Below are positions 1 to 64,000 of a stretch of 64,000 nt of DNA, one piece after another. Under the pieces are notes generated by a model. It was not told the DNA's origin and ran no database searches. It was given only the letters and a program-made list of their open reading frames with translations. The position numbers and the translations under genes were made by a program. Every line of letters starts with the position of its first letter. Position 1 is the stretch's first letter. The stretch is from Terriglobia bacterium (lineage in GTDB: Bacteria; Acidobacteriota; Terriglobia; Terriglobales; Acidobacteriaceae), in contig JAIQGE010000006.1 in assembly GCA_020072815.1 (NCBI GenBank), positions 1 to 64,000 on the forward strand, in the 5' to 3' direction.

Positions 1-916
<916 letters not shown>

Positions 917-1272
917 ATAAAATTTACTCAGGGCAACATGCGCCGCAAGGCACAATCGCGCTCCTGACAATGGGTCATTGGCACTTAGCCTCACGGCGGT
1001 GTTCAAAACTTATGGTCGGCGCCTTAAACGCAAAAAGACGCAGCTTGCTGCGCCTCTAGCGGTGGAAGTCAATCTATTCAGTTGTGAGGCGTCGTCCTCG
1101 CGCTCTTTTACAAGCTTGGTCTTCCTAGGAGGACCCCTTGCGCGGAATAACACGAAGTAGAACCTGACCTCGCGCCGCGCATTGACAAATTCAAGAGGTG
1201 TAAAAGCAGATCCTTCGCGCAGGGCGCTCAGGATTTCGGCTGGCGGCTCAGACGCCGCCAAAACGCCTCAAT
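917..1272 (+). other. 23S-5S intergenic spacer
   Basis: This stretch of about 355 bases lies between 23S and 5S rRNA and holds no convincing gene. It is unusually long for a 23S-5S spacer. It contains a short hairpin, gacgcagcttgctgcgcc, around 1037-1054. Read on the minus strand this is followed by a T-run, so it may be an antisense terminator or just a processing stem. I see no tRNA in it. Confidence 0.7.
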
Positions 1273-1391
<119 letters not shown>

Positions 1392-1400
1392 TAAAATAAT

Positions 1401-1436
1401 GGCCCGATTCAGAAATGAGTCGGGCCGTTTCCTTTT
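1401..1436 (+). terminator. Rho-independent terminator of the rRNA operon
   Basis: The arms ggcccgattc (1401-1410) and gagtcgggcc (1417-1426) form a 10-bp stem with one G-U pair around a short loop. A T-rich run (gtttcctttt) follows. It lies ten bases after the 5S gene and closes the operon. Confidence 0.85.
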
Positions 1437-1483
1437 GCAGCGCATCTCTTACTGCAGAGGCCGCGGAGTTCGCAGAGGAAAGC

Positions 1484-1535
1484 CAAACCCTTACCGCTGA
1501 TGACGCGGATTTGAACGGCTTCACGCAGATAAGGC
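1484..1535 (+). repeat. Dispersed GCTGATGACG repeat, copy 1
   Basis: The core cttaccgctgatgacgcgga is followed by a degenerate tail ending cacgcagataaggc. Five further copies occur at 2581, 3327, 3515 (inverted), 4449 and 4631 (inverted), all intergenic. The neighbouring 1437-1757 has no supportable gene. Confidence 0.8.
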
Positions 1536-1598
1536 ATAAAGAGAGATGGGGCGGAGAAAGCCTTCGCGATGGCTACCGAAAAGCGGCCGTTGAAGATA

Positions 1599-1623
1599 TG
1601 TGGACCGCAGCCGCCCTCGGCTG
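1599..1623 (+). repeat. 25-bp hairpin repeat, copy A
   Basis: The 25 bases tgtggaccgcag followed by ccgccctcggctg recur exactly at 2680-2704. The inner part cagccg-ccct-cggctg is a perfect 6-bp stem with a 4-base loop. Both copies lie between genes. Confidence 0.7.
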
Positions 1624-1748
1624 AGAGAAATCCAGCATCTTGGAGAATCGTGTAACACAGGCACTCTTCCCTGTGCGTCTTTCCGACCTGCCCATCAACG
1701 CAACTCTTAGTTAAGTGTTTATTGAGGTACTGCGATTCTTCCCTCCAA

Positions 1749-1783
1749 AAGAAAAAAGGGCGCACCGCTTTAGCAATGCGCCC
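1749..1783 (-). terminator. Terminator for the exported protein gene at 1808-2473
   Basis: Read on the minus strand, a 7-bp stem gggcgca/tgcgccc (1758-1783) is followed by a run of Ts (ttttttctttt). It lies 25 bases past the stop codon of the upstream minus-strand gene. Confidence 0.85.
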
Positions 1784-1807
1784 ATCCTCGGGACTCAGGA
1801 GAAAGAC

Positions 1808-2473
1808 TTACTTCTTGAACTTCGCAGGAAACTCCGCGATGATCCCGCTGCTGAGCAGGTCCGCTAGGCCCAGAATATGCGCGTGGATCTTGTCATACTC
1901 CTGGATGTCCGCTGCATAATTGCCTTGCAGCCGGTCCGTGGCCTCAGCCAGCGTCAGGTCCAGGTGCATTTTCATGCCGGCCTTCATGTCGGCGGCCGGC
2001 CAGTGCTTGGGATTGGCGCCGCTCAGAAACGCCGCGATTTCATCCGCGTTGGCGTACCATTTGGCGGCAGCGGCATCGATCTTCGCTTTGTCGCCCGACT
2101 TGGCGGCTTCGATCAGAGCGGCCGCGCCCAGAATATGGTCCTTGAGCAGCGCCGTCAGCTTGGCCCCGGCCGCATCTCCGTAGAACCCTGCTACTGCGTT
2201 GCCGATGTCTGTCTGGTTTTGCAGCAACCGCTGCGTGGTGGCGTCTTTGTCCGGCAGGTTTGCTACGGCGCTGATGATGTACAGACGCGTCCAGGTAATG
2301 TGGTCTTCCCAGAGCTTGCGCATGGCCTTGCTGAAATCAGCCTGGGACATCTGCTGGGAGTCGGCGGGCGCGGTAGCGGCGAAGGCCGGCGCTGTCCACA
2401 GCGCCAGCAGGACTGCGCCAGCTAGGAACGTTGCCAGCGTGCGGCGAAAAGCATCGTATTTCTTGAGTCTCAT
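1808..2473 (-). CDS. Exported helical protein of unknown function
   Basis: The protein has 221 residues. The first 32 are a classical Sec signal peptide: a basic MRLKKYDAFRR head, a hydrophobic core, and an AFA cleavage site. The mature part is almost entirely amphipathic helix, with several His and Asp/Glu positions (for example KDHILGAAALIEAAKSGDK), which suggests a small helical-bundle periplasmic protein. An in-frame start 75 bases further upstream exists. The start at 2473 is preferred because it has the GGGAGAGAGG ribosome site about 8 bases upstream and places the signal peptide at the terminus. A strong terminator follows, so it is probably monocistronic. I do not recognise a characterised family. 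Confidence 0.8.
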   Translation of the reverse strand: MRLKKYDAFRRTLATFLAGAVLLALWTAPAFAATAPADSQQMSQADFSKAMRKLWEDHITWTRLYIISAVANLPDKDATTQRLLQNQTDIGNAVAGFYGDAAGAKLTALLKDHILGAAALIEAAKSGDKAKIDAAAAKWYANADEIAAFLSGANPKHWPAADMKAGMKMHLDLTLAEATDRLQGNYAADIQEYDKIHAHILGLADLLSSGIIAEFPAKFKK

Positions 2474-2580
2474 CTTATGACCTCTCTCCCTCAGGATTGA
2501 ATTGCAAGCGATGAAGGATTCCGTAAAAGATAGAGTCACAGGGAACATGCAGGTTACAGGGACTTCCGCTTAACCGAAGC

Positions 2581-2650
2581 CCTCGCACTGTAAGAGAAAA
2601 CTCAAAGCCTTACCGCTGATGACGCAGATTCAACGGATTGACGCTGGGAA
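2581..2650 (+). repeat. Dispersed GCTGATGACG repeat, copy 2
   Basis: The unit begins cctcgcactgtaagagaaaa, carries the core cttaccgctgatgacgcaga, and ends ggattgacgctg. It shares its whole length of about 65 bases, with small changes, with the copy at 3327-3400. Confidence 0.8.
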
Positions 2651-2679
2651 AGCTTGAAGAAGCGTGGGCTTCTAAGAAT

Positions 2680-2704
2680 TGTGGACCGCAGCCGCCCTCG
2701 GCTG
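2680..2704 (+). repeat. 25-bp hairpin repeat, copy B
   Basis: This is identical over 25 bases to 1599-1623, including the cagccg-ccct-cggctg stem-loop. It lies 45 bases upstream of tag. Confidence 0.7.
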
Positions 2705-2748
2705 CGTTGTGCTCCTAACCACATTGCCGACCGTATACTATCTTCTGC

Positions 2749-3318
2749 ATGTCCTCCCGACTTCGCTGCCACTGGGCCACCACGCCCGCCATGATCGCCT
2801 ACCACGACAAAGAGTGGGGTGTTCCCCAGCACAACGACCATGTCCTCTTCGAATTCCTCATCCTTGAAGGCGCCCAGGCCGGCCTGAGCTGGTCCACCAT
2901 CCTGGCCAAGCGCGAAGCTTACCGCAAAGCCTTCAGCGCGTTTGATCCCGTAAAAGTCGCGCGCTATACGCCGGCGCGGACCGCAAAGCTGCTCAAAAAT
3001 CCGGGCATCGTGCGCAACCGGCTCAAGATCAAATCCGCCGTACAGAACGCCAAAGCCTTTCTGCTAGTGCAGAAGGAGTTCGGCAGCTTTGACCGCTACA
3101 TCTGGCAATTTGTGGGCGGCACGCCGATCAAGAACTCCCGGCGCAGCATGAAAAGCCTTCCCGCCGAAACCGCGGAATCCCGCGCCATGAGCAAAGATCT
3201 GAAGAAGCGCGGCTTCAACTTCGTTGGACCGACCGTTTGCTACGCCTTCATGCAAGCCGTGGGGATGGTGAACGACCACCTGGTGAACTGCTGGAAGTAC
3301 AAGCCAACGAACCGTTGA
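2749..3318 (+). CDS. tag: DNA-3-methyladenine glycosylase I
   Basis: This is a cytoplasmic base-excision repair enzyme that removes 3-methyladenine from alkylated DNA. Its 189 residues match the Tag family length. The four zinc-snap ligands are present: Cys7, His19, His177 and Cys181, with nearly the spacing of the E. coli enzyme (4, 17, 175, 179). The family signatures YHDKEWGVP and LEGAQAGLSWSTIL follow. No Shine-Dalgarno sequence is visible. A TATACT hexamer at 2734-2739 ends nine bases before the ATG, so the leader must be very short or absent. The gene stands alone, flanked by dispersed repeats on both sides. Confidence 0.95.
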   Translation: MSSRLRCHWATTPAMIAYHDKEWGVPQHNDHVLFEFLILEGAQAGLSWSTILAKREAYRKAFSAFDPVKVARYTPARTAKLLKNPGIVRNRLKIKSAVQNAKAFLLVQKEFGSFDRYIWQFVGGTPIKNSRRSMKSLPAETAESRAMSKDLKKRGFNFVGPTVCYAFMQAVGMVNDHLVNCWKYKPTNR

Positions 3319-3326
3319 AGCGGAAA

Positions 3327-3400
3327 CCTCGCACTGCAAAAGAAAAATAAAATCTTACCGCTGATGACGCAGATTCGCGCAGGGATTCACGCTGACAAAT
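3327..3400 (+). repeat. Dispersed GCTGATGACG repeat, copy 3
   Basis: It begins cctcgcactgcaaaagaaaa and continues through cttaccgctgatgacgcaga to cacgctgac. It is the closest relative of copy 2 and starts a few bases after the tag stop codon. Confidence 0.8.
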
Positions 3401-3514
3401 CCCGAAGAAACATGAATCATTGAAGAAATATCGGGTTCTCCAGGCGCAGGCTTCAAGATTCCCGGCTGCATTGCATTCGTTCTCCGTAGAACCCGCGCTT
3501 CTTCGAGCTTTATC

Positions 3515-3560
3515 CTCGGAAATCCGCCCAATCAGCGTCATCAGCGGTAAGGTTTCCTTC
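3515..3560 (-). repeat. Dispersed GCTGATGACG repeat, copy 4 (inverted)
   Basis: The plus strand reads ggaaatccgcc...cagcgtcatcagcggtaagg, the reverse complement of the core seen in copies 1-3. Copies 3 and 4 face each other across about 115 bases with no gene. Confidence 0.75.
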
Positions 3561-3618
3561 GATTCGTGTGCACTCCGCGCCCATTCGCGGCTAACATCTT
3601 CGTGAGGAAATACCTCTC

Positions 3619-4434
3619 ATGAACCACTTGATCACCGGAGCCGCCAGCGGGATCGGCTTTGAGCTGGCGCGAACACTTCTCGCCCGCGGAGACGCCGTCC
3701 TGGCTTGCGACGTCAACACTGCGCCCATGGACCAACTTCGTCCGCACGCCGCCGCCCCGGGCCACTTGCAAATCACGCAACTCGACGTCCGCGATCCCGC
3801 GCAGTGGGAGTCGGCCATGCTAACGGCCTCACGCCTGTGGCCGCGGATTGACACCGTCATGAACGTCGCAGGAGTCATGCACGTGGACGCCCTCGCCGAC
3901 ATCCAGAACAGTGACGTGGACCTGCATCTGGACGTCAACACCAAAGGCACCATCTTCGGGACGCAAGCGGCTTTTCGCGTGATGCGCAACCAGGCCCCCG
4001 ACGACCGCCAGGGCCGCGGCCACATCATCAACATTGCGTCCTTGGCAGGCTTGGCGCCTCTGCCCGGCCTGGCCCTGTATTGCGCGTCCAAGTTTGCGGT
4101 GCGCGGCTACTCGCTCGCCGTGGCCGGCGAACTCAAGCAGCTCGGCATCTCGCTGACCGTGATCTGCCCCGACGCGGTGGCCTCGCCCATGACCGCGCCG
4201 CTCGCGCACAAACCGGCGGCCGCACTGGTCTTCACCGGAGCGCGCCTCTTGCGCGTGGACGAAGTGGTCCGGGCCATCGTGGAACGCGCGCTGGTCAAGC
4301 GTCCCGTGGAAATCGCCCTCCCGCGCCGCCGCGCCCTGCTGGCGAAAGTGGCCGGCGGTTGGCCCGCCGTGGCCAGCCTGCTGACCGGCCGCATGACGCG
4401 CTTGGGGAAGCGCAAGCAGGCACGCTTGCCGTAA
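3619..4434 (+). CDS. Short-chain dehydrogenase/reductase (SDR)
   Basis: This is a 271-residue classical SDR, an NAD(P)-dependent oxidoreductase. The Rossmann motif TGAASGIG is at 6-13 and NVAG at 82-85. The catalytic tetrad is Asn107, Ser141, Tyr154 and Lys158 (YCASK). Asp31 at the end of the second strand suggests a preference for NAD(H). The basic C-terminal 50 residues (RRRALLAKVAGG and KRKQ) resemble SDRs that act on lipid-like substrates near the membrane, but the substrate cannot be read from the sequence. It is a single gene between repeat-rich spacers. Confidence 0.9.
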   Translation: MNHLITGAASGIGFELARTLLARGDAVLACDVNTAPMDQLRPHAAAPGHLQITQLDVRDPAQWESAMLTASRLWPRIDTVMNVAGVMHVDALADIQNSDVDLHLDVNTKGTIFGTQAAFRVMRNQAPDDRQGRGHIINIASLAGLAPLPGLALYCASKFAVRGYSLAVAGELKQLGISLTVICPDAVASPMTAPLAHKPAAALVFTGARLLRVDEVVRAIVERALVKRPVEIALPRRRALLAKVAGGWPAVASLLTGRMTRLGKRKQARLP

Positions 4435-4448
4435 CAAATACAAAATTC

Positions 4449-4530
4449 CACCACGGAGACACGGAGACACTGAGACACGGAGGAAATCAAAACCTTACCG
4501 CTGATGACGCTGATTGCGCTGATAAAGCTT
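4449..4530 (+). repeat. GGAGACAC tandem run fused to dispersed repeat, copy 5
   Basis: A short tandem run (ccacggagacacggagacac, then a third degenerate unit) leads directly into aaaaccttaccgctgatgac and gctgattgcgctgataaag. Two repeat classes therefore sit side by side. The stretch from 4435 to 4711 has no gene. Confidence 0.75.
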
Positions 4531-4630
4531 GGAGCAAATGCTAGTGTTCGAAGCGGCGTGAGCATCTGAACAACTGGGGGCACTCCTGCCTGCGCGCCTT
4601 TTCTTGACTTTGAGTGCCCACCTACCTTCT

Positions 4631-4684
4631 TGTCTTATCTGCGAAAATCCGTTCAATCCGCGTCATCAGCGGCAAGGTTCTTGC
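4631..4684 (-). repeat. Dispersed GCTGATGACG repeat, copy 6 (inverted)
   Basis: The plus strand reads tgtcttatctgcgaaaatcc...cgcgtcatcagcggcaaggt, again the reverse complement of the core. Together with copy 5 it forms an inverted pair about 100 bases apart. Confidence 0.75.
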
Positions 4685-4711
4685 CTCCTTGCGACTAGCA
4701 ACCAACATCCC

Positions 4712-4744
4712 AAAGAAAACAGGCCGGGCTTGAACACCCGGCCT
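4712..4744 (-). terminator. Terminator for the gene at 4768-5640
   Basis: On the minus strand, the stem aggccggg/cccggcct (4721-4744) is followed by gttttcttt. It starts 24 bases after the stop codon of the upstream gene. Confidence 0.8.
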
Positions 4745-4767
4745 GGCTTGTCACCCACTGTTACGCA

Positions 4768-5640
4768 CTACTTCGACTTGGTCACGCTCGCCGTCACCGC
4801 TGCCGGTTGTTCGGAAGGGATCTTCACCGTAGTCAAAATCCGTTCCATTTTGTCGAACAACGCCATGTAGTCCACGGGTTTGGTGTTGTTGGCTGACTCT
4901 TCCACGCCCAGCGCGAACTCGTAGCAGGCGCCGGACTTCTCACCCGTCGGCCCGGGGACAAAGTGGTGGAAGTACTTCACGTCAGTCTGTTCGGTGGCGT
5001 TCTCCACTCGGGAGTACTGCACGCCGCGCACGCTGGCCATGATGGGCAGCGACGCGTCCGTGGGGTCCACCGGCGGATTGCTCTTCACCGCTTCAGGAGA
5101 CGGGTTGGCAAACTGCCAGCATTGTTCCTGTGTCAGGCCTTGGTGCACGCTGACCTTGAAGAACGAAGAAGCAGAATCGCCAGTTTGCCCGATGGTCGCC
5201 AGGGTCACGCCGCCGGGCTGGGAAAAATTGGTGGGCACCGGATCCGGCAGCGGCGAATTCCCGCTCACCGGCTCGGGCATCAGCTTGAACGTCCGCGGAT
5301 AGCGGAAGGTCACGCCGTCATCCGGGTTCTTATAGGTCAAGGTTGAAACCCACACCGGCGCCTTTTTCTTCGCCGTCACCGCGGGTGCGTCCGGCAGCGT
5401 GGCTGGACTGGGCAGCGGCGCCGCCGGAACGATGGTCGTGTTGGGCGCGCTAACGGTGGTTTGTTTTTCTTTGCTGCTGCATCCGTCCAGCGCGATGGCG
5501 AAGGCCACCGCCAGCACCGTGGTGCAGACCAGCGTGAGCGATACGCCCACGCCCAGGGTGTGCCGCATGGCTTGCGACGCGCGGCCAAAGTCGTGTTGGC
5601 TTTTGGCTTCATTGGAGTCGAATGATTTCATGTCCTTCAT
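4768..5640 (-). CDS. Membrane-anchored exported protein of unknown function
   Basis: The protein has 290 residues. A short cytoplasmic head (1-27) precedes one hydrophobic segment (about 28-51), then LDGCSSKEK. Cys54 sits where a lipobox cysteine would be, but Asp in the box is unusual, so this may be a type II anchor rather than a lipoprotein. A proline/alanine-rich linker follows, then a globular domain beginning YKNPDDGVTFRYP, typical of small secreted domains with a 'simple linear motif' strand. A GTG nine bases upstream of the ATG also exists. GAGGTG six bases before the ATG at 5640 decides the start. No family recognised. Confidence 0.75.
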   Translation of the reverse strand: MKDMKSFDSNEAKSQHDFGRASQAMRHTLGVGVSLTLVCTTVLAVAFAIALDGCSSKEKQTTVSAPNTTIVPAAPLPSPATLPDAPAVTAKKKAPVWVSTLTYKNPDDGVTFRYPRTFKLMPEPVSGNSPLPDPVPTNFSQPGGVTLATIGQTGDSASSFFKVSVHQGLTQEQCWQFANPSPEAVKSNPPVDPTDASLPIMASVRGVQYSRVENATEQTDVKYFHHFVPGPTGEKSGACYEFALGVEESANNTKPVDYMALFDKMERILTTVKIPSEQPAAVTASVTKSK

Positions 5641-5869
5641 GTTTGTCACCTCTGCTGCCGGTGTGAGCGTCTGTGGCTTGCGGCAGCATCCTGGTGAATG
5701 GCACGGACGTAGCCAATCCAGAAGTCATTGATTCTGCATTAGTTATTAGCCAACGATTTCTAGCACGGCGTGGTAGGCGAATCACAGTGTGTCAATTGAG
5801 ACACGCTCAGCAAGTCGTGCGGCGAACAACGCTGACATCCACGGAAGTCTTGAGTTAAGCTCTGGAGCC

Positions 5870-6559
5870 ATGCCCACCCCTAAACTCGTGATCAAAAAGT
5901 TTGAGGCCGTGCTGGAGCGCGTCGGCAACCGCTTGAACTGGACCATCGCCCGCGTGCCGCCGGAAGTGTCGAAAGCATGGGGTGTGCGCGGGCAACTCAG
6001 GGTCAAAGGCGAGATCAACGGCTTCGCCTTTCGCACATCGCTGTTCCCCACGCGCGAGCGCGGCCACATGATGATGGTCAACAAACAGGTGCAAAAAGGC
6101 AGCGGCGTCCGCGCTGGGATGAAAGCCCGTTTCCGGCTGGAGCCCGACACCGAGAAGCGTGAGATGCCGCCCTCGCCCGAGCTCGAGCGCGTTCTCAAGC
6201 AGTCCAAGACGCTGAAGAAGTTCCACGATTCATTGAGCTTCTCCATGCGCCGCGACATCGCCCGATGGATCAATGAAGGCAAGCAAGCGGAGACGCGCAA
6301 ACGCCGCGCGGAACAACTTGCCGAGCGCCTGATGCTGGCCATGGAAGGCGAACGCGAACTGCCTCCTGTGCTTCAGGTGGCTCTGGCGCGCAATCCCAAA
6401 GCGCGCGCCGGATGGGAGCTCATGCCACCCGGACAACGCCGCTTCCACCTGCTCGGTATCTTTGGCTACCGCAATCCGGAGTCGCAGGCCCGCCGCATCG
6501 CCAAAGCCATGGAAGCCATGGTGGAGTGCGCGGAAAAGCAGGAACGCAAGCAGGCCTGA
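5870..6559 (+). CDS. DUF1905 and YdeI/OmpD-associated domain protein
   Basis: The protein has 229 residues. Residues from about 5 to 90 (FEAVLER...WTIARVPPEV...VRGQLRVKGEINGFAF) match the DUF1905 beta-barrel. The C-terminal third (SFSMRRDIARWI, then a helix with repeated R/K) matches the YdeI/OmpD-associated domain. This pair is common in bacteria and sometimes annotated as bacteriocin protection; its biochemical role is unclear. A longer reading frame begins at 5789, but the start at 5870 (MPTPKL) fits the family better. The final helix is very basic. Confidence 0.8.
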   Translation: MPTPKLVIKKFEAVLERVGNRLNWTIARVPPEVSKAWGVRGQLRVKGEINGFAFRTSLFPTRERGHMMMVNKQVQKGSGVRAGMKARFRLEPDTEKREMPPSPELERVLKQSKTLKKFHDSLSFSMRRDIARWINEGKQAETRKRRAEQLAERLMLAMEGERELPPVLQVALARNPKARAGWELMPPGQRRFHLLGIFGYRNPESQARRIAKAMEAMVECAEKQERKQA

Positions 6560-6999
6560 ACCCCGAACAGCATGTCGGATCAATCAGGAGGAATCCGTAT
6601 GTTTTCAGGACTTCAGCTGCTCCTCTGCTGTGTCATCCTGAGCGTAGCGACGCTGCGCAGCACGGCGTCGCGCAGTCGAAGGACCCCGAGAATCTTTCCC
6701 TGACGATGCCGCTACAGTGAGTTCTCCCAAAGCACGGTGTCCTACAACAAAGACAAAAGGAAGGTCCCTGGCGAGACGCTCCAAGCGTGTTGGGAATTGA
6801 CATCTTCGAGATGCCTCGACTTGCTCTCGCAGCTCAGCTCGACCCGCGCTCAGCATGAAAGGTCAAAATGGTTACGTAATCCCTAAAAACTGGCAGCCCG
6901 CGCTTCGCAAGATTTGACCGCCGTCAGCGTTCACTCTTAACATGTGCGCTTGGCGCCCGTTTACGTCGCTACCAAACGCCCCTTTTAAGGAGAACCCCA
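6560..6999. other. Gene-free region with dispersed repeat
   Basis: About 440 bases carry no credible coding frame. At 6631-6690 there is a repeat-like segment (tgtcatcctgagcgtagcga ... cgcagtcgaaggacc). A degenerate relative of it (cccgagcggagcgagggaac) appears at 45588-45607. The ribosome site of the next gene is at the right edge (aaggag at 6987-6992). Confidence 0.6.
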
Positions 7000-7515
7000 T
7001 TGAGAAGCCTGCGATTCTCCCCCATCGCCCTGATACTCATCATTTGCCTTGCCGCCGTTTGTGCGGTGGTGGCTTCGGCCCGCATGCAAGACTCCAAAGA
7101 GATTGAACCCGCGCCGGAGAAAAAGGTCGAGCGCGAAGTCCGCGAACTGATGGAGAAAGTCGAGCAAGCTGCCCTGAAAGGCGACTCCGCCTTCTTCCAG
7201 CAATACTTTGACGATGACCTTGTCCGCGTGGAAGCGCGCGGGCAGATGGTCTCCAAGGACGTTGCCTTGCTTGCCATGAAAACCGGCGCGGTGAAATACC
7301 ACATGCTCGAGCCCCGGGAAATGCTGGTGCGGGTCTATGGCGATACGGCGGTCGTGAGCGTGATTTACGACTTCCAGATGACCAGGAACGGCAAGAAGAG
7401 CAGCGGGCCCAACTGGGTCACGCGTGTGCTGGTCAAGCGCGAAGGAAAATGGCGGGAAGTTGCTTTCCAGGCCACCCACATTGAAGAGAAAGAACCAGGC
7501 GTGCGCGTGGAATGA
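7000..7515 (+). CDS. Exported SnoaL/DUF4440-like (NTF2-fold) protein
   Basis: The protein has 171 residues. The N-terminal 27 form a signal peptide or anchor (MRSLRFSPIALILIICLAAV). The rest has the NTF2/DUF4440 pattern: VEQAALKGDSAFFQQYFDDD, then a central YGDTAVVS strand, and ends with WREVAFQATHIE. Such domains act as small-molecule binding or enzyme scaffolds, and the ligand is unknown here. The start codon is TTG; AAGGAG seven bases upstream fixes it. The next gene begins 25 bases after the stop, so the two may be co-transcribed. Confidence 0.8.
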   Translation: MRSLRFSPIALILIICLAAVCAVVASARMQDSKEIEPAPEKKVEREVRELMEKVEQAALKGDSAFFQQYFDDDLVRVEARGQMVSKDVALLAMKTGAVKYHMLEPREMLVRVYGDTAVVSVIYDFQMTRNGKKSSGPNWVTRVLVKREGKWREVAFQATHIEEKEPGVRVE

Positions 7516-7540
7516 ACGGCGAGTCCTGCACGGAGAGTAA

Positions 7541-7915
7541 ATGTCCTTTGTCTGCCCAGTCTGTGATCAGAGCTCATTGAAGATTACTTTCTCTCTGGAA
7601 CTGCCGCCCAGCGGTGATGACGATGAAGTCACGCTTCAAACCGTGAAGTGCGCGGAATGCAGTTTCCGCGGGCTGGCTGTCTATCGCGAAAGCCGGCACG
7701 GCAGCCTGGATTCCGAATCGTGGCAGCACGATGGGTACGTGACCAGCGATGAGGTCATGGAGCGATTGCTGACAACCATGCTGCTGTGTCATTCTCCAAA
7801 GAACCGCCGCTGCGCGTGTGAGGCGCATGCGTCGCTCGGCAAGCATGACTGGTCAGCCCCGGCGCGGAGCGGAATTGAGGTAATCCAGCGGTTTGAAATG
7901 CGCCGGGCGCGCTGA
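7541..7915 (+). CDS. Small zinc-ribbon protein
   Basis: The protein has 124 residues. Two CxxC pairs (CPVCD at 5-9 and CAECSF from 36) separated by about 28 residues make a treble-clef or ribbon zinc site. A third CAC motif lies near residue 90. There is no signal peptide, so it is cytoplasmic. The GGAGAG sequence a few bases before the ATG supports the start. Function unknown; it may bind nucleic acid or protein. Confidence 0.7.
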   Translation: MSFVCPVCDQSSLKITFSLELPPSGDDDEVTLQTVKCAECSFRGLAVYRESRHGSLDSESWQHDGYVTSDEVMERLLTTMLLCHSPKNRRCACEAHASLGKHDWSAPARSGIEVIQRFEMRRAR

Positions 7916-7936
7916 TGGCCCAAGTTAGGTTCCGCC

Positions 7937-8992
7937 TCATCCAATCCGCAGTTTATCGCGGCGGCGGCGATCACCGCGGGCCAGCTCCACGATCTCGCTG
8001 ATCATCTCCGCGTACGAGCGCCCGGATTTCTTGGCTGACATAAAGAACTCTGAGTCGCTGGACAGCCAGGGATTGGGATTGGCTTCAATCACGTAGACCT
8101 CACCCTTGGTGGAAATTCGCATATCAATCCGGCCGTAGTCGCGCAGCTTGAGGATCTGATAGGTGACCAGAGCGGTCTTGCTCAGCAGCTTGGCGGTGGC
8201 CTCATCCATGTCTTCCATCGGCGCCGACTTGGTGACTTTGTACGCCTCACTGTCTTTTTCCCACTTCACTTCCGTGCCGGCGACTTTGGGCATGCTGGCC
8301 GGAAGACGCGAGAGGTCCAGCTCAATCATGGGCAGCACCTCCGGACGCTGGTTGCCGAGAATGCCGGCGTAGATTTCGCGGCCTTCAATGTACTCTTCAA
8401 TCAGCGCGGGCGAGTCGAATTCCTCCTGGACGTAATGAATGCGCTGCATCAGTTCCTTCACGCTGGTGACCACGGCGTCCTTGTCAATGCCCAGCGATCC
8501 GTCTTCCGAGATGGGCTTTACGATGAGCGGGAACTTGATGTCGTGCGAATGTTCCAGATTGCCCTGATAACAGGTGGCGAAGTAAGGCGTACGGATGCCG
8601 TGAAACTCGAACAACTTTTTCGCCAGGCCCTTGTCCTGCGCCATGTACAGCCCCTGCGGGCCGGCGCCGGTGTAGGGGCGGCCGAGCAGGTCCAGGTAGG
8701 CGGCCACGTGCATTTCTTTGTTGTCGTCGCCGGCGTAGGACTCCACCAGGTTGAAGAAGAGGTCGGTTTCCACGCGGGCCAGCGCGGTCAGCGACTTGTC
8801 TTCTCCGTCCAGCACAACGTAGCTTGGCTCGTGGCCGAGTTTTTCCAGCGCTTCAAAAATCTCTTCGCGGTCGTGTTTCTCGCGCTTCTTGCGTCTCTTG
8901 CCCGCACGCTTCTTCTTTTCCGGTTCCGGTGCGGACTCTTCTTCCTCGCCCCAGTTTTCGTAAAGAATCGCGACTTTTAGTTTCTTCTCCAT
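7937..8992 (-). CDS. ATP-grasp ligase related to D-alanine-D-alanine ligase
   Basis: The protein has 351 residues. The C-terminal two thirds show the Ddl-type ATP-grasp pattern: FPLIVKPISEDGSLGI (glycine-rich loop), ALIEEYIEGREIYAGILGN, RIDMRIS and the metal-binding VIEANPNPWLS. The N-terminal domain carries a strongly basic insert (KKKRAGKRRKKREKHDR, about 26-42) not found in true Ddl, so a different carboxylate and amine substrate is likely. It follows the zinc-metallopeptidase gene by 57 bases on the same strand. A peptide-related role is an inference from that pairing. Confidence 0.85.
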   Translation of the reverse strand: MEKKLKVAILYENWGEEEESAPEPEKKKRAGKRRKKREKHDREEIFEALEKLGHEPSYVVLDGEDKSLTALARVETDLFFNLVESYAGDDNKEMHVAAYLDLLGRPYTGAGPQGLYMAQDKGLAKKLFEFHGIRTPYFATCYQGNLEHSHDIKFPLIVKPISEDGSLGIDKDAVVTSVKELMQRIHYVQEEFDSPALIEEYIEGREIYAGILGNQRPEVLPMIELDLSRLPASMPKVAGTEVKWEKDSEAYKVTKSAPMEDMDEATAKLLSKTALVTYQILKLRDYGRIDMRISTKGEVYVIEANPNPWLSSDSEFFMSAKKSGRSYAEMISEIVELARGDRRRRDKLRIG

Positions 8993-9049
8993 AGAATTTC
9001 CCGTTCAGCTTGCGGCCAACAAGCCGTGACCACGACGGTCCCTCGTGTT

Positions 9050-10075
9050 TTATGTTTGCACAAATTTACCGCGCGCCACGTAGTTCATGGCCAGCGCGGT
9101 GGCGTACACGGTAATTTCCGTAAGATAGTCTTTCTCCAGTTTCACGTCAGCGCGCAGGTTCAGCTCGCTGACGCCGGCTTCAATGGATTCCACCAGCTTC
9201 TTGACCAGCGGACGTTGCACGCCGGTCCAGTAGGTCAGTTTGTCCACCAATGATTTGCGGTTTTCCCGCAGCAGTTCCGCCGCCGGACGCACGCCGTTCT
9301 TGCGGCGGCGTCCGACTTTGAAGATGTCTTCCAAGTCGGAGTCCAGCGGCAAGTCGCCGGGCGATGGCTCCTGCAACTGGGCCATCTCATAAAACGCGGC
9401 CACCGTGGTGTCCATTTCTTCCACGGTGATGTCGGTCCGTCCGCGCGGACGCACCGGATCGGTCTTGCCCAGCCGCCGGGCCATTTGGTCCACGTAGCGG
9501 ATTTTCTCCATGGCCGGCCAGCCCTGGTAGCGCTTGCGCCAGCGCGAGCCCGGCGTGAGCCACACGGCAAAGGTTTCAGCAAAGTCTTCGTCCGGATGCT
9601 TCTGCGCGTACCAGCCTTCCATGTGGCGCACAAAGCTGCGCGAGAATGGGATGGGCCGGTACGCGTCGCGATACGGCTTGCGGTACGGTCCAAAAAGCTG
9701 TTTCCATTCCGGCGTCTTGTAGAGGGCGTATGCGTAGTTGATGGCGTGGCCCGCCTCGTGGCGAAGGTACATCATGATCTGGCGCGAGTCCTCCAGATCG
9801 TTCATCTCTTTTTCCAGCCGCGCCAGTTTGGGATCAGCCAGGTAAAAAGGAATCCCGATCACCGGCTCTCCGGACGGGCAGCCCCATTCGTCGGTGAGGT
9901 AGCACGCGGGACGAAACTTCTTCAGGCCCTTGCGCTCCAGTTCGCGATAAAGCTGCTGGACGTAGCGCTCCAGGGGAGAACCTTCCAGCTTCAGCCCCAG
10001 CTCGCGAATCGGCTTGCTGAGGAGCTCCTGGACATCCGGCGGTGCTTTTTCAAATGGGCGCAAGTCTAACTCCAT
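9050..10075 (-). CDS. Putative zinc-binding metallopeptidase
   Basis: The protein has 341 residues and no signal peptide. The gluzincin-like motif HEAGH is at 106-110 (LRHEAGHAINYAY), and PDEDFAETFAVWL at 161-173 provides Glu167 as a plausible third zinc ligand. The region PACYLTDEWGCPSGEPVIGIPFYL precedes the active site. The family is annotated in databases only as a putative zinc-binding metallopeptidase. The gene is first in a two-gene unit with the ATP-grasp enzyme. Confidence 0.8.
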   Translation of the reverse strand: MELDLRPFEKAPPDVQELLSKPIRELGLKLEGSPLERYVQQLYRELERKGLKKFRPACYLTDEWGCPSGEPVIGIPFYLADPKLARLEKEMNDLEDSRQIMMYLRHEAGHAINYAYALYKTPEWKQLFGPYRKPYRDAYRPIPFSRSFVRHMEGWYAQKHPDEDFAETFAVWLTPGSRWRKRYQGWPAMEKIRYVDQMARRLGKTDPVRPRGRTDITVEEMDTTVAAFYEMAQLQEPSPGDLPLDSDLEDIFKVGRRRKNGVRPAAELLRENRKSLVDKLTYWTGVQRPLVKKLVESIEAGVSELNLRADVKLEKDYLTEITVYATALAMNYVARGKFVQT

Positions 10076-10264
10076 CAGAAGGTTAGCACACGCAGTAATA
10101 GCTGAGGAGTTACTCTAGGCATACCATGTAACCGCTACCTGCGGAACGTTCCGTTTGCAGGTCCTCGCAAGAGAGACCAGTCGCTGCGTTCTCTGTTTAG
10201 CTTAAAATCCGCACTATCTCCCCCTCGTTGCGGCCAAACACATAATAAGAAAAGGATGACAACC

Positions 10265-11818
10265 ATGCGGCGAACTCTTTGGACTCGATTTCTGCCCGCG
10301 TCTCTGCTGATGGGGCTTCTGTTCGCGAACGCGGCTCTAGCTCAGGACAAATCCGGCAAGCCTGGCAATGACGCTCCGGCGCTGACCATCTACAACCAGT
10401 CTTTCGCGGTGGTGCGGCAGACGCTGCCGCTGGAACTGAAGAGCGGCGCCAATCAACTGGAAATCACTGACATCACGTCGCACCTGGAGCCGGACTCGGT
10501 GATCCTGCGCGACCTCAAGAGCGGCCGCGACCTTCGCATCCTGGAGCAGAACTACCGCAGTGACGTGGCGTCGCAAGGAAGACTGCTGTCGCTCTATGAG
10601 GGCAAGACCATCGAATTTCTGGTGGCGGACAAAGACGGCAACCGCCGGCTGATGCCGGGCAGGATCATCCGCAGCGGATACACTCCGCACTACCAGGCTT
10701 ACAACGCTTACGGCCAGCAGTACTACCAGGCACAGCAGGCCTACGCCGCCTCCGGCAGTGGCGAGCCGATCATTGAGATTGACGGCAAATTGCAGTTCGG
10801 ACTGCCCGGCATGCCGGTGTTTCCCGCGCTCAGCAGTGACACCATTTTGAAACCCACGCTCTCCTGGCTCTTGCAAAGCGACAAAGCGGGCGCCACCAAC
10901 GCCGAGTTCAGCTACGTGACCGGCGGCATGAGCTGGCACGCCGATTACAACGTGGTAGCGCCGGTAAGCGGCAACCTGCTGGAGATTGTCGGTTGGGTGA
11001 CGCTGGACAACCAGACCGGCAAAACATTCCCCAACGCGCGCATCAAGCTGATGGCCGGCGACGTGAACAAATTGCAACCGGGCGTCGGGGCGGCTGATTC
11101 CTTCAGCGTCAACGGCGCGATGCGCATGGAAGCAGCCGCGCCCGCGGTCACCGAGCGCAGCTTTGACGAATACCATCTCTACACCCTGGAGCGCGCCACC
11201 ACGCTCTACGATCGCGAGACCAAACAAGTGGAGTTCGTCCGCGCCGCCGGGATCCCTTCGCAAAGGCTCTACGTGTATGACGGCGTGAAGATAGACCAGA
11301 ACTACCGCAACTATCCCATGGAAAACATCCGCGAGATGGAGAATTTCGGGGTCCAATCCAACCCCAAGATCTGGGCCATGGTGGAATTCAAGAACAGCAA
11401 AGAGAACCACCTGGGCTTGCCGCTGCCCAAGGGCCGCGTGCGTTTCTATCGCCGCGATACTGACGGCCAGATGGAGTTTACCGGCGAGAACCTGATTGAC
11501 CACACGCCCAGCGACGAGACCATCCGCCTGTACACCGGCAACGTGTTTGACGCCGTGGGCGAACGCAAGCGGACGTATTACAAGGTTGACCGCAACGCGC
11601 ACTGGTTAGACGAGAGTTTTGAGATTAAGCTGCGTAACCACAAGAAAGAACCCATTGAAGTTCGCGTGGTGGAGCACTTGTATCGCTGGTCCAACTGGGA
11701 CATCCAAAAGAACTCAGACCCCTTCAACAAGCTGGACAGCAAGACCATCGAGTACCGCGTGCAGGTTCCGGCCGATGGCGAGAAGACTGTGACCTACACG
11801 GCGCATTACACCTGGTGA
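10265..11818 (+). CDS. DUF4139 exported protein
   Basis: The protein has 517 residues. The signal peptide is about 25 residues, ending ANAALAQ. The body is the DUF4139 beta-rich architecture: VTLRNQ-like opening (LTIYNQSFAVVRQTLPL), a domain with LEPDSVILRD, and C-terminal strands ending EKTVTYTAHYTW. Family members are exported and of unknown function, with a mucoidy-inhibitor-like relationship. An ATG nine bases upstream overlaps the AAAAGGA ribosome site, so the start at 10265 is used. Confidence 0.88.
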   Translation: MRRTLWTRFLPASLLMGLLFANAALAQDKSGKPGNDAPALTIYNQSFAVVRQTLPLELKSGANQLEITDITSHLEPDSVILRDLKSGRDLRILEQNYRSDVASQGRLLSLYEGKTIEFLVADKDGNRRLMPGRIIRSGYTPHYQAYNAYGQQYYQAQQAYAASGSGEPIIEIDGKLQFGLPGMPVFPALSSDTILKPTLSWLLQSDKAGATNAEFSYVTGGMSWHADYNVVAPVSGNLLEIVGWVTLDNQTGKTFPNARIKLMAGDVNKLQPGVGAADSFSVNGAMRMEAAAPAVTERSFDEYHLYTLERATTLYDRETKQVEFVRAAGIPSQRLYVYDGVKIDQNYRNYPMENIREMENFGVQSNPKIWAMVEFKNSKENHLGLPLPKGRVRFYRRDTDGQMEFTGENLIDHTPSDETIRLYTGNVFDAVGERKRTYYKVDRNAHWLDESFEIKLRNHKKEPIEVRVVEHLYRWSNWDIQKNSDPFNKLDSKTIEYRVQVPADGEKTVTYTAHYTW

Positions 11819-11860
11819 CGGAATACGGAGCGCGCGAGACCTCTGGCGGCTGGAAGATCT

Positions 11861-12170
11861 CTAACGGCACAGTGCCCAGTCATCGTGTTCTTTGCCGCAA
11901 GCACACTTAGGCGGAGGCAGCTCCTTGTCCGTTCCCCAGGACAGGAGCCAGGCCTTCATGTCCTCATGTTTCACATAGTGGCCGGCTTTGCGCTGACGAT
12001 CGGCTTGATGGACCTCGGCCCGAAGGCCCTCCTGGTCAGCCACGTAAGACTCCACGCCGTCCGATATCACCGAACAGACTACGTCCTGTGGCTTGCGAAA
12101 GCTTGGCCAGGCGCATTTTCGTTGCAGGTCTCGGCCGGACACTAGACGTCGCGCCGCTGGTATTTGCCAT
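11861..12170 (-). pseudogene. Frameshifted ribbon-helix-helix antitoxin-like gene
   Basis: From the ATG at 12170 the frame reads MANTSGATSSVRPRPATKMR then LAKLSQATGRSL, a ribbon-helix-helix-like start. Around 12074 one extra base shifts the frame. The continuation in the next frame, SVISDGVESYVADQEGLRAE, then KHEDMKAWLLSWGTDKEL and CACGKEHDD, runs to a stop at 11861. Joined, this is a complete CopG/RHH-type antitoxin with a C-terminal cysteine cluster. No toxin gene is adjacent on either side. The shift could be real decay or a sequencing error. Confidence 0.55.
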
Positions 12171-12444
12171 GAACACATTGTGCCACAGTCAACTATTTGG
12201 CTGAGCCACGCTTGCGCCCAGCAGCGTTTGACGGGAATCGCCAATCGCGGACGAACAATTCCTCGCCATGTCTCTTTGCCCTCTCCGCGCTTGTCCATCC
12301 GGCCACTCTCCGCTCAGTCCCTCGCGCGTGACTATGGTCACGGTGTTTCACTGCCAAAGAATGACAAAGTAGAACCTGTAAGCAGCAACACTTCCGCCCC
12401 GCTGCCTGCAAGCATACTTCTGCTGGGAAAGCTGAAAGAATTTC

Positions 12445-13161
12445 ATGCTACGCAATTTTTTCTCCGCGCTGTTGCTGTCCAGAGACGCCTTGCCGCTGGA
12501 TGCGGTCAGGAAAGTTTTCGACGAATACGGGGTGGAGGTCCGCACCGTGCGCACCGCCGAAGAGGCGACCCTGCTGCTTCGGGGCAACCGGTTTGATCTG
12601 GCCATTTGCGACTATGACGTTCCTGGAGCGTCGCAACTGGCGTGCCTGGATTCGTACAGCCAATGGGGCGGAATTTCCATGGTGGTGGTGGGCGACGCCG
12701 GGGTGCTGGAGAATCTAGGCAAACGCATACACTTCACCGTCCCCAAGCCGGTGACTGCGGACTTGCTGGCTCGCGGACTCAAGGCCGCGTACTCCACCAT
12801 GGCCAAGCGCCGCTTCGCAACGTACCGGCATACCCTGGCCTTGCGTCCGCTTTCCGGGACGCTGATGCACCACGGAACACAACGATCGCTGGAAAGCGCC
12901 GCCGTCGTGAACGTCAGCCAGACCGGACTATGTCTGACGACCCCGCAAAAGCTGCCGCCCGGAGGCATTGTCAGTGTGAGCTTCGCGCTGCCGGAAAGCG
13001 AGCGCCAGGTGCACATCATCGGCACCGTTGTCTGGTCAGACCTGTCGGGCAAGACCGGTGTGCGCTTCCATCATCTGCCGGCGCATGAAGAAAAACTGCT
13101 AAAGGAGCGGCTGCGCGCCCGGCTGCCGCACGACTTGGATTACATCCTAGGCCCGGAATAG
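12445..13161 (+). CDS. Receiver-like domain fused to PilZ domain
   Basis: The protein has 238 residues. Residues 5-115 have the receiver fold, with Asp at DLAICDYDVPG in the phosphoacceptor area and KPVT near the end. They are followed from about 120 by a PilZ domain with RRFATYRH (Arg-rich c-di-GMP motif), VNVSQTGLCL and VVWSDLSGKTGVRF. The motifs suggest c-di-GMP binding, although the RxxxR motif is not canonical. No partner kinase is adjacent. The upstream 270 bases hold no gene apart from the broken antitoxin. Confidence 0.8.
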   Translation: MLRNFFSALLLSRDALPLDAVRKVFDEYGVEVRTVRTAEEATLLLRGNRFDLAICDYDVPGASQLACLDSYSQWGGISMVVVGDAGVLENLGKRIHFTVPKPVTADLLARGLKAAYSTMAKRRFATYRHTLALRPLSGTLMHHGTQRSLESAAVVNVSQTGLCLTTPQKLPPGGIVSVSFALPESERQVHIIGTVVWSDLSGKTGVRFHHLPAHEEKLLKERLRARLPHDLDYILGPE

Positions 13162-13186
13162 ACGGTCACGCCGGACGTAGCTTCAG

Positions 13187-13747
13187 TCAGGGCTTTTTCG
13201 TCGCGTCGGGTGGAAGAGCCTTCTCGGACGCAGCCCGCTTACAGCAGCAGCCGGACATTTCCTTGCCATCGCCCTTGCCGCAAGACATGCCGTCTTTGCC
13301 GCCGCAGCAACTCATGCCGTCTTTTCCGCCCATTTCATGACCATGCATATCTTTGCCATGAGCGTCGTGGCCTTCGCCCATGCCCATGCCCATGCCCATG
13401 CCGTGCTCATGCATGGCCTTCATCATGTGCATGTGTTTCTCCATGTTACCGACCACAGACTGCCACATGCTGATGTTCAGCTGGAGCTGGTCCTTGGCGG
13501 CGGGATCGTTGGTCTTGGCAGCAAGGTCCTTCATCTTTTGCAGGTTGGCTTTCATGCCGTCCATGTCGGCCTGCATCTCTTTCATCATCTTCTCGTGCAT
13601 GGCGCCCATCTGGTCATGGCCGGCGGCTGCCTGATGATCGTGGCCTTTCTTCTGGTCGTCATGCCCGCTCATATCATGGCCGGATTGCGCGCGGGCGCTG
13701 CCGGCAGCCAACAAAACCGCAAAGCAGAATGTAAGCAACTGTTTCAT
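13187..13747 (-). CDS. Exported Met/His/Cys-rich metal-binding protein
   Basis: The protein has 186 residues. A signal peptide (MKQLLTFCFAVLLAAGSARA) precedes HDMSGHDDQKKGHDH. The middle is helical and Met-rich (MHEKMMKEMQADMDGMK), followed by HMHMMKAMHEHGMGMGMGMG from a four-unit six-base tandem repeat (13380-13401). The tail has three clusters: SCCGG, SCGKG and SGCCCK. Such sequences bind copper or other soft metals in the periplasm. A longer frame begins at 13813, but GAGGAG upstream of 13747 and the signal peptide set the start. It converges on the PilZ gene with a 25-base gap. Confidence 0.8.
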   Translation of the reverse strand: MKQLLTFCFAVLLAAGSARAQSGHDMSGHDDQKKGHDHQAAAGHDQMGAMHEKMMKEMQADMDGMKANLQKMKDLAAKTNDPAAKDQLQLNISMWQSVVGNMEKHMHMMKAMHEHGMGMGMGMGEGHDAHGKDMHGHEMGGKDGMSCCGGKDGMSCGKGDGKEMSGCCCKRAASEKALPPDATKKP

Positions 13748-13900
13748 CGCAAGGTTCTCCTCGGCAGCAAGTATAGCGATGGACACAGTGACCCGGTGTG
13801 CATAAAAGCACACCCTCTTTTTCTCCCGCGGGAAGCGGATGGTAAGCTGATGGCATCGCTGGTGGTGACGAAATCACCGGCTGAAAAGCAGGGATGATAA

Positions 13901-14383
13901 GTGGAGAACAACAGCTCAAAGCGCGAATTCCTTCGCCACACGCTGGCCACCTTGGCTTACCGCGCAGGCAAAGCGCTGCGTGGAGCGCCGGAGTCTTTTG
14001 CAGCATTCGATCCAGACAAGTCCGGCCGGACGCCGGCGCGCATCCTGGCCCACATGGGCGACCTCATGGACTGGGCGCTCTCCATCAGCAAGGGAGCACA
14101 GGTTTGGAGCGACTCCGCGCCCCTGCCCTGGCCGGAGGAGGTTGAGCGTTTCTTTGGCGCGGTGAAGGCCTTTGACGACTACCTGGCTTCCAGTGCGCCT
14201 CTGGCTCATCCCGCGGGCAAGATCTTTCAAGGCGCCGTGGCGGACGCTCTCACCCACACCGGCCAGATCAACATACTTCGCCGCCTGGCCGGATGCCCAA
14301 TTCGCGGAGAGAACTACTTTAAGGCGGAAATTAGTGCTGGGCGGGTGGGACCGGAGCAAGCCAAACCCATGAAGGAGTTTTGA
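13901..14383 (+). CDS. DinB-like four-helix protein
   Basis: The protein has 160 residues, consistent with the DinB/YfiT-like superfamily, whose members are often metal-dependent thiol transferases or of unknown role. Two of the usual three His ligands are visible: ARILAHMGDLMDW near residue 50 and ALTHTGQINILRRLAG near 125. The start codon is GTG with only a weak upstream purine run. The gene stands alone. Confidence 0.7.
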   Translation: MENNSSKREFLRHTLATLAYRAGKALRGAPESFAAFDPDKSGRTPARILAHMGDLMDWALSISKGAQVWSDSAPLPWPEEVERFFGAVKAFDDYLASSAPLAHPAGKIFQGAVADALTHTGQINILRRLAGCPIRGENYFKAEISAGRVGPEQAKPMKEF

Positions 14384-14514
14384 CTTGCGCGGCGGCATCG
14401 CCCGCGGACGCGCGCAATTCGCGCCGCGCACCTGAAGTCGGCGATATTTCTTGGTTTGCCTTCGCCGGTCAGACTATATTTGCTGTCTTCGCAATCTATG
14501 AAACCGACCTATCT

Positions 14515-16476
14515 ATGAAACTACGCATCGTGATCGCCGCACTGCTCGGGTTGCTGCTGGCAGGGCCATTGGTCGCGCAGACCGAAGAGGACGCGCAACC
14601 CGAAATCGCGCAAATCGAGCGCATCCTATCCTTTGATTCTCACATTGTCGTCGCCGAAGACCGCTCCATGCTGGTCACGGAAACCATTACTGTGCAGTCG
14701 GCGGGCGAGCAAATCAAGCACGGCATCTACCGCGATTTTCCCACCGCATACAAAGACCGGTTGGGCAACCGCTACTCCGTCACCTTCGATATCGTGTCTT
14801 TGCAGCGCGACGGCAAGACTGAGGCGTATCACACGTCCGATCTCAGCAACGGCGTGCGCGTGTACTTCGGCAGATCAGACACCATGCTGCCGCCTGGAAA
14901 ATATACCTACCGGTTCACCTATCGGACGAGCCGCCAACTCGGCTTTTTCCCCGACCACGACGAGCTTTACTGGAACGTCACCGGCGTGGGATGGGATTTT
15001 CCCATTGACGTGGCCACCGCAACGGTCGTGCTGCCGTCCCGGGTTCGCAACCTGGTGACCGGACTGGACGGCTATACCGGGTCCGCCGGAGAAAAGGAAA
15101 AAGCGTTCACGGCGGCTCGCGATGAAAACAGCAATCCGGTCTTCCGCGCTGAAGGCCTGGGGCCGCACCAGGGCTTGTCCATTGTGGTGACGTGGCCCAA
15201 AGGCCTGATCCAGGCGCCCACCAGCCAGGAAAAAATGGACTGGTTCATGGCGGACAACAAAGGGACGATCCTGGGCATCGGCGGGCTGACGATTCTCCTG
15301 TTGTATTACGTGGTGGTGTGGATGGCCGTGGGGCGTGACCCTGCAGCCGGGACCATTGTGCCGCTCTATGAACCGCCGGAGAATCTCTCGCCCGCTGCCA
15401 TGCGCTATCTGAAGCGCATGGGCTTTGACGAGAAGACTTTTACTGCCGCCGTCCTGGGCTTGGCCGCCAAAGGCTACCTCATCGTTAAGCGCGATGACTC
15501 GCACACCTACCGGCTGGAACGGAAGAAAGGTTGGGGGGAAGCCGAACAAAAGCTGGCGTCCGACGAGAAAGCCCTGGCGGGCAAGCTCTTTGAAAACGGC
15601 GAGAAACTGATACTGGAGCAGAGCAACCACAGCATATTGCAGGCCGCGCGAAAAGCGCTGCAACTTGCGTTGCATGCGGGCATGGAGACCACCTACTTTG
15701 TCACCAACCAGCGCTTCCTGTGGCCCGGCATTGGGCTCACCGTGATTGTTGTCGCGGTCACCCTGATTGTGGGGCGCGGGCCGGCCGCGGCCGTCGCCAT
15801 CTTCATGAGCGTATGGCTTACCGGCTGGACGCTGGGCGTAAGCGCCCTCTTGATCCAGGTGGTGCATGCCTGGCGGAGCGTTCGGACGGAAGGGCCGCTG
15901 GCTGCTCCCGCGGCTCTGTTCCTGACCTTGTTCAGCGTGCCCTTTCTGGCGGGTGAATGCTTCGGCATCGGCGTTTTGTGGTGGAACGCGGGCGCCGCGG
16001 CTTTTGCCATTGTGTGCATTGCTATTGGCCTGAACGTCTTGTTCCATCACTTGCTGAAAGCCCCCACCCGGCTGGGACGGCAGTTGATGGACAAAGTGGA
16101 CGGCTTCATGCTCTTTCTGACCGAGGTGGAAGGCCCGCGCTACGCCGCCCTGGCCTCGCCGGCGAAGACCCCGGAGCTGTTTGAGAAGTATCTGCCCTAC
16201 GCGCTGGCCCTGGGCGTGGAACATGCCTGGGCGCAGCAATTTGTCCAGGTGCTGGCGGCTGCCGGCGTGGCGCCGCAAGGCGGGGGCTACACCCCGTCAT
16301 GGTGTGTGGGAGCGGGGTTTGCCGCCGCGTCGGCCACGGACTTTACTTCGTCCTTCAGCAGTTCGTTTTCCAGCGCCGTGTCGTCGGCGTCGTCCTCGCC
16401 AGGGTCCTCGTCGGGTTCAGGCGGAGGAGGCTCATCCGGCGGCGGGGGTGGCGGCGGCGGTGGCGGCGGCTGGTAA
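14515..16476 (+). CDS. DUF2207 membrane protein with glycine-rich tail
   Basis: The protein has 653 residues. The signal peptide is MKLRIVIAALLGLLLAGPLVA, followed by a large extracytoplasmic beta-rich DUF2207 domain (about 30-270), a membrane helix, a cytoplasmic segment, then four more hydrophobic segments near residues 400-520. The C-terminus is a serine stretch followed by GGGGSSGGGGGGGGGGGW, the glycine tail typical of this family. A longer frame starts at 14380, but the signal peptide begins at 14515. Function unknown. Confidence 0.88.
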   Translation: MKLRIVIAALLGLLLAGPLVAQTEEDAQPEIAQIERILSFDSHIVVAEDRSMLVTETITVQSAGEQIKHGIYRDFPTAYKDRLGNRYSVTFDIVSLQRDGKTEAYHTSDLSNGVRVYFGRSDTMLPPGKYTYRFTYRTSRQLGFFPDHDELYWNVTGVGWDFPIDVATATVVLPSRVRNLVTGLDGYTGSAGEKEKAFTAARDENSNPVFRAEGLGPHQGLSIVVTWPKGLIQAPTSQEKMDWFMADNKGTILGIGGLTILLLYYVVVWMAVGRDPAAGTIVPLYEPPENLSPAAMRYLKRMGFDEKTFTAAVLGLAAKGYLIVKRDDSHTYRLERKKGWGEAEQKLASDEKALAGKLFENGEKLILEQSNHSILQAARKALQLALHAGMETTYFVTNQRFLWPGIGLTVIVVAVTLIVGRGPAAAVAIFMSVWLTGWTLGVSALLIQVVHAWRSVRTEGPLAAPAALFLTLFSVPFLAGECFGIGVLWWNAGAAAFAIVCIAIGLNVLFHHLLKAPTRLGRQLMDKVDGFMLFLTEVEGPRYAALASPAKTPELFEKYLPYALALGVEHAWAQQFVQVLAAAGVAPQGGGYTPSWCVGAGFAAASATDFTSSFSSSFSSAVSSASSSPGSSSGSGGGGSSGGGGGGGGGGGW

Positions 16477-16638
16477 GCGGATCTTTATCCTTGTAAACCG
16501 CTTGCGTGTTCCCCGCTCTCTGAGATAGTCCTGCGCCTGGTGCAATCCCGCGCCAAATCTGGCCTCAAAACTCGTGTGACCACCATCACAGCCGGGAACA
16601 CATCCACGGAGTGACAATCCTTGCTTACGGAGGCGGCT

Positions 16639-17055
16639 ATGAGGAAAGTCCAGATCGCCTTTACCAGCCTGCTTCTGCTCTTCTTTGCGGGAGCAGCCTG
16701 CAGAATGATTGCCCAGGACAAAGTGCCGCCGGCCAACGGCGCGTTTGTTTACAACGTTGCTGACCAGGTCACCGTGGAAGGGACCATCCAGGAGGCAAAA
16801 GACTACAAGTGTCCGGTTACCGGCACGGTGGGTTCGCACATCACGGTGAAGACCGCCGGCGAAGCGCTTGAAGTCCACCTGGCTCCGGCAACGTACTTGA
16901 AAGAATACGAAATGGCGTTTCATGCCGGAGAGAGCGTGAAGCTTGTCGGCGTCAAGATCCAGTTTGAAGGCAAGCCGGCATTGCTGGCCAAGAGCGTGAC
17001 GGTAGGCGGGGCGACATTCACCTTCCGCGACGCCAAAGGCCGCCCGCTTTGGTAA
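16639..17055 (+). CDS. Small exported protein, probable OB-fold
   Basis: The protein has 138 residues, with a signal peptide ending about residue 25 (AACRMIAQ). The mature part looks like a five-stranded OB-type barrel: VTVEGTIQEAKDY, HITVKTAGEALEVHL and ESVKLVGVKIQF. A single Cys (KCPV) remains after cleavage. GGAGGCGG sits right before the ATG. The gene ends at a strong terminator and appears monocistronic. Ligand unknown. Confidence 0.75.
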   Translation: MRKVQIAFTSLLLLFFAGAACRMIAQDKVPPANGAFVYNVADQVTVEGTIQEAKDYKCPVTGTVGSHITVKTAGEALEVHLAPATYLKEYEMAFHAGESVKLVGVKIQFEGKPALLAKSVTVGGATFTFRDAKGRPLW

Positions 17056-17102
17056 GAGGATGAGCCGTTGCTGTTTCCCCGGGGGAGGAAATGGCAATTG
17101 AA

Positions 17103-17143
17103 AGGCCGAGCATCTGCCTGATCGCTCGGCCTTTCGTTTTTCT
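17103..17143 (+). terminator. Rho-independent terminator
   Basis: The stem aggccgagc/gctcggcct (17103-17111 with 17124-17132) is followed by ttcgtttttct. It lies 48 bases downstream of the OB-like gene. Confidence 0.88.
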
Positions 17144-17198
17144 AGACAACCGCTTGGGAGCTGCGTATGCTCTCGGAGCATTCAGCGTCTACTGCAGA

Positions 17199-17259
17199 CG
17201 GCTCGGCGCGCAAGCCGGCCTCGCCGTCGTTCTTTCCTTCTAAAAAGCCGCCTGCGTGC
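17199..17259 (+). repeat. Direct repeat of about 60 bases, copy 1
   Basis: The block carries cggctcggcgcgcaagccgg, cctcgccgtcgt, a pyrimidine run tctttccttct, and gccgcctgcgtgc. A near-identical block lies 97 bases further on. The first part can fold (cggc...gccg). Confidence 0.8.
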
Positions 17260-17295
17260 TTAGAGTGCTCTGCGAGTAATCCGCACCTGTGGCAC

Positions 17296-17357
17296 GCGGC
17301 TCGGCGCGCAAGCCGGCCTCGCCGTCGTTTCTTTCCTTCTAAATAACCGCCTGCGTG
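17296..17357 (+). repeat. Direct repeat of about 60 bases, copy 2
   Basis: This matches copy 1 apart from an added T in the pyrimidine run and a few changes near taaataaccgcctgcgtgc. A shorter diverged relative is at 52187-52225. No gene is supportable between 17144 and 17551. Confidence 0.8.
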
Positions 17358-17551
17358 CCCTGGCTCGCTCCGCACAAGCTCCGTGCCTAGCACGCGGCGA
17401 ATTCACGAGCGGGATTTGCGTCGCTCCGACTCAAACCAGAATCGTCAATGTCAATCCGAAACGACGCGGCCGCGCAGAGCACTGCTAGAAAGTAAAGTAC
17501 CCAAACAATAAAGGGTATAAAGTTGTGGTGCCTAAGCAGGAGCGACCGCAA

Positions 17552-18070
17552 ATGAGACTCTCCCAAACCTTTCTCCTCACATTGTGCTTAGCTGCGCCCT
17601 TTGTGGTGGCGGCAGGTCAAACCGCAGAATTCAAGAAAGAAGACTGCGTCGCACAGAACGACGCTGGCTGGCCGTTCCCGTGGTCGGCCATGAAATACTC
17701 AATCTCGAACCGCGCGGTGCTCTTGTATAACGGAAAGCCGACGGTGATCCATAAGCAGCTGTTGACCTTTGCTAAGGAAATCTCAATCCCGGTCCCAGGA
17801 TGTGGCACGAGTCACCTGTTGCGAACCAATAGCATTGGCCGCATTGATTTTGAAGGCCACGTGTTTGCGTACCTGATTTCCGGAGTTGCGGTCAATCGAG
17901 ATGAGCGCGGGCATGAACGGGCAACCGGAGCAATCAAGTTCGCCATGTGGTACGACGAAGAGGGTGATGGACGATTCAAGAAGGTGATTTGGACCCCGCC
18001 CCTACCACCGGCGATTCCGGCGTGGGCACGCGGCAGCAAGGGCCCCAAAGTAAGCGATGACCATCGCTAA
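17552..18070 (+). CDS. Secreted protein of unknown function
   Basis: The protein has 172 residues with a Sec signal peptide (MRLSQTFLLTLCLAAPFVVAAG, cleavage near 22). The mature part has two cysteines (DCVAQ and PGCGTS) that could form a disulfide, and a C-terminal strand region IKFAMWYDEEGDGRFKKVIW. AGGAG ten bases upstream favours the start at 17552 over one 27 bases earlier. No family recognised. Confidence 0.7.
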   Translation: MRLSQTFLLTLCLAAPFVVAAGQTAEFKKEDCVAQNDAGWPFPWSAMKYSISNRAVLLYNGKPTVIHKQLLTFAKEISIPVPGCGTSHLLRTNSIGRIDFEGHVFAYLISGVAVNRDERGHERATGAIKFAMWYDEEGDGRFKKVIWTPPLPPAIPAWARGSKGPKVSDDHR

Positions 18071-18172
18071 GAGAGAACACCTGTCAGGGAAAGAACTCTC
18101 TATGGCGATGCAGGAATCGTCGCAGTAACTTTTCCCTTCTTCTGCCGTATCTATTACGATTCCAGGCTGGCC

Positions 18173-18667
18173 GTGATCACAGACTTCCACAGTCTCTACC
18201 AGAGCTACGCGCCCCAGGTGCGGCGGTTTGCCTTGTTCCTGTGCGGCGAGCCGGCGCTGGCGGACGACCTCACGTCAGAGACCTTTGTGCGCGCCTGGAC
18301 GTCACGCGGCAAGATCCGCGAAGCCACGGTGAAGGCCTACTTGTTCACCATCGCGCGCAATCTTTATCGCGACCACCTGCGGCGCAACAAACGCTTTACT
18401 GAACTGGAAGACTCCATGCCTGATGAATCCCCCGGGCTGGAAGCGCGCGCGGAACATAAGGCCGAACTGGACGCGGTGATGGCGGCGCTGCAGCACCTGA
18501 CGGAAGTGGACCGCGCGGCGCTGCTGATGCGCGTGCAGGAAGAAATGTCATACGAGGAAATTGCCCACGCCCTGGGCTTGCAGGTGAGCACGGTGAAAGT
18601 CAAAGTGCATCGCGCGCGCTTAAAGCTGATGCAAGTGCGTGAGATGTTTCAGGAGGAACAACCATGA
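18173..18667 (+). CDS. ECF-type RNA polymerase sigma factor
   Basis: The protein has 164 residues, containing only regions 2 and 4. Region 2 shows DDLTSETFVRAWTSR and the DNA-contacting FTIARNLYRDHLRR. Region 4 has the helix-turn-helix YEEIAHALGLQVSTVKVKVH. It uses a GTG start. Its stop overlaps the start of the next gene (ATGA), so the two proteins are translationally coupled, as expected for a sigma/anti-sigma pair. Confidence 0.92.
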   Translation: MITDFHSLYQSYAPQVRRFALFLCGEPALADDLTSETFVRAWTSRGKIREATVKAYLFTIARNLYRDHLRRNKRFTELEDSMPDESPGLEARAEHKAELDAVMAALQHLTEVDRAALLMRVQEEMSYEEIAHALGLQVSTVKVKVHRARLKLMQVREMFQEEQP

Positions 18668-19275
18668 ATGTTGAGCGCGAAGTCATCATTGATCTGCTGC
18701 CGGCCTATTTTTCCGGCGAAGCCAGCGCGGCCACCCGCGCCCTGGTGGAAGAATATTTCCGCCAGGACCCGGACTTTGAGCGGATCGCCCGCGGCGCCAA
18801 CAAATCCGTGGAAGGGCTGAAGGCCCCGTTCGCTCCCCTGGACGACGCGCGGGAAAAGCTCGCGCTCGAACGCGCCCGCCAGGTAATGCAGACGCGCAGC
18901 GCCTTCTTCTGGCTGGCGGTGTGTTACACCCTGATCCTGCTGCTGTTCCGCGTCCACGAAGGCAAGATTGTGTGGATCATGTGGGGCACCTCGCCCACCG
19001 TGGGCATGACGTTTACCGCGCTGGCGGTGTTCTTCTGGCTGTTCTACCTGCGCGTGCGCCGCCGCTGCGAACCTCTGCCCACCTACACCATATTCTTTTG
19101 GCTGGCATTCTTCTATACGCTGCTCACGCTGCTGTTCCGGATCCAGGACCACAAAATCAAACCGGTCTTCTTCGGCGCCGACCCTACCGCGGGTTTCATC
19201 TTCGCCGGACTGGCGGTGGTCCTGTGGGGCGTGTACTTCTATCAGCGATGGAAAGCCAGGGTGACTCGTGATTGA
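18664..19275 (+). CDS. Membrane anti-sigma-like protein with duplicated membrane module
   Basis: The protein has 203 residues. The N-terminal 50 (REVIIDLLPAYFSGEASA, VEEYFRQDPDFE) resemble the anti-sigma zinc-finger fold but lack its zinc cysteines. After a helical linker there are two similar membrane modules, about 81-137 (FFWLAVCYTLILLLFR...VGMTFTALAVFFWLFYLR) and 144-198 (FFWLAFFYTLLTLLFR...AGFIFAGLAVVLWGVYFY). It overlaps the sigma gene by four bases and presumably holds that sigma factor at the membrane; the signal is unknown. Confidence 0.75.
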   Translation: MNVEREVIIDLLPAYFSGEASAATRALVEEYFRQDPDFERIARGANKSVEGLKAPFAPLDDAREKLALERARQVMQTRSAFFWLAVCYTLILLLFRVHEGKIVWIMWGTSPTVGMTFTALAVFFWLFYLRVRRRCEPLPTYTIFFWLAFFYTLLTLLFRIQDHKIKPVFFGADPTAGFIFAGLAVVLWGVYFYQRWKARVTRD

Positions 19276-19351
19276 CATTGTGCGCATGCAAAAATGCTAT
19301 CGGAAAATCTCTTGGGATGACGGCTCCAAAATTGGCTAGGATACACTCTGC

Positions 19352-19789
19352 GTGAATCTAAGATCTGTCTCCGTCCTTGCGACTCTCGTTCTAATCGCGG
19401 CGGTCGTAGCTCTGGGCGTTGCCGGCGGCCTGCTCGGCACCGGCCCGGTCAGCATTTCGCTGCAAATTGGCGGGCTGCTGCTGATGCTGTGGGCGCGTTT
19501 AACGTTTGGCTTGCGCAGCTTTCATTTTGCGGCCAACCCAACGGCAGGCGCTCTAATCACGCGGGGCCCATACCGATATGTTCGCAATCCAATTTACGCC
19601 GCGGCTTGGCTGATCTTGTGGACTGGCGTCGCGGTGCACTGGTCGCTGGTCAATGCGCTGCTGGGATTGCTGATAGCCGCCATGCTGCTCGTCAGGATCG
19701 CCTGCGAAGAGCACTTTCTCCGCGCGGCTTACCTTGAATATGAAGACTATGCGCGCAAAACTGCTCGCGTGGTTCCGTTCCTCATCTAA
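19352..19789 (+). CDS. Isoprenylcysteine-type methyltransferase family membrane protein
   Basis: The protein has 145 residues and three or four membrane helices. The family signature GPYRYVRNPIY is at about residues 72-82 and EEHFLRAAYLEYEDY near the end. Such PEMT/ICMT-like proteins use S-adenosylmethionine to methylate small or lipid substrates; the substrate here is unknown. It starts with GTG and has no clear ribosome site. It converges with the next gene, only six bases apart. Confidence 0.82.
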   Translation: MNLRSVSVLATLVLIAAVVALGVAGGLLGTGPVSISLQIGGLLLMLWARLTFGLRSFHFAANPTAGALITRGPYRYVRNPIYAAAWLILWTGVAVHWSLVNALLGLLIAAMLLVRIACEEHFLRAAYLEYEDYARKTARVVPFLI

Positions 19790-19795
19790 CTTCCT

Positions 19796-20851
19796 TTACG
19801 GGTTCGTCGTAATCTCCCCCACGTACGCCACCGTGTCGCCATTCTTCATGGACGGCACGCTGCATATATAAAGGATCACGCCGGCCGCGGGCGCGCGCGC
19901 TTCCAGAATGGTTTTGCCGAAGTAGTCAGTGACGTAGCCGATCTTCATGCCCGCTTCCACGTACGCTCCGCGCTGCACCAAGGGATAGAAGATGCCGGTC
20001 TGGTCGCTGGCGACGGTGTCAATCTTGCCGATCCACACCGGATGCTCCACCACAGCGGGCGCGCCGGACAGCATCTTCAGATAGCGCATCACGCTCAGCG
20101 TGCCGTTGACCAGCGATTGCACGTCGTCGGTCTGGACGGTCCCGGCGTATCCGGCTTCCACCGCAATGGCCGGCTTGCCGCGGGTGTTGGCGGTGTTGTC
20201 CAGATAACGCGACGCGTTGGGATCTTTGGGGCGGTCGGCCCAGACGATGATGGTGTTGAGGCCGAAAGCCATCGCCATGTCATGGGTGATGGCGTCCTGC
20301 TTGGCGTTGCCGCTCTTGGGCCAATACGCGTAAGGCGTAAGGCTCTCGTCCAGGTCGCCGCCGTGATAGTCAATCAAGTAATCGCAGCGCTCGATGACCT
20401 GCTTGGTGATCACCCACGACGCGCGCTCGGTCTGCGTGCCGTCCGCCTTGCCGGGATAGAAGCGGTTCATGTTCTTGCTGTCCACCGGGTTCAGGTGCGG
20501 GACTTTCTGCTCGAACGAAGCAGTGTTGACCAGCGGAAGTATGAGCACCGTGCCGGAAATCTGCGCGGGATCAAGTGCCTGAATCAACTTTTCCAGGGCG
20601 ATCACCGATGCGTATTCCGTCCCGTGCGAACCAGATACCAATGCCAGTACTGGGCCAGGCTTTGCGCCGTGGACCACGACAACCGGAATCGCGGTTGCAG
20701 CGTCCGAGCCGGCGGGGACTTCCAGAACGCCGGTGGCTTTCTGTCCGGGCGCGGCGCTGGCGGTGCCGAGCGTGAAATTGTTCTGTGCGAAGACGGTGAG
20801 CGACGCGGCCAACAGAGATGCGAGCGTGACAACGGTGAAGCAGTTTTTCAT
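19796..20851 (-). CDS. Succinylglutamate desuccinylase/aspartoacylase-type zinc hydrolase, exported
   Basis: The protein has 351 residues with a signal peptide (SLTVFAQ cleavage, about 22). The M14-like zinc site is visible as SGSHGTEYASVIALE (His and Glu) and YLIDYHGGDLDE (His), with NPVDSKNMNRFYPG between them. The C-terminal part is the beta-barrel domain of AstE/AspA relatives. It is likely a periplasmic amidohydrolase or carboxypeptidase. The next minus-strand gene (cupin) lies 44 bases upstream. Confidence 0.85.
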   Translation of the reverse strand: MKNCFTVVTLASLLAASLTVFAQNNFTLGTASAAPGQKATGVLEVPAGSDAATAIPVVVVHGAKPGPVLALVSGSHGTEYASVIALEKLIQALDPAQISGTVLILPLVNTASFEQKVPHLNPVDSKNMNRFYPGKADGTQTERASWVITKQVIERCDYLIDYHGGDLDESLTPYAYWPKSGNAKQDAITHDMAMAFGLNTIIVWADRPKDPNASRYLDNTANTRGKPAIAVEAGYAGTVQTDDVQSLVNGTLSVMRYLKMLSGAPAVVEHPVWIGKIDTVASDQTGIFYPLVQRGAYVEAGMKIGYVTDYFGKTILEARAPAAGVILYICSVPSMKNGDTVAYVGEITTNP

Positions 20852-20895
20852 AGCGACGAAAGTATACTCGCTCCGGCGGCGGAAGCCTCAGCGGC

Positions 20896-21435
20896 TCAGC
20901 GCGCTCGCTTGGCCCCCAGCAGGCACACGGCGATCACGCACGGCTGCGCGGAGCGATTGTGCCAGGCATGCCGCGTTCCGTTCTGCACCACGCAGTCCCC
21001 GGCCTTCAAATGGACCTCCGCGCCGTCGTCCAGTTCCAGCCAGACTTCACCGGAGATCACCACGTCAAAGTCCACGGTGTCCGTAGTGTGCATGCCGCGG
21101 CCGCCCGGTTCCAGGGCTTCAGCCATGCCGGGCACCTTGGCTTCCAGTTCCGCCAGGACCTTGTCGGGATCCGGAGGCGGCTCAGGAGCGCGCTCGGTGT
21201 AAGGCGGCAGCGTGAAGAAGCCGAAGCGGTAGCCGGCGGTGGAAGGAAAGTACCTGGGTTGCGACGGCGCGCTGCCGTCGGCAGGAAGCGCCGGTGGCTG
21301 GTCACTGCCCCACATGCGATGGAACTCATAGCCGGACGCCAAGGCTGCTGGGTTGACGGCTTCATCATGGACGAAAATTGATTTTCCCGGACCGGTCTTA
21401 CCGGTGACGACGCGTCGGATCTTCATGCGCGCCAT
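20896..21435 (-). CDS. Cupin-domain protein
   Basis: The protein has 179 residues. A C-terminal cupin barrel carries the two motifs HTTDTVDFDVVISGEVWLEL and GDCVVQNGTRHAWHNRSAQP. The N-terminal half (KSIFVHDEAVNP, FHRMWGSDQPP) resembles proteins found near aromatic and sugar metabolism genes. The metal ligands His/Asp/His are plausible. Two nearby ATG codons are possible; the longer is given. Confidence 0.8.
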   Translation of the reverse strand: MARMKIRRVVTGKTGPGKSIFVHDEAVNPAALASGYEFHRMWGSDQPPALPADGSAPSQPRYFPSTAGYRFGFFTLPPYTERAPEPPPDPDKVLAELEAKVPGMAEALEPGGRGMHTTDTVDFDVVISGEVWLELDDGAEVHLKAGDCVVQNGTRHAWHNRSAQPCVIAVCLLGAKRAR

Positions 21436-21454
21436 TGTACGCCCTTGCGCGGTC

Positions 21455-22303
21455 TTACTCGATCCTCACTACTCGCTCATTCACCTTGGCGAACCGCTCA
21501 AACATGGCCGGATCGTGGCCGGGGACAATGAGGCGGGGGCTGCCGGCGATTTGTTTCATACGGTCCTGAGCGCGAAGGTTGGAGGCCGCGTCCAGCGTCT
21601 GGGCGATGGGCAGGTGCTTCTCCAGGTTTTCGTAGAGATACATGTTGTCGCTGGCCAGGACCACGGTGCCAGCTTTGGTCTTCACGCCGACATATTGCGA
21701 CTGGTACGTATGTTTCCCGCCGATGTAGCAAGTCACGCCGGGAAGGATCTCCTGGGCATCGCCTTCCACCAGGCCGACGCGGCCTTCCATGTTCAGCTTC
21801 ACCAGTGCCATGACGTCATCTTTCTCAATCCCGCCGTGGGTGTTCTTGTGCTGCCAGGCTTCGCCGGTGTAGTAGGTGTATTCGTCGCGCTGCAGCCATA
21901 TGCGGGCGTTGGGAAACAAGTCCATGCCGTCGGCGTGGTCCCAGTGCATGTGGGTGATGATCACGTCAGTGATTTCTTCCGGCTTGACGCCGGCGCGGAC
22001 CACGGCTTCCGACGCCTTGAGGAAGTCTTTCACCGTCCAGTCTTTGAAAAACTGGTCGCGATAGAACCCGGAGTCCACCAGAATATTGCGGCCGCTGCCC
22101 TTGATGAGCCATACGGCCATGGCGATGTCCAGCTTGCGCGCGGGATCGGCGCCCTGGACCAGCGCGCCCACGGGAAAGTCAGGAATGGTGGCGTAGCGGA
22201 TGGCATACACCTCATACTGCGGCGGCGGGTTGTCGGCAGCCGAAGCGCAGAAGCAAACGATCGCGCAAAAACTAAAGACAATGCATCTGAACTGAGCAAA
22301 CAT
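21455..22303 (-). CDS. Exported metallo-beta-lactamase-fold lactonase-like hydrolase
   Basis: The protein has 282 residues with a signal peptide ending at about 22 (FCASA). The binuclear zinc motif HMHWDHADG is at 118-126, followed by a later His (IGGKHTYQSQYVG), Asp (VLASDNMYLYEN) and His (IVPGHDPAMF). The overall pattern matches the N-acyl-homoserine lactone lactonases of the AiiA/AttM type, so quorum quenching in the periplasm is possible. Other lactones cannot be excluded. A palindrome lies 16 bases upstream of the start. Confidence 0.82.
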   Translation of the reverse strand: MFAQFRCIVFSFCAIVCFCASAADNPPPQYEVYAIRYATIPDFPVGALVQGADPARKLDIAMAVWLIKGSGRNILVDSGFYRDQFFKDWTVKDFLKASEAVVRAGVKPEEITDVIITHMHWDHADGMDLFPNARIWLQRDEYTYYTGEAWQHKNTHGGIEKDDVMALVKLNMEGRVGLVEGDAQEILPGVTCYIGGKHTYQSQYVGVKTKAGTVVLASDNMYLYENLEKHLPIAQTLDAASNLRAQDRMKQIAGSPRLIVPGHDPAMFERFAKVNERVVRIE

Positions 22304-22318
22304 GTTGGTGGTCCTGGC

Positions 22319-22335
22319 TTTGAAAAGTTTTCAAA
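22319..22335. promoter_or_regulatory. 17-bp perfect palindrome between divergent genes
   Basis: The sequence tttgaaaagttttcaaa is a perfect inverted repeat around a single base. It lies 16 bases from the start of the lactonase-like gene and 40 from the start of the gene at 22375, where an operator would control one or both. Confidence 0.45.
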
Positions 22336-22374
22336 TACTACAAGCTGCGCGCCCGTGAAATAATGGGAATCTGA

Positions 22375-22815
22375 ATGTTTAGGACTCCCCAAGCCCCGTC
22401 TCTCATGCGGCGAATCGGGACCAGCGTGTTGCTGGGCGTCCTCATCGCTGCTCTTGGCGTGTGGTTCGAGATTCTGATCAGCCACAAGTCATTCTCGATG
22501 GTCGAGGCGATTGATGACATCATTATTGGGATGCTTGCCGCGCTGGTGGTTTTCAGTTACGAGCAAAGGCAGTATCGCGCGACCATGGAAAAGATCCGTG
22601 TCATCGCGGGTATGAACCACCACGTCCGCAACGCGCTGCAGGCGATATCTTACGCTCCCTACACCGAGCAGGCAAAACAGATCAAGATGATTAGCGAATC
22701 GGTGAGCCGCATCGAGTGGGCGCTGCGCGAAGTCCTGCCGGGAGAATCTGAGCCGGCGGACGAGGGCAGCGTCAAAGCATACAGCCATAAGTTCCCGGCG
22801 AACACGCCGCGCTAA
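22375..22815 (+). CDS. Two-helix membrane protein with a kinase H-box-like motif
   Basis: The protein has 146 residues. Two membrane helices (about 12-31 and 44-60) are followed by a cytoplasmic helix with IAGMNHHVRNALQAIS. This has the shape of a histidine-kinase dimerisation helix with the phosphorylatable His and the NxL pattern. No ATPase domain follows, and the protein stops after about 75 more residues. It may be a truncated kinase or a phosphotransfer partner. The end of the gene runs into an 18-bp tandem repeat. Confidence 0.7.
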   Translation: MFRTPQAPSLMRRIGTSVLLGVLIAALGVWFEILISHKSFSMVEAIDDIIIGMLAALVVFSYEQRQYRATMEKIRVIAGMNHHVRNALQAISYAPYTEQAKQIKMISESVSRIEWALREVLPGESEPADEGSVKAYSHKFPANTPR

Positions 22816-22910
22816 ACCTGCCCTTCGCGCTAAACCACCTCTTCGCGCGAAGTCAGCCCTTTGCGCTAGACCAACTCTTCGCGCTGGACCACTCTTTTGC
22901 GTTAAACCAG
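22803..22910. repeat. Six-unit 18-bp tandem repeat
   Basis: Six consecutive units of exactly 18 bases follow the pattern ctcttcgcgctaaaccac with point changes. They cover the space between two convergent genes, extending 13 bases into the end of the first and 9 bases into the end of the second. There are no spacers between units. On the minus strand each unit would read as six residues of the type GLARRA. Confidence 0.85.
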
Positions 22911-23438
22911 CGCTTTGAAAATGGCGATGGGCAACAAAATGCCAATCGCCAGCCCGTAAGCCAGGTCCGCCCAGAAAAACTTGGCATAGTTCAGGACGTA
23001 AACCACAGCCACAATGGGGTAGCTGACAATCGCCAGCAGGTTGAACTTTCGCGCTTCCGCCGGCATGAGCTTCCACATCGCTTTCAGGTCCTGCGTGGAG
23101 GGGAAGGCGTGCATGCCAATGGACAATCCCAGCCAGTAGAAGAAATAGGCCAAAGGGTCGGCGATGCGGAATTCCCACAGCGGCAGAAATGCAGCGAAAC
23201 AAAAGAGCACGCAGAACGCTGAGTTCAGAAAGAACGGCCCCATCGCCACCAGGAAGTTTTTCTTGAAATCAGTGGTGGCTTCATGAATTACATATCCGGC
23301 GGGATTGCCAAAGCGGAAATAACTGACGTCAAAGACCGCGAGCCGGGCAATGCGGCAGCAGAGCAAATGCGCCGCCTCGTGCACGATGACTCCGGGAAAG
23401 GTAAGCACCGAGATGACGACGCCAGGGATCAGGAACAT
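22902..23438 (-). CDS. Membrane-embedded HExxH (M50-like) protease
   Basis: The protein has 178 residues and four or five membrane segments. HEAAH is at 20-24 within the first helix (VIVHEAAHLLCCRIA), as in M50/DUF3267 site-2-type proteases. A conserved-looking FGNPAGYVIHE follows. The expected second motif (NPDG or similar Asp) is not clear; DLKAMWKLMP around 118-128 is a candidate. The start codon overlaps the stop of the upstream TPR gene by one base (TGATG), implying coupled translation. Confidence 0.75.
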   Translation of the reverse strand: MFLIPGVVISVLTFPGVIVHEAAHLLCCRIARLAVFDVSYFRFGNPAGYVIHEATTDFKKNFLVAMGPFFLNSAFCVLFCFAAFLPLWEFRIADPLAYFFYWLGLSIGMHAFPSTQDLKAMWKLMPAEARKFNLLAIVSYPIVAVVYVLNYAKFFWADLAYGLAIGILLPIAIFKALV

Positions 23439-24496
23439 CAGCGCTTGGCTCCTTTCGGCGGGAAACGGCGGTCGTATTCGTCTTTGTCCAGAATCTCGCG
23501 GGACTGCAAGCGGTAGCGAATGCGCACCGAGTAGCTGTCATAAGCAGCGCGGTCGTCGGGCGAGGCCTGCGCCAGAGTTTGCGCCTTGGCCAGCAGCTGC
23601 TCGGCCTGGTCGCGGAACTTGGCGTCTCCGGTCAGAGCGTATTTGCAAGCCACGGCGGCAGCCACGCCGGCATTGAGGTTGGGATCGTTGGGACTTTTGT
23701 CCAGGGCAGCCTGGGCAAACGTCAGCGACGCATCATAATCTTTGCGATAAAACGCGGCGCGCGAATTGAAGACCTCAGACGCAATCACCAGGTTAAGGGC
23801 TTGCGGGTATTCCTTGGCGGCTTCGGTCATGAGCCGAGCGGCCTCGCCATACTGGCCTTGGCCATCAAGCGTAACGGCGCGCCGCGCTTTGCGCACCGCG
23901 TCCACCGAGCGCTTAAATATCCCGTTGACTTCTTTGTACAGGGCATCATCATGATCCCAATGCGAGCGCTGCCTGAGGAAACGCTCGGCGCCGTCAGGAT
24001 CACCCGCCATGAAATTCGCTTTGGCGCCCAGAAGGACGGCCTTTTGCGTGTCCGGCAAGATCAAGAGCGCTTGCTGAAATTCATTGGAAGCGCGGGTATA
24101 GTCTTGGCGGCCCATGGCGCGTTCACCACGGACCATGTGGCGTTCCGCGGCAAAGTAATGCCGGCTGCGCCACAGCGACCATCCCAGAAGCACGAGCAAC
24201 ACGGCCAGGCTGGCTTTGAGCCAGAGCGGGAATGGCCGATGGTAGAGCCCGGGAGCGCAGCTATCGCAGACCGGTTTGCCGCCGATGAGCGGAAGCGCGG
24301 TGTCGCCGAGGTCCGTCGCGCAAACCGAGCAGATGGTGGGGTCCATGATGCGCCCGAGCTGCAGCTTTTCGCCCGCTGCTTTGGTTTCCGCCGGGAGCTT
24401 TTCCGCGCAAGACGCGCAGATGGGCCTCCCGTCCAGGGCAAACATCTCTCCCGACGGTTGTTCAGAACCGCAGACGCTACAGGTTGCTTTGCGCAT
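23438..24496 (-). CDS. Zinc-ribbon, membrane-anchored TPR protein
   Basis: The protein has 352 residues. Two small zinc modules come first (CSVCGSEQ...CASCAEK at 6-32 and CSVCATDL...CDSCAPG at 56-83). A single membrane helix follows (about 92-109), then tetratricopeptide-like helical repeats to the end, for example MGRQDYTRASNEFQQALLIL and YRKDYDASLTFAQAALDKSP. The ribbon is on one side of the membrane and the repeats on the other. It is translationally coupled to the protease gene. Confidence 0.8.
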   Translation of the reverse strand: MRKATCSVCGSEQPSGEMFALDGRPICASCAEKLPAETKAAGEKLQLGRIMDPTICSVCATDLGDTALPLIGGKPVCDSCAPGLYHRPFPLWLKASLAVLLVLLGWSLWRSRHYFAAERHMVRGERAMGRQDYTRASNEFQQALLILPDTQKAVLLGAKANFMAGDPDGAERFLRQRSHWDHDDALYKEVNGIFKRSVDAVRKARRAVTLDGQGQYGEAARLMTEAAKEYPQALNLVIASEVFNSRAAFYRKDYDASLTFAQAALDKSPNDPNLNAGVAAAVACKYALTGDAKFRDQAEQLLAKAQTLAQASPDDRAAYDSYSVRIRYRLQSREILDKDEYDRRFPPKGAKR

Positions 24497-24583
24497 GTAG
24501 TAGTTCTATTTGAGCAATGTTGGCGACAAGACGCAACTGCCTTCCGACGCTGGACCAAAGAAGGACGCCAGCGTGCGCACCAG

Positions 24584-25159
24584 CTAGCGAGCCGGCCTGC
24601 CCTGGATCGCTTTTAGCTCTTCGACGCTGATCTCCCGCCACTCTCCCGGCTGGAGACCTTGCAGTTGGAGCCGGCCGATGGCCACGCGCACCAGGCGAAG
24701 CGTGGGATGGCCGACCGCGGCGGTCATCCGCCGCACCTGGCGGTTGCGGCCTTCGGTGAGCGTGAGCTCCAGCCACGCCGTGGGAATGTTCTTGCGAAAG
24801 CGAATCGGAGGGTCGCGCGGCGGAAGCGCCGGTTCTTCCGCCAGAAGCCGTGCCTGAGCCGGCAGCGTGCGCTTGCCCTGGATGACCACGCCTTCGGCCA
24901 AGCGGCGCAATGCGTCGCCCGACGGGCTACCTTCCACTTGCACCCAATAAGTTCGCGGGTGTTGGAACTTGGGATCGGTGAGCCGGTGCTGCAAGTCGCC
25001 GTCGTCGGTGAGCAGCAGCAGGCCTTCACTGTCATGATCGAGGCGGCCGGCGGGATAGACGCCTTTGAGCGAAATGTATTGCTTAAGCGTATGCCCAGCG
25101 CCGGAAAACTGGCTCAGCGCGCCAAACGGCTTGTAAAAGAGGATGTAGCGGTATGGCAC
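24584..25159 (-). CDS. rluE: 23S rRNA pseudouridine synthase, RluE/RsuA family
   Basis: The protein has 191 residues. The catalytic Asp41 lies in [19 protein letters not shown], and the family motif [17 protein letters not shown] follows. There is no S4 domain, which fits RluE (E. coli position U2457) better than RsuA or RluB. It is cytoplasmic. A ribosome site is not obvious. Specificity for the RluE target is inferred from the domain layout and similarity pattern. Confidence 0.85.
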
Positions 25160-25434
25160 CGACTAAGCTTACCTGATGCCGGGGAGTCAGAAAGCAACGC
25201 ATGGGCGCGGAGAGCAAAGGCACGAGTGGAAAGGAGCGTAAACTGCGCGACAGTTGAGGCTACAGGTTCGCAACGTTGCATCAGCGCCCATGATCGCTTT
25301 CTTTCTGGCTGGCGTTGCGGTTATGAAGAGTCGCAAACGCAGTATGAATCGCCAACACCGCCAGAAAATCTGTTGTCAAAGACCAAGTACGAGTGCGCGA
25401 AACGTCTGGCGTTCCGCACAGAGCTGCCGGAAGC
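25160..25434. other. Gene-free region
   Basis: About 275 bases between rluE and a small membrane gene show no convincing frame, terminator or repeat. Confidence 0.5.
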
Positions 25435-25554
25435 TTACGCCATGGCCAGCAGGAAATAGCCAACACCGAGCCAGGTGGCAAACGCGCCCACGGTCAGCGC
25501 GACCCGGAGAGAGAAACTATCAAGAGTGCGATTATTTTTGCCGTCGAACATCAT
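25435..25554 (-). CDS. 39-residue membrane protein
   Basis: The frame begins MMFDGKNNRTLDSFSLRVAL and ends in a single hydrophobic helix (TVGAFATWLGVGYFLLAMA). An AAAGGA ribosome site lies eight bases before the first ATG, and a longer in-frame extension has no such site. One membrane segment with a short polar head is typical of small inner-membrane proteins. Function unknown. The 300 bases from 25555 to 25855 are AT-richer than their surroundings and hold nothing else I can support. Confidence 0.5.
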   Translation of the reverse strand: MMFDGKNNRTLDSFSLRVALTVGAFATWLGVGYFLLAMA

Positions 25555-25855
25555 GTATTGTTTCCTTTCAAAACTAATTACGTTTGTAGTTGGGTTTTGG
25601 TTACAACAAACTTCGAGCATTTCTATTGCACCTGCCATGCCAAGGCGCCGACAAGCTGCAAAGCCTTGGTTTTCAGCATGTAATCGCGCCGCTGAGCAAT
25701 GATCATGGCCTTAAGGTGTTCGCTTTCGAATCTAATACTGTTCGCAATCGGACACTAATAAAGAGACCAAACCAAACAGCGGAGCGTCCGTCTAATGAGC
25801 ATGCACACGCGAGTCTGCGTGTGCTCAGCGATCTCCCGTGCAGTAAAATCAGGAA

Positions 25856-27241
25856 GTGGTAACTCCTTCTTCTGTTTCCTCTCACAAGTCCCCTAGTCTG
25901 CGGAGCACGGCGCCGGGACCGGGCATTCTCGGCTTTTTTCTCAGCCTGCCGAAATTCAAGAGAGATCCATTAGGCTGCTTTGCTGAAATGGCGCGCGAGT
26001 TCGGCGACGTGGTCCGCTATCGCGGCATGTGGACCACCTACCAGCTAAACCATCCCGACCATATCCAGCAGGTGCTGCAGACCAATTTTGCCGCCTATCG
26101 CAAAGGGCGCGACTACAGCATCCTGAAGCTCTCGCTGGGCGAAGGCCTGCTGACCAGCGAAGGCGCGTTGTGGCAGCGGCAGCGCAAGATGACCCAGGCG
26201 GCGTTTCAGAGCCAGCAGGTGGCCTCGTCCGTGCGCGTGATGGAAGGGCAGGCGCTGGCGATGTTGGAACGGTGGCAGCAGCGCGCGGCCTCGGGCGAAG
26301 TCTTTGACATTGTTCCCGACCTGATGCGGCTCACACTGAACATTGTGAGCCAGGCGCTTTTCTCCACCAGCCTGGAAGCCGATCTTGACGTGATCCAGCA
26401 GGCGCTGCACGTGGGCCGCGAGTTTTCCGTGGACCGCGCATGGTCGGTGGTGCGGGTGCCGCACCAGATTCCCACGCGCCGCCACCGCGAGCATCGCAAA
26501 TCCATGGCCAGCTTTCACGCCGTGGTGGACCGCATGATCGCCGCGCGCGAGAACTCGCCGGAGAGCGGAGGCAAGACCGACCTGCTGACGTCGCTGATGG
26601 ACGCTCGCGACGACACCGGGGCCGCCATGTCCGCCAAGCAACTGCGCGACGAAGTGGCCACGCTGCTTACCGCCGGACATGAGACCACCACGCTGGCGCT
26701 GGCCTGGGCGCTGTTTCTCATCGCCACGCGGCCGGAAGTGATGGAACGCATGGCCGATGAGGCGCGCTTCCTCAACGGCGCCGCGCCCGCGTATGAAGAC
26801 CTGTTCAAGCTGAAGTACACGCGCAACGTCGCCGAAGAAGCCATGCGTCTGTACCCGCCGGTGTGGGCGATCTCGCGGACGGCGGTGAAGGAAGACGAGA
26901 TTGGCGGTTACCAAGTTGCGCCGGGGACGGAGGTCCTGATCTTCCCTTGCGTCACGCACCGCGACCCGCGCTGGTGGCCGGAGCCGGAGCGTTTCAATCC
27001 AGAGCGTTTTGCCGCGGAGAATGCGGCGGCGCGTCCGCGCTGCGCCTATCTTCCTTTCGGCGCCGGACCGCGCACCTGCGTGGGCCTGAACTTCGCCATG
27101 ACGGAAATCCTGGTGGTGCTGGCGATGACTCTCCAGCGCTTTCGCCTGGAGCTGGCGGTGGACCCCGCCAAAGTGGAAGCCGAGCCTTCCGTGACGCTGC
27201 GTCCGCGACGCGGTGTGCCGGTGCGACTGCGGAGTGTGTGA
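25856..27241 (+). CDS. Cytochrome P450
   Basis: The protein has 461 residues and no membrane anchor, so it is a soluble bacterial P450 monooxygenase. The I-helix motif AGHETTTLALAWAL, the K-helix EEAMRLYPP (ExxR), and the heme loop LPFGAGPRTCVGLNF with Cys408 as axial ligand are all present. Substrate unknown. It needs a ferredoxin and reductase not seen nearby. The start is GTG with AGGAAG directly before it. An ABC transporter follows after 87 bases. Confidence 0.95.
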   Translation: MVTPSSVSSHKSPSLRSTAPGPGILGFFLSLPKFKRDPLGCFAEMAREFGDVVRYRGMWTTYQLNHPDHIQQVLQTNFAAYRKGRDYSILKLSLGEGLLTSEGALWQRQRKMTQAAFQSQQVASSVRVMEGQALAMLERWQQRAASGEVFDIVPDLMRLTLNIVSQALFSTSLEADLDVIQQALHVGREFSVDRAWSVVRVPHQIPTRRHREHRKSMASFHAVVDRMIAARENSPESGGKTDLLTSLMDARDDTGAAMSAKQLRDEVATLLTAGHETTTLALAWALFLIATRPEVMERMADEARFLNGAAPAYEDLFKLKYTRNVAEEAMRLYPPVWAISRTAVKEDEIGGYQVAPGTEVLIFPCVTHRDPRWWPEPERFNPERFAAENAAARPRCAYLPFGAGPRTCVGLNFAMTEILVVLAMTLQRFRLELAVDPAKVEAEPSVTLRPRRGVPVRLRSV

Positions 27242-27328
27242 AGCCCTCATCTCTCGCTGGAACCCTAAGCGCCTGATCGGTGTCTTAGTCCTTCGGACAA
27301 TCTGCCAACACCCGTGAGGTGGCCATCC

Positions 27329-28093
27329 ATGCTGGAAGCCCGGGCCCTGACCAAGTGCTACGCCAGCCTGCCGGCGGTGAGCAATGTGAGCTTCACCATC
27401 CGCCCGGGAGAAATCCTCGGCTACCTGGGACCCAACGGGTCGGGCAAAAGCACCACCGTCAAGATGATCACCGGGCTCATGGAGCCCACGCGCGGCGAAG
27501 TCCTGTTTCATGGCCAGAACATCACGCGCGATCTGCCGGCCTTCAAGCGGCGCCTGGGTTACGTCCCGGAAGAAGCCCTGCTCTATCCTTTTCTTACCGG
27601 ATGGGAATACCTGGAATTTGTCGGCACCCTGCGCGGCATGGACCGCGAGCAGTTGCGCAAACGCGCCGCAGCGCTGCTGGAGTTGTTCAAGCTGTACCCG
27701 CACCGCCACGGATCCATCGCGTCGTATTCCAAGGGGATGCGGCAACGCGTGCTGCTGATCGCCGCGCTCATGCACGATCCGGAAATTCTGGTCTTCGACG
27801 AACCCCTCTCCGGCCTGGACATCACTTCCGCCATGGTGTTCCGCAAGCTGGTGAAGTCGCTGGGCGAGCAAGGCAAGATCATCTTTTATTGCTCGCACGT
27901 GCTGGAAGTGGTGGAGAAGCTTTGCTCGCATGTGCTCATCCTGCGCCAGGGCGAACTGGTGGCCCACGGAACCGTCAATGACATACAGAACATGAGCGGT
28001 CTGGCGTCACTGGAAGACACGTTTTCCCACCTCATGGAAGACGACGACGCGGAAGTCACCGCCCGCAGCATTGTGGAGATCATGAGCGCGTGA
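27329..28093 (+). CDS. ABC transporter ATP-binding protein
   Basis: The protein has 254 residues. Walker A GPNGSGKST is at 34-42; the signature is an atypical YSKGMRQR instead of LSGGQ; Walker B is ILVFDEPLSGLD; the His switch is FYCSH. It resembles exporter ATPases of the CcmA/NatA class. The GAGGTGG site supports the start at 27329. The stop overlaps the permease start by four bases (GTGA), so the two form one transporter. Confidence 0.93.
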   Translation: MLEARALTKCYASLPAVSNVSFTIRPGEILGYLGPNGSGKSTTVKMITGLMEPTRGEVLFHGQNITRDLPAFKRRLGYVPEEALLYPFLTGWEYLEFVGTLRGMDREQLRKRAAALLELFKLYPHRHGSIASYSKGMRQRVLLIAALMHDPEILVFDEPLSGLDITSAMVFRKLVKSLGEQGKIIFYCSHVLEVVEKLCSHVLILRQGELVAHGTVNDIQNMSGLASLEDTFSHLMEDDDAEVTARSIVEIMSA

Positions 28094-29856
28094 TCGCAAC
28101 CTGGCGTTTGCTGCTGGAACAACACAAAGCGCGGATGCTGACCCAGCCGTTCTGGCGGCTGGTTTCGCACTTTGGGCTGCGCCTGACCGCCGCGGGCGAT
28201 GCCGGCGAAGGCGAACTCAACCTGGGCATCGGCGCGATTCTGGCGCTGCTGGCGGCGCCGGGCGGCTTCATCTCGATCCTCCTCTTCAACAAGTATTCTT
28301 CCCTGCTGCGCTGGGTGCGCGGCCAATTGGAGTTTGATCCGTATCCGGCGTCGCTAGGCGACCAATACTTCTTCTTTGCCTTCTCCGTGGCCATCACCGG
28401 AATTGTCACGGTGCTCAAGTGGGACAGCATTTTCCCCGACCGCCGCGACTACGCCAACCTGGCGCCGCTGCCCATCCGCACGCGGACGATTTTTCTGGCC
28501 AACATCACGGCCATCATCACCCTAGCGGTGATTTTTGCCGTTGACGTCAACCTGTTCTCGTCGTTCCTGTTTTCCATGGACGTGACCATCAACCTGAAGT
28601 TTCATGACTTCCTGGCGTTCAGCGCGACGCACGCTCTCGGCGTGCTGCTGGCCAGCTTGTTTACGTTCTTCGCGTTGTTTGCGATCATCGGCCTGCTCAT
28701 GGTGGTGTTGCCGGAAGCCGCGTTCCGCCGCGTTTCCATTTACGCGCGGATGGCCGTCGTCACGGCGCTGTTGCTCTTGCTCTGTTACAGCTTTGCCGTC
28801 CTGCCGCTGCTGACCGCGCCCGCCGGCACGCGCGGCAAGGTCTTTGAACTGCTGCCTCCGGTTTGGTTCCTGGGACTTTCGCGCACGCTGCTCCATCGCG
28901 CTGACCCGGACCTGATGCGTCTGGGCATGATGGGGCTCAAACTCACCGGCCTGGCGATGGTCACTGCCGCGGGCGTTTACGTCCTCAGCTACTACCGGCA
29001 CTTCATACGCCTGCCGGAAATGCTGGACACCACCACGGCGCGGCGCAACCGCTCACGGGTGTGGAACATGCTGGGCCGCGCGGCGGACCGCATCATGCTG
29101 CGCACACCGTTCGAGCGCGCCGAGTATCGCTTTGCCATGAAGGCCCTGCTGCGCAGCGACCGGCACATGCTTTTCTTCGGTGGCTTTGCCGGACTTGGCG
29201 TGGTGATCGCCGCGCAAACTCTGGCGTCAGCTTTCGCCCACCCGCCTGCCGCCGCGCCCGGCTTGCCCGGCGTCGCCATCCTGTCTTTGCCGTTCATCAT
29301 TTCTTACACCGTGATCTGCGGGCTCAGGTTTGTTTTTGAGCTGCCGGCGGAACTGCGCGCCAACTGGCTGCACCGCGCCATTGTGGACTATGACCAGCAC
29401 CAGGCCGCGCGGCTGGCGCGCAAGATCATGCTGACCTTCGTGTGGCCGTGGCTGGCGCTGGTCGCCCTGCCGATTTACGCCCGCGCCTTTGGTTGGACAC
29501 TCGCCGCCGGACACGTGGCCGTGGTCATGACCGCCAGCTATTGTCTGGCCGGCGTGCTGCTGCGCCGCTACCGCAAGGTCCCGTTCACTTGCGCGTACGC
29601 GCCCTGGAAGCAGAGCGCCACGGTCATGGCGGTGCTCTACGCTCTGGGCTTTCTGATGTTCGTGACCACCGTGCCGGAGTGGGAGCGGATATTCCTGCGG
29701 CGCAGCCCGTGGATGCTTTGGCTGCTCGCGGCGATGATCTTTGCCGCGTGGAAGCTCTACGCCTGGTTCCGTTACGACGAACTCGATGAGACCCACCTGG
29801 TGTTTGAAGAACCCGAGGCGGCGGGATACCAGTGGCTGAACCTGCAGGGAAGGTGA
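28090..29856 (+). CDS. Large ABC exporter membrane subunit
   Basis: The protein has 588 residues and about ten to twelve hydrophobic segments, split by a central polar region (about 310-350: TTARRNRSRVWNMLGRAADR). It is encoded directly after and overlapping the ATPase gene. No substrate-binding protein is present, which points to export rather than import. The substrate is unknown. The upstream P450 may belong to the same unit. Confidence 0.85.
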   Translation: MIATWRLLLEQHKARMLTQPFWRLVSHFGLRLTAAGDAGEGELNLGIGAILALLAAPGGFISILLFNKYSSLLRWVRGQLEFDPYPASLGDQYFFFAFSVAITGIVTVLKWDSIFPDRRDYANLAPLPIRTRTIFLANITAIITLAVIFAVDVNLFSSFLFSMDVTINLKFHDFLAFSATHALGVLLASLFTFFALFAIIGLLMVVLPEAAFRRVSIYARMAVVTALLLLLCYSFAVLPLLTAPAGTRGKVFELLPPVWFLGLSRTLLHRADPDLMRLGMMGLKLTGLAMVTAAGVYVLSYYRHFIRLPEMLDTTTARRNRSRVWNMLGRAADRIMLRTPFERAEYRFAMKALLRSDRHMLFFGGFAGLGVVIAAQTLASAFAHPPAAAPGLPGVAILSLPFIISYTVICGLRFVFELPAELRANWLHRAIVDYDQHQAARLARKIMLTFVWPWLALVALPIYARAFGWTLAAGHVAVVMTASYCLAGVLLRRYRKVPFTCAYAPWKQSATVMAVLYALGFLMFVTTVPEWERIFLRRSPWMLWLLAAMIFAAWKLYAWFRYDELDETHLVFEEPEAAGYQWLNLQGR

Positions 29857-30087
29857 AGCATTCGTGGACGCCTTCAAGGCAACGGTCATCGCTCTTGCGG
29901 GCTTGTGACGAAGGAAATCGAACAGAAGCCCGGCTTCTTACCGCAGCGGCTAAGCGGAGCGTTTCAGCGATCAACCAGGAATCTTCACATGACTAGCCAA
30001 TGATAGCGCCCCTACATAGGTACTTCCAGTCGTCCCATTATGGAACTAGCGCTATATTTATTCAACAATATTTCACCTAGGCCTATA

Positions 30088-30116
30088 TTGCCACGACTTA
30101 CATATACCCATATATG
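30088..30116 (+). promoter_or_regulatory. Candidate sigma-70 type promoter
   Basis: The hexamers TTGCCA (30088-30093) and TATATG (30111-30116) are exactly 17 bases apart within a strikingly AT-rich stretch. A start near 30122 would give a leader of about 35 bases containing the AGGAG site. The whole stretch 29857-30157 is otherwise without genes. Confidence 0.4.
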
Positions 30117-30157
30117 GCGATAGATTAATATAGTTTATTCCAAACAGGAGATCAGAG

Positions 30158-32002
30158 ATGAAACTATTCCACGTCGCTGCTCGGTTAGCTCTAGCGATAT
30201 TGTCTATGACTGGGCTATGTACGCCAGCTCTTGCTGCCTGCAGCGCACCTATTAGCATACTTCCAGCTGCTCCAACATTTCACTATGGATCAGGCGCAGG
30301 CGGCCCTAACTTTGTCACTATCACCGCGGGCATGAACGGCTCCGTAAGCTGTACTTGGACAGCTAAGGCAAGCGGAACATTCATCACGGCATCTCCTTTG
30401 TCGGGTGGGGGCGGCTCAGCGAATCAATTTGTCCTGACCTTTTCGGTGTCCGCGAATCCGGACCTGGCTTCTCGAACCGGCAACATTGTGATCACCCAGT
30501 CAGATCAGACCACCGCGACAGTGAACATCATTCAAGATGCGGCCATCGGAGATTTTTCCATATCTGCAGACCCCGTGGAGACAGCCACACCGGGCGGAAC
30601 GGCCCTTTATAACATTTCAGTGGTACGGTTCCAGAACTTCACCGGGGCTGTCAGCCTCGCGCTTCTTAATCCTCCGAGTGGCGTGGGATCGAGTTTCAGC
30701 ACAAATCCTGTTACGGGCATTTCATCCACCATGACCCTCACCGTAGCCACGAATGTCGCGCCTGGGATTTATCCCATGACGCTCAAAGGTACGAATGGAA
30801 ATGTAAACCGGTCAATAGTAGTTACTTTGAATGTGGCCAATCAGGCCCGAAGTTCCCTGGTTACTTTCGTAGATCCTACTTTTGCGAGTGGAGCCAGTCA
30901 GGACATATTTTATGTTGGGAATGACCAGCATATCCGGCACATCTTTGCCACATCGGCTTGGCAGCAAGAGGACCTGACCGCACTTTCCGCAGGACCTGCA
31001 GCCGCCGCTTCCAGTCCGGTTTCCGGGTATCTGGACTCCGCGCAGATCACAGGCACCGCCCAGCATATCTTTTACCTCAGCAGTAATAACCATGTGCATC
31101 ATTTATTTGGAACAGCTGGAGCCTGGCACGACAATGACATTACCACTCTGAGCGGCGCCACCGCCGTGGGAGCGGGAAGTCCCTTGTCAAGCTTCCTGGA
31201 TCCAACTTCAAGTACTGGATTCCTTCAATCCGTTTTCTATTTGGGTACCGATCAGCACGTACATCGCATTTCGTTGAGTGGGACAACCTGGCAGAGTGAC
31301 GATTTGACTGTTCGCAGCAATGCTCCGTTGGCGATGGCAGGCAGTCCGCTTTCCAGTTTTGTGGATGCCAACGGTGTTACCGGCTCCCCGATTGGAGTGT
31401 TCTATCTGGGAACTGATAAGCACGTTCACCACATATTTGAATTTCCGAGTGGCTGGCAGACTGATGATCTTACAGCGCTCTCCGGAGCACCTGCGGCCAC
31501 TTTTGTGAGTTCGTTGTCGACATTCCTGGACGCGAGTTCAGCGACCGGAGCGCGGCAAAATGTGTATTACATAGGATCAGATCAACACGTGCACCATATC
31601 TTCGCGTTCACCAGCACGGGCACATGGCAAACCGACGATATCTCGGCGATCACAGGTGCCCCGTCCGCATCGGCTGGATCTTCAATCTCCAGCTTCCTGG
31701 ACCGAACCTTCCTTACTGGCGCTGCCCAGGCGGTGTTTTATTTCGGAACCGATGGGCATGTGAATCATATATTTGGGACGGCGACCGGTTGGCAGCGGGA
31801 CGATATTTCGAGCCTTTCTCAAGCACTGGCCGCTGAGTCTGGAAGCCCAGTTTCCAGCTTTCTTGATAACACGCTCGTCACAGGAGCAAGTCAGGGCGTC
31901 TTCTATGTGGGCACGGACCATCACGTGCACCATATCTTTGCGATGTCTACCTGGCAAACAGACGATCTAACTGCTCTTTCAGGGGCGGTTCCCGTAAATT
32001 GA
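30158..32002 (+). CDS. Secreted protein with seven lectin-like beta-propeller repeats
   Basis: The protein has 614 residues. The signal peptide is 1-27 (CTPALAA). Residues 28-127 look like a BACON-type beta-sandwich, and 130-228 like an Ig-type domain (GDFSISADPVETATPGG). From residue 232 to the end there are seven repeats of about 54 residues of the form SPLSSFLDxxxxTGxxQxVFYxGTDxHVHHIFxxxxWQTDDLT. Seven such repeats closing on themselves fit a seven-bladed propeller lectin of the PLL/fucose-lectin class. The gene has its own promoter and terminator and a lower GC content than its neighbours. Confidence 0.82.
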   Translation: MKLFHVAARLALAILSMTGLCTPALAACSAPISILPAAPTFHYGSGAGGPNFVTITAGMNGSVSCTWTAKASGTFITASPLSGGGGSANQFVLTFSVSANPDLASRTGNIVITQSDQTTATVNIIQDAAIGDFSISADPVETATPGGTALYNISVVRFQNFTGAVSLALLNPPSGVGSSFSTNPVTGISSTMTLTVATNVAPGIYPMTLKGTNGNVNRSIVVTLNVANQARSSLVTFVDPTFASGASQDIFYVGNDQHIRHIFATSAWQQEDLTALSAGPAAAASSPVSGYLDSAQITGTAQHIFYLSSNNHVHHLFGTAGAWHDNDITTLSGATAVGAGSPLSSFLDPTSSTGFLQSVFYLGTDQHVHRISLSGTTWQSDDLTVRSNAPLAMAGSPLSSFVDANGVTGSPIGVFYLGTDKHVHHIFEFPSGWQTDDLTALSGAPAATFVSSLSTFLDASSATGARQNVYYIGSDQHVHHIFAFTSTGTWQTDDISAITGAPSASAGSSISSFLDRTFLTGAAQAVFYFGTDGHVNHIFGTATGWQRDDISSLSQALAAESGSPVSSFLDNTLVTGASQGVFYVGTDHHVHHIFAMSTWQTDDLTALSGAVPVN

Positions 32003-32011
32003 CACTCTAAT

Positions 32012-32050
32012 AATCCCGGGGAAGGGTTACGCTCTTTCCCGGGATTTCTT
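32012..32050 (+). terminator. Terminator of the lectin-like gene
   Basis: The arms aatcccgggg and tcccgggatt pair over about 11 bases, followed by a T-rich stretch (tttctttgc). It starts ten bases after the stop codon. Confidence 0.82.
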
Positions 32051-32148
32051 TGCATCTTGAAGAGATAACTTCCAAATCCAAACCTCCTCGCGCCCCGTAA
32101 TTCCACCGGAGGCTGGCACATCAACGGTCTTTGGAACTCAGTGAAACC

Positions 32149-32183
32149 GTGTCCCCTGGCCCACAATGTGCAATGGGGGACAC
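32149..32183. repeat. REP-like inverted repeat
   Basis: The arms gtgtcccc (32149-32156) and ggggacac (32176-32183) are perfect complements around a 19-base loop. The design resembles REP elements seen with RAYT transposases, but only one copy is visible. The rest of 32051-32400 holds no gene. Confidence 0.45.
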
Positions 32184-32400
32184 ATTCCAGAGAGCGTCGC
32201 CGGCTGCAAAAGATTGCAGCAAGTCATTTTGAATGAATTTGTTAGGGTCGCTGCAACGTCTGGCCGGCGGAGTGCACTATAAGTCAAGTGAAACCTGTTG
32301 GCAGTTGGGGAATCTGTAAGAAGTGCAGAATTACTGAACCGCAATGAAGCTTTTTACGTCCAACGTTTATTGAGCCGGCAGGAACAAGGAGAAGCAGACG

Positions 32401-32967
32401 ATGTTTGGCCGCAAGCAAACCCGGGAAGAAGAATTCGCCACCCGCAAGGACTTCCAGAAGATTTTCTCGGAAGACATGAACAACCTGCACCTGCTGGCGC
32501 TGCTGCTCACCGCGGACCAGGACGTGGCGGCGGAATGCTTTGTGGCCGGACTGGAAGACAGCATCGGCGGCAACGCGGTGTTCGCGCAGTGGGCGCGGTC
32601 ATGGAGCAAGCGGGCCATCATCAAGAACGCCATCAAAGCGGTGACGCCGCAACCCGGCGATCCGTTGCCGGACAAAAAAGCTGAGTGGCAGATTGACGGC
32701 GCGATGGCGGGAGATTTCAACCGTCAGGAAATTCTGCAAGCGGTGACCGCGCTGGCGCCCTTTGAGCGGTTTGTGTTCGTGATGTCCGTGCTGGAAGGCT
32801 ACTCCGTGCAGGAGTGCTCCAGCTTGCTGGGTTGCACCGTGCAGCAAGTAGTCGCGGCGCAACAGCTGGCGCTACGGGACCTCTCCCAGGTGGAGCTGGC
32901 CAAGCCGGCGACGCCGAATTGCTTCGCGCTGCCTCGACGGGCGATGCTGGCGGCGGACGTCGCGTAA
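32401..32967 (+). CDS. Divergent sigma-70 family (ECF-like) protein
   Basis: The protein has 188 residues. The C-terminal half shows a sigma region 4-like helix-turn-helix (FERFVFVMSVLEGYSVQECS, then GCTVQQVVAAQQLALRDL). The N-terminal half (DMNNLHLLALLLTADQDVAA) resembles region 2 but lacks its usual aromatic signature. A ribosome site AAGGAGAAG precedes the ATG. There is no neighbouring anti-sigma factor. It may be an orphan regulator or an inactive sigma paralogue. Confidence 0.7.
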   Translation: MFGRKQTREEEFATRKDFQKIFSEDMNNLHLLALLLTADQDVAAECFVAGLEDSIGGNAVFAQWARSWSKRAIIKNAIKAVTPQPGDPLPDKKAEWQIDGAMAGDFNRQEILQAVTALAPFERFVFVMSVLEGYSVQECSSLLGCTVQQVVAAQQLALRDLSQVELAKPATPNCFALPRRAMLAADVA

Positions 32968-33004
32968 GAGCCACCGTTTGCTTGGTTGCGCGGGAGCGCG
33001 CGCC

Positions 33005-35209
33005 TTATAACACCTTTCCGCCCGCCATCCGCACCAGGCCGCGCAGAATTCGTTCCGTGGCGGGGCCGAAAGGCATGTCGGTGGTGAGATAAGTCCAGGT
33101 GGCGCCGCGTTGCTTGGGCAAGATTCCAGACGTCTGCGCTTCCGCTAGCCGCCGCGCTGACTCTTCTTCGATATTGGCTTCCAGCCGCGTAAACATCTGG
33201 TGGACGTTGATCAAGTATTCGTGCAGCGGGTCGCGACTCCATGACACCAGGTGGATGCCCGCGCGGTAGTCGGCGACCTCGGCCAGGTAGTCCGCCCAGA
33301 GATCGTCAAGGGTCGTCAGCCGGACCAGGCGTTCCAACTCTGACATCGGAGTGGCAGAAACATCAGCGCTTTCATTTTCCGCGTCGGGTTCATCCGTGTA
33401 TTCCAGTCCGATGCGGTTTTCCCGCGGGAACTTCGCGGGTCGCTCCCCCTTAAGCACCTGCTGGCGCCTTTTCTGGATGATCTGGCGCTGGCCTTCAATG
33501 ACCGATTCATACTTGTTGAGAAACTGGCGGGCGGTCAGGTTCTGGCCTTCCACCACGCGCTGGATCGCCTCGGCGCTTGCATTGCGCAGCAGCGGATCGT
33601 CGCCCGCGAAACGCTGTAGCAGATCATCCTGCAGCGAGATGAAGAAGCGTGACGAGCCGGGATCGCCCTGGCGTCCGGCGCGCCCGCGCAGTTGGTGATC
33701 AATGCGGCGGCTCTCATGTTTGTTGGTGCCGATCACGTACAACCCGCCGAGCTCCGCCACCCCGGCGCCCAGTTGTATGTCCGTGCCGCGCCCCGCCATG
33801 TTGGTGGAGATGGTGACCGCGCCGCGCTCGCCGGCGCGCGCCACGATGCCAGCTTCCTGCTCTTCATTGCGCGCGTTCAGCACGTGGTGCGGAATGCCCG
33901 CAGCGTGCAGCCGCCGGCTGAAGCGTTCAGATTCTTCCACGCTGGTGGTGCCCACCAGCACCGGGCGTCCTGAGCGCCAGGTCGCAAAAATCTCATCGAG
34001 CACCGCTTCTTCTTTCTCAGCTTTGTTCGCGAAGAGCTCATCGGGATGGTCCACACGAATTACCGGGCGATTGGTGGGGATGACCTCCACCTCCAGCCCG
34101 TAGAGTTCCCGGAGTTCGCGGGCCTGCGTGGCGGCCGTGCCGGTCATCCCGCAGACCTGCGGGTACAGCGCGACCAGGTTCTGCAAAGTAATGGAGCCCA
34201 GCACCTGGCCTTGCTTCTTCAGCGCCACGCCTTCTTTGGCTTCAATCGCCGAGTGCAATCCCGCGGGCCAGCGGCGGTCCTGTACGATGCGTCCTTTGAA
34301 CTCGTCCACCGACTCAATGGCGCCATCTTTGACCAGGTAATCCACGTCGCGCCGCAGGAGCGCGTGCGCGTGGAGCGAATCCTGGATCGCGCACAGCAGG
34401 TTCAGGTTTCTCTCTTCGTACAGACTGCCGGAGTGAAAAGCCTGCTCGGCGATGTGCGCGCCTTCCGCCGTCAGGACCGCGTTGCGCCCGTGTTCATCCA
34501 CGGTGTAGTGGACGCCGCGACGCATGTGCCGCGTGACTGTGTCCACGCGGTAGGGAAGCGACTCAACCACGGCGTCGCCGCCGGCGATCACCAGCGGAAT
34601 GCGCGCTTCGTCAATCAGGATGGAGTCGGCTTCATCAATCACCGCCACCGCGAACGGGCGATGCACCTGTTCTTCCGCATGCAAGGCAAGCTGGTCGCGA
34701 AGAAAGTCAAAGCCAACTTCATTGGCCGTGGCGTAGGTGACGTCACGCGAGTAGGCCTGCTGGCGTTCAGCGGCAGTCATTTCGCGCTGGATGTACCCGA
34801 CGCTGAGACCAAAATATTCGTAAATCCCGCGCATCCAGTTGGCGTCGCGCCGCGCCAGGTAGTCATTCACGGTCATCACGTGGACGCCCTGTCCGGCGCG
34901 GGCATAACAAATCACCGCGGGGACGGCCGCCAGGGTTTTGCCTTCGCCGGTTTGCATCTCAGCGATGCGGCCTTCGCTGAGCGTCAGCGCGCCGCGCAGC
35001 TGGACGTCAAACATGTTCTGGCTGAGCACGCGGGACGCTGCATCGGCTGCCGCGGCCGTGATCTCCGTCCGGCTCGTCGCGTCTTGCGCGAACGCCCGCA
35101 GTTCCGCGTCCGTCCTTTCTCGCAACTCCGCGCGCAGGGCATTGATGTGGCGGACCTCCTCCGCCATCGGGTCGCGGCGGGAAAACAATGCTCGTAAGAG
35201 CTGGCGCAT
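33005..35209 (-). CDS. secA2: Accessory preprotein translocase ATPase (SecA2-like)
   Basis: The protein has 734 residues, well below the 850-1000 of housekeeping SecA. The motor is intact: Walker A MQTGEGKT at 85-92, DEAD at 192-195 (VIDEADSILIDEARIP), STNMAGRGTDIQLG and QLRGRAGRQGDPGSSRFF. The helical-wing region is short, and the C-terminal zinc-binding cysteine tail that contacts SecB is missing. These traits fit an accessory SecA that exports a subset of proteins. AAGGAGGGG upstream supports the start. The symbol follows the architecture, not a proven function. Confidence 0.82.
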   Translation of the reverse strand: MRQLLRALFSRRDPMAEEVRHINALRAELRERTDAELRAFAQDATSRTEITAAAADAASRVLSQNMFDVQLRGALTLSEGRIAEMQTGEGKTLAAVPAVICYARAGQGVHVMTVNDYLARRDANWMRGIYEYFGLSVGYIQREMTAAERQQAYSRDVTYATANEVGFDFLRDQLALHAEEQVHRPFAVAVIDEADSILIDEARIPLVIAGGDAVVESLPYRVDTVTRHMRRGVHYTVDEHGRNAVLTAEGAHIAEQAFHSGSLYEERNLNLLCAIQDSLHAHALLRRDVDYLVKDGAIESVDEFKGRIVQDRRWPAGLHSAIEAKEGVALKKQGQVLGSITLQNLVALYPQVCGMTGTAATQARELRELYGLEVEVIPTNRPVIRVDHPDELFANKAEKEEAVLDEIFATWRSGRPVLVGTTSVEESERFSRRLHAAGIPHHVLNARNEEQEAGIVARAGERGAVTISTNMAGRGTDIQLGAGVAELGGLYVIGTNKHESRRIDHQLRGRAGRQGDPGSSRFFISLQDDLLQRFAGDDPLLRNASAEAIQRVVEGQNLTARQFLNKYESVIEGQRQIIQKRRQQVLKGERPAKFPRENRIGLEYTDEPDAENESADVSATPMSELERLVRLTTLDDLWADYLAEVADYRAGIHLVSWSRDPLHEYLINVHQMFTRLEANIEEESARRLAEAQTSGILPKQRGATWTYLTTDMPFGPATERILRGLVRMAGGKVL

Positions 35210-35250
35210 GGCCCCTCCTTTATCTCACTTCCAGGCTGCAATTTGCGTGT

Positions 35251-35529
35251 TTAATCGGCGAGTGAGAAAGAAGGAGGAGCACGGGAATGCAAACTTGCAG
35301 AAAACCCGGTCAAAAGGGCAGGAGCCGGTTGCGCGGGGTGCTGGAAATCGCAAAGCGCGCGGCAAGGTGAAGCGACAAACCTGACCTCCGCGGGCCGGCT
35401 GGCTCTTGCTTCGCTTTGCCACAGGATGGCATATGCATCGGCGGCGCGCTCGGCGCGCACGGGTACCGGCTGCGTTGTCAGAACAGAAACCACCGCCGCC
35501 AGAATCAGAATTGAAGTACGCCGGACCAT
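35251..35529 (-). CDS. Small exported protein (uncertain)
   Basis: The frame encodes 92 residues starting with a plausible signal peptide (MVRRTSILILAAVVSVLTTQ, cleavage near PVRA). It lies 41 bases upstream of secA2 on the same strand. The mature part (ERAADAYAILWQSEARAS, two cysteines) has no recognisable domain. The signal peptide is the main argument that it is real. Confidence 0.4.
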   Translation of the reverse strand: MVRRTSILILAAVVSVLTTQPVPVRAERAADAYAILWQSEARASRPAEVRFVASPCRALCDFQHPAQPAPALLTGFSASLHSRAPPSFSLAD

Positions 35530-35684
35530 CCGCCTAAAAGTATGGCACGGTGGGCATGAATTCAGAAACACTTTTGCCGGGGTAGTGAATCAGGTTAAGC
35601 TGAGCCACTACCCGTATCAGCGTCTAGCGATTCGCTTGCGAATTGCGGGCCTTTAGGCAGACGATCATCGCCGGCGAAAGCTGG

Positions 35685-35690
35685 TACAAT
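35685..35690 (+). promoter_or_regulatory. Extended -10 element upstream of tRNA-Ser
   Basis: TACAAT, preceded by tgg as in extended -10 promoters, lies 25 bases before the tRNA gene. No good -35 is seen. Confidence 0.4.
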
Positions 35691-35715
35691 AATGTCCAGC
35701 GCGTCGCATCCTCGC

Positions 35716-35809
35716 GGAGAGATGGCCGAGTGGCTGAAGGCGGCGGTTTGCTAAACCGTTATAGGGGCTAACACTTCTATCGGGGGTTCGAATCCCCCTC
35801 TCTCCGCCA
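35716..35809 (+). tRNA. tRNA-Ser (anticodon GCT)
   Basis: The acceptor stem ggagaga pairs with tctctcc, followed by G and an encoded CCA (35807-35809). The anticodon GCT is at 35750-35752 in the loop ttgctaa. The long variable arm (class II) and the ggttcgaatcc T-loop are present. Confidence 0.96.
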
Positions 35810-35877
35810 GATTCTCCTTTGTTTCCTCAGCAGCTCAGCATTCCTGCGTATCCTCTGCGTTCCCCCTATCACTTTCG

Positions 35878-36513
35878 TTACATCTGCGGTGGGGCCATGC
35901 GCAGCAGGAACTCCGTCCCGCTTAGGAGCTTGAAGTTCTTCTTCTTGGCGGTCATCACCGTCATCACCGGACGCTTATCGAGGACCCAATTCAGCTTTAG
36001 TCCATCGATCCCTATCGCTCCGCTGGAATCTTCTTGCAGGTTCGACTTCGGTTCGTTCTTGCCTTTCAGGATCGCGGTCTGCACCGCCGCGCTTGAACCT
36101 GCGGCTGAACTAGCCCCCGCGTTTCCAGTCCGCTGTGTAGGCTCAGCGGAGTGGTTCATGGAGTAGAACGGGTCAGATGACAGGTCCTCCGGTGGAGTCG
36201 CCACCGCTGCAATGATGCCCACCAGGCGGACCTCTTGACCGGGATTCGGCGTCGCCTGGTCGAGCGCGATCGAAACCGTATTCCCGTCTTTCGCGTCAAC
36301 CACCGTCGCGCTTAACGCAGTGCCGTGCGGCATGAGAGTCTTCCCCTTGACCACAAGATCGCGCGTAAGGTGCAGGGCGATCTTGTCTCCTGCCTTGGCC
36401 GTCTTGAAGTCCAAAGTTTTGTCCAGGGTGCAGAATCCAATGGCGGGCTGCTGCGCGCCTGCTGCCAGAGCCAAGAGAAGTAGCATCAAAGGAACTGCAA
36501 TGGTTCGACGCAT
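35878..36513 (-). CDS. Exported protein of unknown function
   Basis: The protein has 211 residues with a signal peptide (MRRTIAVPLMLLLLALAAGA, cleavage near 20). The first 100 mature residues form a beta-rich domain with KAGDKIALHLTRDLVVKGKT and TVSIALDQATPNPGQEVRLVG, similar in feel to SH3/OB-type periplasmic domains. A Ser/Ala linker and a basic C-terminus follow. A longer frame begins at 36570; TGGAG and the signal peptide select 36513. It lies downstream of the benzoyl-CoA cluster with a 122-base gap and is probably separate. Confidence 0.72.
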   Translation of the reverse strand: MRRTIAVPLMLLLLALAAGAQQPAIGFCTLDKTLDFKTAKAGDKIALHLTRDLVVKGKTLMPHGTALSATVVDAKDGNTVSIALDQATPNPGQEVRLVGIIAAVATPPEDLSSDPFYSMNHSAEPTQRTGNAGASSAAGSSAAVQTAILKGKNEPKSNLQEDSSGAIGIDGLKLNWVLDKRPVMTVMTAKKKNFKLLSGTEFLLRMAPPQM

Positions 36514-36635
36514 GGTTCGCTCCAGTAAAACGCCGGCACGAAGTGTAACACCAGAACGCGGGCGAATCACTGCAAAGAAGAAGCGGACTTGCGGCTCACG
36601 CGCGAAACGTGCCGGTACCCGAGCTGGAGTCTGCT

Positions 36636-37439
36636 CTATGCCGGAACCTGACGCTCTACCGACCAGTGCGGCTGGCGTTTTTCCAGGAACGCCAGAATTC
36701 CTTCGGCGGCATCGGGCTGTTGCATGAGTTCGTTCAGGTAAATGTGCTCCAACGCGGGCAAGTCAATTTCCAACGCGCGAACCAGAGGCAGTCGCGCTGC
36801 CTGCGCGGCAAAATGCAATGCCGCGGCTGATCGAGGCAGAAATTCCGACTCCAGCCAAGCGTCAAGTTGGGCCTCGAGTTCCCCGTTGGGGAAAACCTTG
36901 TTGATCAATCCAGCAGCGGCGGCTCTCTGTGCAGTCCAGCTGGCGCCGGTCAGCACCATTTCCGCGGCGCGTCCCGCGCCCATGCGCACGGGCAGCAACG
37001 CCGCCCCTGCAGGCGGAAACACGCCCAGCTTGATCTCCGGCAGCGCGAACTGCGCACTTTCTTCGGCGACGATCAGGTCGCAGGCCAGCGCGAGTTCAAA
37101 TCCTCCGCCCATGCATTGTCCGCGGACGGCGGCGATCAGCGGCGCCGGCGCCCCCGCCATTTTCAGCAGGAGTTTGCGCAGATGAGTGAGCGTATCGCCG
37201 ATCTGGTCCGGCAGATGTTCTTCAATGCTGGCCCCAAAGCTGAAGTGCGGACCCGCCCCGGCGAGCACGATTGCTTTCAGGTCTGTGTGGGGCGTGAGTC
37301 CTTCCAGCGTCAGGTGAAGGCCAAGCATCATGGCCTTATCCAGGATGTTGGCCTTGGGCGCGGACAAGGTGATCCGCGCGACCTGGCCTTGATGCGTGAA
37401 CTCAAGCCGGACTTTGTTCTCTACAACCGTGTTCTCCAT
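36636..37439 (-). CDS. dch: Cyclohexa-1,5-diene-1-carbonyl-CoA hydratase
   Basis: This is the enzyme that adds water to the dienoyl-CoA made by benzoyl-CoA reductase, giving 6-hydroxycyclohex-1-ene-1-carbonyl-CoA. It has 267 residues, close to characterised Dch. The crotonase fold shows GPHFSFGASIEEHLPDQ and the oxyanion region RGQCMGGGFELALACDLIVA, then ALPEIKLGVFPPAG. An earlier frame start at 37475 would overlap the upstream gene by more than 30 bases. AAGGTG six bases before 37439 supports the ATG used. It is the last gene of the cluster, separated by two bases from oah. Confidence 0.88.
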   Translation of the reverse strand: MENTVVENKVRLEFTHQGQVARITLSAPKANILDKAMMLGLHLTLEGLTPHTDLKAIVLAGAGPHFSFGASIEEHLPDQIGDTLTHLRKLLLKMAGAPAPLIAAVRGQCMGGGFELALACDLIVAEESAQFALPEIKLGVFPPAGAALLPVRMGAGRAAEMVLTGASWTAQRAAAAGLINKVFPNGELEAQLDAWLESEFLPRSAAALHFAAQAARLPLVRALEIDLPALEHIYLNELMQQPDAAEGILAFLEKRQPHWSVERQVPA

Positions 37440-37441
37440 GG

Positions 37442-38545
37442 TCACACCTTGGCCATTTCTGCTTTCGCCGTCCATGGAGCGACTTCTTCGATCAATTCTT
37501 CTCCCCAGCGCGCGCCTTCAGCCAGGCGCTGCCGCAGCCGGACGAAATCCACTTCGCGCTGTTCTTTGGTGCCGAAGTGAAATGCGCGGAAGCCCGCGTT
37601 GGCCTCGGTCATCATGTTCAGAGCCAGCCATGCGCGACTGGTCTCGCGGTTGCGGTCCCAGTGTTCCAGTTTGTGCTTGCGCAGGCTCTCGATGGTCTTG
37701 GTCAGGCAGTCCGGCATGGTGTAGAGCAGCTTGGTGCACATGCTCTCCACCGCTTCGTCCAGGAGCTGCAGATCAACGGTGGCCTCGGCCAAGACTTTCT
37801 TGGCGCGATCTTTCTCTTCGCCGGTCTTCCACTCGCCCAGCGCCATGCGTCCGAATTCGTCGAGGTAGCGGTCGGTGACGACGAGAGGATTGGGCGCCCA
37901 CTTCCCATTCGCTTTCAGTACAGGAACAATCTGCGTGAGCCCGCCCAGCGCGTAGAAGCGGTGTGCGCTCCAGGGTTCGCACAGAGTCGCGCTGGCCATG
38001 GCGCGCTCGATTCCCACATACAGCGGAAGAAAATCCGTGCTGCCGCCATCGGGCACGGAGCCGTGCTTGGGCCCGGCCTGGCTGAACACGGCCAGATCGC
38101 TGGCGATGGAAAAGTCGCAGGCCATGCCGATTTCCTGTCCGCCGCCCATGCGCATGCCGTTCACCCGGCAGATCACCGGCTTGTCGCAATGCAGGATGGC
38201 CGTGACCATGTCATTGAACAGCCGCATGTACTGGCGATACTCGGCCGGCGATCCGGCGTAGATTTCGGCATACTCCCGCGTGTTGCCGCCGCTGCAGAAG
38301 GCGCGCGTGCCCGCGCCGGTCAGCACCACGGCCACCGCGGCGCGATCATTGCTGGCTTCGCGCAGCGCCAGGATCACTTCTTTCGCCGTGGACGTGGTGT
38401 AGCTGTTCAGCTCGGCCGGATTGTTCAACGTGATCCACACGTTGTGCAGCCCCGGAACGGCCCGGCCTTCGCGGTCGCGCACCGGCCTCTGTTCCACCAG
38501 GATTTCACGCGGAACAAAATTCTCAGTCAGGTTGTGGTCTTTCAT
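37442..38545 (-). CDS. oah: 6-oxocyclohex-1-ene-1-carbonyl-CoA hydrolase
   Basis: This is the ring-opening hydrolase (BamA/Oah) that gives 3-hydroxypimelyl-CoA. It has 367 residues and is a well-known marker of anaerobic aromatic degradation. Diagnostic blocks are RVNGMRMGGGQEIGMACDFS, FSQAGPKHGSVPDGGSTDFL and SATLCEPWSAHRFYALGG. The crotonase core is extended C-terminally (HKLEHWDRNRETSRAWLALN), as in known Oah. GGGAGG before the ATG sets the start. It lies 18 bases after had. Confidence 0.95.
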   Translation of the reverse strand: MKDHNLTENFVPREILVEQRPVRDREGRAVPGLHNVWITLNNPAELNSYTTSTAKEVILALREASNDRAAVAVVLTGAGTRAFCSGGNTREYAEIYAGSPAEYRQYMRLFNDMVTAILHCDKPVICRVNGMRMGGGQEIGMACDFSIASDLAVFSQAGPKHGSVPDGGSTDFLPLYVGIERAMASATLCEPWSAHRFYALGGLTQIVPVLKANGKWAPNPLVVTDRYLDEFGRMALGEWKTGEEKDRAKKVLAEATVDLQLLDEAVESMCTKLLYTMPDCLTKTIESLRKHKLEHWDRNRETSRAWLALNMMTEANAGFRAFHFGTKEQREVDFVRLRQRLAEGARWGEELIEEVAPWTAKAEMAKV

Positions 38546-38563
38546 CGCAGCCTCCCAGGCTTC

Positions 38564-39631
38564 TTAGTTTGGCACCAGCACCACGCGACGGCGGAATGCG
38601 TGCCGGGCGACTCCGGCAAGCACTTCCGGAGTTTCAGTCAACGAATGGCGCTCAATGAATGGTTCGATGGTGACCTTGCCGCTGAGCACCAGGTCAAGCG
38701 CGGCGGGATAATTTTCCGCCGGACAACCCCAGTTGCCGCGGGCCGTGGCGTCAAAGGCCATCAGGTTTGACAGCCGCACTTCAACTTTCTTCGGCGTGAA
38801 GCCGACGATGGCCAGATGCGCGCCAAAATCGAGCAAGTTGAACGCCGTGATTTGTCCCGCCGGAGTGCCGCTCATCTCAAAAATTTTCAGCGTTGAGCCG
38901 GGCGCAGCTTGCTCGCTGGCAAAGTTGCGCACGCTGGCTTTGAGTTGTTTCTCATCGCCCCGGTCAGAATTCAGGATGAGTGACGCTCCATACTGCTGGG
39001 CCAGTTCCAGGCGTTCGGCATCAATATCAATGGCGATTGCCTTGGCGCCCATCGCCGCGGCAATCTGCACGGCGAAGCTGCCGATGCCACCCGCGCCCAC
39101 GATCACCGCCACGTCGCCGGACTTCAATCCCGAACGGCGAATTGCTTCGTAAGGAGTGGTCACGGCATCAGCCACCACGGACAGGGCTGCCAGAGAAACG
39201 CCCGGAGGCAGCTTGTCTGGAACGCGGCAAAGCCCGCGCGCGGGCACGCGCACGTGCGTGGCAAAGCCTCCATCGCCGTCGTTGCCGGGCATGAACTGCT
39301 TGCGGCAAGTGGTGGGCCGGCCTGCACGGCATGCGGGACATTCGCCGCAAGCGATCACCGCGGGGACAATCACCGCCTGCCCTATCCACAACTGCGCCTT
39401 GGCGCCTGCGTCAACCACGTGGCCGGCAATTTCATGGCCCAGCACCAAAGGAAGGACGTGCCGCGTGGGCACGCCTTCTGAGGCGAAGCCTACATCGGTG
39501 TGGCACACGCCGCATCCGGCTACCTTAACGATGACCTCGTCCGGTCCGGGCTCAAGCTTCGGCAGCTCCGCCAGATCCAGCGGTTTCCCCACGGTCGAAA
39601 GCCGGTATCCATACGCACCCTGGATTGCCAT
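38564..39631 (-). CDS. had: 6-hydroxycyclohex-1-ene-1-carbonyl-CoA dehydrogenase
   Basis: This is a 355-residue zinc alcohol dehydrogenase that oxidises the Dch product to the 6-oxo compound with NAD. Catalytic zinc ligands are Cys40 (with Cys43 in GCGVCHTDVG) and His66-Glu67. Structural zinc cysteines are 95, 98, 101 and 109. The nucleotide loop VGAGGIG is at 178-184. Without the neighbours it would only be called a zinc-dependent dehydrogenase; its position between the reductase and oah gives the specific name. GAGAGGG precedes the ATG. Confidence 0.88.
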   Translation of the reverse strand: MAIQGAYGYRLSTVGKPLDLAELPKLEPGPDEVIVKVAGCGVCHTDVGFASEGVPTRHVLPLVLGHEIAGHVVDAGAKAQLWIGQAVIVPAVIACGECPACRAGRPTTCRKQFMPGNDGDGGFATHVRVPARGLCRVPDKLPPGVSLAALSVVADAVTTPYEAIRRSGLKSGDVAVIVGAGGIGSFAVQIAAAMGAKAIAIDIDAERLELAQQYGASLILNSDRGDEKQLKASVRNFASEQAAPGSTLKIFEMSGTPAGQITAFNLLDFGAHLAIVGFTPKKVEVRLSNLMAFDATARGNWGCPAENYPAALDLVLSGKVTIEPFIERHSLTETPEVLAGVARHAFRRRVVLVPN

Positions 39632-39640
39632 GTTTCCCTC

Positions 39641-40438
39641 TCAGTTCCTGCTGGCCAGGCGGCGCAAACCAAGCACGGCCGCGCCCAGCGCGCAAACGTA
39701 TTCACAATCTTCGGCCACATTCACTTTTACATTGAGCCGCTGCTCCAGCGCCCGCACCATCCCTTGCTGATGGGCAACGCCTCCGATGAAGGTGAGCTCG
39801 CCGTGCAGGCCCACGCGCTTCAGCAGCGCGCCGGCGCGGTCTGCGAGCGAATCATGGATGCCGCGCAAAATGTCTTCCACGCTCACGCCGCTGCTGACGT
39901 GGTTGATGATCTCGCTTTCCGCCAGCACGGCGCATACGCTGCTGATGGGATGCGAGTGGGCGGCATGCAGGGAAAGTTCGCCCACCTGCTCCAGCGGGAC
40001 CTCCAGATATTTCGCCGCCCGGGCGATGAACATGCCGGAGCCGGCAGCGCACTTGTCATTGCTCTTGAAAGTGTTCACTCGGCCGTTTTCCTTGACGGCG
40101 ATGGCCCGCGTGGTCTGGCTGCCAATGTCCAGCACAGCGCCGGGATGGGGAAAGAGAAAATAGGCGCCGCGCGCGGCCGTGGTGATCTCCGTAATGGCGA
40201 TGTCGCGAAAGCTCAGGTTGTAGCGTCCAAAGCCGGTGGCGGCAATGTAGTTCAAGTCCGACCTTAGATTGCCGGCCAGTGCCTGCTCCAGCGCTTCATT
40301 GGCCGCCTGATCAACATTGATGCCGCTGCGGGCGCGTCCGCGGCCCAAAATGCGCAGCTCGCTTCCCGGCGAATCCTGCTCGGCCACCAGCGCTTTGGTG
40401 AATCCTGATCCGCAATCAATTCCGGCTACTAACGGCAT
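39641..40438 (-). CDS. bzdQ: Benzoyl-CoA reductase, ATPase subunit (BzdQ/BcrD-like)
   Basis: The protein has 265 residues of the BadF/BadG/BcrA/BcrD ATPase family (ASKHA fold). The phosphate loop is GIDCGSGFTKAL, with VLDIGSQTTRAIAV as the second phosphate motif. The bridging iron-sulfur cysteines are Cys130 (NDKCAAGSG) and Cys169 (SSVCAVLAESE). It couples ATP hydrolysis to electron transfer into the reductase core. The start at 40438 overlaps the preceding ATPase gene by 23 bases. The P/Q assignment follows gene order and is not certain. Confidence 0.88.
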   Translation of the reverse strand: MPLVAGIDCGSGFTKALVAEQDSPGSELRILGRGRARSGINVDQAANEALEQALAGNLRSDLNYIAATGFGRYNLSFRDIAITEITTAARGAYFLFPHPGAVLDIGSQTTRAIAVKENGRVNTFKSNDKCAAGSGMFIARAAKYLEVPLEQVGELSLHAAHSHPISSVCAVLAESEIINHVSSGVSVEDILRGIHDSLADRAGALLKRVGLHGELTFIGGVAHQQGMVRALEQRLNVKVNVAEDCEYVCALGAAVLGLRRLASRN

Positions 40439-41255
40439 GGTCCCTCCAAACAGTGGCTTCGAAGCTTTCGCCAAGTTTCTCCAGCGAGAACAGCGCAGCG
40501 CCCACCGCGCCCATGAACTGGGCGTCCGGGGTGACGATGATTTTTTGTCCCAGCACCGTTTCCAGGGCGCGCACCATGCCCACGTTGCGGGCCACACCGC
40601 CGGTCATGGTGACCAGCGGCTCAATGTTTACGCGCCGCGCCAGTGACATCGTGCGCTTGGCAATCGCCAGATGCACGCCTTCCATGATGTCTTCCGGTTT
40701 CTTGCCCTGCGAGAGGTACGAGAGAATGTCAGACTCCACAAAGACCGTGCACACGGTTGCTATCTTCACCGGGCGAGTCGCGCGGAGAGACAGCGGCCCG
40801 ATATCATCCAAGCCCAGTCCCATCACTTCGGCGGCATTGGCCAGAAAACGTCCCGTGCCGGCGGCGCATTTGTCATTCATCACAAAGTCCAGGACTTCGC
40901 CGGAAGGGCCGACGCCGATGGCTTTTGCGTCCTGGCCGCCCATGTCAATCACGGTTCGAGTGCCGGGGCAGAGAAAGTGGGCGCCACGGGCATGACAACT
41001 GATCTCCGTCATCTGTGTGTGACCGAAGGAAATGTTGTAGCGGCCATAGCCGGTACCGACCACAAAGCCCACGTCAGCCTGCGCGACGCCCGCCGCCTGG
41101 CAGCACTCGTCGAAGGCCTTTTCCGCGGCTTTGCGGACGTTGGCGCCGGTGTCCATGAGCGACCGCGACAGAATTTTCACGCCGTCGCCGTTGGCCCCCA
41201 CCAGCACCGCTTTGGTCTGCGTTGAACCTACGTCCACTCCTGCTGCAATTCTCAT
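40416..41255 (-). CDS. bzdP: Benzoyl-CoA reductase, ATPase subunit (BzdP/BcrA-like)
   Basis: The protein has 279 residues, the second ASKHA ATPase. It has GVDVGSTQTKAVLV, TGYGRYNISFGHTQMTEISC and VIDMGGQDAKAIGV. The cluster cysteines are Cys130 (NDKCAAGTGRF) and Cys169 (VCTVFVESD), at the same positions as in the partner. At 279 residues it is far shorter than Thauera-type BcrA (over 400), so the pair looks bzd-type. GAGGT before 41255 sets the start; a longer frame to 41354 would run back into bzdO. Confidence 0.88.
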   Translation of the reverse strand: MRIAAGVDVGSTQTKAVLVGANGDGVKILSRSLMDTGANVRKAAEKAFDECCQAAGVAQADVGFVVGTGYGRYNISFGHTQMTEISCHARGAHFLCPGTRTVIDMGGQDAKAIGVGPSGEVLDFVMNDKCAAGTGRFLANAAEVMGLGLDDIGPLSLRATRPVKIATVCTVFVESDILSYLSQGKKPEDIMEGVHLAIAKRTMSLARRVNIEPLVTMTGGVARNVGMVRALETVLGQKIIVTPDAQFMGAVGAALFSLEKLGESFEATVWRDHAVSSRN

Positions 41256-41262
41256 AGTGACC

Positions 41263-42540
41263 TCACGCACCCACGGCGTGTGCTGCCGTGTGCTTGGCGT
41301 GCTCCAGGGATTCAAAAAAAGCATCAATCCGGTTCTTGGTTTGCGCTTCGGCAAAATAGCGCGGGTCTTCCAGGTCGGACTCTATGTACAACGTGGGAAC
41401 GCCCAGTTGCTTGGTGAAGTAGTCGCGCATGTCTCCCTGTCCGGCGGAAAACAGGCGGCAACTCTTGACGAAGTGGATGATCACGCCGTCGGCCTTCCAT
41501 TCCTTCACGTAGCGTGCAATCTGGTCGTAACGTTGCAGATAGTTACGGTTCGTCACGTTTTGCGCGAGCATATGCATGGCCACCGATTCGAAAGGAGTCT
41601 TCGAATCGTGCCGGAACCCGAACTCCCACAACCCGCCGACGGTGGAATAGGTGGACGCCACAGCAACCGCCTTCCAACTGGCAAACATGTCACGGAAGGT
41701 GCGGAAGTAGGGATACGGCGGCGGGCCCTCCACTACCACGCGGAAGCGCTCCTGGTCATAGACGCCTTCGCCGGCTTGGACTTTCTGCTTGAGTTCGTTG
41801 AGCGCCGCGCGGAAGAACTCCACGCCTTCACGCTTGCCGCGGTAGACGTACAAAGGGCCCATCAGGGTGATGGCATCGAAGTAAGCGTCAAATGGCGACG
41901 GGGAATTCTTGGCCAGGTGCTTGATCTGTGACCAGAGGTCCTCGACTTCGCTGGAATAGGCCACCGACTGCTGGAAGCGGTCGTAGTCGAACTTGCGTCC
42001 GGTCAGCTTCTCCAGCTGCACCACAACTTCCTTGAGCTGCCGGACAACGTAGTCAATATCTGCCTGCGAAGGTTGGTCGCCGCGGAGAAAGGGCACGTCC
42101 ACAACGTACAGAGGCGCGCCGGTGAATGCGGCCACGTGCTCGAACCATTTCACGTAGGTGTTGCAGCCGACAAAGTTGCACAACACCAGCGTGGGCTTGG
42201 GCAACCGGCCGCCGGTGGGGGTGATGCCTTTGAGCATGCAGCCGATATCGGCCTTCACGTAGGCGCAATTGTCTCCGGCGTAACCCATCTCCTCGGCCGC
42301 AAGAATCGGCTCCAGCGACTGGTGGCGGATGGCCAGCTGCAGCGCGTTCACTTCAGGATAGAGCGGAATCGCGCCAAAGCCTTCCAGCAGTTCCACGCAG
42401 TTGCCGGAAATCATCATGGACACCGTGGGCGGGTCTCCGGTCTCAGCCGAGTGGTCCAGACGCTGGTACCAATCCAGCATCAGGTCCTTTTGCTGCTGGT
42501 GAATGCTTCCGCGGTATTCGCTTGTAGATTTTTCGGCCAT
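41263..42540 (-). CDS. bzdO: Benzoyl-CoA reductase subunit BzdO/BcrB
   Basis: The protein has 425 residues of the HgdB/BcrB 2-hydroxyacyl-CoA dehydratase superfamily and is one half of the catalytic heterodimer. Conserved cysteines include SGNCVELLEGFG, DNCAYVKADIGCMLKG, LVLCNFVGCNTYVKWFEHV and VKSCRLFSAGQGDMRDYF. Some of these bind the [4Fe-4S] cluster next to the substrate. AAGGAG about nine bases upstream supports 42540 over 42570. The stop is seven bases from the ATPase start. Confidence 0.92.
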   Translation of the reverse strand: MAEKSTSEYRGSIHQQQKDLMLDWYQRLDHSAETGDPPTVSMMISGNCVELLEGFGAIPLYPEVNALQLAIRHQSLEPILAAEEMGYAGDNCAYVKADIGCMLKGITPTGGRLPKPTLVLCNFVGCNTYVKWFEHVAAFTGAPLYVVDVPFLRGDQPSQADIDYVVRQLKEVVVQLEKLTGRKFDYDRFQQSVAYSSEVEDLWSQIKHLAKNSPSPFDAYFDAITLMGPLYVYRGKREGVEFFRAALNELKQKVQAGEGVYDQERFRVVVEGPPPYPYFRTFRDMFASWKAVAVASTYSTVGGLWEFGFRHDSKTPFESVAMHMLAQNVTNRNYLQRYDQIARYVKEWKADGVIIHFVKSCRLFSAGQGDMRDYFTKQLGVPTLYIESDLEDPRYFAEAQTKNRIDAFFESLEHAKHTAAHAVGA

Positions 42541-42596
42541 TACGGCTGCTCCTTCTTGGTCAGGTACCAATCAGTCTGGTTTTCAGTCTGGTCTGC

Positions 42597-43751
42597 TTAA
42601 TCAAAGACCAGGGATTCGACGAACGTCTCCACTTCCGTGCGCAGGCGATCAAAGGTGAACAGCTTTTCTTCGAACTCCAGCAGCAGGTGCGGCAGACCCA
42701 TTTCGTCAACTTTCTTCTTGAAGAGCACAAAATCGAAATACGCCGGCTCGCAGAACTTGGCGATCAGGAAGATCACGGCTTCCGCGCGCGTGTTGCGGAC
42801 CTTCTCCGCCAGGCCTTCCCAGCGCGGCTTGGAAAAATCGTGGCGCACGGAGGAATAGACCGAACGCTGCACGTAACTCTCAGCCAGCGCGTGCACCGGG
42901 TCGCCCGTGACGGGAACGTCTTCGGTGAACCAGCGCTGCGCTATGGCCAGGTCGTCTTCCACAATGTCGCAGCCGGCGTTTTCCAGCAGTCGAATGAGCT
43001 CTAGAGGAGGCTGCTCGCAGAACGCGCCTTCAATGACCACGCGGATGGCGTCCCGCTTCTTTCCCGGCCGAGTTGGAATTTGTTCGAGGGCCTGCTTCAG
43101 GACCTGGATGTGCTCCTCCACCGGCATCAGGTTGCCGCTGCGGATGAGCACGTACGATTCCCACGCCCGTAACAGGTGCGGGCTTTGCGTGCGCAATTCG
43201 TAGAGTTGCCGCACCAGGCGACGCTGTTCGTTGTAGAGCGCGATGCTCCGGCGCAGCGCTTCATCCTGAATCGGAGCTCCGCCCAACCGCTCCAGTTCCG
43301 TGATGATCCGGCGGTATTCGGCTCTGAGGAACTCCACGCTGGTCTCTGAAGTGCTGTGCGGCAGATGCAGGAAATCCACATACGTCTGCGGGTAGTTGCG
43401 CTTGACCACGAAGCAGAGATTGCGGGCGGAGTCGCAGATGGAAGAGAAAAGCAGGCCGTCGAAAGGCTCCAGATGGCCGGTCATGGCCATCTCCATGGTG
43501 GTTTTGATGATGGAGCAGATGAACGAGCCGAAGCGCGAATCGGCGTGCTGGATGTCCAGCCGGTCGCCCGCTCCGCTCAGCATCACGGGAAGCATGCCCG
43601 CGGCGTGGACAAGCTCCATCGGCGCATAGACGGGAAAGAACGCTACGGATTTTGCTCCGGGATGCTGCTCTTTCCATTGCCGCACGCCGGCAAAAGTGAG
43701 GTCCTGCATCCCCTCATAAAGACTATCGAACGTTCGTTCGAATTGTTCCAT
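42597..43751 (-). CDS. bzdN: Benzoyl-CoA reductase subunit BzdN/BcrC
   Basis: The protein has 384 residues, the second half of the HgdB/BcrC-type core. Recognisable blocks are FFPVYAPMELVHAAGMLPVM, SRFGSFICSIIKTTMEMAM, LFSSICDSARNLCFV and LIAKFCEPAYFDFVLFKKKV, with the cysteines expected to bind the active-site cluster. It is the first gene of the unit. The ATG at 43751 is used; a GTG at 43766 is also possible. Downstream bzdO follows after 56 bases. Upstream lies a CRP/FNR-like palindrome. Confidence 0.9.
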   Translation of the reverse strand: MEQFERTFDSLYEGMQDLTFAGVRQWKEQHPGAKSVAFFPVYAPMELVHAAGMLPVMLSGAGDRLDIQHADSRFGSFICSIIKTTMEMAMTGHLEPFDGLLFSSICDSARNLCFVVKRNYPQTYVDFLHLPHSTSETSVEFLRAEYRRIITELERLGGAPIQDEALRRSIALYNEQRRLVRQLYELRTQSPHLLRAWESYVLIRSGNLMPVEEHIQVLKQALEQIPTRPGKKRDAIRVVIEGAFCEQPPLELIRLLENAGCDIVEDDLAIAQRWFTEDVPVTGDPVHALAESYVQRSVYSSVRHDFSKPRWEGLAEKVRNTRAEAVIFLIAKFCEPAYFDFVLFKKKVDEMGLPHLLLEFEEKLFTFDRLRTEVETFVESLVFD

Positions 43752-43785
43752 GCAGCAATGATTCACCTAGGGCGGGCGGAAGGGA

Positions 43786-43801
43786 TGTGACGGGCATCAC
43801 T
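43786..43801 (-). promoter_or_regulatory. CRP/FNR-family type operator upstream of bzdN
   Basis: On the minus strand the sequence AGTGATGCCCGTCACA contains a perfect GTGA-N6-TCAC palindrome and matches nine of ten CRP consensus positions. Its centre lies 42 bases upstream of the bzdN ATG. A regulator of the CRP/FNR family would be expected for an anoxic pathway. Confidence 0.45.
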
Positions 43802-43917
43802 CTGGATGAGTGCGCTCTTTTACGGCCACTTTTGGGGGTTTCGGAGTGGCGACTGCCCAGGGTCGCCGGTGTCACAGCCTGACTGGGACCATCAGCCGGC
43901 GCGGGGCACGCCTTCGC

Positions 43918-44352
43918 TTACAGAGTGTGCAGATACGCGATCATGTCCTGCAATTCCCGCTGATTCACAGAATCTCCGAAGTGCGGCATCATCCCGCGGC
44001 CCTGCATGATGGCTTGGATCACGTGCTCGTCGGTGGCAGTGAGGCCGCTGGGCAGGTACGGCTTGCCGTACATCCCCTTCAATCCCGGACCTTTGTTGCC
44101 ATGGGTGGAATACGCAGGATGGCAACTGAGGCAGTAGAGATTGTAGACGCGCCGCCCGCGGGACTGCTCGGCGTTGAGCCCGAGTTCGGCGTCCGTCATG
44201 GTTGCGGGATCTTTGCCGCAGCCGGCGATGGCCAGCAGCAATGCCGCCGCAAGCGCTACAAGAAGGATGGACGCTGTTTGCCTCAAATGACTATTATGTC
44301 TGGAGACAGCCGTTTTGCAAACCCCGTTTGCAGTACAAATGGTGCGAAGCAC
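43918..44352 (-). CDS. Mono-heme cytochrome c lipoprotein
   Basis: The protein has up to 144 residues. A heme-binding motif CLSCH (YNLYCLSCHPAYSTHG) and a distal Met (GRGMMPHFGD) define a class I cytochrome c. The hydrophobic segment ends in LLAIAGC, a good lipobox, so the mature protein would be a lipid-anchored periplasmic electron carrier. The start is uncertain: a GTG at 44352 and a TTG around 44286 are both possible. It lies 167 bases upstream of bzdN on the same strand. Confidence 0.85.
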   Translation of the reverse strand: MLRTICTANGVCKTAVSRHNSHLRQTASILLVALAAALLLAIAGCGKDPATMTDAELGLNAEQSRGRRVYNLYCLSCHPAYSTHGNKGPGLKGMYGKPYLPSGLTATDEHVIQAIMQGRGMMPHFGDSVNQRELQDMIAYLHTL

Positions 44353-44366
44353 AAACGGTGCACGGC

Positions 44367-44804
44367 ATGCCCGTCGAAATCAAACGCGCCTATGACCAGC
44401 CGTCTCTGGCCGACGGCCAGCGCGTCCTGGTGGACCGCTTATGGCCGCGCGGCCTCACCAAAGCGAAGGCGCGCATTGACCACTGGTTGAAAGACCTGGC
44501 CCCGTCCGACGAGCTGCGCAAGTGGTACCACGCCAGCGCCAACTGGGCGCTGTTCAAGAAGCGCTACTTCAAGGAACTTTCCACACCGGAAGCCACAGAG
44601 GCCCTGGCCGTGCTCTACGACCTGATCAACCATCACGACCAGGTCACGCTGATTTATTCGTCCAGCAACCTGGAACGCAACAACGCTGTCGCCTTGAAAG
44701 AACTTCTTGACGGAACCAAGAAGCCGCCATCGAGCAGCGGTCCGGCAAAGGCCGCAGCCGCGTCGGGGCGGGTAGCCAAGCGCCGGCCCAGCAGACGCTC
44801 ATGA
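44367..44804 (+). CDS. DUF488 family protein
   Basis: The protein has 145 residues. The family blocks are RVLVDRLWPRGLTKAKA, LRKWYHASANWALFKKRYF and VTLIYSSSNLERNNA. DUF488 proteins are small cytoplasmic proteins of uncertain function. The C-terminal 35 residues are a basic, low-complexity tail. The stop overlaps the next start (ATGA), so translation is coupled. Confidence 0.85.
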   Translation: MPVEIKRAYDQPSLADGQRVLVDRLWPRGLTKAKARIDHWLKDLAPSDELRKWYHASANWALFKKRYFKELSTPEATEALAVLYDLINHHDQVTLIYSSSNLERNNAVALKELLDGTKKPPSSSGPAKAAAASGRVAKRRPSRRS

Positions 44805-45574
44805 TTCTCTGCCCTCTGGCGCCGGCAGCTCCCAGAGGGAAGCTTCTCTCCGCCTGGGACGTGATCTCTGAAACCCAGAAGCGCGAGTACGAAAGCTGCT
44901 GGATGATCACCCAGCCTTCGCACGCGGCGCTTGCCGGCGACATCGCGGCAAAGCTCAGCGGGCCTCGCGTGCCCAAGCTGGACGCGCCGCTGAGACGGGC
45001 CATCGCCTTGCATGATGCCGGATGGGGCATGCCCGACGCGCAGGCCGTTCAGGGAAGCCGCGCGGGGCGGGGGTTCAAACCAAGATCATTCCTGCACATG
45101 GCTGTGCCCGACTTTCTGGCGGCGTGGACGCAGTCCATTGAAATCGCCAAACCGGTTTCCCCCGCCGGAGGTTACATGGTGAGCCGCCATTTCTGGCGGC
45201 TGGCCGAGCATCGCCTCCAGTCCGCCGCCGACAGCGAAAGAGACCGCAAGAAGCTCCAGGAGTTTCTCGGCGCAGAATCCCAACGCCAGAAGAAGCTCGC
45301 CGGCAAGCAGGAGCGTAGCGCAGAAGAGTTAGAAGCATTGACCGACCTGCTGCAGTTTTGCGATTTGCTGTCACTCTACTGGTGTTGCGGCGCGCAAGAG
45401 AACGTGGAGTTTCCGGAATACTTCGGTGTGAAGCCCAAGCTCAGCGCAGAAGCGGGCGGCTACCGGATGGAGCCTGCGCTGATACCGGGCGGGACAGAAT
45501 TCTCCGTGGCTGCGCTACGGCATCCGGCGACGAAAGAGATTTCGTCACGGGAATTTGGGATCAAGATTTGGTAA
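44801..45574 (+). CDS. DUF3891 family protein
   Basis: The protein has 257 residues. The pattern WMITQPSHAALAGDIAAKL followed by IALHDAGWG and later a helical region matches DUF3891, a family with HD-domain-like histidine placement. A hydrolase role is possible but unproven. It is translationally coupled to the DUF488 gene and has no other partner. Confidence 0.82.
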   Translation: MILCPLAPAAPRGKLLSAWDVISETQKREYESCWMITQPSHAALAGDIAAKLSGPRVPKLDAPLRRAIALHDAGWGMPDAQAVQGSRAGRGFKPRSFLHMAVPDFLAAWTQSIEIAKPVSPAGGYMVSRHFWRLAEHRLQSAADSERDRKKLQEFLGAESQRQKKLAGKQERSAEELEALTDLLQFCDLLSLYWCCGAQENVEFPEYFGVKPKLSAEAGGYRMEPALIPGGTEFSVAALRHPATKEISSREFGIKIW

Positions 45575-45623
45575 TTGCCTTTCTTTATCCCGAGCGGAGC
45601 GAGGGAACCCTATAGTCTTTCAC

Positions 45624-46070
45624 TCAGCCTAGTTGGCTAAGAAGGAGACGAGATTCCTTTGGAATATTGAGGTGCTTGAGGATATGGTGTGCAAGTTCTC
45701 GGGAAAAAACGCCGACTTCTTCGTGGAGCGGGGTATTCCAGCGAGAGTGCTGTGGATTGGCGCAAGGCTCCTTGAGAGTTTTCCTGCACTCATTCTTGCC
45801 TACTTTGCAATTCGGGCCTGTTTTCCCTCGAAGTTTAATGTGACTTACGGCGTCACAGATATGGGCGTAGTACTTTTCTAGTTCAGGACTTTGTTTGCGC
45901 TTACCCAAAAGCTCGATCAGATTTCTACCGTGCGTAAACACTGCAACTTGGGCCAATGCTTTTAAATTAGGTACATCCTCATATTTTGTATTCGAGTCCT
46001 CCCAGACGCGTGCTGCATTAACAAACAATTTGATTTCATGTTTAATGTGTTTTAGTTCTTCTTCAGTCAC
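45624..46070 (-). CDS. Hypothetical protein, AT-rich orphan
   Basis: The protein has 148 residues, and its base composition and codon use are clearly AT-richer than all neighbours, suggesting recent acquisition. It is mostly helical (TEEELKHIKHEIKLFVNAAR), with VFTHGRNLIELLGKRK and a Cys/Lys-rich middle. The GRNLIELL segment is only vaguely reminiscent of HEPN-type helical domains. GGAGG five bases before the GTG at 46070 selects this start; a GTG at 46082 also exists. No family assigned. Confidence 0.6.
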   Translation of the reverse strand: MTEEELKHIKHEIKLFVNAARVWEDSNTKYEDVPNLKALAQVAVFTHGRNLIELLGKRKQSPELEKYYAHICDAVSHIKLRGKTGPNCKVGKNECRKTLKEPCANPQHSRWNTPLHEEVGVFSRELAHHILKHLNIPKESRLLLSQLG

Positions 46071-46199
46071 ATTCACCTCCACTCAGTAATTCCTGAACCC
46101 GGAGTTTGTGGGGCACAATTTGTCCTGCCCAAGTAGTTAGCTTATAACGTCAGTTGTTGAGTAAAGCCGCTTCGCTCGAAATATGAGAAAGGCTCGGTC

Positions 46200-46952
46200 T
46201 TAGTTGTCCCTGTGATCACGGTGATCGTGCCCCGTTGCCGGCTTGTCTTTGAGCTGGCGTTCCACGGACCAGATCGCGTCCGGAGTTTTCTCCCAGGGAT
46301 AGACATGCACCATCCAGCCAAAGACGTGCGGCATAAAGGTCCCGCCCGCGGCTTCGCATTCTTCGCGCGTGTTGATGGAGCCGCGCAAGCCAAACCGGGC
46401 GTGCCTGGACAACTGGTCCAGCTCCTGCCCCAGCGGAGGCTTGCACATGTTCACGTGCTGGTGCCACTGGGCCACGCTCAGGGGAATGCGCTGGTTGATC
46501 TGGTCTTCGGTAAAGCGCACGGGCGCTGTGTACATGGCGCCGATTAGTTTGTAGTCGTCGCCGTGTTTTTCGTAGAGCAGCGAAGTTGGCTTGGTGGCGT
46601 CAAATTCAAAAGCGGCATTGTACGCGTAGCCATAGTTGGTGAAGTGATACATGGGCTGGGGGATGTTAGGCAGAAAGATCTGGAACCCTTCGGCCAGGGC
46701 GACGTTGTAGTCGCGATATTTTTCCAGGGCCTGGCGCGCCTGCTCCACCACCTTCTGGGCCTTCTTCGCGTCGCCCGGCTGGGGATCACGCAGCTCGCTC
46801 ATCTTCATGTGCACGCTCATCTCATGATGGTCATGGTGATGGTTGCTCATGGCCTGGGTAGCGGCCCCCAGGTCCTGGCGTTCCTGCTGGGCATAGACGA
46901 CTGGCGCTGCGGCCAGCAGCCCAGTAACACATAAGGCGGCTAAAGTTTTCAT
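46200..46952 (-). CDS. Exported His-rich protein of unknown function
   Basis: The protein has 250 residues with a signal peptide ending VVYAQ (about 21). Just after it is a His-rich run (SNHHHDHHEMSVHMKM), and the C-terminus ends in HDHRDHRDN. The central domain contains YNVALAEGFQIFLPNIPQP, AQWHQHVNMCKPP and FGWMVHVYPWE, with paired His that could bind a metal. A frame start 39 bases further upstream is less likely because the signal peptide begins at 46952. Confidence 0.75.
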   Translation of the reverse strand: MKTLAALCVTGLLAAAPVVYAQQERQDLGAATQAMSNHHHDHHEMSVHMKMSELRDPQPGDAKKAQKVVEQARQALEKYRDYNVALAEGFQIFLPNIPQPMYHFTNYGYAYNAAFEFDATKPTSLLYEKHGDDYKLIGAMYTAPVRFTEDQINQRIPLSVAQWHQHVNMCKPPLGQELDQLSRHARFGLRGSINTREECEAAGGTFMPHVFGWMVHVYPWEKTPDAIWSVERQLKDKPATGHDHRDHRDN

Positions 46953-47045
46953 CGTCAGATGCCCCCGTTTCCCTTGTTCCAAGGCTAGCAAACCCCAAGC
47001 AGAAGGAAAAGTTACCTTCGCATTACGGAAAGAACTTCCATCGGA

Positions 47046-47051
47046 TATAGT
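47046..47051 (+). promoter_or_regulatory. -10 element implying a leaderless mRNA
   Basis: TATAGT ends seven bases before the GTG start codon at 47059, so the transcript would begin at or next to it. The element lies in the small palindrome ggatatagtatcc. No Shine-Dalgarno sequence is visible. Confidence 0.45.
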
Positions 47052-47058
47052 ATCCGCC

Positions 47059-47538
47059 GTGGCGACTTACATTGACTGGGTGCGCGAAGTCTGCCTGGCG
47101 CTTCCGCACACCACGGAAGACGTGCAGTGGGAGCACGACCTGCTGTTCCGCATTGCGGGCAAGATCTATTGCGTCGCCAACCTGGAGCCGGGCCTGGGTC
47201 CCACCAAGATTGCCTTCAAGTGCACGCCGGAGAGATTTACAGAACTGGTGGAAGTCGAAGGCATTATTCCTGCGCCCTACATGGCGCGCAACCACTGGGT
47301 GGCGATGACCGAGGTGGACGCGCTGCGGCCGCCGGAAATTCAGGAGCTGATCGAATACTCATATCGTCTGGTGCTGGAAAAGCTGCCGAAGCGCAAGCAA
47401 GCGGAGTTGAGCGGGACCACGCCTGCGCCGTCGCGTGGAAAGAGCGCGCGCAGGCCCAAACCTGGCGGGACCCGAAGATCGAAATCAAGAACCAAGACAA
47501 AGGCGAAACGGAAAGCTAGAAAAAAGAAGACATCGTGA
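47059..47538 (+). CDS. MmcQ/YjbR family protein with basic tail
   Basis: The protein has 159 residues. Residues 1-115 are a YjbR (CyaY-like fold) domain with the blocks CLALPHTTEDVQWEHDLLFR, KIAFKCTPERF and HWVAMTEVDALRPPEIQELI. The last 40 residues are a lysine/arginine tail (RRSKSRTKTKAKRKARKKK) that would bind nucleic acid. The GTG start lies directly after a predicted -10 element. Confidence 0.87.
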   Translation: MATYIDWVREVCLALPHTTEDVQWEHDLLFRIAGKIYCVANLEPGLGPTKIAFKCTPERFTELVEVEGIIPAPYMARNHWVAMTEVDALRPPEIQELIEYSYRLVLEKLPKRKQAELSGTTPAPSRGKSARRPKPGGTRRSKSRTKTKAKRKARKKKTS

Positions 47539-47560
47539 TAATGGAGCGCAGCGACAGAAA

Positions 47561-48979
47561 CTACGCCACCGCGGCGGTAGCCGCCTCTCTTCCGGAACGA
47601 ATGCAGTCGGGGATGCCGATCCCGTGAAATGAGTTTCCGATGATCCGCAGTCCGGGAATGTCTTCCAGGATTTTCTCCATGGCCTCCACGCGCTCCAGGT
47701 GCCCGGTTTCATATTGCGGCAAGGCCTGCTGCCAGCGGAAAACGCGGGTGAGGCGCGGTTGCTCGCTGAGTCCCAGAATGTCTTTGAGTTCTTTGCGGAC
47801 CATGGCCAGCAACTGGTCGTCGCTGAAGCTGAGCAGGTCCGGCACGCGCGCGCTGGAAATAAAGCAGCGCAGCAGCGCGGAGCGTTCCGGCGCGCGAAAA
47901 GAAAATTTCTTGTGCACAAACGTGCACGCCAGCATCTTGCGGCCTTCCGTGCGCGGCACCAGGAACCCGAAGCCCGGCGGCAGTTCCGCCTGGTCGTATG
48001 CCAGGAGCACGGCGGCGGAAGAGGAATACTGGATTCGCGCCAGCCCTTCCATCAGCGCGGGATGGCATTGCCGCAGAATTCCCGCAGCCGAAGACGCGGG
48101 CACCGCCAGCAGGACTTCCTGAAATCGCTCGCGACTGTTTTCATACTCAACGTGCCAGTCATCATTCATGGGACGGACGACCGTTACCTCCTGCCCCAGG
48201 CGGACGGACGATTGCGGCAACGCGGCGACTGCCGCGTCCACCATCTGCTGCATGCCGTTGCGCAGCGAAGTGAACAACGGCTGCGCGCCTGTGGACGCAG
48301 CGCCGGACGGGCCGCCGCTCTGCGCGCGCGCCTTGCGGGCGTTCATCGAGGCCCGCACCAGGCTGCCGGCTTCGCGCTCCATCTCAACGAATCGCGGCAG
48401 CACCGCGCGGACGCTCATTTTGTCAGCGTTGCCGCCGTAGACGCCGGCCAGCAGCGGTTCGGCTACCCGGTCCACCATCTCCGGGCCAAAATGGCGGCGC
48501 ACAAAGTCCGCTACCGATTCGTCCGCATGCGGGTCGCCCCAGTGCGGTTTCTCTCCGCTTGGCCCCGACCACCACTCCTTGGCCATCCGCAATTTGGTGG
48601 CAAAAGAAAAAAGCGGCGTGGTGGCCATGGGCAACACGCGCGTCGGCACCATGAATTCCAGTCCGTCAGGGATGGCCACCAGGCGGCCCTTTACCAGGAT
48701 GTAGGTTTTGCGTTGAAAATCATTGGAGCTGATGAGCTGATCACCCAGGCCAAGATCGCGGCAAAACTGGGCGCCATCGGGCTTCATGGTGAGAAAGGAA
48801 TCGGGCCCGGCTTCCAGGACAAGTCCCTCGCTCAGTTCGGTCTTGATCACTCCGCCCAGGCGTGAAGACTTTTCAAACAGGGTCCAGGAGACCTGGGCGC
48901 CGCGGCGGCGCGCTTGTTCCAGGTAATACGCTGCACTCAACCCTGCAATGCCGCCGCCGATGATGGCCACTCGTTTCAT
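47561..48979 (-). CDS. hemY: Protoporphyrinogen/coproporphyrinogen oxidase
   Basis: The protein has 472 residues and is an FAD-dependent oxidase. The nucleotide motif GGGIAG is at 8-13, with LGGVIKTE next and the C-terminal SFHGIGIPDCI loop typical of HemY/HemG-type oxidases. It acts on the late heme tetrapyrrole. It is the third gene of the hemE-hemH-hemY unit, 12 bases after hemH. Because this order matches Bacillus, the true substrate may be coproporphyrinogen III rather than protoporphyrinogen IX. Confidence 0.93.
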   Translation of the reverse strand: MKRVAIIGGGIAGLSAAYYLEQARRRGAQVSWTLFEKSSRLGGVIKTELSEGLVLEAGPDSFLTMKPDGAQFCRDLGLGDQLISSNDFQRKTYILVKGRLVAIPDGLEFMVPTRVLPMATTPLFSFATKLRMAKEWWSGPSGEKPHWGDPHADESVADFVRRHFGPEMVDRVAEPLLAGVYGGNADKMSVRAVLPRFVEMEREAGSLVRASMNARKARAQSGGPSGAASTGAQPLFTSLRNGMQQMVDAAVAALPQSSVRLGQEVTVVRPMNDDWHVEYENSRERFQEVLLAVPASSAAGILRQCHPALMEGLARIQYSSSAAVLLAYDQAELPPGFGFLVPRTEGRKMLACTFVHKKFSFRAPERSALLRCFISSARVPDLLSFSDDQLLAMVRKELKDILGLSEQPRLTRVFRWQQALPQYETGHLERVEAMEKILEDIPGLRIIGNSFHGIGIPDCIRSGREAATAAVA

Positions 48980-48991
48980 GTTGGATGAACT

Positions 48992-49936
48992 CTAGGAAAC
49001 CGGTTTGGACGCGACCTGGTTTTGCGTCGCCGCGGCTAAGCAGGATGCCACCAGCGCGGCCAATGCCTTGATCAACGTTGGCGATGCGTTGAGCGACTCA
49101 GTGCGCCAGAATTTGAGACCTAGTTCGGTGGCGAACTGGCGGAAGCCAATGTCCACGTCATACAAAACTTCAACGTGGTCGCAAACAAAACCGATGGGCG
49201 CCATGAGCACGCCGTGGTGCCCTTGCCGCTTCAACTCGAGCACCGCGGTTTCCACTGTAGGGCCCAGCCACGGGCCGCCGGACATCCCCTGGCTTTGAAA
49301 AGCGAAGCGCTGCAGCTCGGGAGCGAGTCCGGGAACTTTTGCTCCCACCAGACGCGCTGTTTCGCTGGCCTGGCGCTCATAGGGATCGCCCGCCTGAATG
49401 GTACGCATGGGCACGCTGTGCGCGGTAAAGATGACCGGAACGGGCGCGCCCAATTCCTGGCAGGCGTTCCGCCACGCCGCTTCCAGCTTTTCCGCAAAGG
49501 CCTGAACCAACAAAGGATGATCATGCCAGGACTCGACAAACTGCACGGAGATATCCGGCTTCATCTCAGTCATCATGGCTTTGCGATAGAGACCGGTGCT
49601 AGTGGAAGAATTTTGCGGAGCCAGACAAATTGCGGCGACGCGTTCCACGCCGTCGCTCACAATCTGGCGGACGGCGTCGGCGATGAACGGCCGCCAATTG
49701 CGCATGCCTACGTGCACGGGAAGGCCGGTCTCGCGCTGAAGCGCGGCGGCTTGGGCCAGGGTGATCTCCGTCAGCGGAGATTTGCCGATCAGCCCATAGC
49801 GGTGTTTGACTTCGGCAATCACCGCGTCAGGCACGGGACGCCCGCCGGTAATGTAGTTCATGAACTCCGGGATATCTGCCGGAGATTCCGGGCTGCCGTG
49901 AGCAAGCAGCAGGACTGCGGATGTTGATCGGTTCAT
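48992..49936 (-). CDS. hemH: Ferrochelatase
   Basis: The protein has 314 residues. Active-site His and Glu are visible in VIFTAHSVPMRT and FVCDHVEVLYDVD. The N-terminal LLLAHGSPESPADIPEF and the loop CLAPQNSSTSTG complete the pattern. It inserts iron into a porphyrin. It follows hemE by 35 bases. Confidence 0.94.
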   Translation of the reverse strand: MNRSTSAVLLLAHGSPESPADIPEFMNYITGGRPVPDAVIAEVKHRYGLIGKSPLTEITLAQAAALQRETGLPVHVGMRNWRPFIADAVRQIVSDGVERVAAICLAPQNSSTSTGLYRKAMMTEMKPDISVQFVESWHDHPLLVQAFAEKLEAAWRNACQELGAPVPVIFTAHSVPMRTIQAGDPYERQASETARLVGAKVPGLAPELQRFAFQSQGMSGGPWLGPTVETAVLELKRQGHHGVLMAPIGFVCDHVEVLYDVDIGFRQFATELGLKFWRTESLNASPTLIKALAALVASCLAAATQNQVASKPVS

Positions 49937-49971
49937 AGGGCGGCTCCTGACACCCGCCAGCGCAAATTGCT

Positions 49972-51027
49972 CTAGCGTCCTGCCGCAGCAGAACTCTGCG
50001 TGCTCAATTCTCTAACAAAATCCACCAGCGCGCGGACGTTCTCCACCGGAGTTTCCGGCAGAATTCCGTGCCCCAGGTTAAAGATGTGTCCAGGACGGCC
50101 GCCCGCCTGGCGAAGGATGGCGCGCGTTCGCGCTCGCAGTTCCTCTTGTCCGGCAAAGAGCAAGACCGGATCAAGGTTGCCCTGCACGGCGCCCTTAAAA
50201 TCCAGGCTCTCCCATGCGTGTTCCAGAGGGAAGCGCCAATCCACGCCCATCACGTCAGCGCCGGTCTGCTTCATGGACGGCAGAAGCGTGGCCGTGTCCG
50301 TGCCGAAGTAGATGACCGGCACGCCGGTCGCTTTGAGCCGCTTGATCAGATCGGTGGCGAAGGGCAGCACGTACTGGCGATAATCTTCCACGCTCAGGCA
50401 GCCCACCCAGCTGTCAAAGACCTGCAGCACATCAGCTCCGGCGGCGACCTGCTCGGCTGCATAAAAGGCCAGAACGTCCACCAGTTTGCGCATGAGCTTC
50501 TGCCAGGTTGCGGTCTGGTTGTACATCATCTTCTTGGTAAGGACGTAGCTGCGCGAACCACCGCCTTCAATCATGTAGCTGGCCAGGGTAAAGGGCGCGC
50601 CGCAGAAGCCGATCACCGGCAACTTCGCCCCAAAATGGTCGGCCACCAGCCGGACGGATTCAGCCACGTAGCCCAGCTCGGCAGCGCGGTCCGTCCGCAG
50701 CTTGTCCACGTCCTTGCTGGTGCGCACCGGATGCTCAATCACCGGACCTTCGCCGGCCTCAAAGTGAAACGGCAGCCCCATCACTTCCAGGGGCAGCAGC
50801 AAATCGGCAAAGATGATGGCCGCGTCCACGTCCAGCTTCTCCGCGGCGGTGATGGTGACTTCAGCGGCCAGCGCAGGCGTCTTGCAAATCTCCAGCAGCG
50901 AGTGCTTTTTGCGCACCGTGCGATATTCAGCCATGTAGCGGCCCGCCTGGCGCATCAGCCAGATGGGAGTGGCGTCCACCGGCTCGCATCGGCAGGCCCG
51001 GACAAACCTTGAGTTGGGAGCAGACAT
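49972..51027 (-). CDS. hemE: Uroporphyrinogen decarboxylase
   Basis: The protein has 351 residues. The signature PIWLMRQAGRYMAEYR holds the substrate-binding Arg pair, and the active-site Asp lies in IIFADLLLPLEVMGLPF. GFCGAPFTLASYMIEGG is also conserved. It converts uroporphyrinogen III to coproporphyrinogen III and is the first gene of the heme unit. The start is ATG, followed by SAPNSRFVRACR. Confidence 0.96.
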   Translation of the reverse strand: MSAPNSRFVRACRCEPVDATPIWLMRQAGRYMAEYRTVRKKHSLLEICKTPALAAEVTITAAEKLDVDAAIIFADLLLPLEVMGLPFHFEAGEGPVIEHPVRTSKDVDKLRTDRAAELGYVAESVRLVADHFGAKLPVIGFCGAPFTLASYMIEGGGSRSYVLTKKMMYNQTATWQKLMRKLVDVLAFYAAEQVAAGADVLQVFDSWVGCLSVEDYRQYVLPFATDLIKRLKATGVPVIYFGTDTATLLPSMKQTGADVMGVDWRFPLEHAWESLDFKGAVQGNLDPVLLFAGQEELRARTRAILRQAGGRPGHIFNLGHGILPETPVENVRALVDFVRELSTQSSAAAGR

Positions 51028-51220
51028 TACCTGAAAACTGTAGCATCTTTATGCGTTTGCAGACTACAGCGGCAAATCGACTCCTTCACGCTGTGGCAGC
51101 GTGACTGTGGCGTTGTGAAACGACATGGAGAGCTTGCCAGCTCGGTTGCAAAAATCACGTGGGTGCCTCCGAATCGCAACGCCAGCCAGCGGCATCGTAC
51201 AATAGAAGAGACCAAACCGA

Positions 51221-52153
51221 ATGGCCAGCCCGGTAGAACTCGTCCAGATTGACCTTGCGCCGCGGCGTCCGCGCGCCAAGCCCGAGTGGCTCAAGGCCCG
51301 CGCTCCCATGGGCGACAACTACCACAGCCTGAAAAAGCTGGCGCGCACGCTCGATCTGCACACGGTCTGCGAATCGGCCCAGTGCCCGAACATTGGCGAG
51401 TGCTGGAACCACAAGACCGCCACCTTCATGCTGCTGGGCAATTTGTGTACGCGACGCTGCGGATTTTGCGCCGTCCCCAAAGGCAAACCCGAGCCCTTGG
51501 ACTGGGACGAGCCGCGCCGCGTAGCGGAAGCCGTGGCCGCGCTGGGCCTGAAGCACGCGGTGATCACCAGCGTGAATCGCGACGACGACAATGAAGGCGG
51601 CGCCAGGATTTTTGCTGAGACCATTCGCGAGGTCCACCGCCAGGCCCCCGGCTGCCAGGTGGAAGTGCTCATCCCGGATTTTCAGGGCCGCGAAGACTGC
51701 CTGCAGATCGTGATTGACGCCCGGCCGGAAGTGCTCAACCACAACACCGAGACGGTCCCCCGGCTTTATCGCGCTGTCCGCTCCGGCGCGCGCTACAAAC
51801 GCACGCTCGATCTGCTCAGCAACGTGAAGCGCTTTGCTCCCGGCATGGTTTCAAAAACCGGCGTGATGGTGGGCATCGGCGAAACCATGGATGAGCTGCT
51901 GGAGGTTTTCCGTGACTTGGCCGCGCGAAAAGTAGACATTCTCACCGTCGGCCAGTACCTGCGGCCATCAAAAGATCATCTCCCGATTACCCGCTACTAC
52001 ACGCCTGACGAATTCGCCTTCCTGAAGACGGAAGCCATGAAGATGGGCTTCAAGCACGTGGAAAGCGGCCCCTTGGTGCGGTCGTCATACCATGCGCATG
52101 AGCAGGCGGAGAGCACGGGGCTTATTTCTGTCGCTTCGCTCCACCCCGCCTAA
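51221..52153 (+). CDS. lipA: Lipoyl synthase
   Basis: This 310-residue radical SAM enzyme inserts sulfur into octanoyl groups. The auxiliary cluster cysteines are 50, 55 and 61 ([12 protein letters not shown]), and the radical SAM cysteines are 76, 80 and 83 (CTRRCGFC). The C-terminal [10 protein letters not shown] supplies the Ser ligand of the auxiliary cluster. A TACAAT hexamer ends 17 bases before the ATG, and no clear Shine-Dalgarno sequence is present. lipB is not adjacent. Confidence 0.96.
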
Positions 52154-52186
52154 GGGGTTCGAACGCTCTTGAATCTTTCCGCTCTC

Positions 52187-52225
52187 GTGGCAGGCGGCTC
52201 GGCGCACAAGTTGGCCCCGCCGCGG
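52187..52225 (+). repeat. Diverged relative of the 17.2-kb direct repeat
   Basis: It reads gtggcaggcggctcggcgca then caagttggccccgccgcgg, matching the head of the repeats at 17199 and 17296 with a few changes. Nearby, cgtgcccctttgtgtccttt (52287-52306) resembles the inverted repeat at 61185-61275. The stretch 52154-52345 has no gene. Confidence 0.55.
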
Positions 52226-52345
52226 AAAGAAGCATTCGGTTACTTCGCCGTTCCCGCCAAGAAGGCCTGCCTTTAAGCTCTGATTTCGTGCCCCTTTGTG
52301 TCCTTTGTGGTCGAATGAATTTAGGTCGAGCTAATACGACCCCAT

Positions 52346-54406
52346 CTACCACACCCGGCACGCGTTTTTGGCGACCATGGGCTGGCCTTCTTTGCAGCCC
52401 CAGGCTTTCTGGAACTCCGGCATGTTCTGCACCACGCCGTTGGCGCGAAAGCGTCCGGGCGAGTGCTCATTGGTCTGGGCCAGCATGCGGGACATCTCCG
52501 GCCGCACGTTCTGGCACCAGATCTGGCCCCAGCCCAGGAACAGGCGCTGCTCCGGAGTGAAGCCGTCAATCTTGGCCGGCGGTTTAGGTTGCGCGCCCAG
52601 GGACGCCATCAAGGCCATGTAAGCGATGCGCAGGCCGCCGTTGTCGGCGGTGTTTTCGCCCAGCGTGAGCTTGCCGTTCAAATGCACGTCAGCCACGGGG
52701 ACGAAGGCGTTGTATTCATCCACCTCGCACTGCGCGCGCTGCTCAAAGGCCTTGCCGTCTTCGGCGGTCCACCAGTCATGCAGGTTGCCTTCGGCGTCAA
52801 ACTGGCGGCCTTGATCGTCAAAGCCGTGGGTGAGTTCGTGCCCGATCACGGCGCCTATGCCGCCGAAGTTCAGCGCGTCGTCGGCTTTGAAATCAAAGAA
52901 CGGCGGCTGCAGGATGCCGGCGGGGAAGTTGATGTCATTTTCGCTGGAGTCGTAGTAGGCGTTCACCGTCGGCGGAGTCATCTGCCACTCCTGCTTGTCC
53001 AGAGGCTGGTTGATCTTGCTCAACTGGCGGCGGACTTCAAATGCATTGGCGCGCAGCGAATTGCCCAGCGCGTCACCGCGGACAATTTTCAGCGCCGTGT
53101 AGTCGCGCCACTTGGCGGGATACCCGATCTTGTTCTGGATGGCCGCCAGCTTGATCAGCGCCTGTTTCTTGGTGGCGTCTGACATCCAGGGCAGACCCTG
53201 AATGTCCGCTTTCAACGCGTCTTCCAACTGCTGGACCATGGCCAGGGTGCGGGCCTTGGCGGCGGGCGGGAAATGTTTCTCGACAAAGACCTGGCCCAGG
53301 GCCTCGCCCAGGTCGCTGTCGGCGGCGTTGACGCAGCGCTTCCAGCGCGGGCGCAGCTCTTTGGCGCCGGTGAGTTTTTGGCCGTAGAACGCGAAGTCTT
53401 CGTTGACGAACGCCGTGGGCAGGACCTGCACCTGGCTGTGAACCAGTTGCCAGCGCAGATACGTTTTAAGGTCGTCCAGGTTGGCGTCCTTAAGTTCTGC
53501 ATCGAGCGCCTTGAAAAAGTCGGGCGCGACGACGTTTAAGCTCTTGAAATTGGGCGAATCGAGCGTGGCCAGGTAGGCGGGCAAAGAAAAAGACGGGGCC
53601 AGTTCCTGCCACTCGTCCGACGACAGATGGTGATAAATGTTTGCTGGCTCGCGCCGCACGACGCGGTCCATGGACCCCTTGGCCAGCGCCGTTTCAATTT
53701 CCATCACGGCCTCGGCCTTCTGTGTCGCGCCTCTGGGCGATTCGCCCAACAACTGGAAGACCTTGGTCACGTGCATGACATAGGCGTTAAGCAGCTCTTG
53801 CGACTTGGCATCATCTTTCAGGTAGTAGTCGCGGTCAGGAAGGGAGAGTCCCCCCTGGTCGGCCTGGGCGATGATCAGCTTGGCGTTTTTGAAGTCCGGG
53901 CCGGAGCCAAAACCAAACAGCGCGTTGACGCCCTCCGCGTGCAGGTGGGCGATGAGCGCCGGCAGGCCGCTCTTGTCTTTCAACGCATCAATGCGGTCGA
54001 ACTCCGGCTTGAGGACGGCGATTCCTTTCTTGTTGATGGCGTCTTCGTCCATGCAACTGGCGTAGTAGTCGCCGATTTTCTGCTCATTGGGCGTGCGCTT
54101 GCTGGCCGCAGCCGCCTCTTCCAGGATGGCGCGCAGCGCCGTGCGGTTGCGTTCGATGAGTTGGCTAAACCGGCCCCAGGCGGCCTGGTCGGCGGGGATG
54201 GGATTGTTCTTCATCCAACCGCCGCAGGCATACTGGTAAAAGTCCACGCAGGGATCAGCGCTCTTGTCCATCGCGGATACATCCAGGCTGGAGGCAGGCT
54301 TGGCCGTGTCCGCCGGCGCGGCGGCTTTATTCTTCTCCGCAGCAACCTGTGACCAGGCGAGAGTTGAGAGCAGGCATACAACGATCAAGAGCAGAGATTT
54401 ACGCAT
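52346..54406 (-). CDS. M13 family zinc metallopeptidase (neprilysin-like)
   Basis: The protein has 686 residues with a signal peptide (MRKSLLLIVVCLLSTLAWSQ). The zinc site is HELTH at 523-527 with Glu584 in GENTADNGG. Other family blocks are PCVDFYQYACGGWMKNNPIP near the start and the C-terminal CRVW. It degrades peptides outside the cytoplasm. The domain order is complete and no residue is missing. The gene stands alone on the minus strand. Confidence 0.95.
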   Translation of the reverse strand: MRKSLLLIVVCLLSTLAWSQVAAEKNKAAAPADTAKPASSLDVSAMDKSADPCVDFYQYACGGWMKNNPIPADQAAWGRFSQLIERNRTALRAILEEAAAASKRTPNEQKIGDYYASCMDEDAINKKGIAVLKPEFDRIDALKDKSGLPALIAHLHAEGVNALFGFGSGPDFKNAKLIIAQADQGGLSLPDRDYYLKDDAKSQELLNAYVMHVTKVFQLLGESPRGATQKAEAVMEIETALAKGSMDRVVRREPANIYHHLSSDEWQELAPSFSLPAYLATLDSPNFKSLNVVAPDFFKALDAELKDANLDDLKTYLRWQLVHSQVQVLPTAFVNEDFAFYGQKLTGAKELRPRWKRCVNAADSDLGEALGQVFVEKHFPPAAKARTLAMVQQLEDALKADIQGLPWMSDATKKQALIKLAAIQNKIGYPAKWRDYTALKIVRGDALGNSLRANAFEVRRQLSKINQPLDKQEWQMTPPTVNAYYDSSENDINFPAGILQPPFFDFKADDALNFGGIGAVIGHELTHGFDDQGRQFDAEGNLHDWWTAEDGKAFEQRAQCEVDEYNAFVPVADVHLNGKLTLGENTADNGGLRIAYMALMASLGAQPKPPAKIDGFTPEQRLFLGWGQIWCQNVRPEMSRMLAQTNEHSPGRFRANGVVQNMPEFQKAWGCKEGQPMVAKNACRVW

Positions 54407-54630
54407 GGGAAATGTGCCTCGAAGGAGCTAATTTGTCACTTTCGCGGACGCTGGAAAGCATGAAACTCCTTATCCTAACATCGGGGAAGATCGCCAAGGA
54501 GCTCTGTCGCCGCAGTTTTTCTTGAAACGCCTGCAACGGTCCTTTCACTAGCTATATGATTCAGACTTGGCGTTGCGCACTGCTTCGCCGGGCCGCTGAT
54601 TGCCATCTCGCTTCTGAAGGAGGTAGCTGC

Positions 54631-56127
54631 GTGAAGACCGTTGGCTTCTTGTTGGCGTTAATGGGCCTGATTTTCCTGGCCGGATGCACAAATTCCACCA
54701 GCGTGACTGGACAAGACAGTCCCACCGCAGGTGGGACCCAGTCAGAGACCGCGGCCACCACCTCGTATGTTGGCGGACAGCAGAACCGCATTGTGGTGGC
54801 GTACAACGACGAAACGAACGAGCAGCAGTTCATCAACTACGCGCAATTTGACCGCACCGTGACCGCCGGCGCGTCCCTGATGGGCTGGTCCTACTCCGAC
54901 GACGGCGGCGGCAAGTGGACGTACGGAGGGAAAGTGTCGCCCCCCAAAGGCTGGGCCGTCTTGTGGGGCGATCCGGCGCTCGCCACTTCAGGAGCTTCGT
55001 ACCACGTGGTCTTCATGTCCAATCTGGCGGTCCCCAGCGCCAAGATGCCCGTGGGAGGAATCCACGGCTACCTCTATTATGGAGACGGCAGAAGTTCGTA
55101 CATCGGCGGGGCCTGTATCGCCAAGTCCACGGATGGCGGCGCGACCTTCGCCAATTATCAGTGCGTCAGCAACAAGCAATCCGTGCCGGGAGTCCCGGAC
55201 ACGCCGCAAGGGCACTTTTACGACGGAGGCAGCATGGCCTCCAACAGCGCCGGCGAAGTCTTTGCCGCCTACGTGGATGTGGCCACCGGCTTGATTGATG
55301 TGTACCGTAGCCCAAACGAAAACGGAAGCTTTCAACCGCTGCCCACGCCTTTTCCCAAGTTCTACTCGGTTTCTCATGCCAAATTGCGCGCCAGCCGCGA
55401 CGGGTCAATCTATATAGCGGCCCAGGTCAGGGGCGGTGACGGCAACTACTACATCTACATGAATCATCTGGTCAACGGCGCCTGGGGGAGCCCCGTTGCG
55501 GTAAGTTATGCCTCCTCGCTCTATCCCGGCATTGACTTTGGGACCACCGTCCAGGGCTCGGAGTTGACGTTGCGCAGCGGGCCACAGTTCGGATACGACG
55601 TGGGCGCGGCTTCAGAGGGCGGCAATGACGCGATTCGCCTCCTGTACACGCGCATGGGCTCGAACGGCCATCTGTACCTTGATGCCTCTGCCTGTAGCGC
55701 CGCGCTGACCAATTGCTGGCAGGTAACCGGCTGGAACTTTCAAGGCGGCGGTCCGGGAGGGAGCGCCGTGGACACCTACAACCCGGATGTGGTGGCATGG
55801 CCCGGGTTCATTGGCTTGCCGCCCACGTGGCAGGCGTCGTGGGCCTATCACTACGGCAACGCCAACTTTGTGAACGTGTCCCGGGCCACGCTGGGCTACG
55901 TAAACGGCAGCGCCTTTATCTTTCCCGTGGACATCCTGCAAAATGCGCCGGTGTGTTCAGACACGCGGGGTTATTGGGGCGACTACGACGCGATGATCCA
56001 GACCGGATGGCAGGGCACATCCTCTCTGTGGATGCGATTTACCACGGATTCGTCTGCCGGCTGCACCAAGCGCTGGGAGTACACCGCTGAAGCGCAACAC
56101 GTGCAACAATCCAACTATTCTTACTAG
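54631..56127 (+). CDS. Lipoprotein with sialidase-like (Asp-box) beta-propeller
   Basis: The protein has 498 residues. The start is GTG with a near-perfect Shine-Dalgarno (AAGGAGGTAG) six bases upstream, although an in-frame ATG exists at 54556. The leader KTVGFLLALMGLIFLAGC ends in a lipobox, so the mature protein is lipid-anchored. Two Asp-box-like motifs are seen (SDDGGGKW and STDGGATF), which typify sialidase-type propellers. No catalytic sialidase triad is evident, so carbohydrate or protein binding is the safer inference. Confidence 0.8.
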   Translation: MKTVGFLLALMGLIFLAGCTNSTSVTGQDSPTAGGTQSETAATTSYVGGQQNRIVVAYNDETNEQQFINYAQFDRTVTAGASLMGWSYSDDGGGKWTYGGKVSPPKGWAVLWGDPALATSGASYHVVFMSNLAVPSAKMPVGGIHGYLYYGDGRSSYIGGACIAKSTDGGATFANYQCVSNKQSVPGVPDTPQGHFYDGGSMASNSAGEVFAAYVDVATGLIDVYRSPNENGSFQPLPTPFPKFYSVSHAKLRASRDGSIYIAAQVRGGDGNYYIYMNHLVNGAWGSPVAVSYASSLYPGIDFGTTVQGSELTLRSGPQFGYDVGAASEGGNDAIRLLYTRMGSNGHLYLDASACSAALTNCWQVTGWNFQGGGPGGSAVDTYNPDVVAWPGFIGLPPTWQASWAYHYGNANFVNVSRATLGYVNGSAFIFPVDILQNAPVCSDTRGYWGDYDAMIQTGWQGTSSLWMRFTTDSSAGCTKRWEYTAEAQHVQQSNYSY

Positions 56128-56168
56128 CATGGCCAGGGAATGGCGCCTTGCGCAATAAGGAGGGAGTC

Positions 56169-56594
56169 ATGATGCAAGATTGTGAACGGGTCCTGCGCAG
56201 CGGGCTAGTGTTGCTGCTGACCGCCTGCGCCATTGCGACAGGCTGCTCGCGCCGGCAGCAGCAGTCCGCTCAAAACGACGAGAAGAAGCCCGCGCCGGTT
56301 TCAGAAGTTGCGCCCAAGCTCGAACCTCTGCGGCAAGCCGTCCCGCCTGTGGTGAACGCCAGGCCGGTGGCCAGCGTGGGCGACTGTGGCCCTAAATACG
56401 CCAACGGCCTTCGCGGCTCTTGCATCAATAACCAGCCGTGCCGGGGCATCGGCGTGCTGGATGAAAAAGACAAAGCCGTGTGCTCTTGCTATGGCACAGC
56501 AGGCGGATGCAAAGAGACAGAACGCTGTGACGCCATCAAGAAGGCCTGCGTGCCGGAAAAGGAACCCGGCTTTGGACGAGCGCCGGGAGATTAG
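56169..56594 (+). CDS. Cysteine-rich small lipoprotein
   Basis: The protein has 141 residues. The signal ends in a lipobox-like IATGC near residue 25. A proline-rich linker follows, then a cysteine-rich domain with eight cysteines (GDCGPK, GSCINNQPC, VCSCYGTAGGC, ERCD and KACVPE), probably disulfide-bonded. AAGGAGGGA sits just upstream of the ATG. It lies 41 bases after the Asp-box lipoprotein gene and may share its transcript. Function unknown. Confidence 0.75.
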   Translation: MMQDCERVLRSGLVLLLTACAIATGCSRRQQQSAQNDEKKPAPVSEVAPKLEPLRQAVPPVVNARPVASVGDCGPKYANGLRGSCINNQPCRGIGVLDEKDKAVCSCYGTAGGCKETERCDAIKKACVPEKEPGFGRAPGD

Positions 56595-56611
56595 CCTGGC
56601 GTCCCCACGGG

Positions 56612-57685
56612 TCAAAAAATCCGGAAGTGGATGGTCAGGTATTTCTTGGGATTTTCGCGCACGGCTTTGATCAAATTGCGGGTCTCGATCAGCATCTGGT
56701 CGGTGTTGTTGTACACCGACGGGTCTTTCAGGAGGCGCCCGGCGGTACCTTCGCCGGCTTCCAGGCGGTCCGTGATGGCGGAAAGCTTTTCAATGGTGTT
56801 GTGCAGCTTCTTGGCGAGTTCTTCGTCTTTGGCCAGCTTGCCCAGAGTCCCTTTGCCCGCGTTGACGTCGTCCATCAGCTTGTTGGCTTTGGCGGCGGTC
56901 TGGTTCAGGTTGTTGTACAGGCTTTCGTCTTTCAGGAACTTGCCCAGACTGCCCTTGCCGGCTTCCGCGTCGTCGGCGATGCGATTGAGCTTGGTTACTG
57001 TGTCATCCAGCTTGCTGTAAAGTTCCTTGTCTTTAAAAAGCTTTCCGATGGTTCCTTGGCCGTTGTTGACATCGTTCAGCAGGTCCTGGACCTGGTTCAG
57101 GATCGCGTTCAGCTTGTTCATCAAAGTGGGGTCGCTGATCACCTGCCCCAGAGTGCCCTTGCCGGACTCCACCTGGACCAGGATGCGGTCCAGCCTCTTC
57201 ACCAGGATGTCAACGTTCTGCAAGGTTCCCTGGCTGCTGCGGACCACGTCTTCCAAATCAGGCGCATTGGTGGAGGGCAGCTCATCACCGTTAGCGACTG
57301 CAGGTCTTTTGGCCGCTTTGCTGTCCAGGTCAATGAAGGATTCGCCCAGCACTCCGGCAGTCTTTACGGTAGCGGTGGTGTCTTTGCGGACCAGCGGCTG
57401 GTAGCGCTTGGCGATCTTCATGGTCACCTGCACCGGGGCCTGGGGGTGGTCGCCTACGATGCGGACCGCAGTCACATTGCCCACGGGCACGCCCTGCAAG
57501 TCCACGGGTTGTCCAGAACGCAGGCCTTCAGCATTGTCAAAATAGGTCAGCAGGGTGATCTTGGTGGAGAAGAGGTCCTTGGTCCCGCTCATCAGGAAGA
57601 TCAAGAACGCCAGCGTTATCGCCGCGACGATCACGGTGATGCCGACCTTGAGTTCAGACCACCTGAGCTGTTTTTGGCTAGGCAA
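56612..57685 (-). CDS. MlaD/MCE-domain protein with 34-residue repeats
   Basis: The protein has 357 residues. One membrane helix (about 14-33) is followed by an MCE domain (TYFDNAEGLRSGQPVDLQGV, with VGNVTAVRI, to about 120). The last 190 residues contain five consecutive repeats of exactly 34 residues, each beginning G-x-G-[TS]-x-G-[QKR], the first with GKGTLG. MCE proteins shuttle lipids between membranes. No permease or ATPase partner is adjacent. Confidence 0.88.
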   Translation of the reverse strand: MPSQKQLRWSELKVGITVIVAAITLAFLIFLMSGTKDLFSTKITLLTYFDNAEGLRSGQPVDLQGVPVGNVTAVRIVGDHPQAPVQVTMKIAKRYQPLVRKDTTATVKTAGVLGESFIDLDSKAAKRPAVANGDELPSTNAPDLEDVVRSSQGTLQNVDILVKRLDRILVQVESGKGTLGQVISDPTLMNKLNAILNQVQDLLNDVNNGQGTIGKLFKDKELYSKLDDTVTKLNRIADDAEAGKGSLGKFLKDESLYNNLNQTAAKANKLMDDVNAGKGTLGKLAKDEELAKKLHNTIEKLSAITDRLEAGEGTAGRLLKDPSVYNNTDQMLIETRNLIKAVRENPKKYLTIHFRIF

Positions 57686-57789
57686 TGGCGTGTTGTCCTA
57701 AGCAAAAAATCATAACAGAAGGCGAGTAAAGTCCATAAGCAGATCAGTTTACCGTTGTGTTCCGGCATCGAATGGTCGCGGGAGAGCAG

Positions 57790-60264
57790 CTAGCTGATGC
57801 GCGCAGTTGTCCACGTCCGTGAGAATCCGGCGGCCAGCAGATACGCCGCGGCGGCGCAGGCCAGGGTGGCGGTGAGACCAAAATGGATGGCGATGATCAT
57901 GGCCAGCACCGACCCCAGGACGCTGGCGGCGGCGTTCAAGGCCCAGGCCCACTCCACGGTCGCCACCAGCCGCAGCCCGCTGGGGAAGGGCATGCCCATC
58001 AGGAATCCCAGCGGAGCCAGCACCACGCCGCTGATGAGAAGTTTGGCGAAGAAAGGCAGGCCGATGGTCGCCGACAAAAGAGCAGGCAGCAGAAACAAGA
58101 GCAAGCCGACCAGCACGGCGATCATCCCCAGTAAAGGCAGCAGCCGCGCGCTGCTGGAGATCCAGCGCTTGGCCGCCACGCTGCCCGCGCCGCTGAACAG
58201 AAGCAGCAGGAAAACCACTACGGTCAGCGCGTAAGTGGGATGACCCAGAAACAAGACGAAGCGCTGGATCAGCGAGACTTCCACCAGAATGAACCCAAAG
58301 CCCACGGCAATAAAGTAGAGCAGAGCCGCGATGCTGGTCCTGCCGGCGGATTCGCGCTGATGCAGCGCGAGGGGAAGAATCAGGAACGCGGCGACGGCGA
58401 TCAAGGAGATCACGAACAGCATCCCCAGCACCACCACGCCCAGGTTGATCCGCCAGTCCATGCCTTTGCCGGTGCCGGCGGCGATGTTATGCAGCACATG
58501 GCTGGTTTTCAGGGTAAAAAAGAAAAACGGGGCGCTGTCATCTACAGGCGCCACGTTGTAGGCGTAGTCGCGGGCGAAGGCGCGAGGGTCGTTGGAGGCA
58601 ATGAGCTTGCGGAAAGCTTCTGCGGCCGGCGGCAATGCCGTCAGCCCGGCGTCAGGAGGATTGAGCCACACCAGGTTTGGATTCTTGTTCAGGTGCTGGT
58701 TCACCAGGCCATATTCAAGAGGAGTGAACTCAGACTTTTTGGCCAGCACCAGCACGGGACGGCCGTCTTCGTCCAGGTTGCCGTCGGCGACGATGATGAA
58801 ATGCTTGCTCAGGTCCGACATGCCCATTTGGTGCAGGGCTTCCATGGCCTGGGAGACCACGCGCAGGGCTTCACGCGGCTGGCGGAATTCCCAGCGGGTG
58901 ATGGCGATCATGCCATCGGGCTTGAGATGGTCAAAGTACTCGCGGAAGGCTTCCAGCGTGTACAGATTGTTTTCGCTGAGCGCGAAGGCGCCGGCTGCGG
59001 TGGACGCCCATGTATCCACCAGCGTCATCTGCACCACGTCATATTGCTCGCGCGAACTGCGAATGAACGAGCGGCCGTCCTGCACGTGGATATGCACTTG
59101 CGGCCGGTCATAAAGATGATAAGAGTAATCCGTGTAGCGGCCACGCATCACGGAGTTCACGATGGTGGGATTGATCTCAATGCCGGTCACGCTGGGACTG
59201 CCGTTGGCCACGGCGCGAAGCACGTCCACGCCGCCGCCAGGGCCGATGATGGCGAATGCTCCCTGCGGGCGCAGCACGTTGGCAACCGCTGGCGCCGCCG
59301 CCATCAGGTTCTTCTTCCAATTAAAGCAGCCTTGCCCGGCTGCGCAGTTGAAGCCGCCGACGGCCGGAATCCCGGTACCGGACGGCAAAGTCGACGTCTG
59401 GTCTTCACCCCATTTAGCGGGGTCCACGTTCATGATGGCCGTGGTGGCGTCGGCATCAATCACCACGTAGCGCGCGCCATTCTGGTTATTGACCTCAATG
59501 CGGGAAATCGCATTCCACTTGGCGAACTCCACCCACTGGGGATCGCGCAGCACGCCCTTGGCGTAGATCACGTCAAACTTTCCGCTGTAGTGCGACCAGC
59601 CGGCCAGGGCCGCAGCCAGGACAACCAACCCGCGCGCGGCGAGGCCCATTTTCCGGTCGCCCGCCCACAAGCAGCCGGCCAGGGCCATGGCTACGGAGCA
59701 GCAGAGCAGGACGGTGGGCGCGCCAATGCTGTTGAGCATCGGGACCACGGCCAAGCAAGCGACCGCGCCCCCAGCCAGGTCGGCGCCATAGAGAATGGAA
59801 ATGGACTGTTGTGAGCGCGCAAACAAGACCGAAAACAACAGTCCGGTAAAAAAGAAAGGAACGGCTGTGGCCAGGTAGATGATGGTGAGCTTGCCGAAGT
59901 TCGTCCAATTCACCTGCAATGACACCGGCGTGTGCAGCACCACCCAGACCACCGCAGGAATGCACAGCGAGTTCAGGATGCAGAGGGCGGTCCCCAGGTT
60001 TCCGGTCGCGAACCGGCCCAGCCATCCGCGCCGGACGTGGGCAAAGACCCCGCCGGAACCCAGCCCCAGCAAAGCTACCGAGATGGCAAAGAAGGCAAAA
60101 TGATAGAACAGCACCACGCTGAACAGCCGGGTCATGGCCAGCTCCAGCAGCAGGCTGGCAAAGCTGACCAGCGCCACCGCCAGCAGCACGGAGCGGGGAG
60201 CGGTTTGGGCTGAGTTGGGCGCGGGAAGGCGCTCGGTGTCAGGGGACGAAGAGGTCTGGGTCAT
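57790..60264 (-). CDS. Membrane-embedded spermidine synthase-like protein
   Basis: The protein has 824 residues. About seven membrane helices come first, then a soluble Rossmann methyltransferase-type domain around 330-560 with FAIIGPGGGVDVLRAVANG and TGIEINPTI, then five or six more helices (from about 610). The motifs are those of spermidine synthases, but the active-site set for putrescine is not clear. Fusions of this sort are widespread and functionally uncharacterised. It lies 58 bases downstream of acpS on the same strand. Confidence 0.8.
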   Translation of the reverse strand: MTQTSSSPDTERLPAPNSAQTAPRSVLLAVALVSFASLLLELAMTRLFSVVLFYHFAFFAISVALLGLGSGGVFAHVRRGWLGRFATGNLGTALCILNSLCIPAVVWVVLHTPVSLQVNWTNFGKLTIIYLATAVPFFFTGLLFSVLFARSQQSISILYGADLAGGAVACLAVVPMLNSIGAPTVLLCCSVAMALAGCLWAGDRKMGLAARGLVVLAAALAGWSHYSGKFDVIYAKGVLRDPQWVEFAKWNAISRIEVNNQNGARYVVIDADATTAIMNVDPAKWGEDQTSTLPSGTGIPAVGGFNCAAGQGCFNWKKNLMAAAPAVANVLRPQGAFAIIGPGGGVDVLRAVANGSPSVTGIEINPTIVNSVMRGRYTDYSYHLYDRPQVHIHVQDGRSFIRSSREQYDVVQMTLVDTWASTAAGAFALSENNLYTLEAFREYFDHLKPDGMIAITRWEFRQPREALRVVSQAMEALHQMGMSDLSKHFIIVADGNLDEDGRPVLVLAKKSEFTPLEYGLVNQHLNKNPNLVWLNPPDAGLTALPPAAEAFRKLIASNDPRAFARDYAYNVAPVDDSAPFFFFTLKTSHVLHNIAAGTGKGMDWRINLGVVVLGMLFVISLIAVAAFLILPLALHQRESAGRTSIAALLYFIAVGFGFILVEVSLIQRFVLFLGHPTYALTVVVFLLLLFSGAGSVAAKRWISSSARLLPLLGMIAVLVGLLLFLLPALLSATIGLPFFAKLLISGVVLAPLGFLMGMPFPSGLRLVATVEWAWALNAAASVLGSVLAMIIAIHFGLTATLACAAAAYLLAAGFSRTWTTARIS

Positions 60265-60322
60265 TGAGGATCGGTTTTCCGGGAACGAAAGAGTGTACTA
60301 CTTGCGACGAGCGTGCTTTGAG

Positions 60323-60703
60323 CTATTCCCCTTCCAGAATCACAAAGGCCATGGCCTGTTCCTTGGTGTGCGTCAGCGACAGGCTGGCCTGTTTGCATCC
60401 CAGACGCTCCGCGAACTTGGCCGCTACGCCGGAGAAGCGCAGCGAAGGTCGCCCACCCGGCAGGTGGACAACTTCCACGTCCTGCCAGGTCACTCCATGC
60501 CTTAACCCGGTGCCAATGGCCTTCATTCCAGCCTCTTTGGCGGCGAAGCGGGCGGCCAGGCGTTCGGCGGAATTGGCCTTGGAAAGGCAGTAACGGACCT
60601 CATCTGGGGTGAATACACGCCGCAGGAAGCGGTCACCAAAGCGGTCCACAGCGGCCTGGATTCGAGGTACCTCGGTGATGTCAACTCCTGTCCCTACAAT
60701 CAT
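60323..60703 (-). CDS. acpS: Holo-[acyl-carrier-protein] synthase
   Basis: The protein has 126 residues and transfers the phosphopantetheine arm from CoA to ACP. The metal-binding residues are Asp8 (GTGVDITEVPRIQ) and Glu57 (ARFAAKEAGMKAI). The length is standard. Confidence 0.95.
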   Translation of the reverse strand: MIVGTGVDITEVPRIQAAVDRFGDRFLRRVFTPDEVRYCLSKANSAERLAARFAAKEAGMKAIGTGLRHGVTWQDVEVVHLPGGRPSLRFSGVAAKFAERLGCKQASLSLTHTKEQAMAFVILEGE

Positions 60704-60768
60704 TTGCGTGTCCTCAGTTACATTAGCACAAGGTCCAACGGCATGCCTACGATGAGAGATGTTTCATG

Positions 60769-60797
60769 CAGACAATGGCCGAATGGGCGGGTATAAT
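60769..60797 (+). promoter_or_regulatory. Promoter of the cold-shock gene
   Basis: CAGACA (60769-60774) and a perfect TATAAT (60792-60797) are 17 bases apart. A start near 60804 would give a leader of about 105 bases, typical of cold-shock genes. Confidence 0.6.
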
Positions 60798-60908
60798 ACG
60801 CCTGCGGTTTTTCAGAAGCGTTGTACAGCGGTACTGCACCTCAACTGCGACCTGCCTGCACTACCTTAAGAAAAGCGCAAATTCAGATCAAGGAATGCGT
60901 GTAACACA

Positions 60909-61109
60909 ATGGAACAAGGAACAGTTAAGTGGTTCAATGACGCTAAGGGCTATGGCTTTATCTCCCGGGAAAACGGCGAGGACGTTTTCGTCCACTTTTC
61001 CGCTATTCAGGCGAACGGCTTCAGAAGCCTGAAAGAGGGACAACCCGTGCAGTTCAGTGTCGTCAAAGGCCCCAAAGGCTGGCAAGCAGAAAACGTGCAG
61101 TTGCTGTAA
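60909..61109 (+). CDS. Cold-shock protein, CspA family
   Basis: The protein has 66 residues. RNP1-type GYGFIS and RNP2-type VFVHFS are present ([20 protein letters not shown]). It binds single-stranded RNA as a chaperone. It has a predicted long leader and a strong terminator. Confidence 0.95.
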
Positions 61110-61129
61110 AGCTTCAAGAGTTTCTTAAC

Positions 61130-61160
61130 AAGGGCGGCCTGCGGGCTGCCCTTTATTTTT
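61130..61160 (+). terminator. Terminator of the cold-shock gene
   Basis: The stem aagggcggc/gctgccctt (with one G-U pair) is followed by tttattttt. It starts 20 bases after the stop codon. Confidence 0.85.
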
Positions 61161-61184
61161 GTGGGCGCTAGGGAAGGCAATTTC

Positions 61185-61275
61185 ACCACAAAGGGCACGA
61201 AGGAAAGCCAAGTCGCGGCGGCTCTCTGGCCTTCGCATGAATGCTTCCTTTGTGTTCCTTCGTGCCCTTTGTGGT
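61185..61275. repeat. Inverted repeat with perfect 21-bp arms
   Basis: The arm accacaaagggcacgaagga plus one further base (61185-61205) recurs in reverse complement at 61255-61275 across a 49-base loop. The sequence class (cacaaaggg, cctttgtg) is also present at 52287-52306. It lies just upstream of queA. Confidence 0.8.
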
Positions 61276-61293
61276 TAAGGCTTTCTCGAGTCC

Positions 61294-61299
61294 TATAAT
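61294..61299 (+). promoter_or_regulatory. -10 element implying a leaderless queA mRNA
   Basis: A perfect TATAAT ends seven bases before the GTG start of queA, so transcription would begin at the start codon. No ribosome site is present. Confidence 0.5.
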
Positions 61300-61305
61300 T
61301 TCCTC

Positions 61306-62523
61306 GTGCTGGTTTCCGACTTTGACTTCCATCTCCCCGAAGAACTCATCGCGCAGGAGCCTCTGCCTGAGCGCAGCCAGTCGCGCATGCTGCACCTGTG
61401 GCGCGAGTCGGGCCGGTATGAAGACCGCAAGTTCGCCGACTTCCCTGATCTCCTCCGTCCCGACGACCTGCTGGTGGTCAACAACAGCCGGGTTTTTCCG
61501 GCGCGGCTTTTTGGCCGGCGCGCCGGCGCCCACGCCCAGCCGGTGAGTCCGCGGAACCCGGCTGCCAAGGAGTTTCTGCAGGGACGCGTGGAAGTCCTGT
61601 TGACGCGGCAAGTCGGGCCGTTCGAATGGCAGGCCCTGGTGCGTCCCGGAAGAAAGATTGACGTGGGCGAGAAAATCTACTTCGGTGGGACGGCCGCGCC
61701 GGCTGCGAGTTCGCCGGCTGCGGGAGAAGGCGCTGAACTGGCCGCCGAGATCACGGCGCGCGGCGAGTTCGGCGAACGCACCCTGCGCTTTGGTCCGGTC
61801 GCGGACTTCTTTGCCGTGGTTGAAAAGCTCGGCCATGTGCCGCTGCCGCCTTACATCCACCGGCCAGATCAGGCGCCGGACCAGCCCGCAGACCGGGAGC
61901 GCTACCAGACCGTTTACGCCGGCCGCGCCGAGACCGGCAGCGTGGCCGCACCCACCGCCGGCTTGCACTTCACGCCGGAGATACTGGCGCGCATCCGCAA
62001 TCGCGGCGTGGAGATCGCGGAGATCACCCTGCACGTGGGCCTGGGCACGTTTCAGCCCGTACATGTTGAGCGCGTGGAAGACCACAAGATGCATGGCGAG
62101 AGTTTTCATATCTCAGAAGCTGTGGCGGCACAGATCAACCGCGCGTTGGAAGAGAAGCGCCGGGTGGTGGCCGTGGGAACCACCACGGTTCGGGCTTTAG
62201 AATTTGCTGCTTTGCAGCAGCAAACCGCCGCGGAGCGAAGTCCCGCAGCGAATGTTCGTGGCGGCCCGGCCACGTCGTCCGCAGAAAGCAAAGCGCCCGT
62301 CCGCATCGCGCCCGGTTCCGGCGAAGCCGGCATCTTTATCTATCCCGGCTTTCAATTTCGCGTGGTGGGAGCGATGCTCACCAACTTCCATCTGCCCAAG
62401 TCCACACTGCTGATGCTGGTTTCAGCATTTGCGGGAAAGGAAAACATTTTGCGCGCTTACGAACACGCAGTGCGTGAGCGCTACAGGTTCTTTTCTTACG
62501 GCGACTGCATGTTTGTGGAGTGA
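61306..62523 (+). CDS. queA: S-adenosylmethionine:tRNA ribosyltransferase-isomerase
   Basis: The protein has 405 residues and is the penultimate enzyme of queuosine synthesis on tRNA. Family blocks are [64 protein letters not shown] and the C-terminal [19 protein letters not shown]. Two insertions with Ala/Pro/Ser composition (about 74-86 and 330-350) lengthen it over the usual 340-360. It uses GTG and appears leaderless. Confidence 0.95.
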
Positions 62524-62550
62524 CGCCCGTTATACTGACCGCCTTGCCTG

Positions 62551-62685
62551 CTGGACGCCTATCCCCTGGCCGACATCAAAAATATCCGCAAAATTTGGGC
62601 CGTCGTGCTGGATGGCCGCTTGCTGACGCGAACCGATTTGGACAAGATGCTCGAACAAGTGGCCGCGTACGCCCTGAACCACTGA
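62551..62685 (+). pseudogene. Amidohydrolase C-terminal remnant
   Basis: The frame reads LDAYPLADIKNIRKIWAVVL then DGRLLTRTDLDKML and ends at a stop. This matches the last 40-45 residues of imidazolonepropionase-like amidohydrolases (the DANPLADIRN...VVLNGR pattern). No start codon, catalytic domain or other part of the gene remains upstream; queA ends only 27 bases before. The remnant is a decayed gene tail. The rest of 62524-62775 holds nothing else. Confidence 0.65.
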
Positions 62686-62775
62686 TTGGCCGTCCGCGAC
62701 CGGCTCGTGGATGGTGGCATGGTAGGCTGAATGCTGTAGGCAATCATAGATTCTCGTCTTAAGGAATTATCCAGG

Positions 62776-63927
62776 GTGCGTGTCCAGCTCACGGTCTTCA
62801 TCAGCATTGTGCAATCCATACTTTTCCTTGGCCATTTTTTTCTGTACCTAACGTGGTCTCGATTTTGGGGCGGGGCCGCGTCTTCCACGGCCATGAAGAT
62901 CACTCTGGGACTGCTTTCCATCAGCTTTGTGCTGGCTTCGCTGCGCGGATGGTACTCCCACAGCTTTCTTGTGCGCTGGTTCTACCGGCTCGCCGCGCTG
63001 TGGCTGGGCGTGGCCAGTTATTTTCTATGGGCGTCACTGTTGTGCTGGATGGTGTATGGCGCTGCCCGGCTGGCCGGGCTGGGGTGGCCGCGCGCTTACA
63101 TTGCTGACGCGCTTTTCGGCGCGGCGATTCTTACTTCGGCCTTTGCCGTGGTCAACGCGTCCTGGCTGCGGGTGACTCGCATCAAGGTTGAGCTGCCCAA
63201 CCTGCCGCCGCAGTGGCGCGGACGCACCGCCGGCATGGTCAGCGACCTCCATCTGGGCCACGTGCGCAACGGAAGGTTCGTCCGGCGCGTGGTGAGCAAG
63301 CTGGCGGAGTTGCAGCCGGACATCGTTCTTATCGCCGGCGATTTGTATGACGGTATGTCCGCAGATTTTGAAAAGCTGGCTCAGCCGTGGGCAGAGTTCA
63401 TCGCCGCACAGGCCAAAGCATCGCCGCACGCCAAATCCTTTCTGGGCGTTTTCGCCATTCCCGGCAACCATGAAGAGTTTTATCGCTATACGGAATATCT
63501 GGCGCCGTTGGTCCGGGCCGGCGTGCATTTCTTGCACAACGAGAAAGTTGAAGTCGAGGGCCTGCAGCTCGTCGGCGTGAACTACAGCGATGCCGGGCAT
63601 CCGGAAAACTATCGCGCTGTGCTTCGCCACGCCCAACTGGACAAGGAGCGCGCGAGCATCCTGCTGTTGCATGCGCCGGTGCAATTGCCCATCAGCCTGG
63701 ATGAAGGAATTTCGCTTCAGCTTTCCGGACACACCCACGGCGGCCAGTTCTTTCCCTATACATGGATCGCCGGGCGCGTCTGGGGCAGGTTCATTTACGG
63801 CTTGCAGCGGCTGGGAAACTTGCAGATCTTTACTTCCTACGGCGCCGGGACCTGGGGTCCTCCGATGCGACTGGGGACACGACCGGAGATTGTGCTGATT
63901 ACCTTGAGCGACAAGCTCCAGACCTAA
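62776..63927 (+). CDS. Membrane-anchored metallophosphoesterase
   Basis: The protein has 383 residues. Four membrane helices fill the first 130 residues, followed by a calcineurin-type metallophosphoesterase domain: GMVSDLHLGHVRNGRF (Asp and His), IVLIAGDLYDG, IPGNHEEFYRY and SGHTHGGQFFP. All five motifs are complete, so it should bind two metals. Such YkuE-like enzymes hydrolyse phosphoesters such as UDP-sugar-lipids. The start is GTG with AAGGAA nine bases upstream. The last 70 bases of the window have no gene. Confidence 0.9.
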   Translation: MRVQLTVFISIVQSILFLGHFFLYLTWSRFWGGAASSTAMKITLGLLSISFVLASLRGWYSHSFLVRWFYRLAALWLGVASYFLWASLLCWMVYGAARLAGLGWPRAYIADALFGAAILTSAFAVVNASWLRVTRIKVELPNLPPQWRGRTAGMVSDLHLGHVRNGRFVRRVVSKLAELQPDIVLIAGDLYDGMSADFEKLAQPWAEFIAAQAKASPHAKSFLGVFAIPGNHEEFYRYTEYLAPLVRAGVHFLHNEKVEVEGLQLVGVNYSDAGHPENYRAVLRHAQLDKERASILLLHAPVQLPISLDEGISLQLSGHTHGGQFFPYTWIAGRVWGRFIYGLQRLGNLQIFTSYGAGTWGPPMRLGTRPEIVLITLSDKLQT

Positions 63928-64000
63928 GAAAATCCTTAGTCCGCAGTTCCAAAATGGAACCGATGGAAAGCTATTGTTCTTAGAGCTACCATGCAAGAAA

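Follow-up and report, generated by a model that had tools for sequence, protein, structure and literature searches.

The window, i.e., the whole 64,000-nucleotide stretch that was analysed, carries seven open frames on the minus strand at 36636–43766. They are free of internal stops and tightly packed, and encode two catalytic and two ATPase subunits of a reductase-like enzyme, followed by Had, Oah and Dch (Table 1). Seven consecutive minus-strand genes had been predicted here, and all the frames were found intact at that position. Starts at 42540, 40438, 39631 and 38545 were chosen for their plausible ribosome-binding sites; the sites at 41255 and 37439 were weaker. With starts so chosen, the intergenic gaps from BcrC to Dch measured about 56, 7, −23, 9, 18 and 2 bases, in agreement with the small or negative gaps, and hence the single operon, of the original prediction. 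Promoter and terminator scans returned little beyond what was obtained with shuffles. In all three of the other same-genus genomes for which the Oah neighbourhood was fetched, the order of the seven genes was identical, so the gene set is not a chance assembly.

Table 1. Genes of the operon, in order of transcription
Product	Position	Strand	Remarks
BcrC-like subunit, electron-transfer half of the catalytic dimer	42597..43766	-	start GTG 43766, or ATG 43751 (start in the original prediction)
BcrB-like catalytic subunit	41263..42570	-	likely start ATG 42540
ATPase (activase) subunit A	40416..41261	-	likely start ATG 41255
ATPase (activase) subunit D	39641..40438	-	start ATG 40438
Had	38564..39631	-	TIGR03201, 438.1 bits; start ATG 39631
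Oah	37442..38545	-	TIGR03200, 548.5 bits; start ATG 38545
Dch, cyclohexa-1,5-dienecarbonyl-CoA hydratase	36636..37475	-	TIGR03189; likely start ATG 37439

Family assignment and conserved residues

When the products were scored against the NCBIfam models, Oah and Had passed their equivalog cut-offs (464.45 and 338.65 bits, respectively). BcrB (TIGR02260, 325.9 bits; cut-off 486.55) and BcrC (TIGR02263, 324.0 bits; cut-off 421.15) remained under theirs, yet these were the top-scoring models. Dch also fell below the cut-off (217.3 bits; cut-off 292.5) of TIGR03189, its top model by about 70 bits. For both ATPases the top model was the general activase domain TIGR00241 (D, 205.5 bits; A, 257.3 bits; cut-off 125.4), the specific models staying under cut-off (D, TIGR02261, 172.3 bits, cut-off 312.85; A, TIGR03192, 190.9 bits, cut-off 380.2). 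In Pfam, the adjacent genes matched PF06050 twice (catalytic subunits) and PF01869 twice (ATPases; A, 229 bits; D, 172 bits). The operon thus has two HGD-D-type catalytic subunits adjoining two BcrAD-type ATPases, which is the composition of a class I reductase.

The best PDB matches were MbdN for the BcrC-like subunit (292 bits), MbdO for the BcrB-like subunit (236 bits) and MbdQ for both ATPases (A, 312 bits; D, 218 bits); by sequence, these scored above HadC, HadB and the dehydratase activator. The dehydratase (HadB/HadC) models gave 211 bits for BcrB and 222 for BcrC, compared with 326 and 324 for the reductase models, the dehydratase cut-offs being 750 and 700. Two doubts attached to the original prediction, that the best matches might prove to be 2-hydroxyacyl-CoA dehydratases or generic crotonases, were not borne out by these scores.

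According to an excerpt of PMC11971306, the active-site [4Fe-4S] cluster of BzdO is ligated by Cys95, 128 and 380. These align to BcrB Cys102, 136 and 371, which were invariant in all rows where aligned. Glu73 of BcrB was likewise invariant where aligned, and would be the counterpart of the catalytic Glu65 of BzdO, which is itself unaligned at that site; on this reading, BcrB has the three cluster cysteines and the catalytic Glu of a class I enzyme. In BcrC, Cys84, 111 and 339 were conserved. Cys250 was present in every tetrameric-type row and missing from HadC and BzdN, Cys266 nearly so, and both are common to the MBR and BCR types. ATPase A carries Cys132 and Cys171 (in NDKCAAG and TVC motifs), and ATPase D has Cys127 and Cys166. 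The AlphaFold model of BcrB (pLDDT 84) matched the folds of MbdO, HadB and BzdO about equally, so that structure search did not separate reductase from dehydratase.

Phylogenetic placement of the reductase and of Oah

A first BcrB tree contained 117 rows, after removal of the near-duplicates L117, L095 and L072 and of rows with <85% coverage or <34.5% identity. Careful trees of BcrB and BcrC were then built from 62 rows, hand-chosen to represent groups; the BCR reference rows were acidobacterial, and proteobacterial Bcr/Bad and Magnetospirillum MbrCBAD rows were not included. The window reductase fell in a clade of its own (39 rows; support 97/99 for BcrB and a weaker 93/77 for BcrC), outside the BCR clade (100/100 in both trees, on acidobacterial reference rows) and the MBR clade (MbdO/MbdN, 100/100 in both trees). 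By BLAST/HMMER, the window BcrB was about 42% identical to BCR-type and 35% to MBR-type acidobacterial subunits. Membership of the MBR type, hinted at by the PDB matches, was ruled out by the trees.

On sequence grounds, the reductase fits no described class I type (BCR, MBR or BZD), and forms a distinct clade. The predicted class I benzoyl-CoA reductase was upheld as an ATP-dependent aryl-CoA reductase, but not as a set of the canonical Bcr/Bad, Mbd or Bzd kind. The best 80 named relatives of the new clade bore 11 phylum labels, and the branch is widespread and apparently unstudied. In a plasmid collection, the BcrB homologues were all distant, none exceeding 28% identity.

The window Oah nested within the Oah of BCR-type operons (100/97). 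When the BCR-type Oah were kept together, the AU test rejected the arrangement (p 0.0013); the test for Had was not significant (p 0.23). Duplicate loci L190-L202 and L203, L210, plus L055, L212 and L213, were left out of the AU test. With a reductase of its own clade and an Oah nested among the BCR-type ones, the operon looks like a hybrid, in which a new-clade reductase is combined with the sort of Had-Oah pair that accompanies BCR-type reductases in other acidobacteria. Three kinds of downstream module adjoined the new-clade reductases: Oah/Had/Dch, an amidohydrolase plus a BadH-like SDR, and other crotonases together with an alcohol dehydrogenase. In the majority of the loci the module was one other than Oah (L117, L095, L072, L203, L210 and L055 were left out of this comparison).

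Distribution and host genome

The host is a soil acidobacterium, placed in Terriglobia by its kin; the prediction of an ATP-dependent aryl-CoA reductase in a single acidobacterial operon with Had, Oah and Dch was borne out. That the pathway is unexpected in Acidobacteriota was overstated. By genome content it is common, Oah being found above cut-off in 35, and a BcrB-like subunit in 53, of 396 Acidobacteriota genomes, and these scans rule out rarity in the phylum. If the lineage is as described, surveys built on the curated BcrB/BcrC cut-offs would overlook much of it, because in the window's class a BcrB-like match was present in 30 genomes and lay below cut-off in 25 of them (counted by score, clade type not assigned singly).

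A benzoate-CoA ligase-family gene is located on another contig of the host genome (640 bits; cut-off 375). An aerobic Box pathway as its partner was not supported, as the sole BoxB match in the genome scored 202 bits, the cut-off being 499. In favour of the pathway proposed below, the genome encodes, besides the ligase-family gene, pyruvate:ferredoxin and 2-oxoacid:ferredoxin oxidoreductases and an NrfA-type cytochrome (429 bits). Of the complete pathway that had been claimed, the joint presence of reductase, Had, Oah and Dch stands; the operon alone, however, begins at benzoyl-CoA, with the ligase-family gene elsewhere in the genome and reduced ferredoxin to be supplied from outside the operon.

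Proposed pathway and comparison with known systems

The sequence itself shows which genes are present and in what order, the families to which they belong, the cysteines of the clusters, the separateness of the clade and the Oah conflict; what we infer is the substrate, the activity, the electron donor, and the direction in which and conditions under which the pathway is used. The operon quite probably encodes an ATP-driven, oxygen-independent reduction of benzoyl-CoA (or a close analogue) and ring opening to 3-hydroxypimelyl-CoA, with a distinct-clade reductase in a hybrid operon. ATP hydrolysis by the two ATPases would drive electrons from reduced ferredoxin through BcrC to the aqua-[4Fe-4S] cluster of BcrB, which would hydrogenate the ring, converting benzoyl-CoA (or a very close analogue) without oxygen to cyclohexa-1,5-diene-1-carbonyl-CoA. 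The diene would be hydrated by Dch and then oxidised by Had, and Oah would open the ring hydrolytically to yield 3-hydroxypimelyl-CoA.

The same chemistry might serve mainly a substituted or other aryl-CoA (a methyl or hydroxy derivative, or one derived from plant phenolics), in which case Had and Oah would accept the substituent. We consider this unlikely. The closest solved relatives are indeed 3-methylbenzoyl-CoA reductase subunits, most new-clade loci adjoin non-Oah modules, and a precedent exists in Magnetospirillum, for which an excerpt of PMC4268860 describes a set devoted to 4-methylbenzoyl-CoA that includes an Oah-2 and a Had-2 of its own. Oah and Had, however, pass models for the unsubstituted intermediates, Oah groups with that of BCR-type operons, and the MBR-type sequences form another clade, to which BcrB is less similar than to the BCR type. 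It is less probable still that the operon was recently acquired and is unexpressed or non-functional. Its occurrence is patchy (Oah in four of nine same-genus genomes, the window's included), the blastn match to the window plus the next 20 kb was restricted to the operon in 9 of 11 related loci, so that flanks mostly differ, and a tRNA gene lies nearby in 4 of 17 loci; but the seven frames are intact, their order is kept in same-genus kin and the cluster cysteines are invariant. A plain 2-hydroxyacyl-CoA dehydratase with activators, beside crotonases by chance, shares the superfamily, and HadB is structurally as near as MbdO, but it was rejected as very unlikely on its lower scores and the BCR-specific Cys250 of BcrC, and the two ATPase genes and the recurring linkage to Had-Oah-Dch also speak against it.

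Few biological reductions are as hard as the dearomatisation catalysed by class I reductases, and most work on it has been done in a small number of proteobacteria. A separate, widespread reductase lineage with different downstream partners would, if true, widen the known substrates and organisms, and abundant soil acidobacteria would gain a testable anoxic role in the turnover of plant aromatics. More tentatively, and with rather less than even confidence, we propose a further subclass of ATP-dependent aryl-CoA reductase beside BCR, MBR and BZD, in about ten bacterial phyla, which would work with three or more ring-opening modules that can be exchanged for one another and may each handle a different aryl-CoA. 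In Terriglobia it may have taken the place of the BCR-type enzyme in a benzoyl-CoA pathway, and soil acidobacteria that respire oxygen would thereby have an anoxic route for plant aromatics.

Compared with the known systems, the MBR type (Mbd; 3-methylbenzoyl-CoA reductase of Thauera/Azoarcus, PDB 9g87 and 9gai) is the closest match of known structure for all four subunits and shares their cluster cysteines, BcrC Cys250 and Cys266 among them, but is a separate clade in both trees, with BcrB identity of about 35% to its acidobacterial rows. The BCR type (Thauera/Rhodopseudomonas type, TIGR02260) is the one whose curated models score highest for BcrB and BcrC, and its acidobacterial operons contain the closest relatives of Had and Oah; it differs in clade, in cut-offs that the window subunits do not reach (326 vs 487 and 324 vs 421 bits) and in gene order, which is Had-Oah-(Dch)-reductase as against reductase-Had-Oah-Dch in the window. 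With the BZD type (BzdNO, PDB 8s02) the BzdO active-site cysteines and Tyr97 are conserved, but only three of the six BzdN double-cubane cysteines are present (the other positions being Pro45, Ala274 and Ser305), and the position of BzdO His131 is Tyr. Finally, 2-hydroxyisocaproyl-CoA dehydratase (HadBC, PDB 3o3m) has the fold and three active-site cysteines in common with the window BcrB, but differs in its lower sequence scores, in lacking equivalents of BcrC Cys250 and Cys266, and in its operon partners.

The operon and its host genome

The seven genes of the original prediction (BcrC, BcrB, ATPases A and D, Had, Oah, and Dch) are present in the window as it described. Oah and Had exceeded the curated NCBIfam equivalog cut-offs. 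The specific cut-offs were missed by BcrB, BcrC, both ATPases, and Dch; the top models were reductase for BcrB and BcrC, dienoyl-CoA hydratase for Dch, and a general activase domain for both ATPases. Pfam assignments in the operon (two HGD-D, two BcrAD ATPase, two crotonase, and one zinc alcohol dehydrogenase) were consistent with these, and the closest solved structures for all four reductase subunits were 3-methylbenzoyl-CoA reductase subunits.

Features located in the window, in its genome and in comparison loci
Sequence	Positions	Feature	Remark
Window	1-935	stretch of 23S fragment matching genome of L057	
Window	35716-35809	tRNA-Ser(GCT)	about 0.8 kb past operon end
Window	43918-44352	small c-type cytochrome gene	same strand as BcrC, directly upstream, gap about 150 bases
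Own genome, contig C1	60386-61687	formate-dehydrogenase-like gene	in-frame TGA
Own genome, contig C5	177410-179050	formate-dehydrogenase-like gene	in-frame TGA
L061 (Sulfotelmatobacter record)	17363-20742	SDR, HMGL-like enzyme, sugar-porter-family transporter	downstream of Dch
L149 (BCR-type locus)	11600-12673	amidohydrolase of new-type loci	75% identity
L212	4269-10295	Had, Oah, Dch	same order, beside HadB-like subunit

The host genome comprises 5.29 Mb in 32 contigs, with a completeness of 100, and the window covers bases 1-64000 of its contig C6. Across bases 1-935, the 23S fragment was 96% identical to the genome of L057 (record title Terriglobia bacterium isolate S3, SRVP18 soil); the remaining 23S matches longer than 300 bases came from five of the 13 genomes compared and showed 80-88% identity. 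The host phylum is Acidobacteriota, and its class is likely Terriglobia.

A benzoate-CoA ligase-family gene of this genome scored 640 bits (cut-off 375) with a model whose cut-off is also reached in one of 14 control genomes; no catabolic genes were found among the nine nearby proteins scanned. The genome also carries pyruvate:ferredoxin and 2-oxoacid:ferredoxin oxidoreductase genes, two aa3-type oxidase subunits, and a cytochrome of the NrfA family that contains five CxxCH motifs. The identified molybdopterin matches were NuoG, frames that resemble formate dehydrogenase and contain an internal TGA, and unnamed members; no nitrate reductase was named among them. In two formate-dehydrogenase-like genes (L177, L180) the TGA occupies the usual selenocysteine place, which suggests that they may encode selenoproteins.

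Distribution of the reductase and of Oah

A BcrB-like match (E <= 1e-60) was obtained in 53 of the 396 genomes of the phylum, 33 of which exceeded the BCR cut-off. The 20 below it comprised two partial high-scoring fragments (G311, G019), seven that cluster with MbdO of the MBR (3-methylbenzoyl-CoA reductase) type, nine of the window's kind, and two forming a small side group (L038, L039). Seventeen of the 18 non-fragment genomes were assigned by the BcrB tree, and G389 (L047), whose gene is cut, was assigned to the window's kind by 75% identity alone. Within the class, BcrB was found in 30 of 299 genomes, just five exceeding the cut-off. Oah exceeded its cut-off in 35 of the 396 genomes of the phylum and, among 150 close relatives, in 13 (four of nine in the same genus, the window's own included). 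The pathway had been predicted to be unexpected in Acidobacteriota; these counts do not bear this out, and that view therefore needs changing. No paper on class I reductases of this phylum was found by title or abstract opening in the openly licensed literature.

A scan of GTDB genomes gave at least 566 confirmed relatives. The best 80 of these, tallied by record title, were from Acidobacteriota (24), Planctomycetota (10), Rokuibacteriota (8), Chloroflexota (8), Myxococcota (5), Bacillota (5), Elusimicrobiota (2), Methylomirabilota (2), Vulcanimicrobiota (2), Caldifarciminota (1), and Binatota (1), with 12 unplaced; single labels may be wrong, since nearly all records are metagenome bins. L132 (titled planctomycete) and L133 (Vicinamibacteraceae), from a common sample series, have near-identical BcrB, and one of the two bin labels is probably wrong.

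A separate reductase clade and its downstream modules

Three class I types are known, as given in PMC11971306; the Mbd enzyme is treated in PMC4424350. Careful trees built from 62 rows placed the window's subunits in a clade of their own (the new type), which formed one side of a branch with support of 97/99 for BcrB and, more weakly, 93/77 for BcrC. The BCR and MBR types each received 100/100, and the window's subclade 99/94 (BcrB) and 100/97 (BcrC). The tree programs gave long-branch warnings for MbdO and for two long branches that meet (L038/L039 and the BCR type). The separation applies to the rows compared; the new clade could be equivalent to the Magnetospirillum 4-methylbenzoyl-CoA reductase, an enzyme treated in PMC4268860.

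Among the 91 new-type loci examined, Oah (at least 55% identity) was present in 12, and three more had Had followed by the contig edge. An amidohydrolase occurred in 16, and an alcohol dehydrogenase together with a crotonase distantly resembling Oah in 17; Oah and the amidohydrolase were together in none, such absences being soft because many contigs are short. The names amidohydrolase and BadH-like SDR come from Pfam and NCBIfam on representative loci. The amidohydrolase also stands at a BCR-type locus, L149; therefore, that module pairs with BCR-type reductases too.

In the 13 close relatives with Oah, the adjoining reductase was of the window's kind in nine; Dch was undetected in two of these (L207, L210). 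In G475 the ATPases and a partial BcrB assign the reductase to this kind; it was BCR type in G073 and was represented by a HadB-like (2-hydroxyacyl-CoA dehydratase) subunit in G491; the contig of G542 was too short for typing. Between the window and G073, identity was 77% for Oah and 65% for Had, against 42% for BcrB and 39% for BcrC. The window type was nested inside the BCR-type rows of the Oah tree; constraining the latter together was rejected for Oah (p 0.0013) and not for Had (p 0.232). These comparisons lead us to conclude, at moderate confidence, that the reductase and the ring-opening modules were recombined. The HadB-like subunit of L212 scored 208 bits with the dehydratase model and had no TIGR02260 match among those listed at 1e-40; L212 may combine the Had-Oah-Dch module with a further reductase type.

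Eleven related loci were compared by blastn with the window plus the next 20 kb; in nine of them nothing beyond the operon matched. The tRNA-Ser region was also common to L063, and both this region and the 49.2-51.0 kb stretch to L206. Of the 17 window-subclade loci, four (the window, L063, L204, and L206) have a tRNA gene no farther than about 2.2 kb from the operon; none was found in the three others examined. L063 and L206 also have the window's tRNA-Ser(GCT) close to the operon; L204 has tRNA-Ala beside it. G+C content is similar in the operon (61.0%) and in the window as a whole (59.7%).

Active-site and cluster residues

The residues were compared with those of BzdNO (BZD type), as given in PMC11971306. 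Cys102, Cys136, and Cys371 of BcrB align with Cys95, Cys128, and Cys380 of BzdO. The position of BzdO His131 is occupied by Tyr139 in the window clade, and by Phe in the BCR-type rows and MbdO. Of the six double-cubane cysteines of BzdN, BcrC keeps three (Cys84, Cys111, and Cys339). Cys250 of BcrC is found in all new-type, MBR-type, and BCR-type rows and in MbdN, but is absent from HadC and BzdN. Cys266 follows nearly the same pattern, being present in 53 of the 59 rows of one subgroup and in five of seven MBR-type rows, and the two cysteines are possible candidate ligands of a second cluster.
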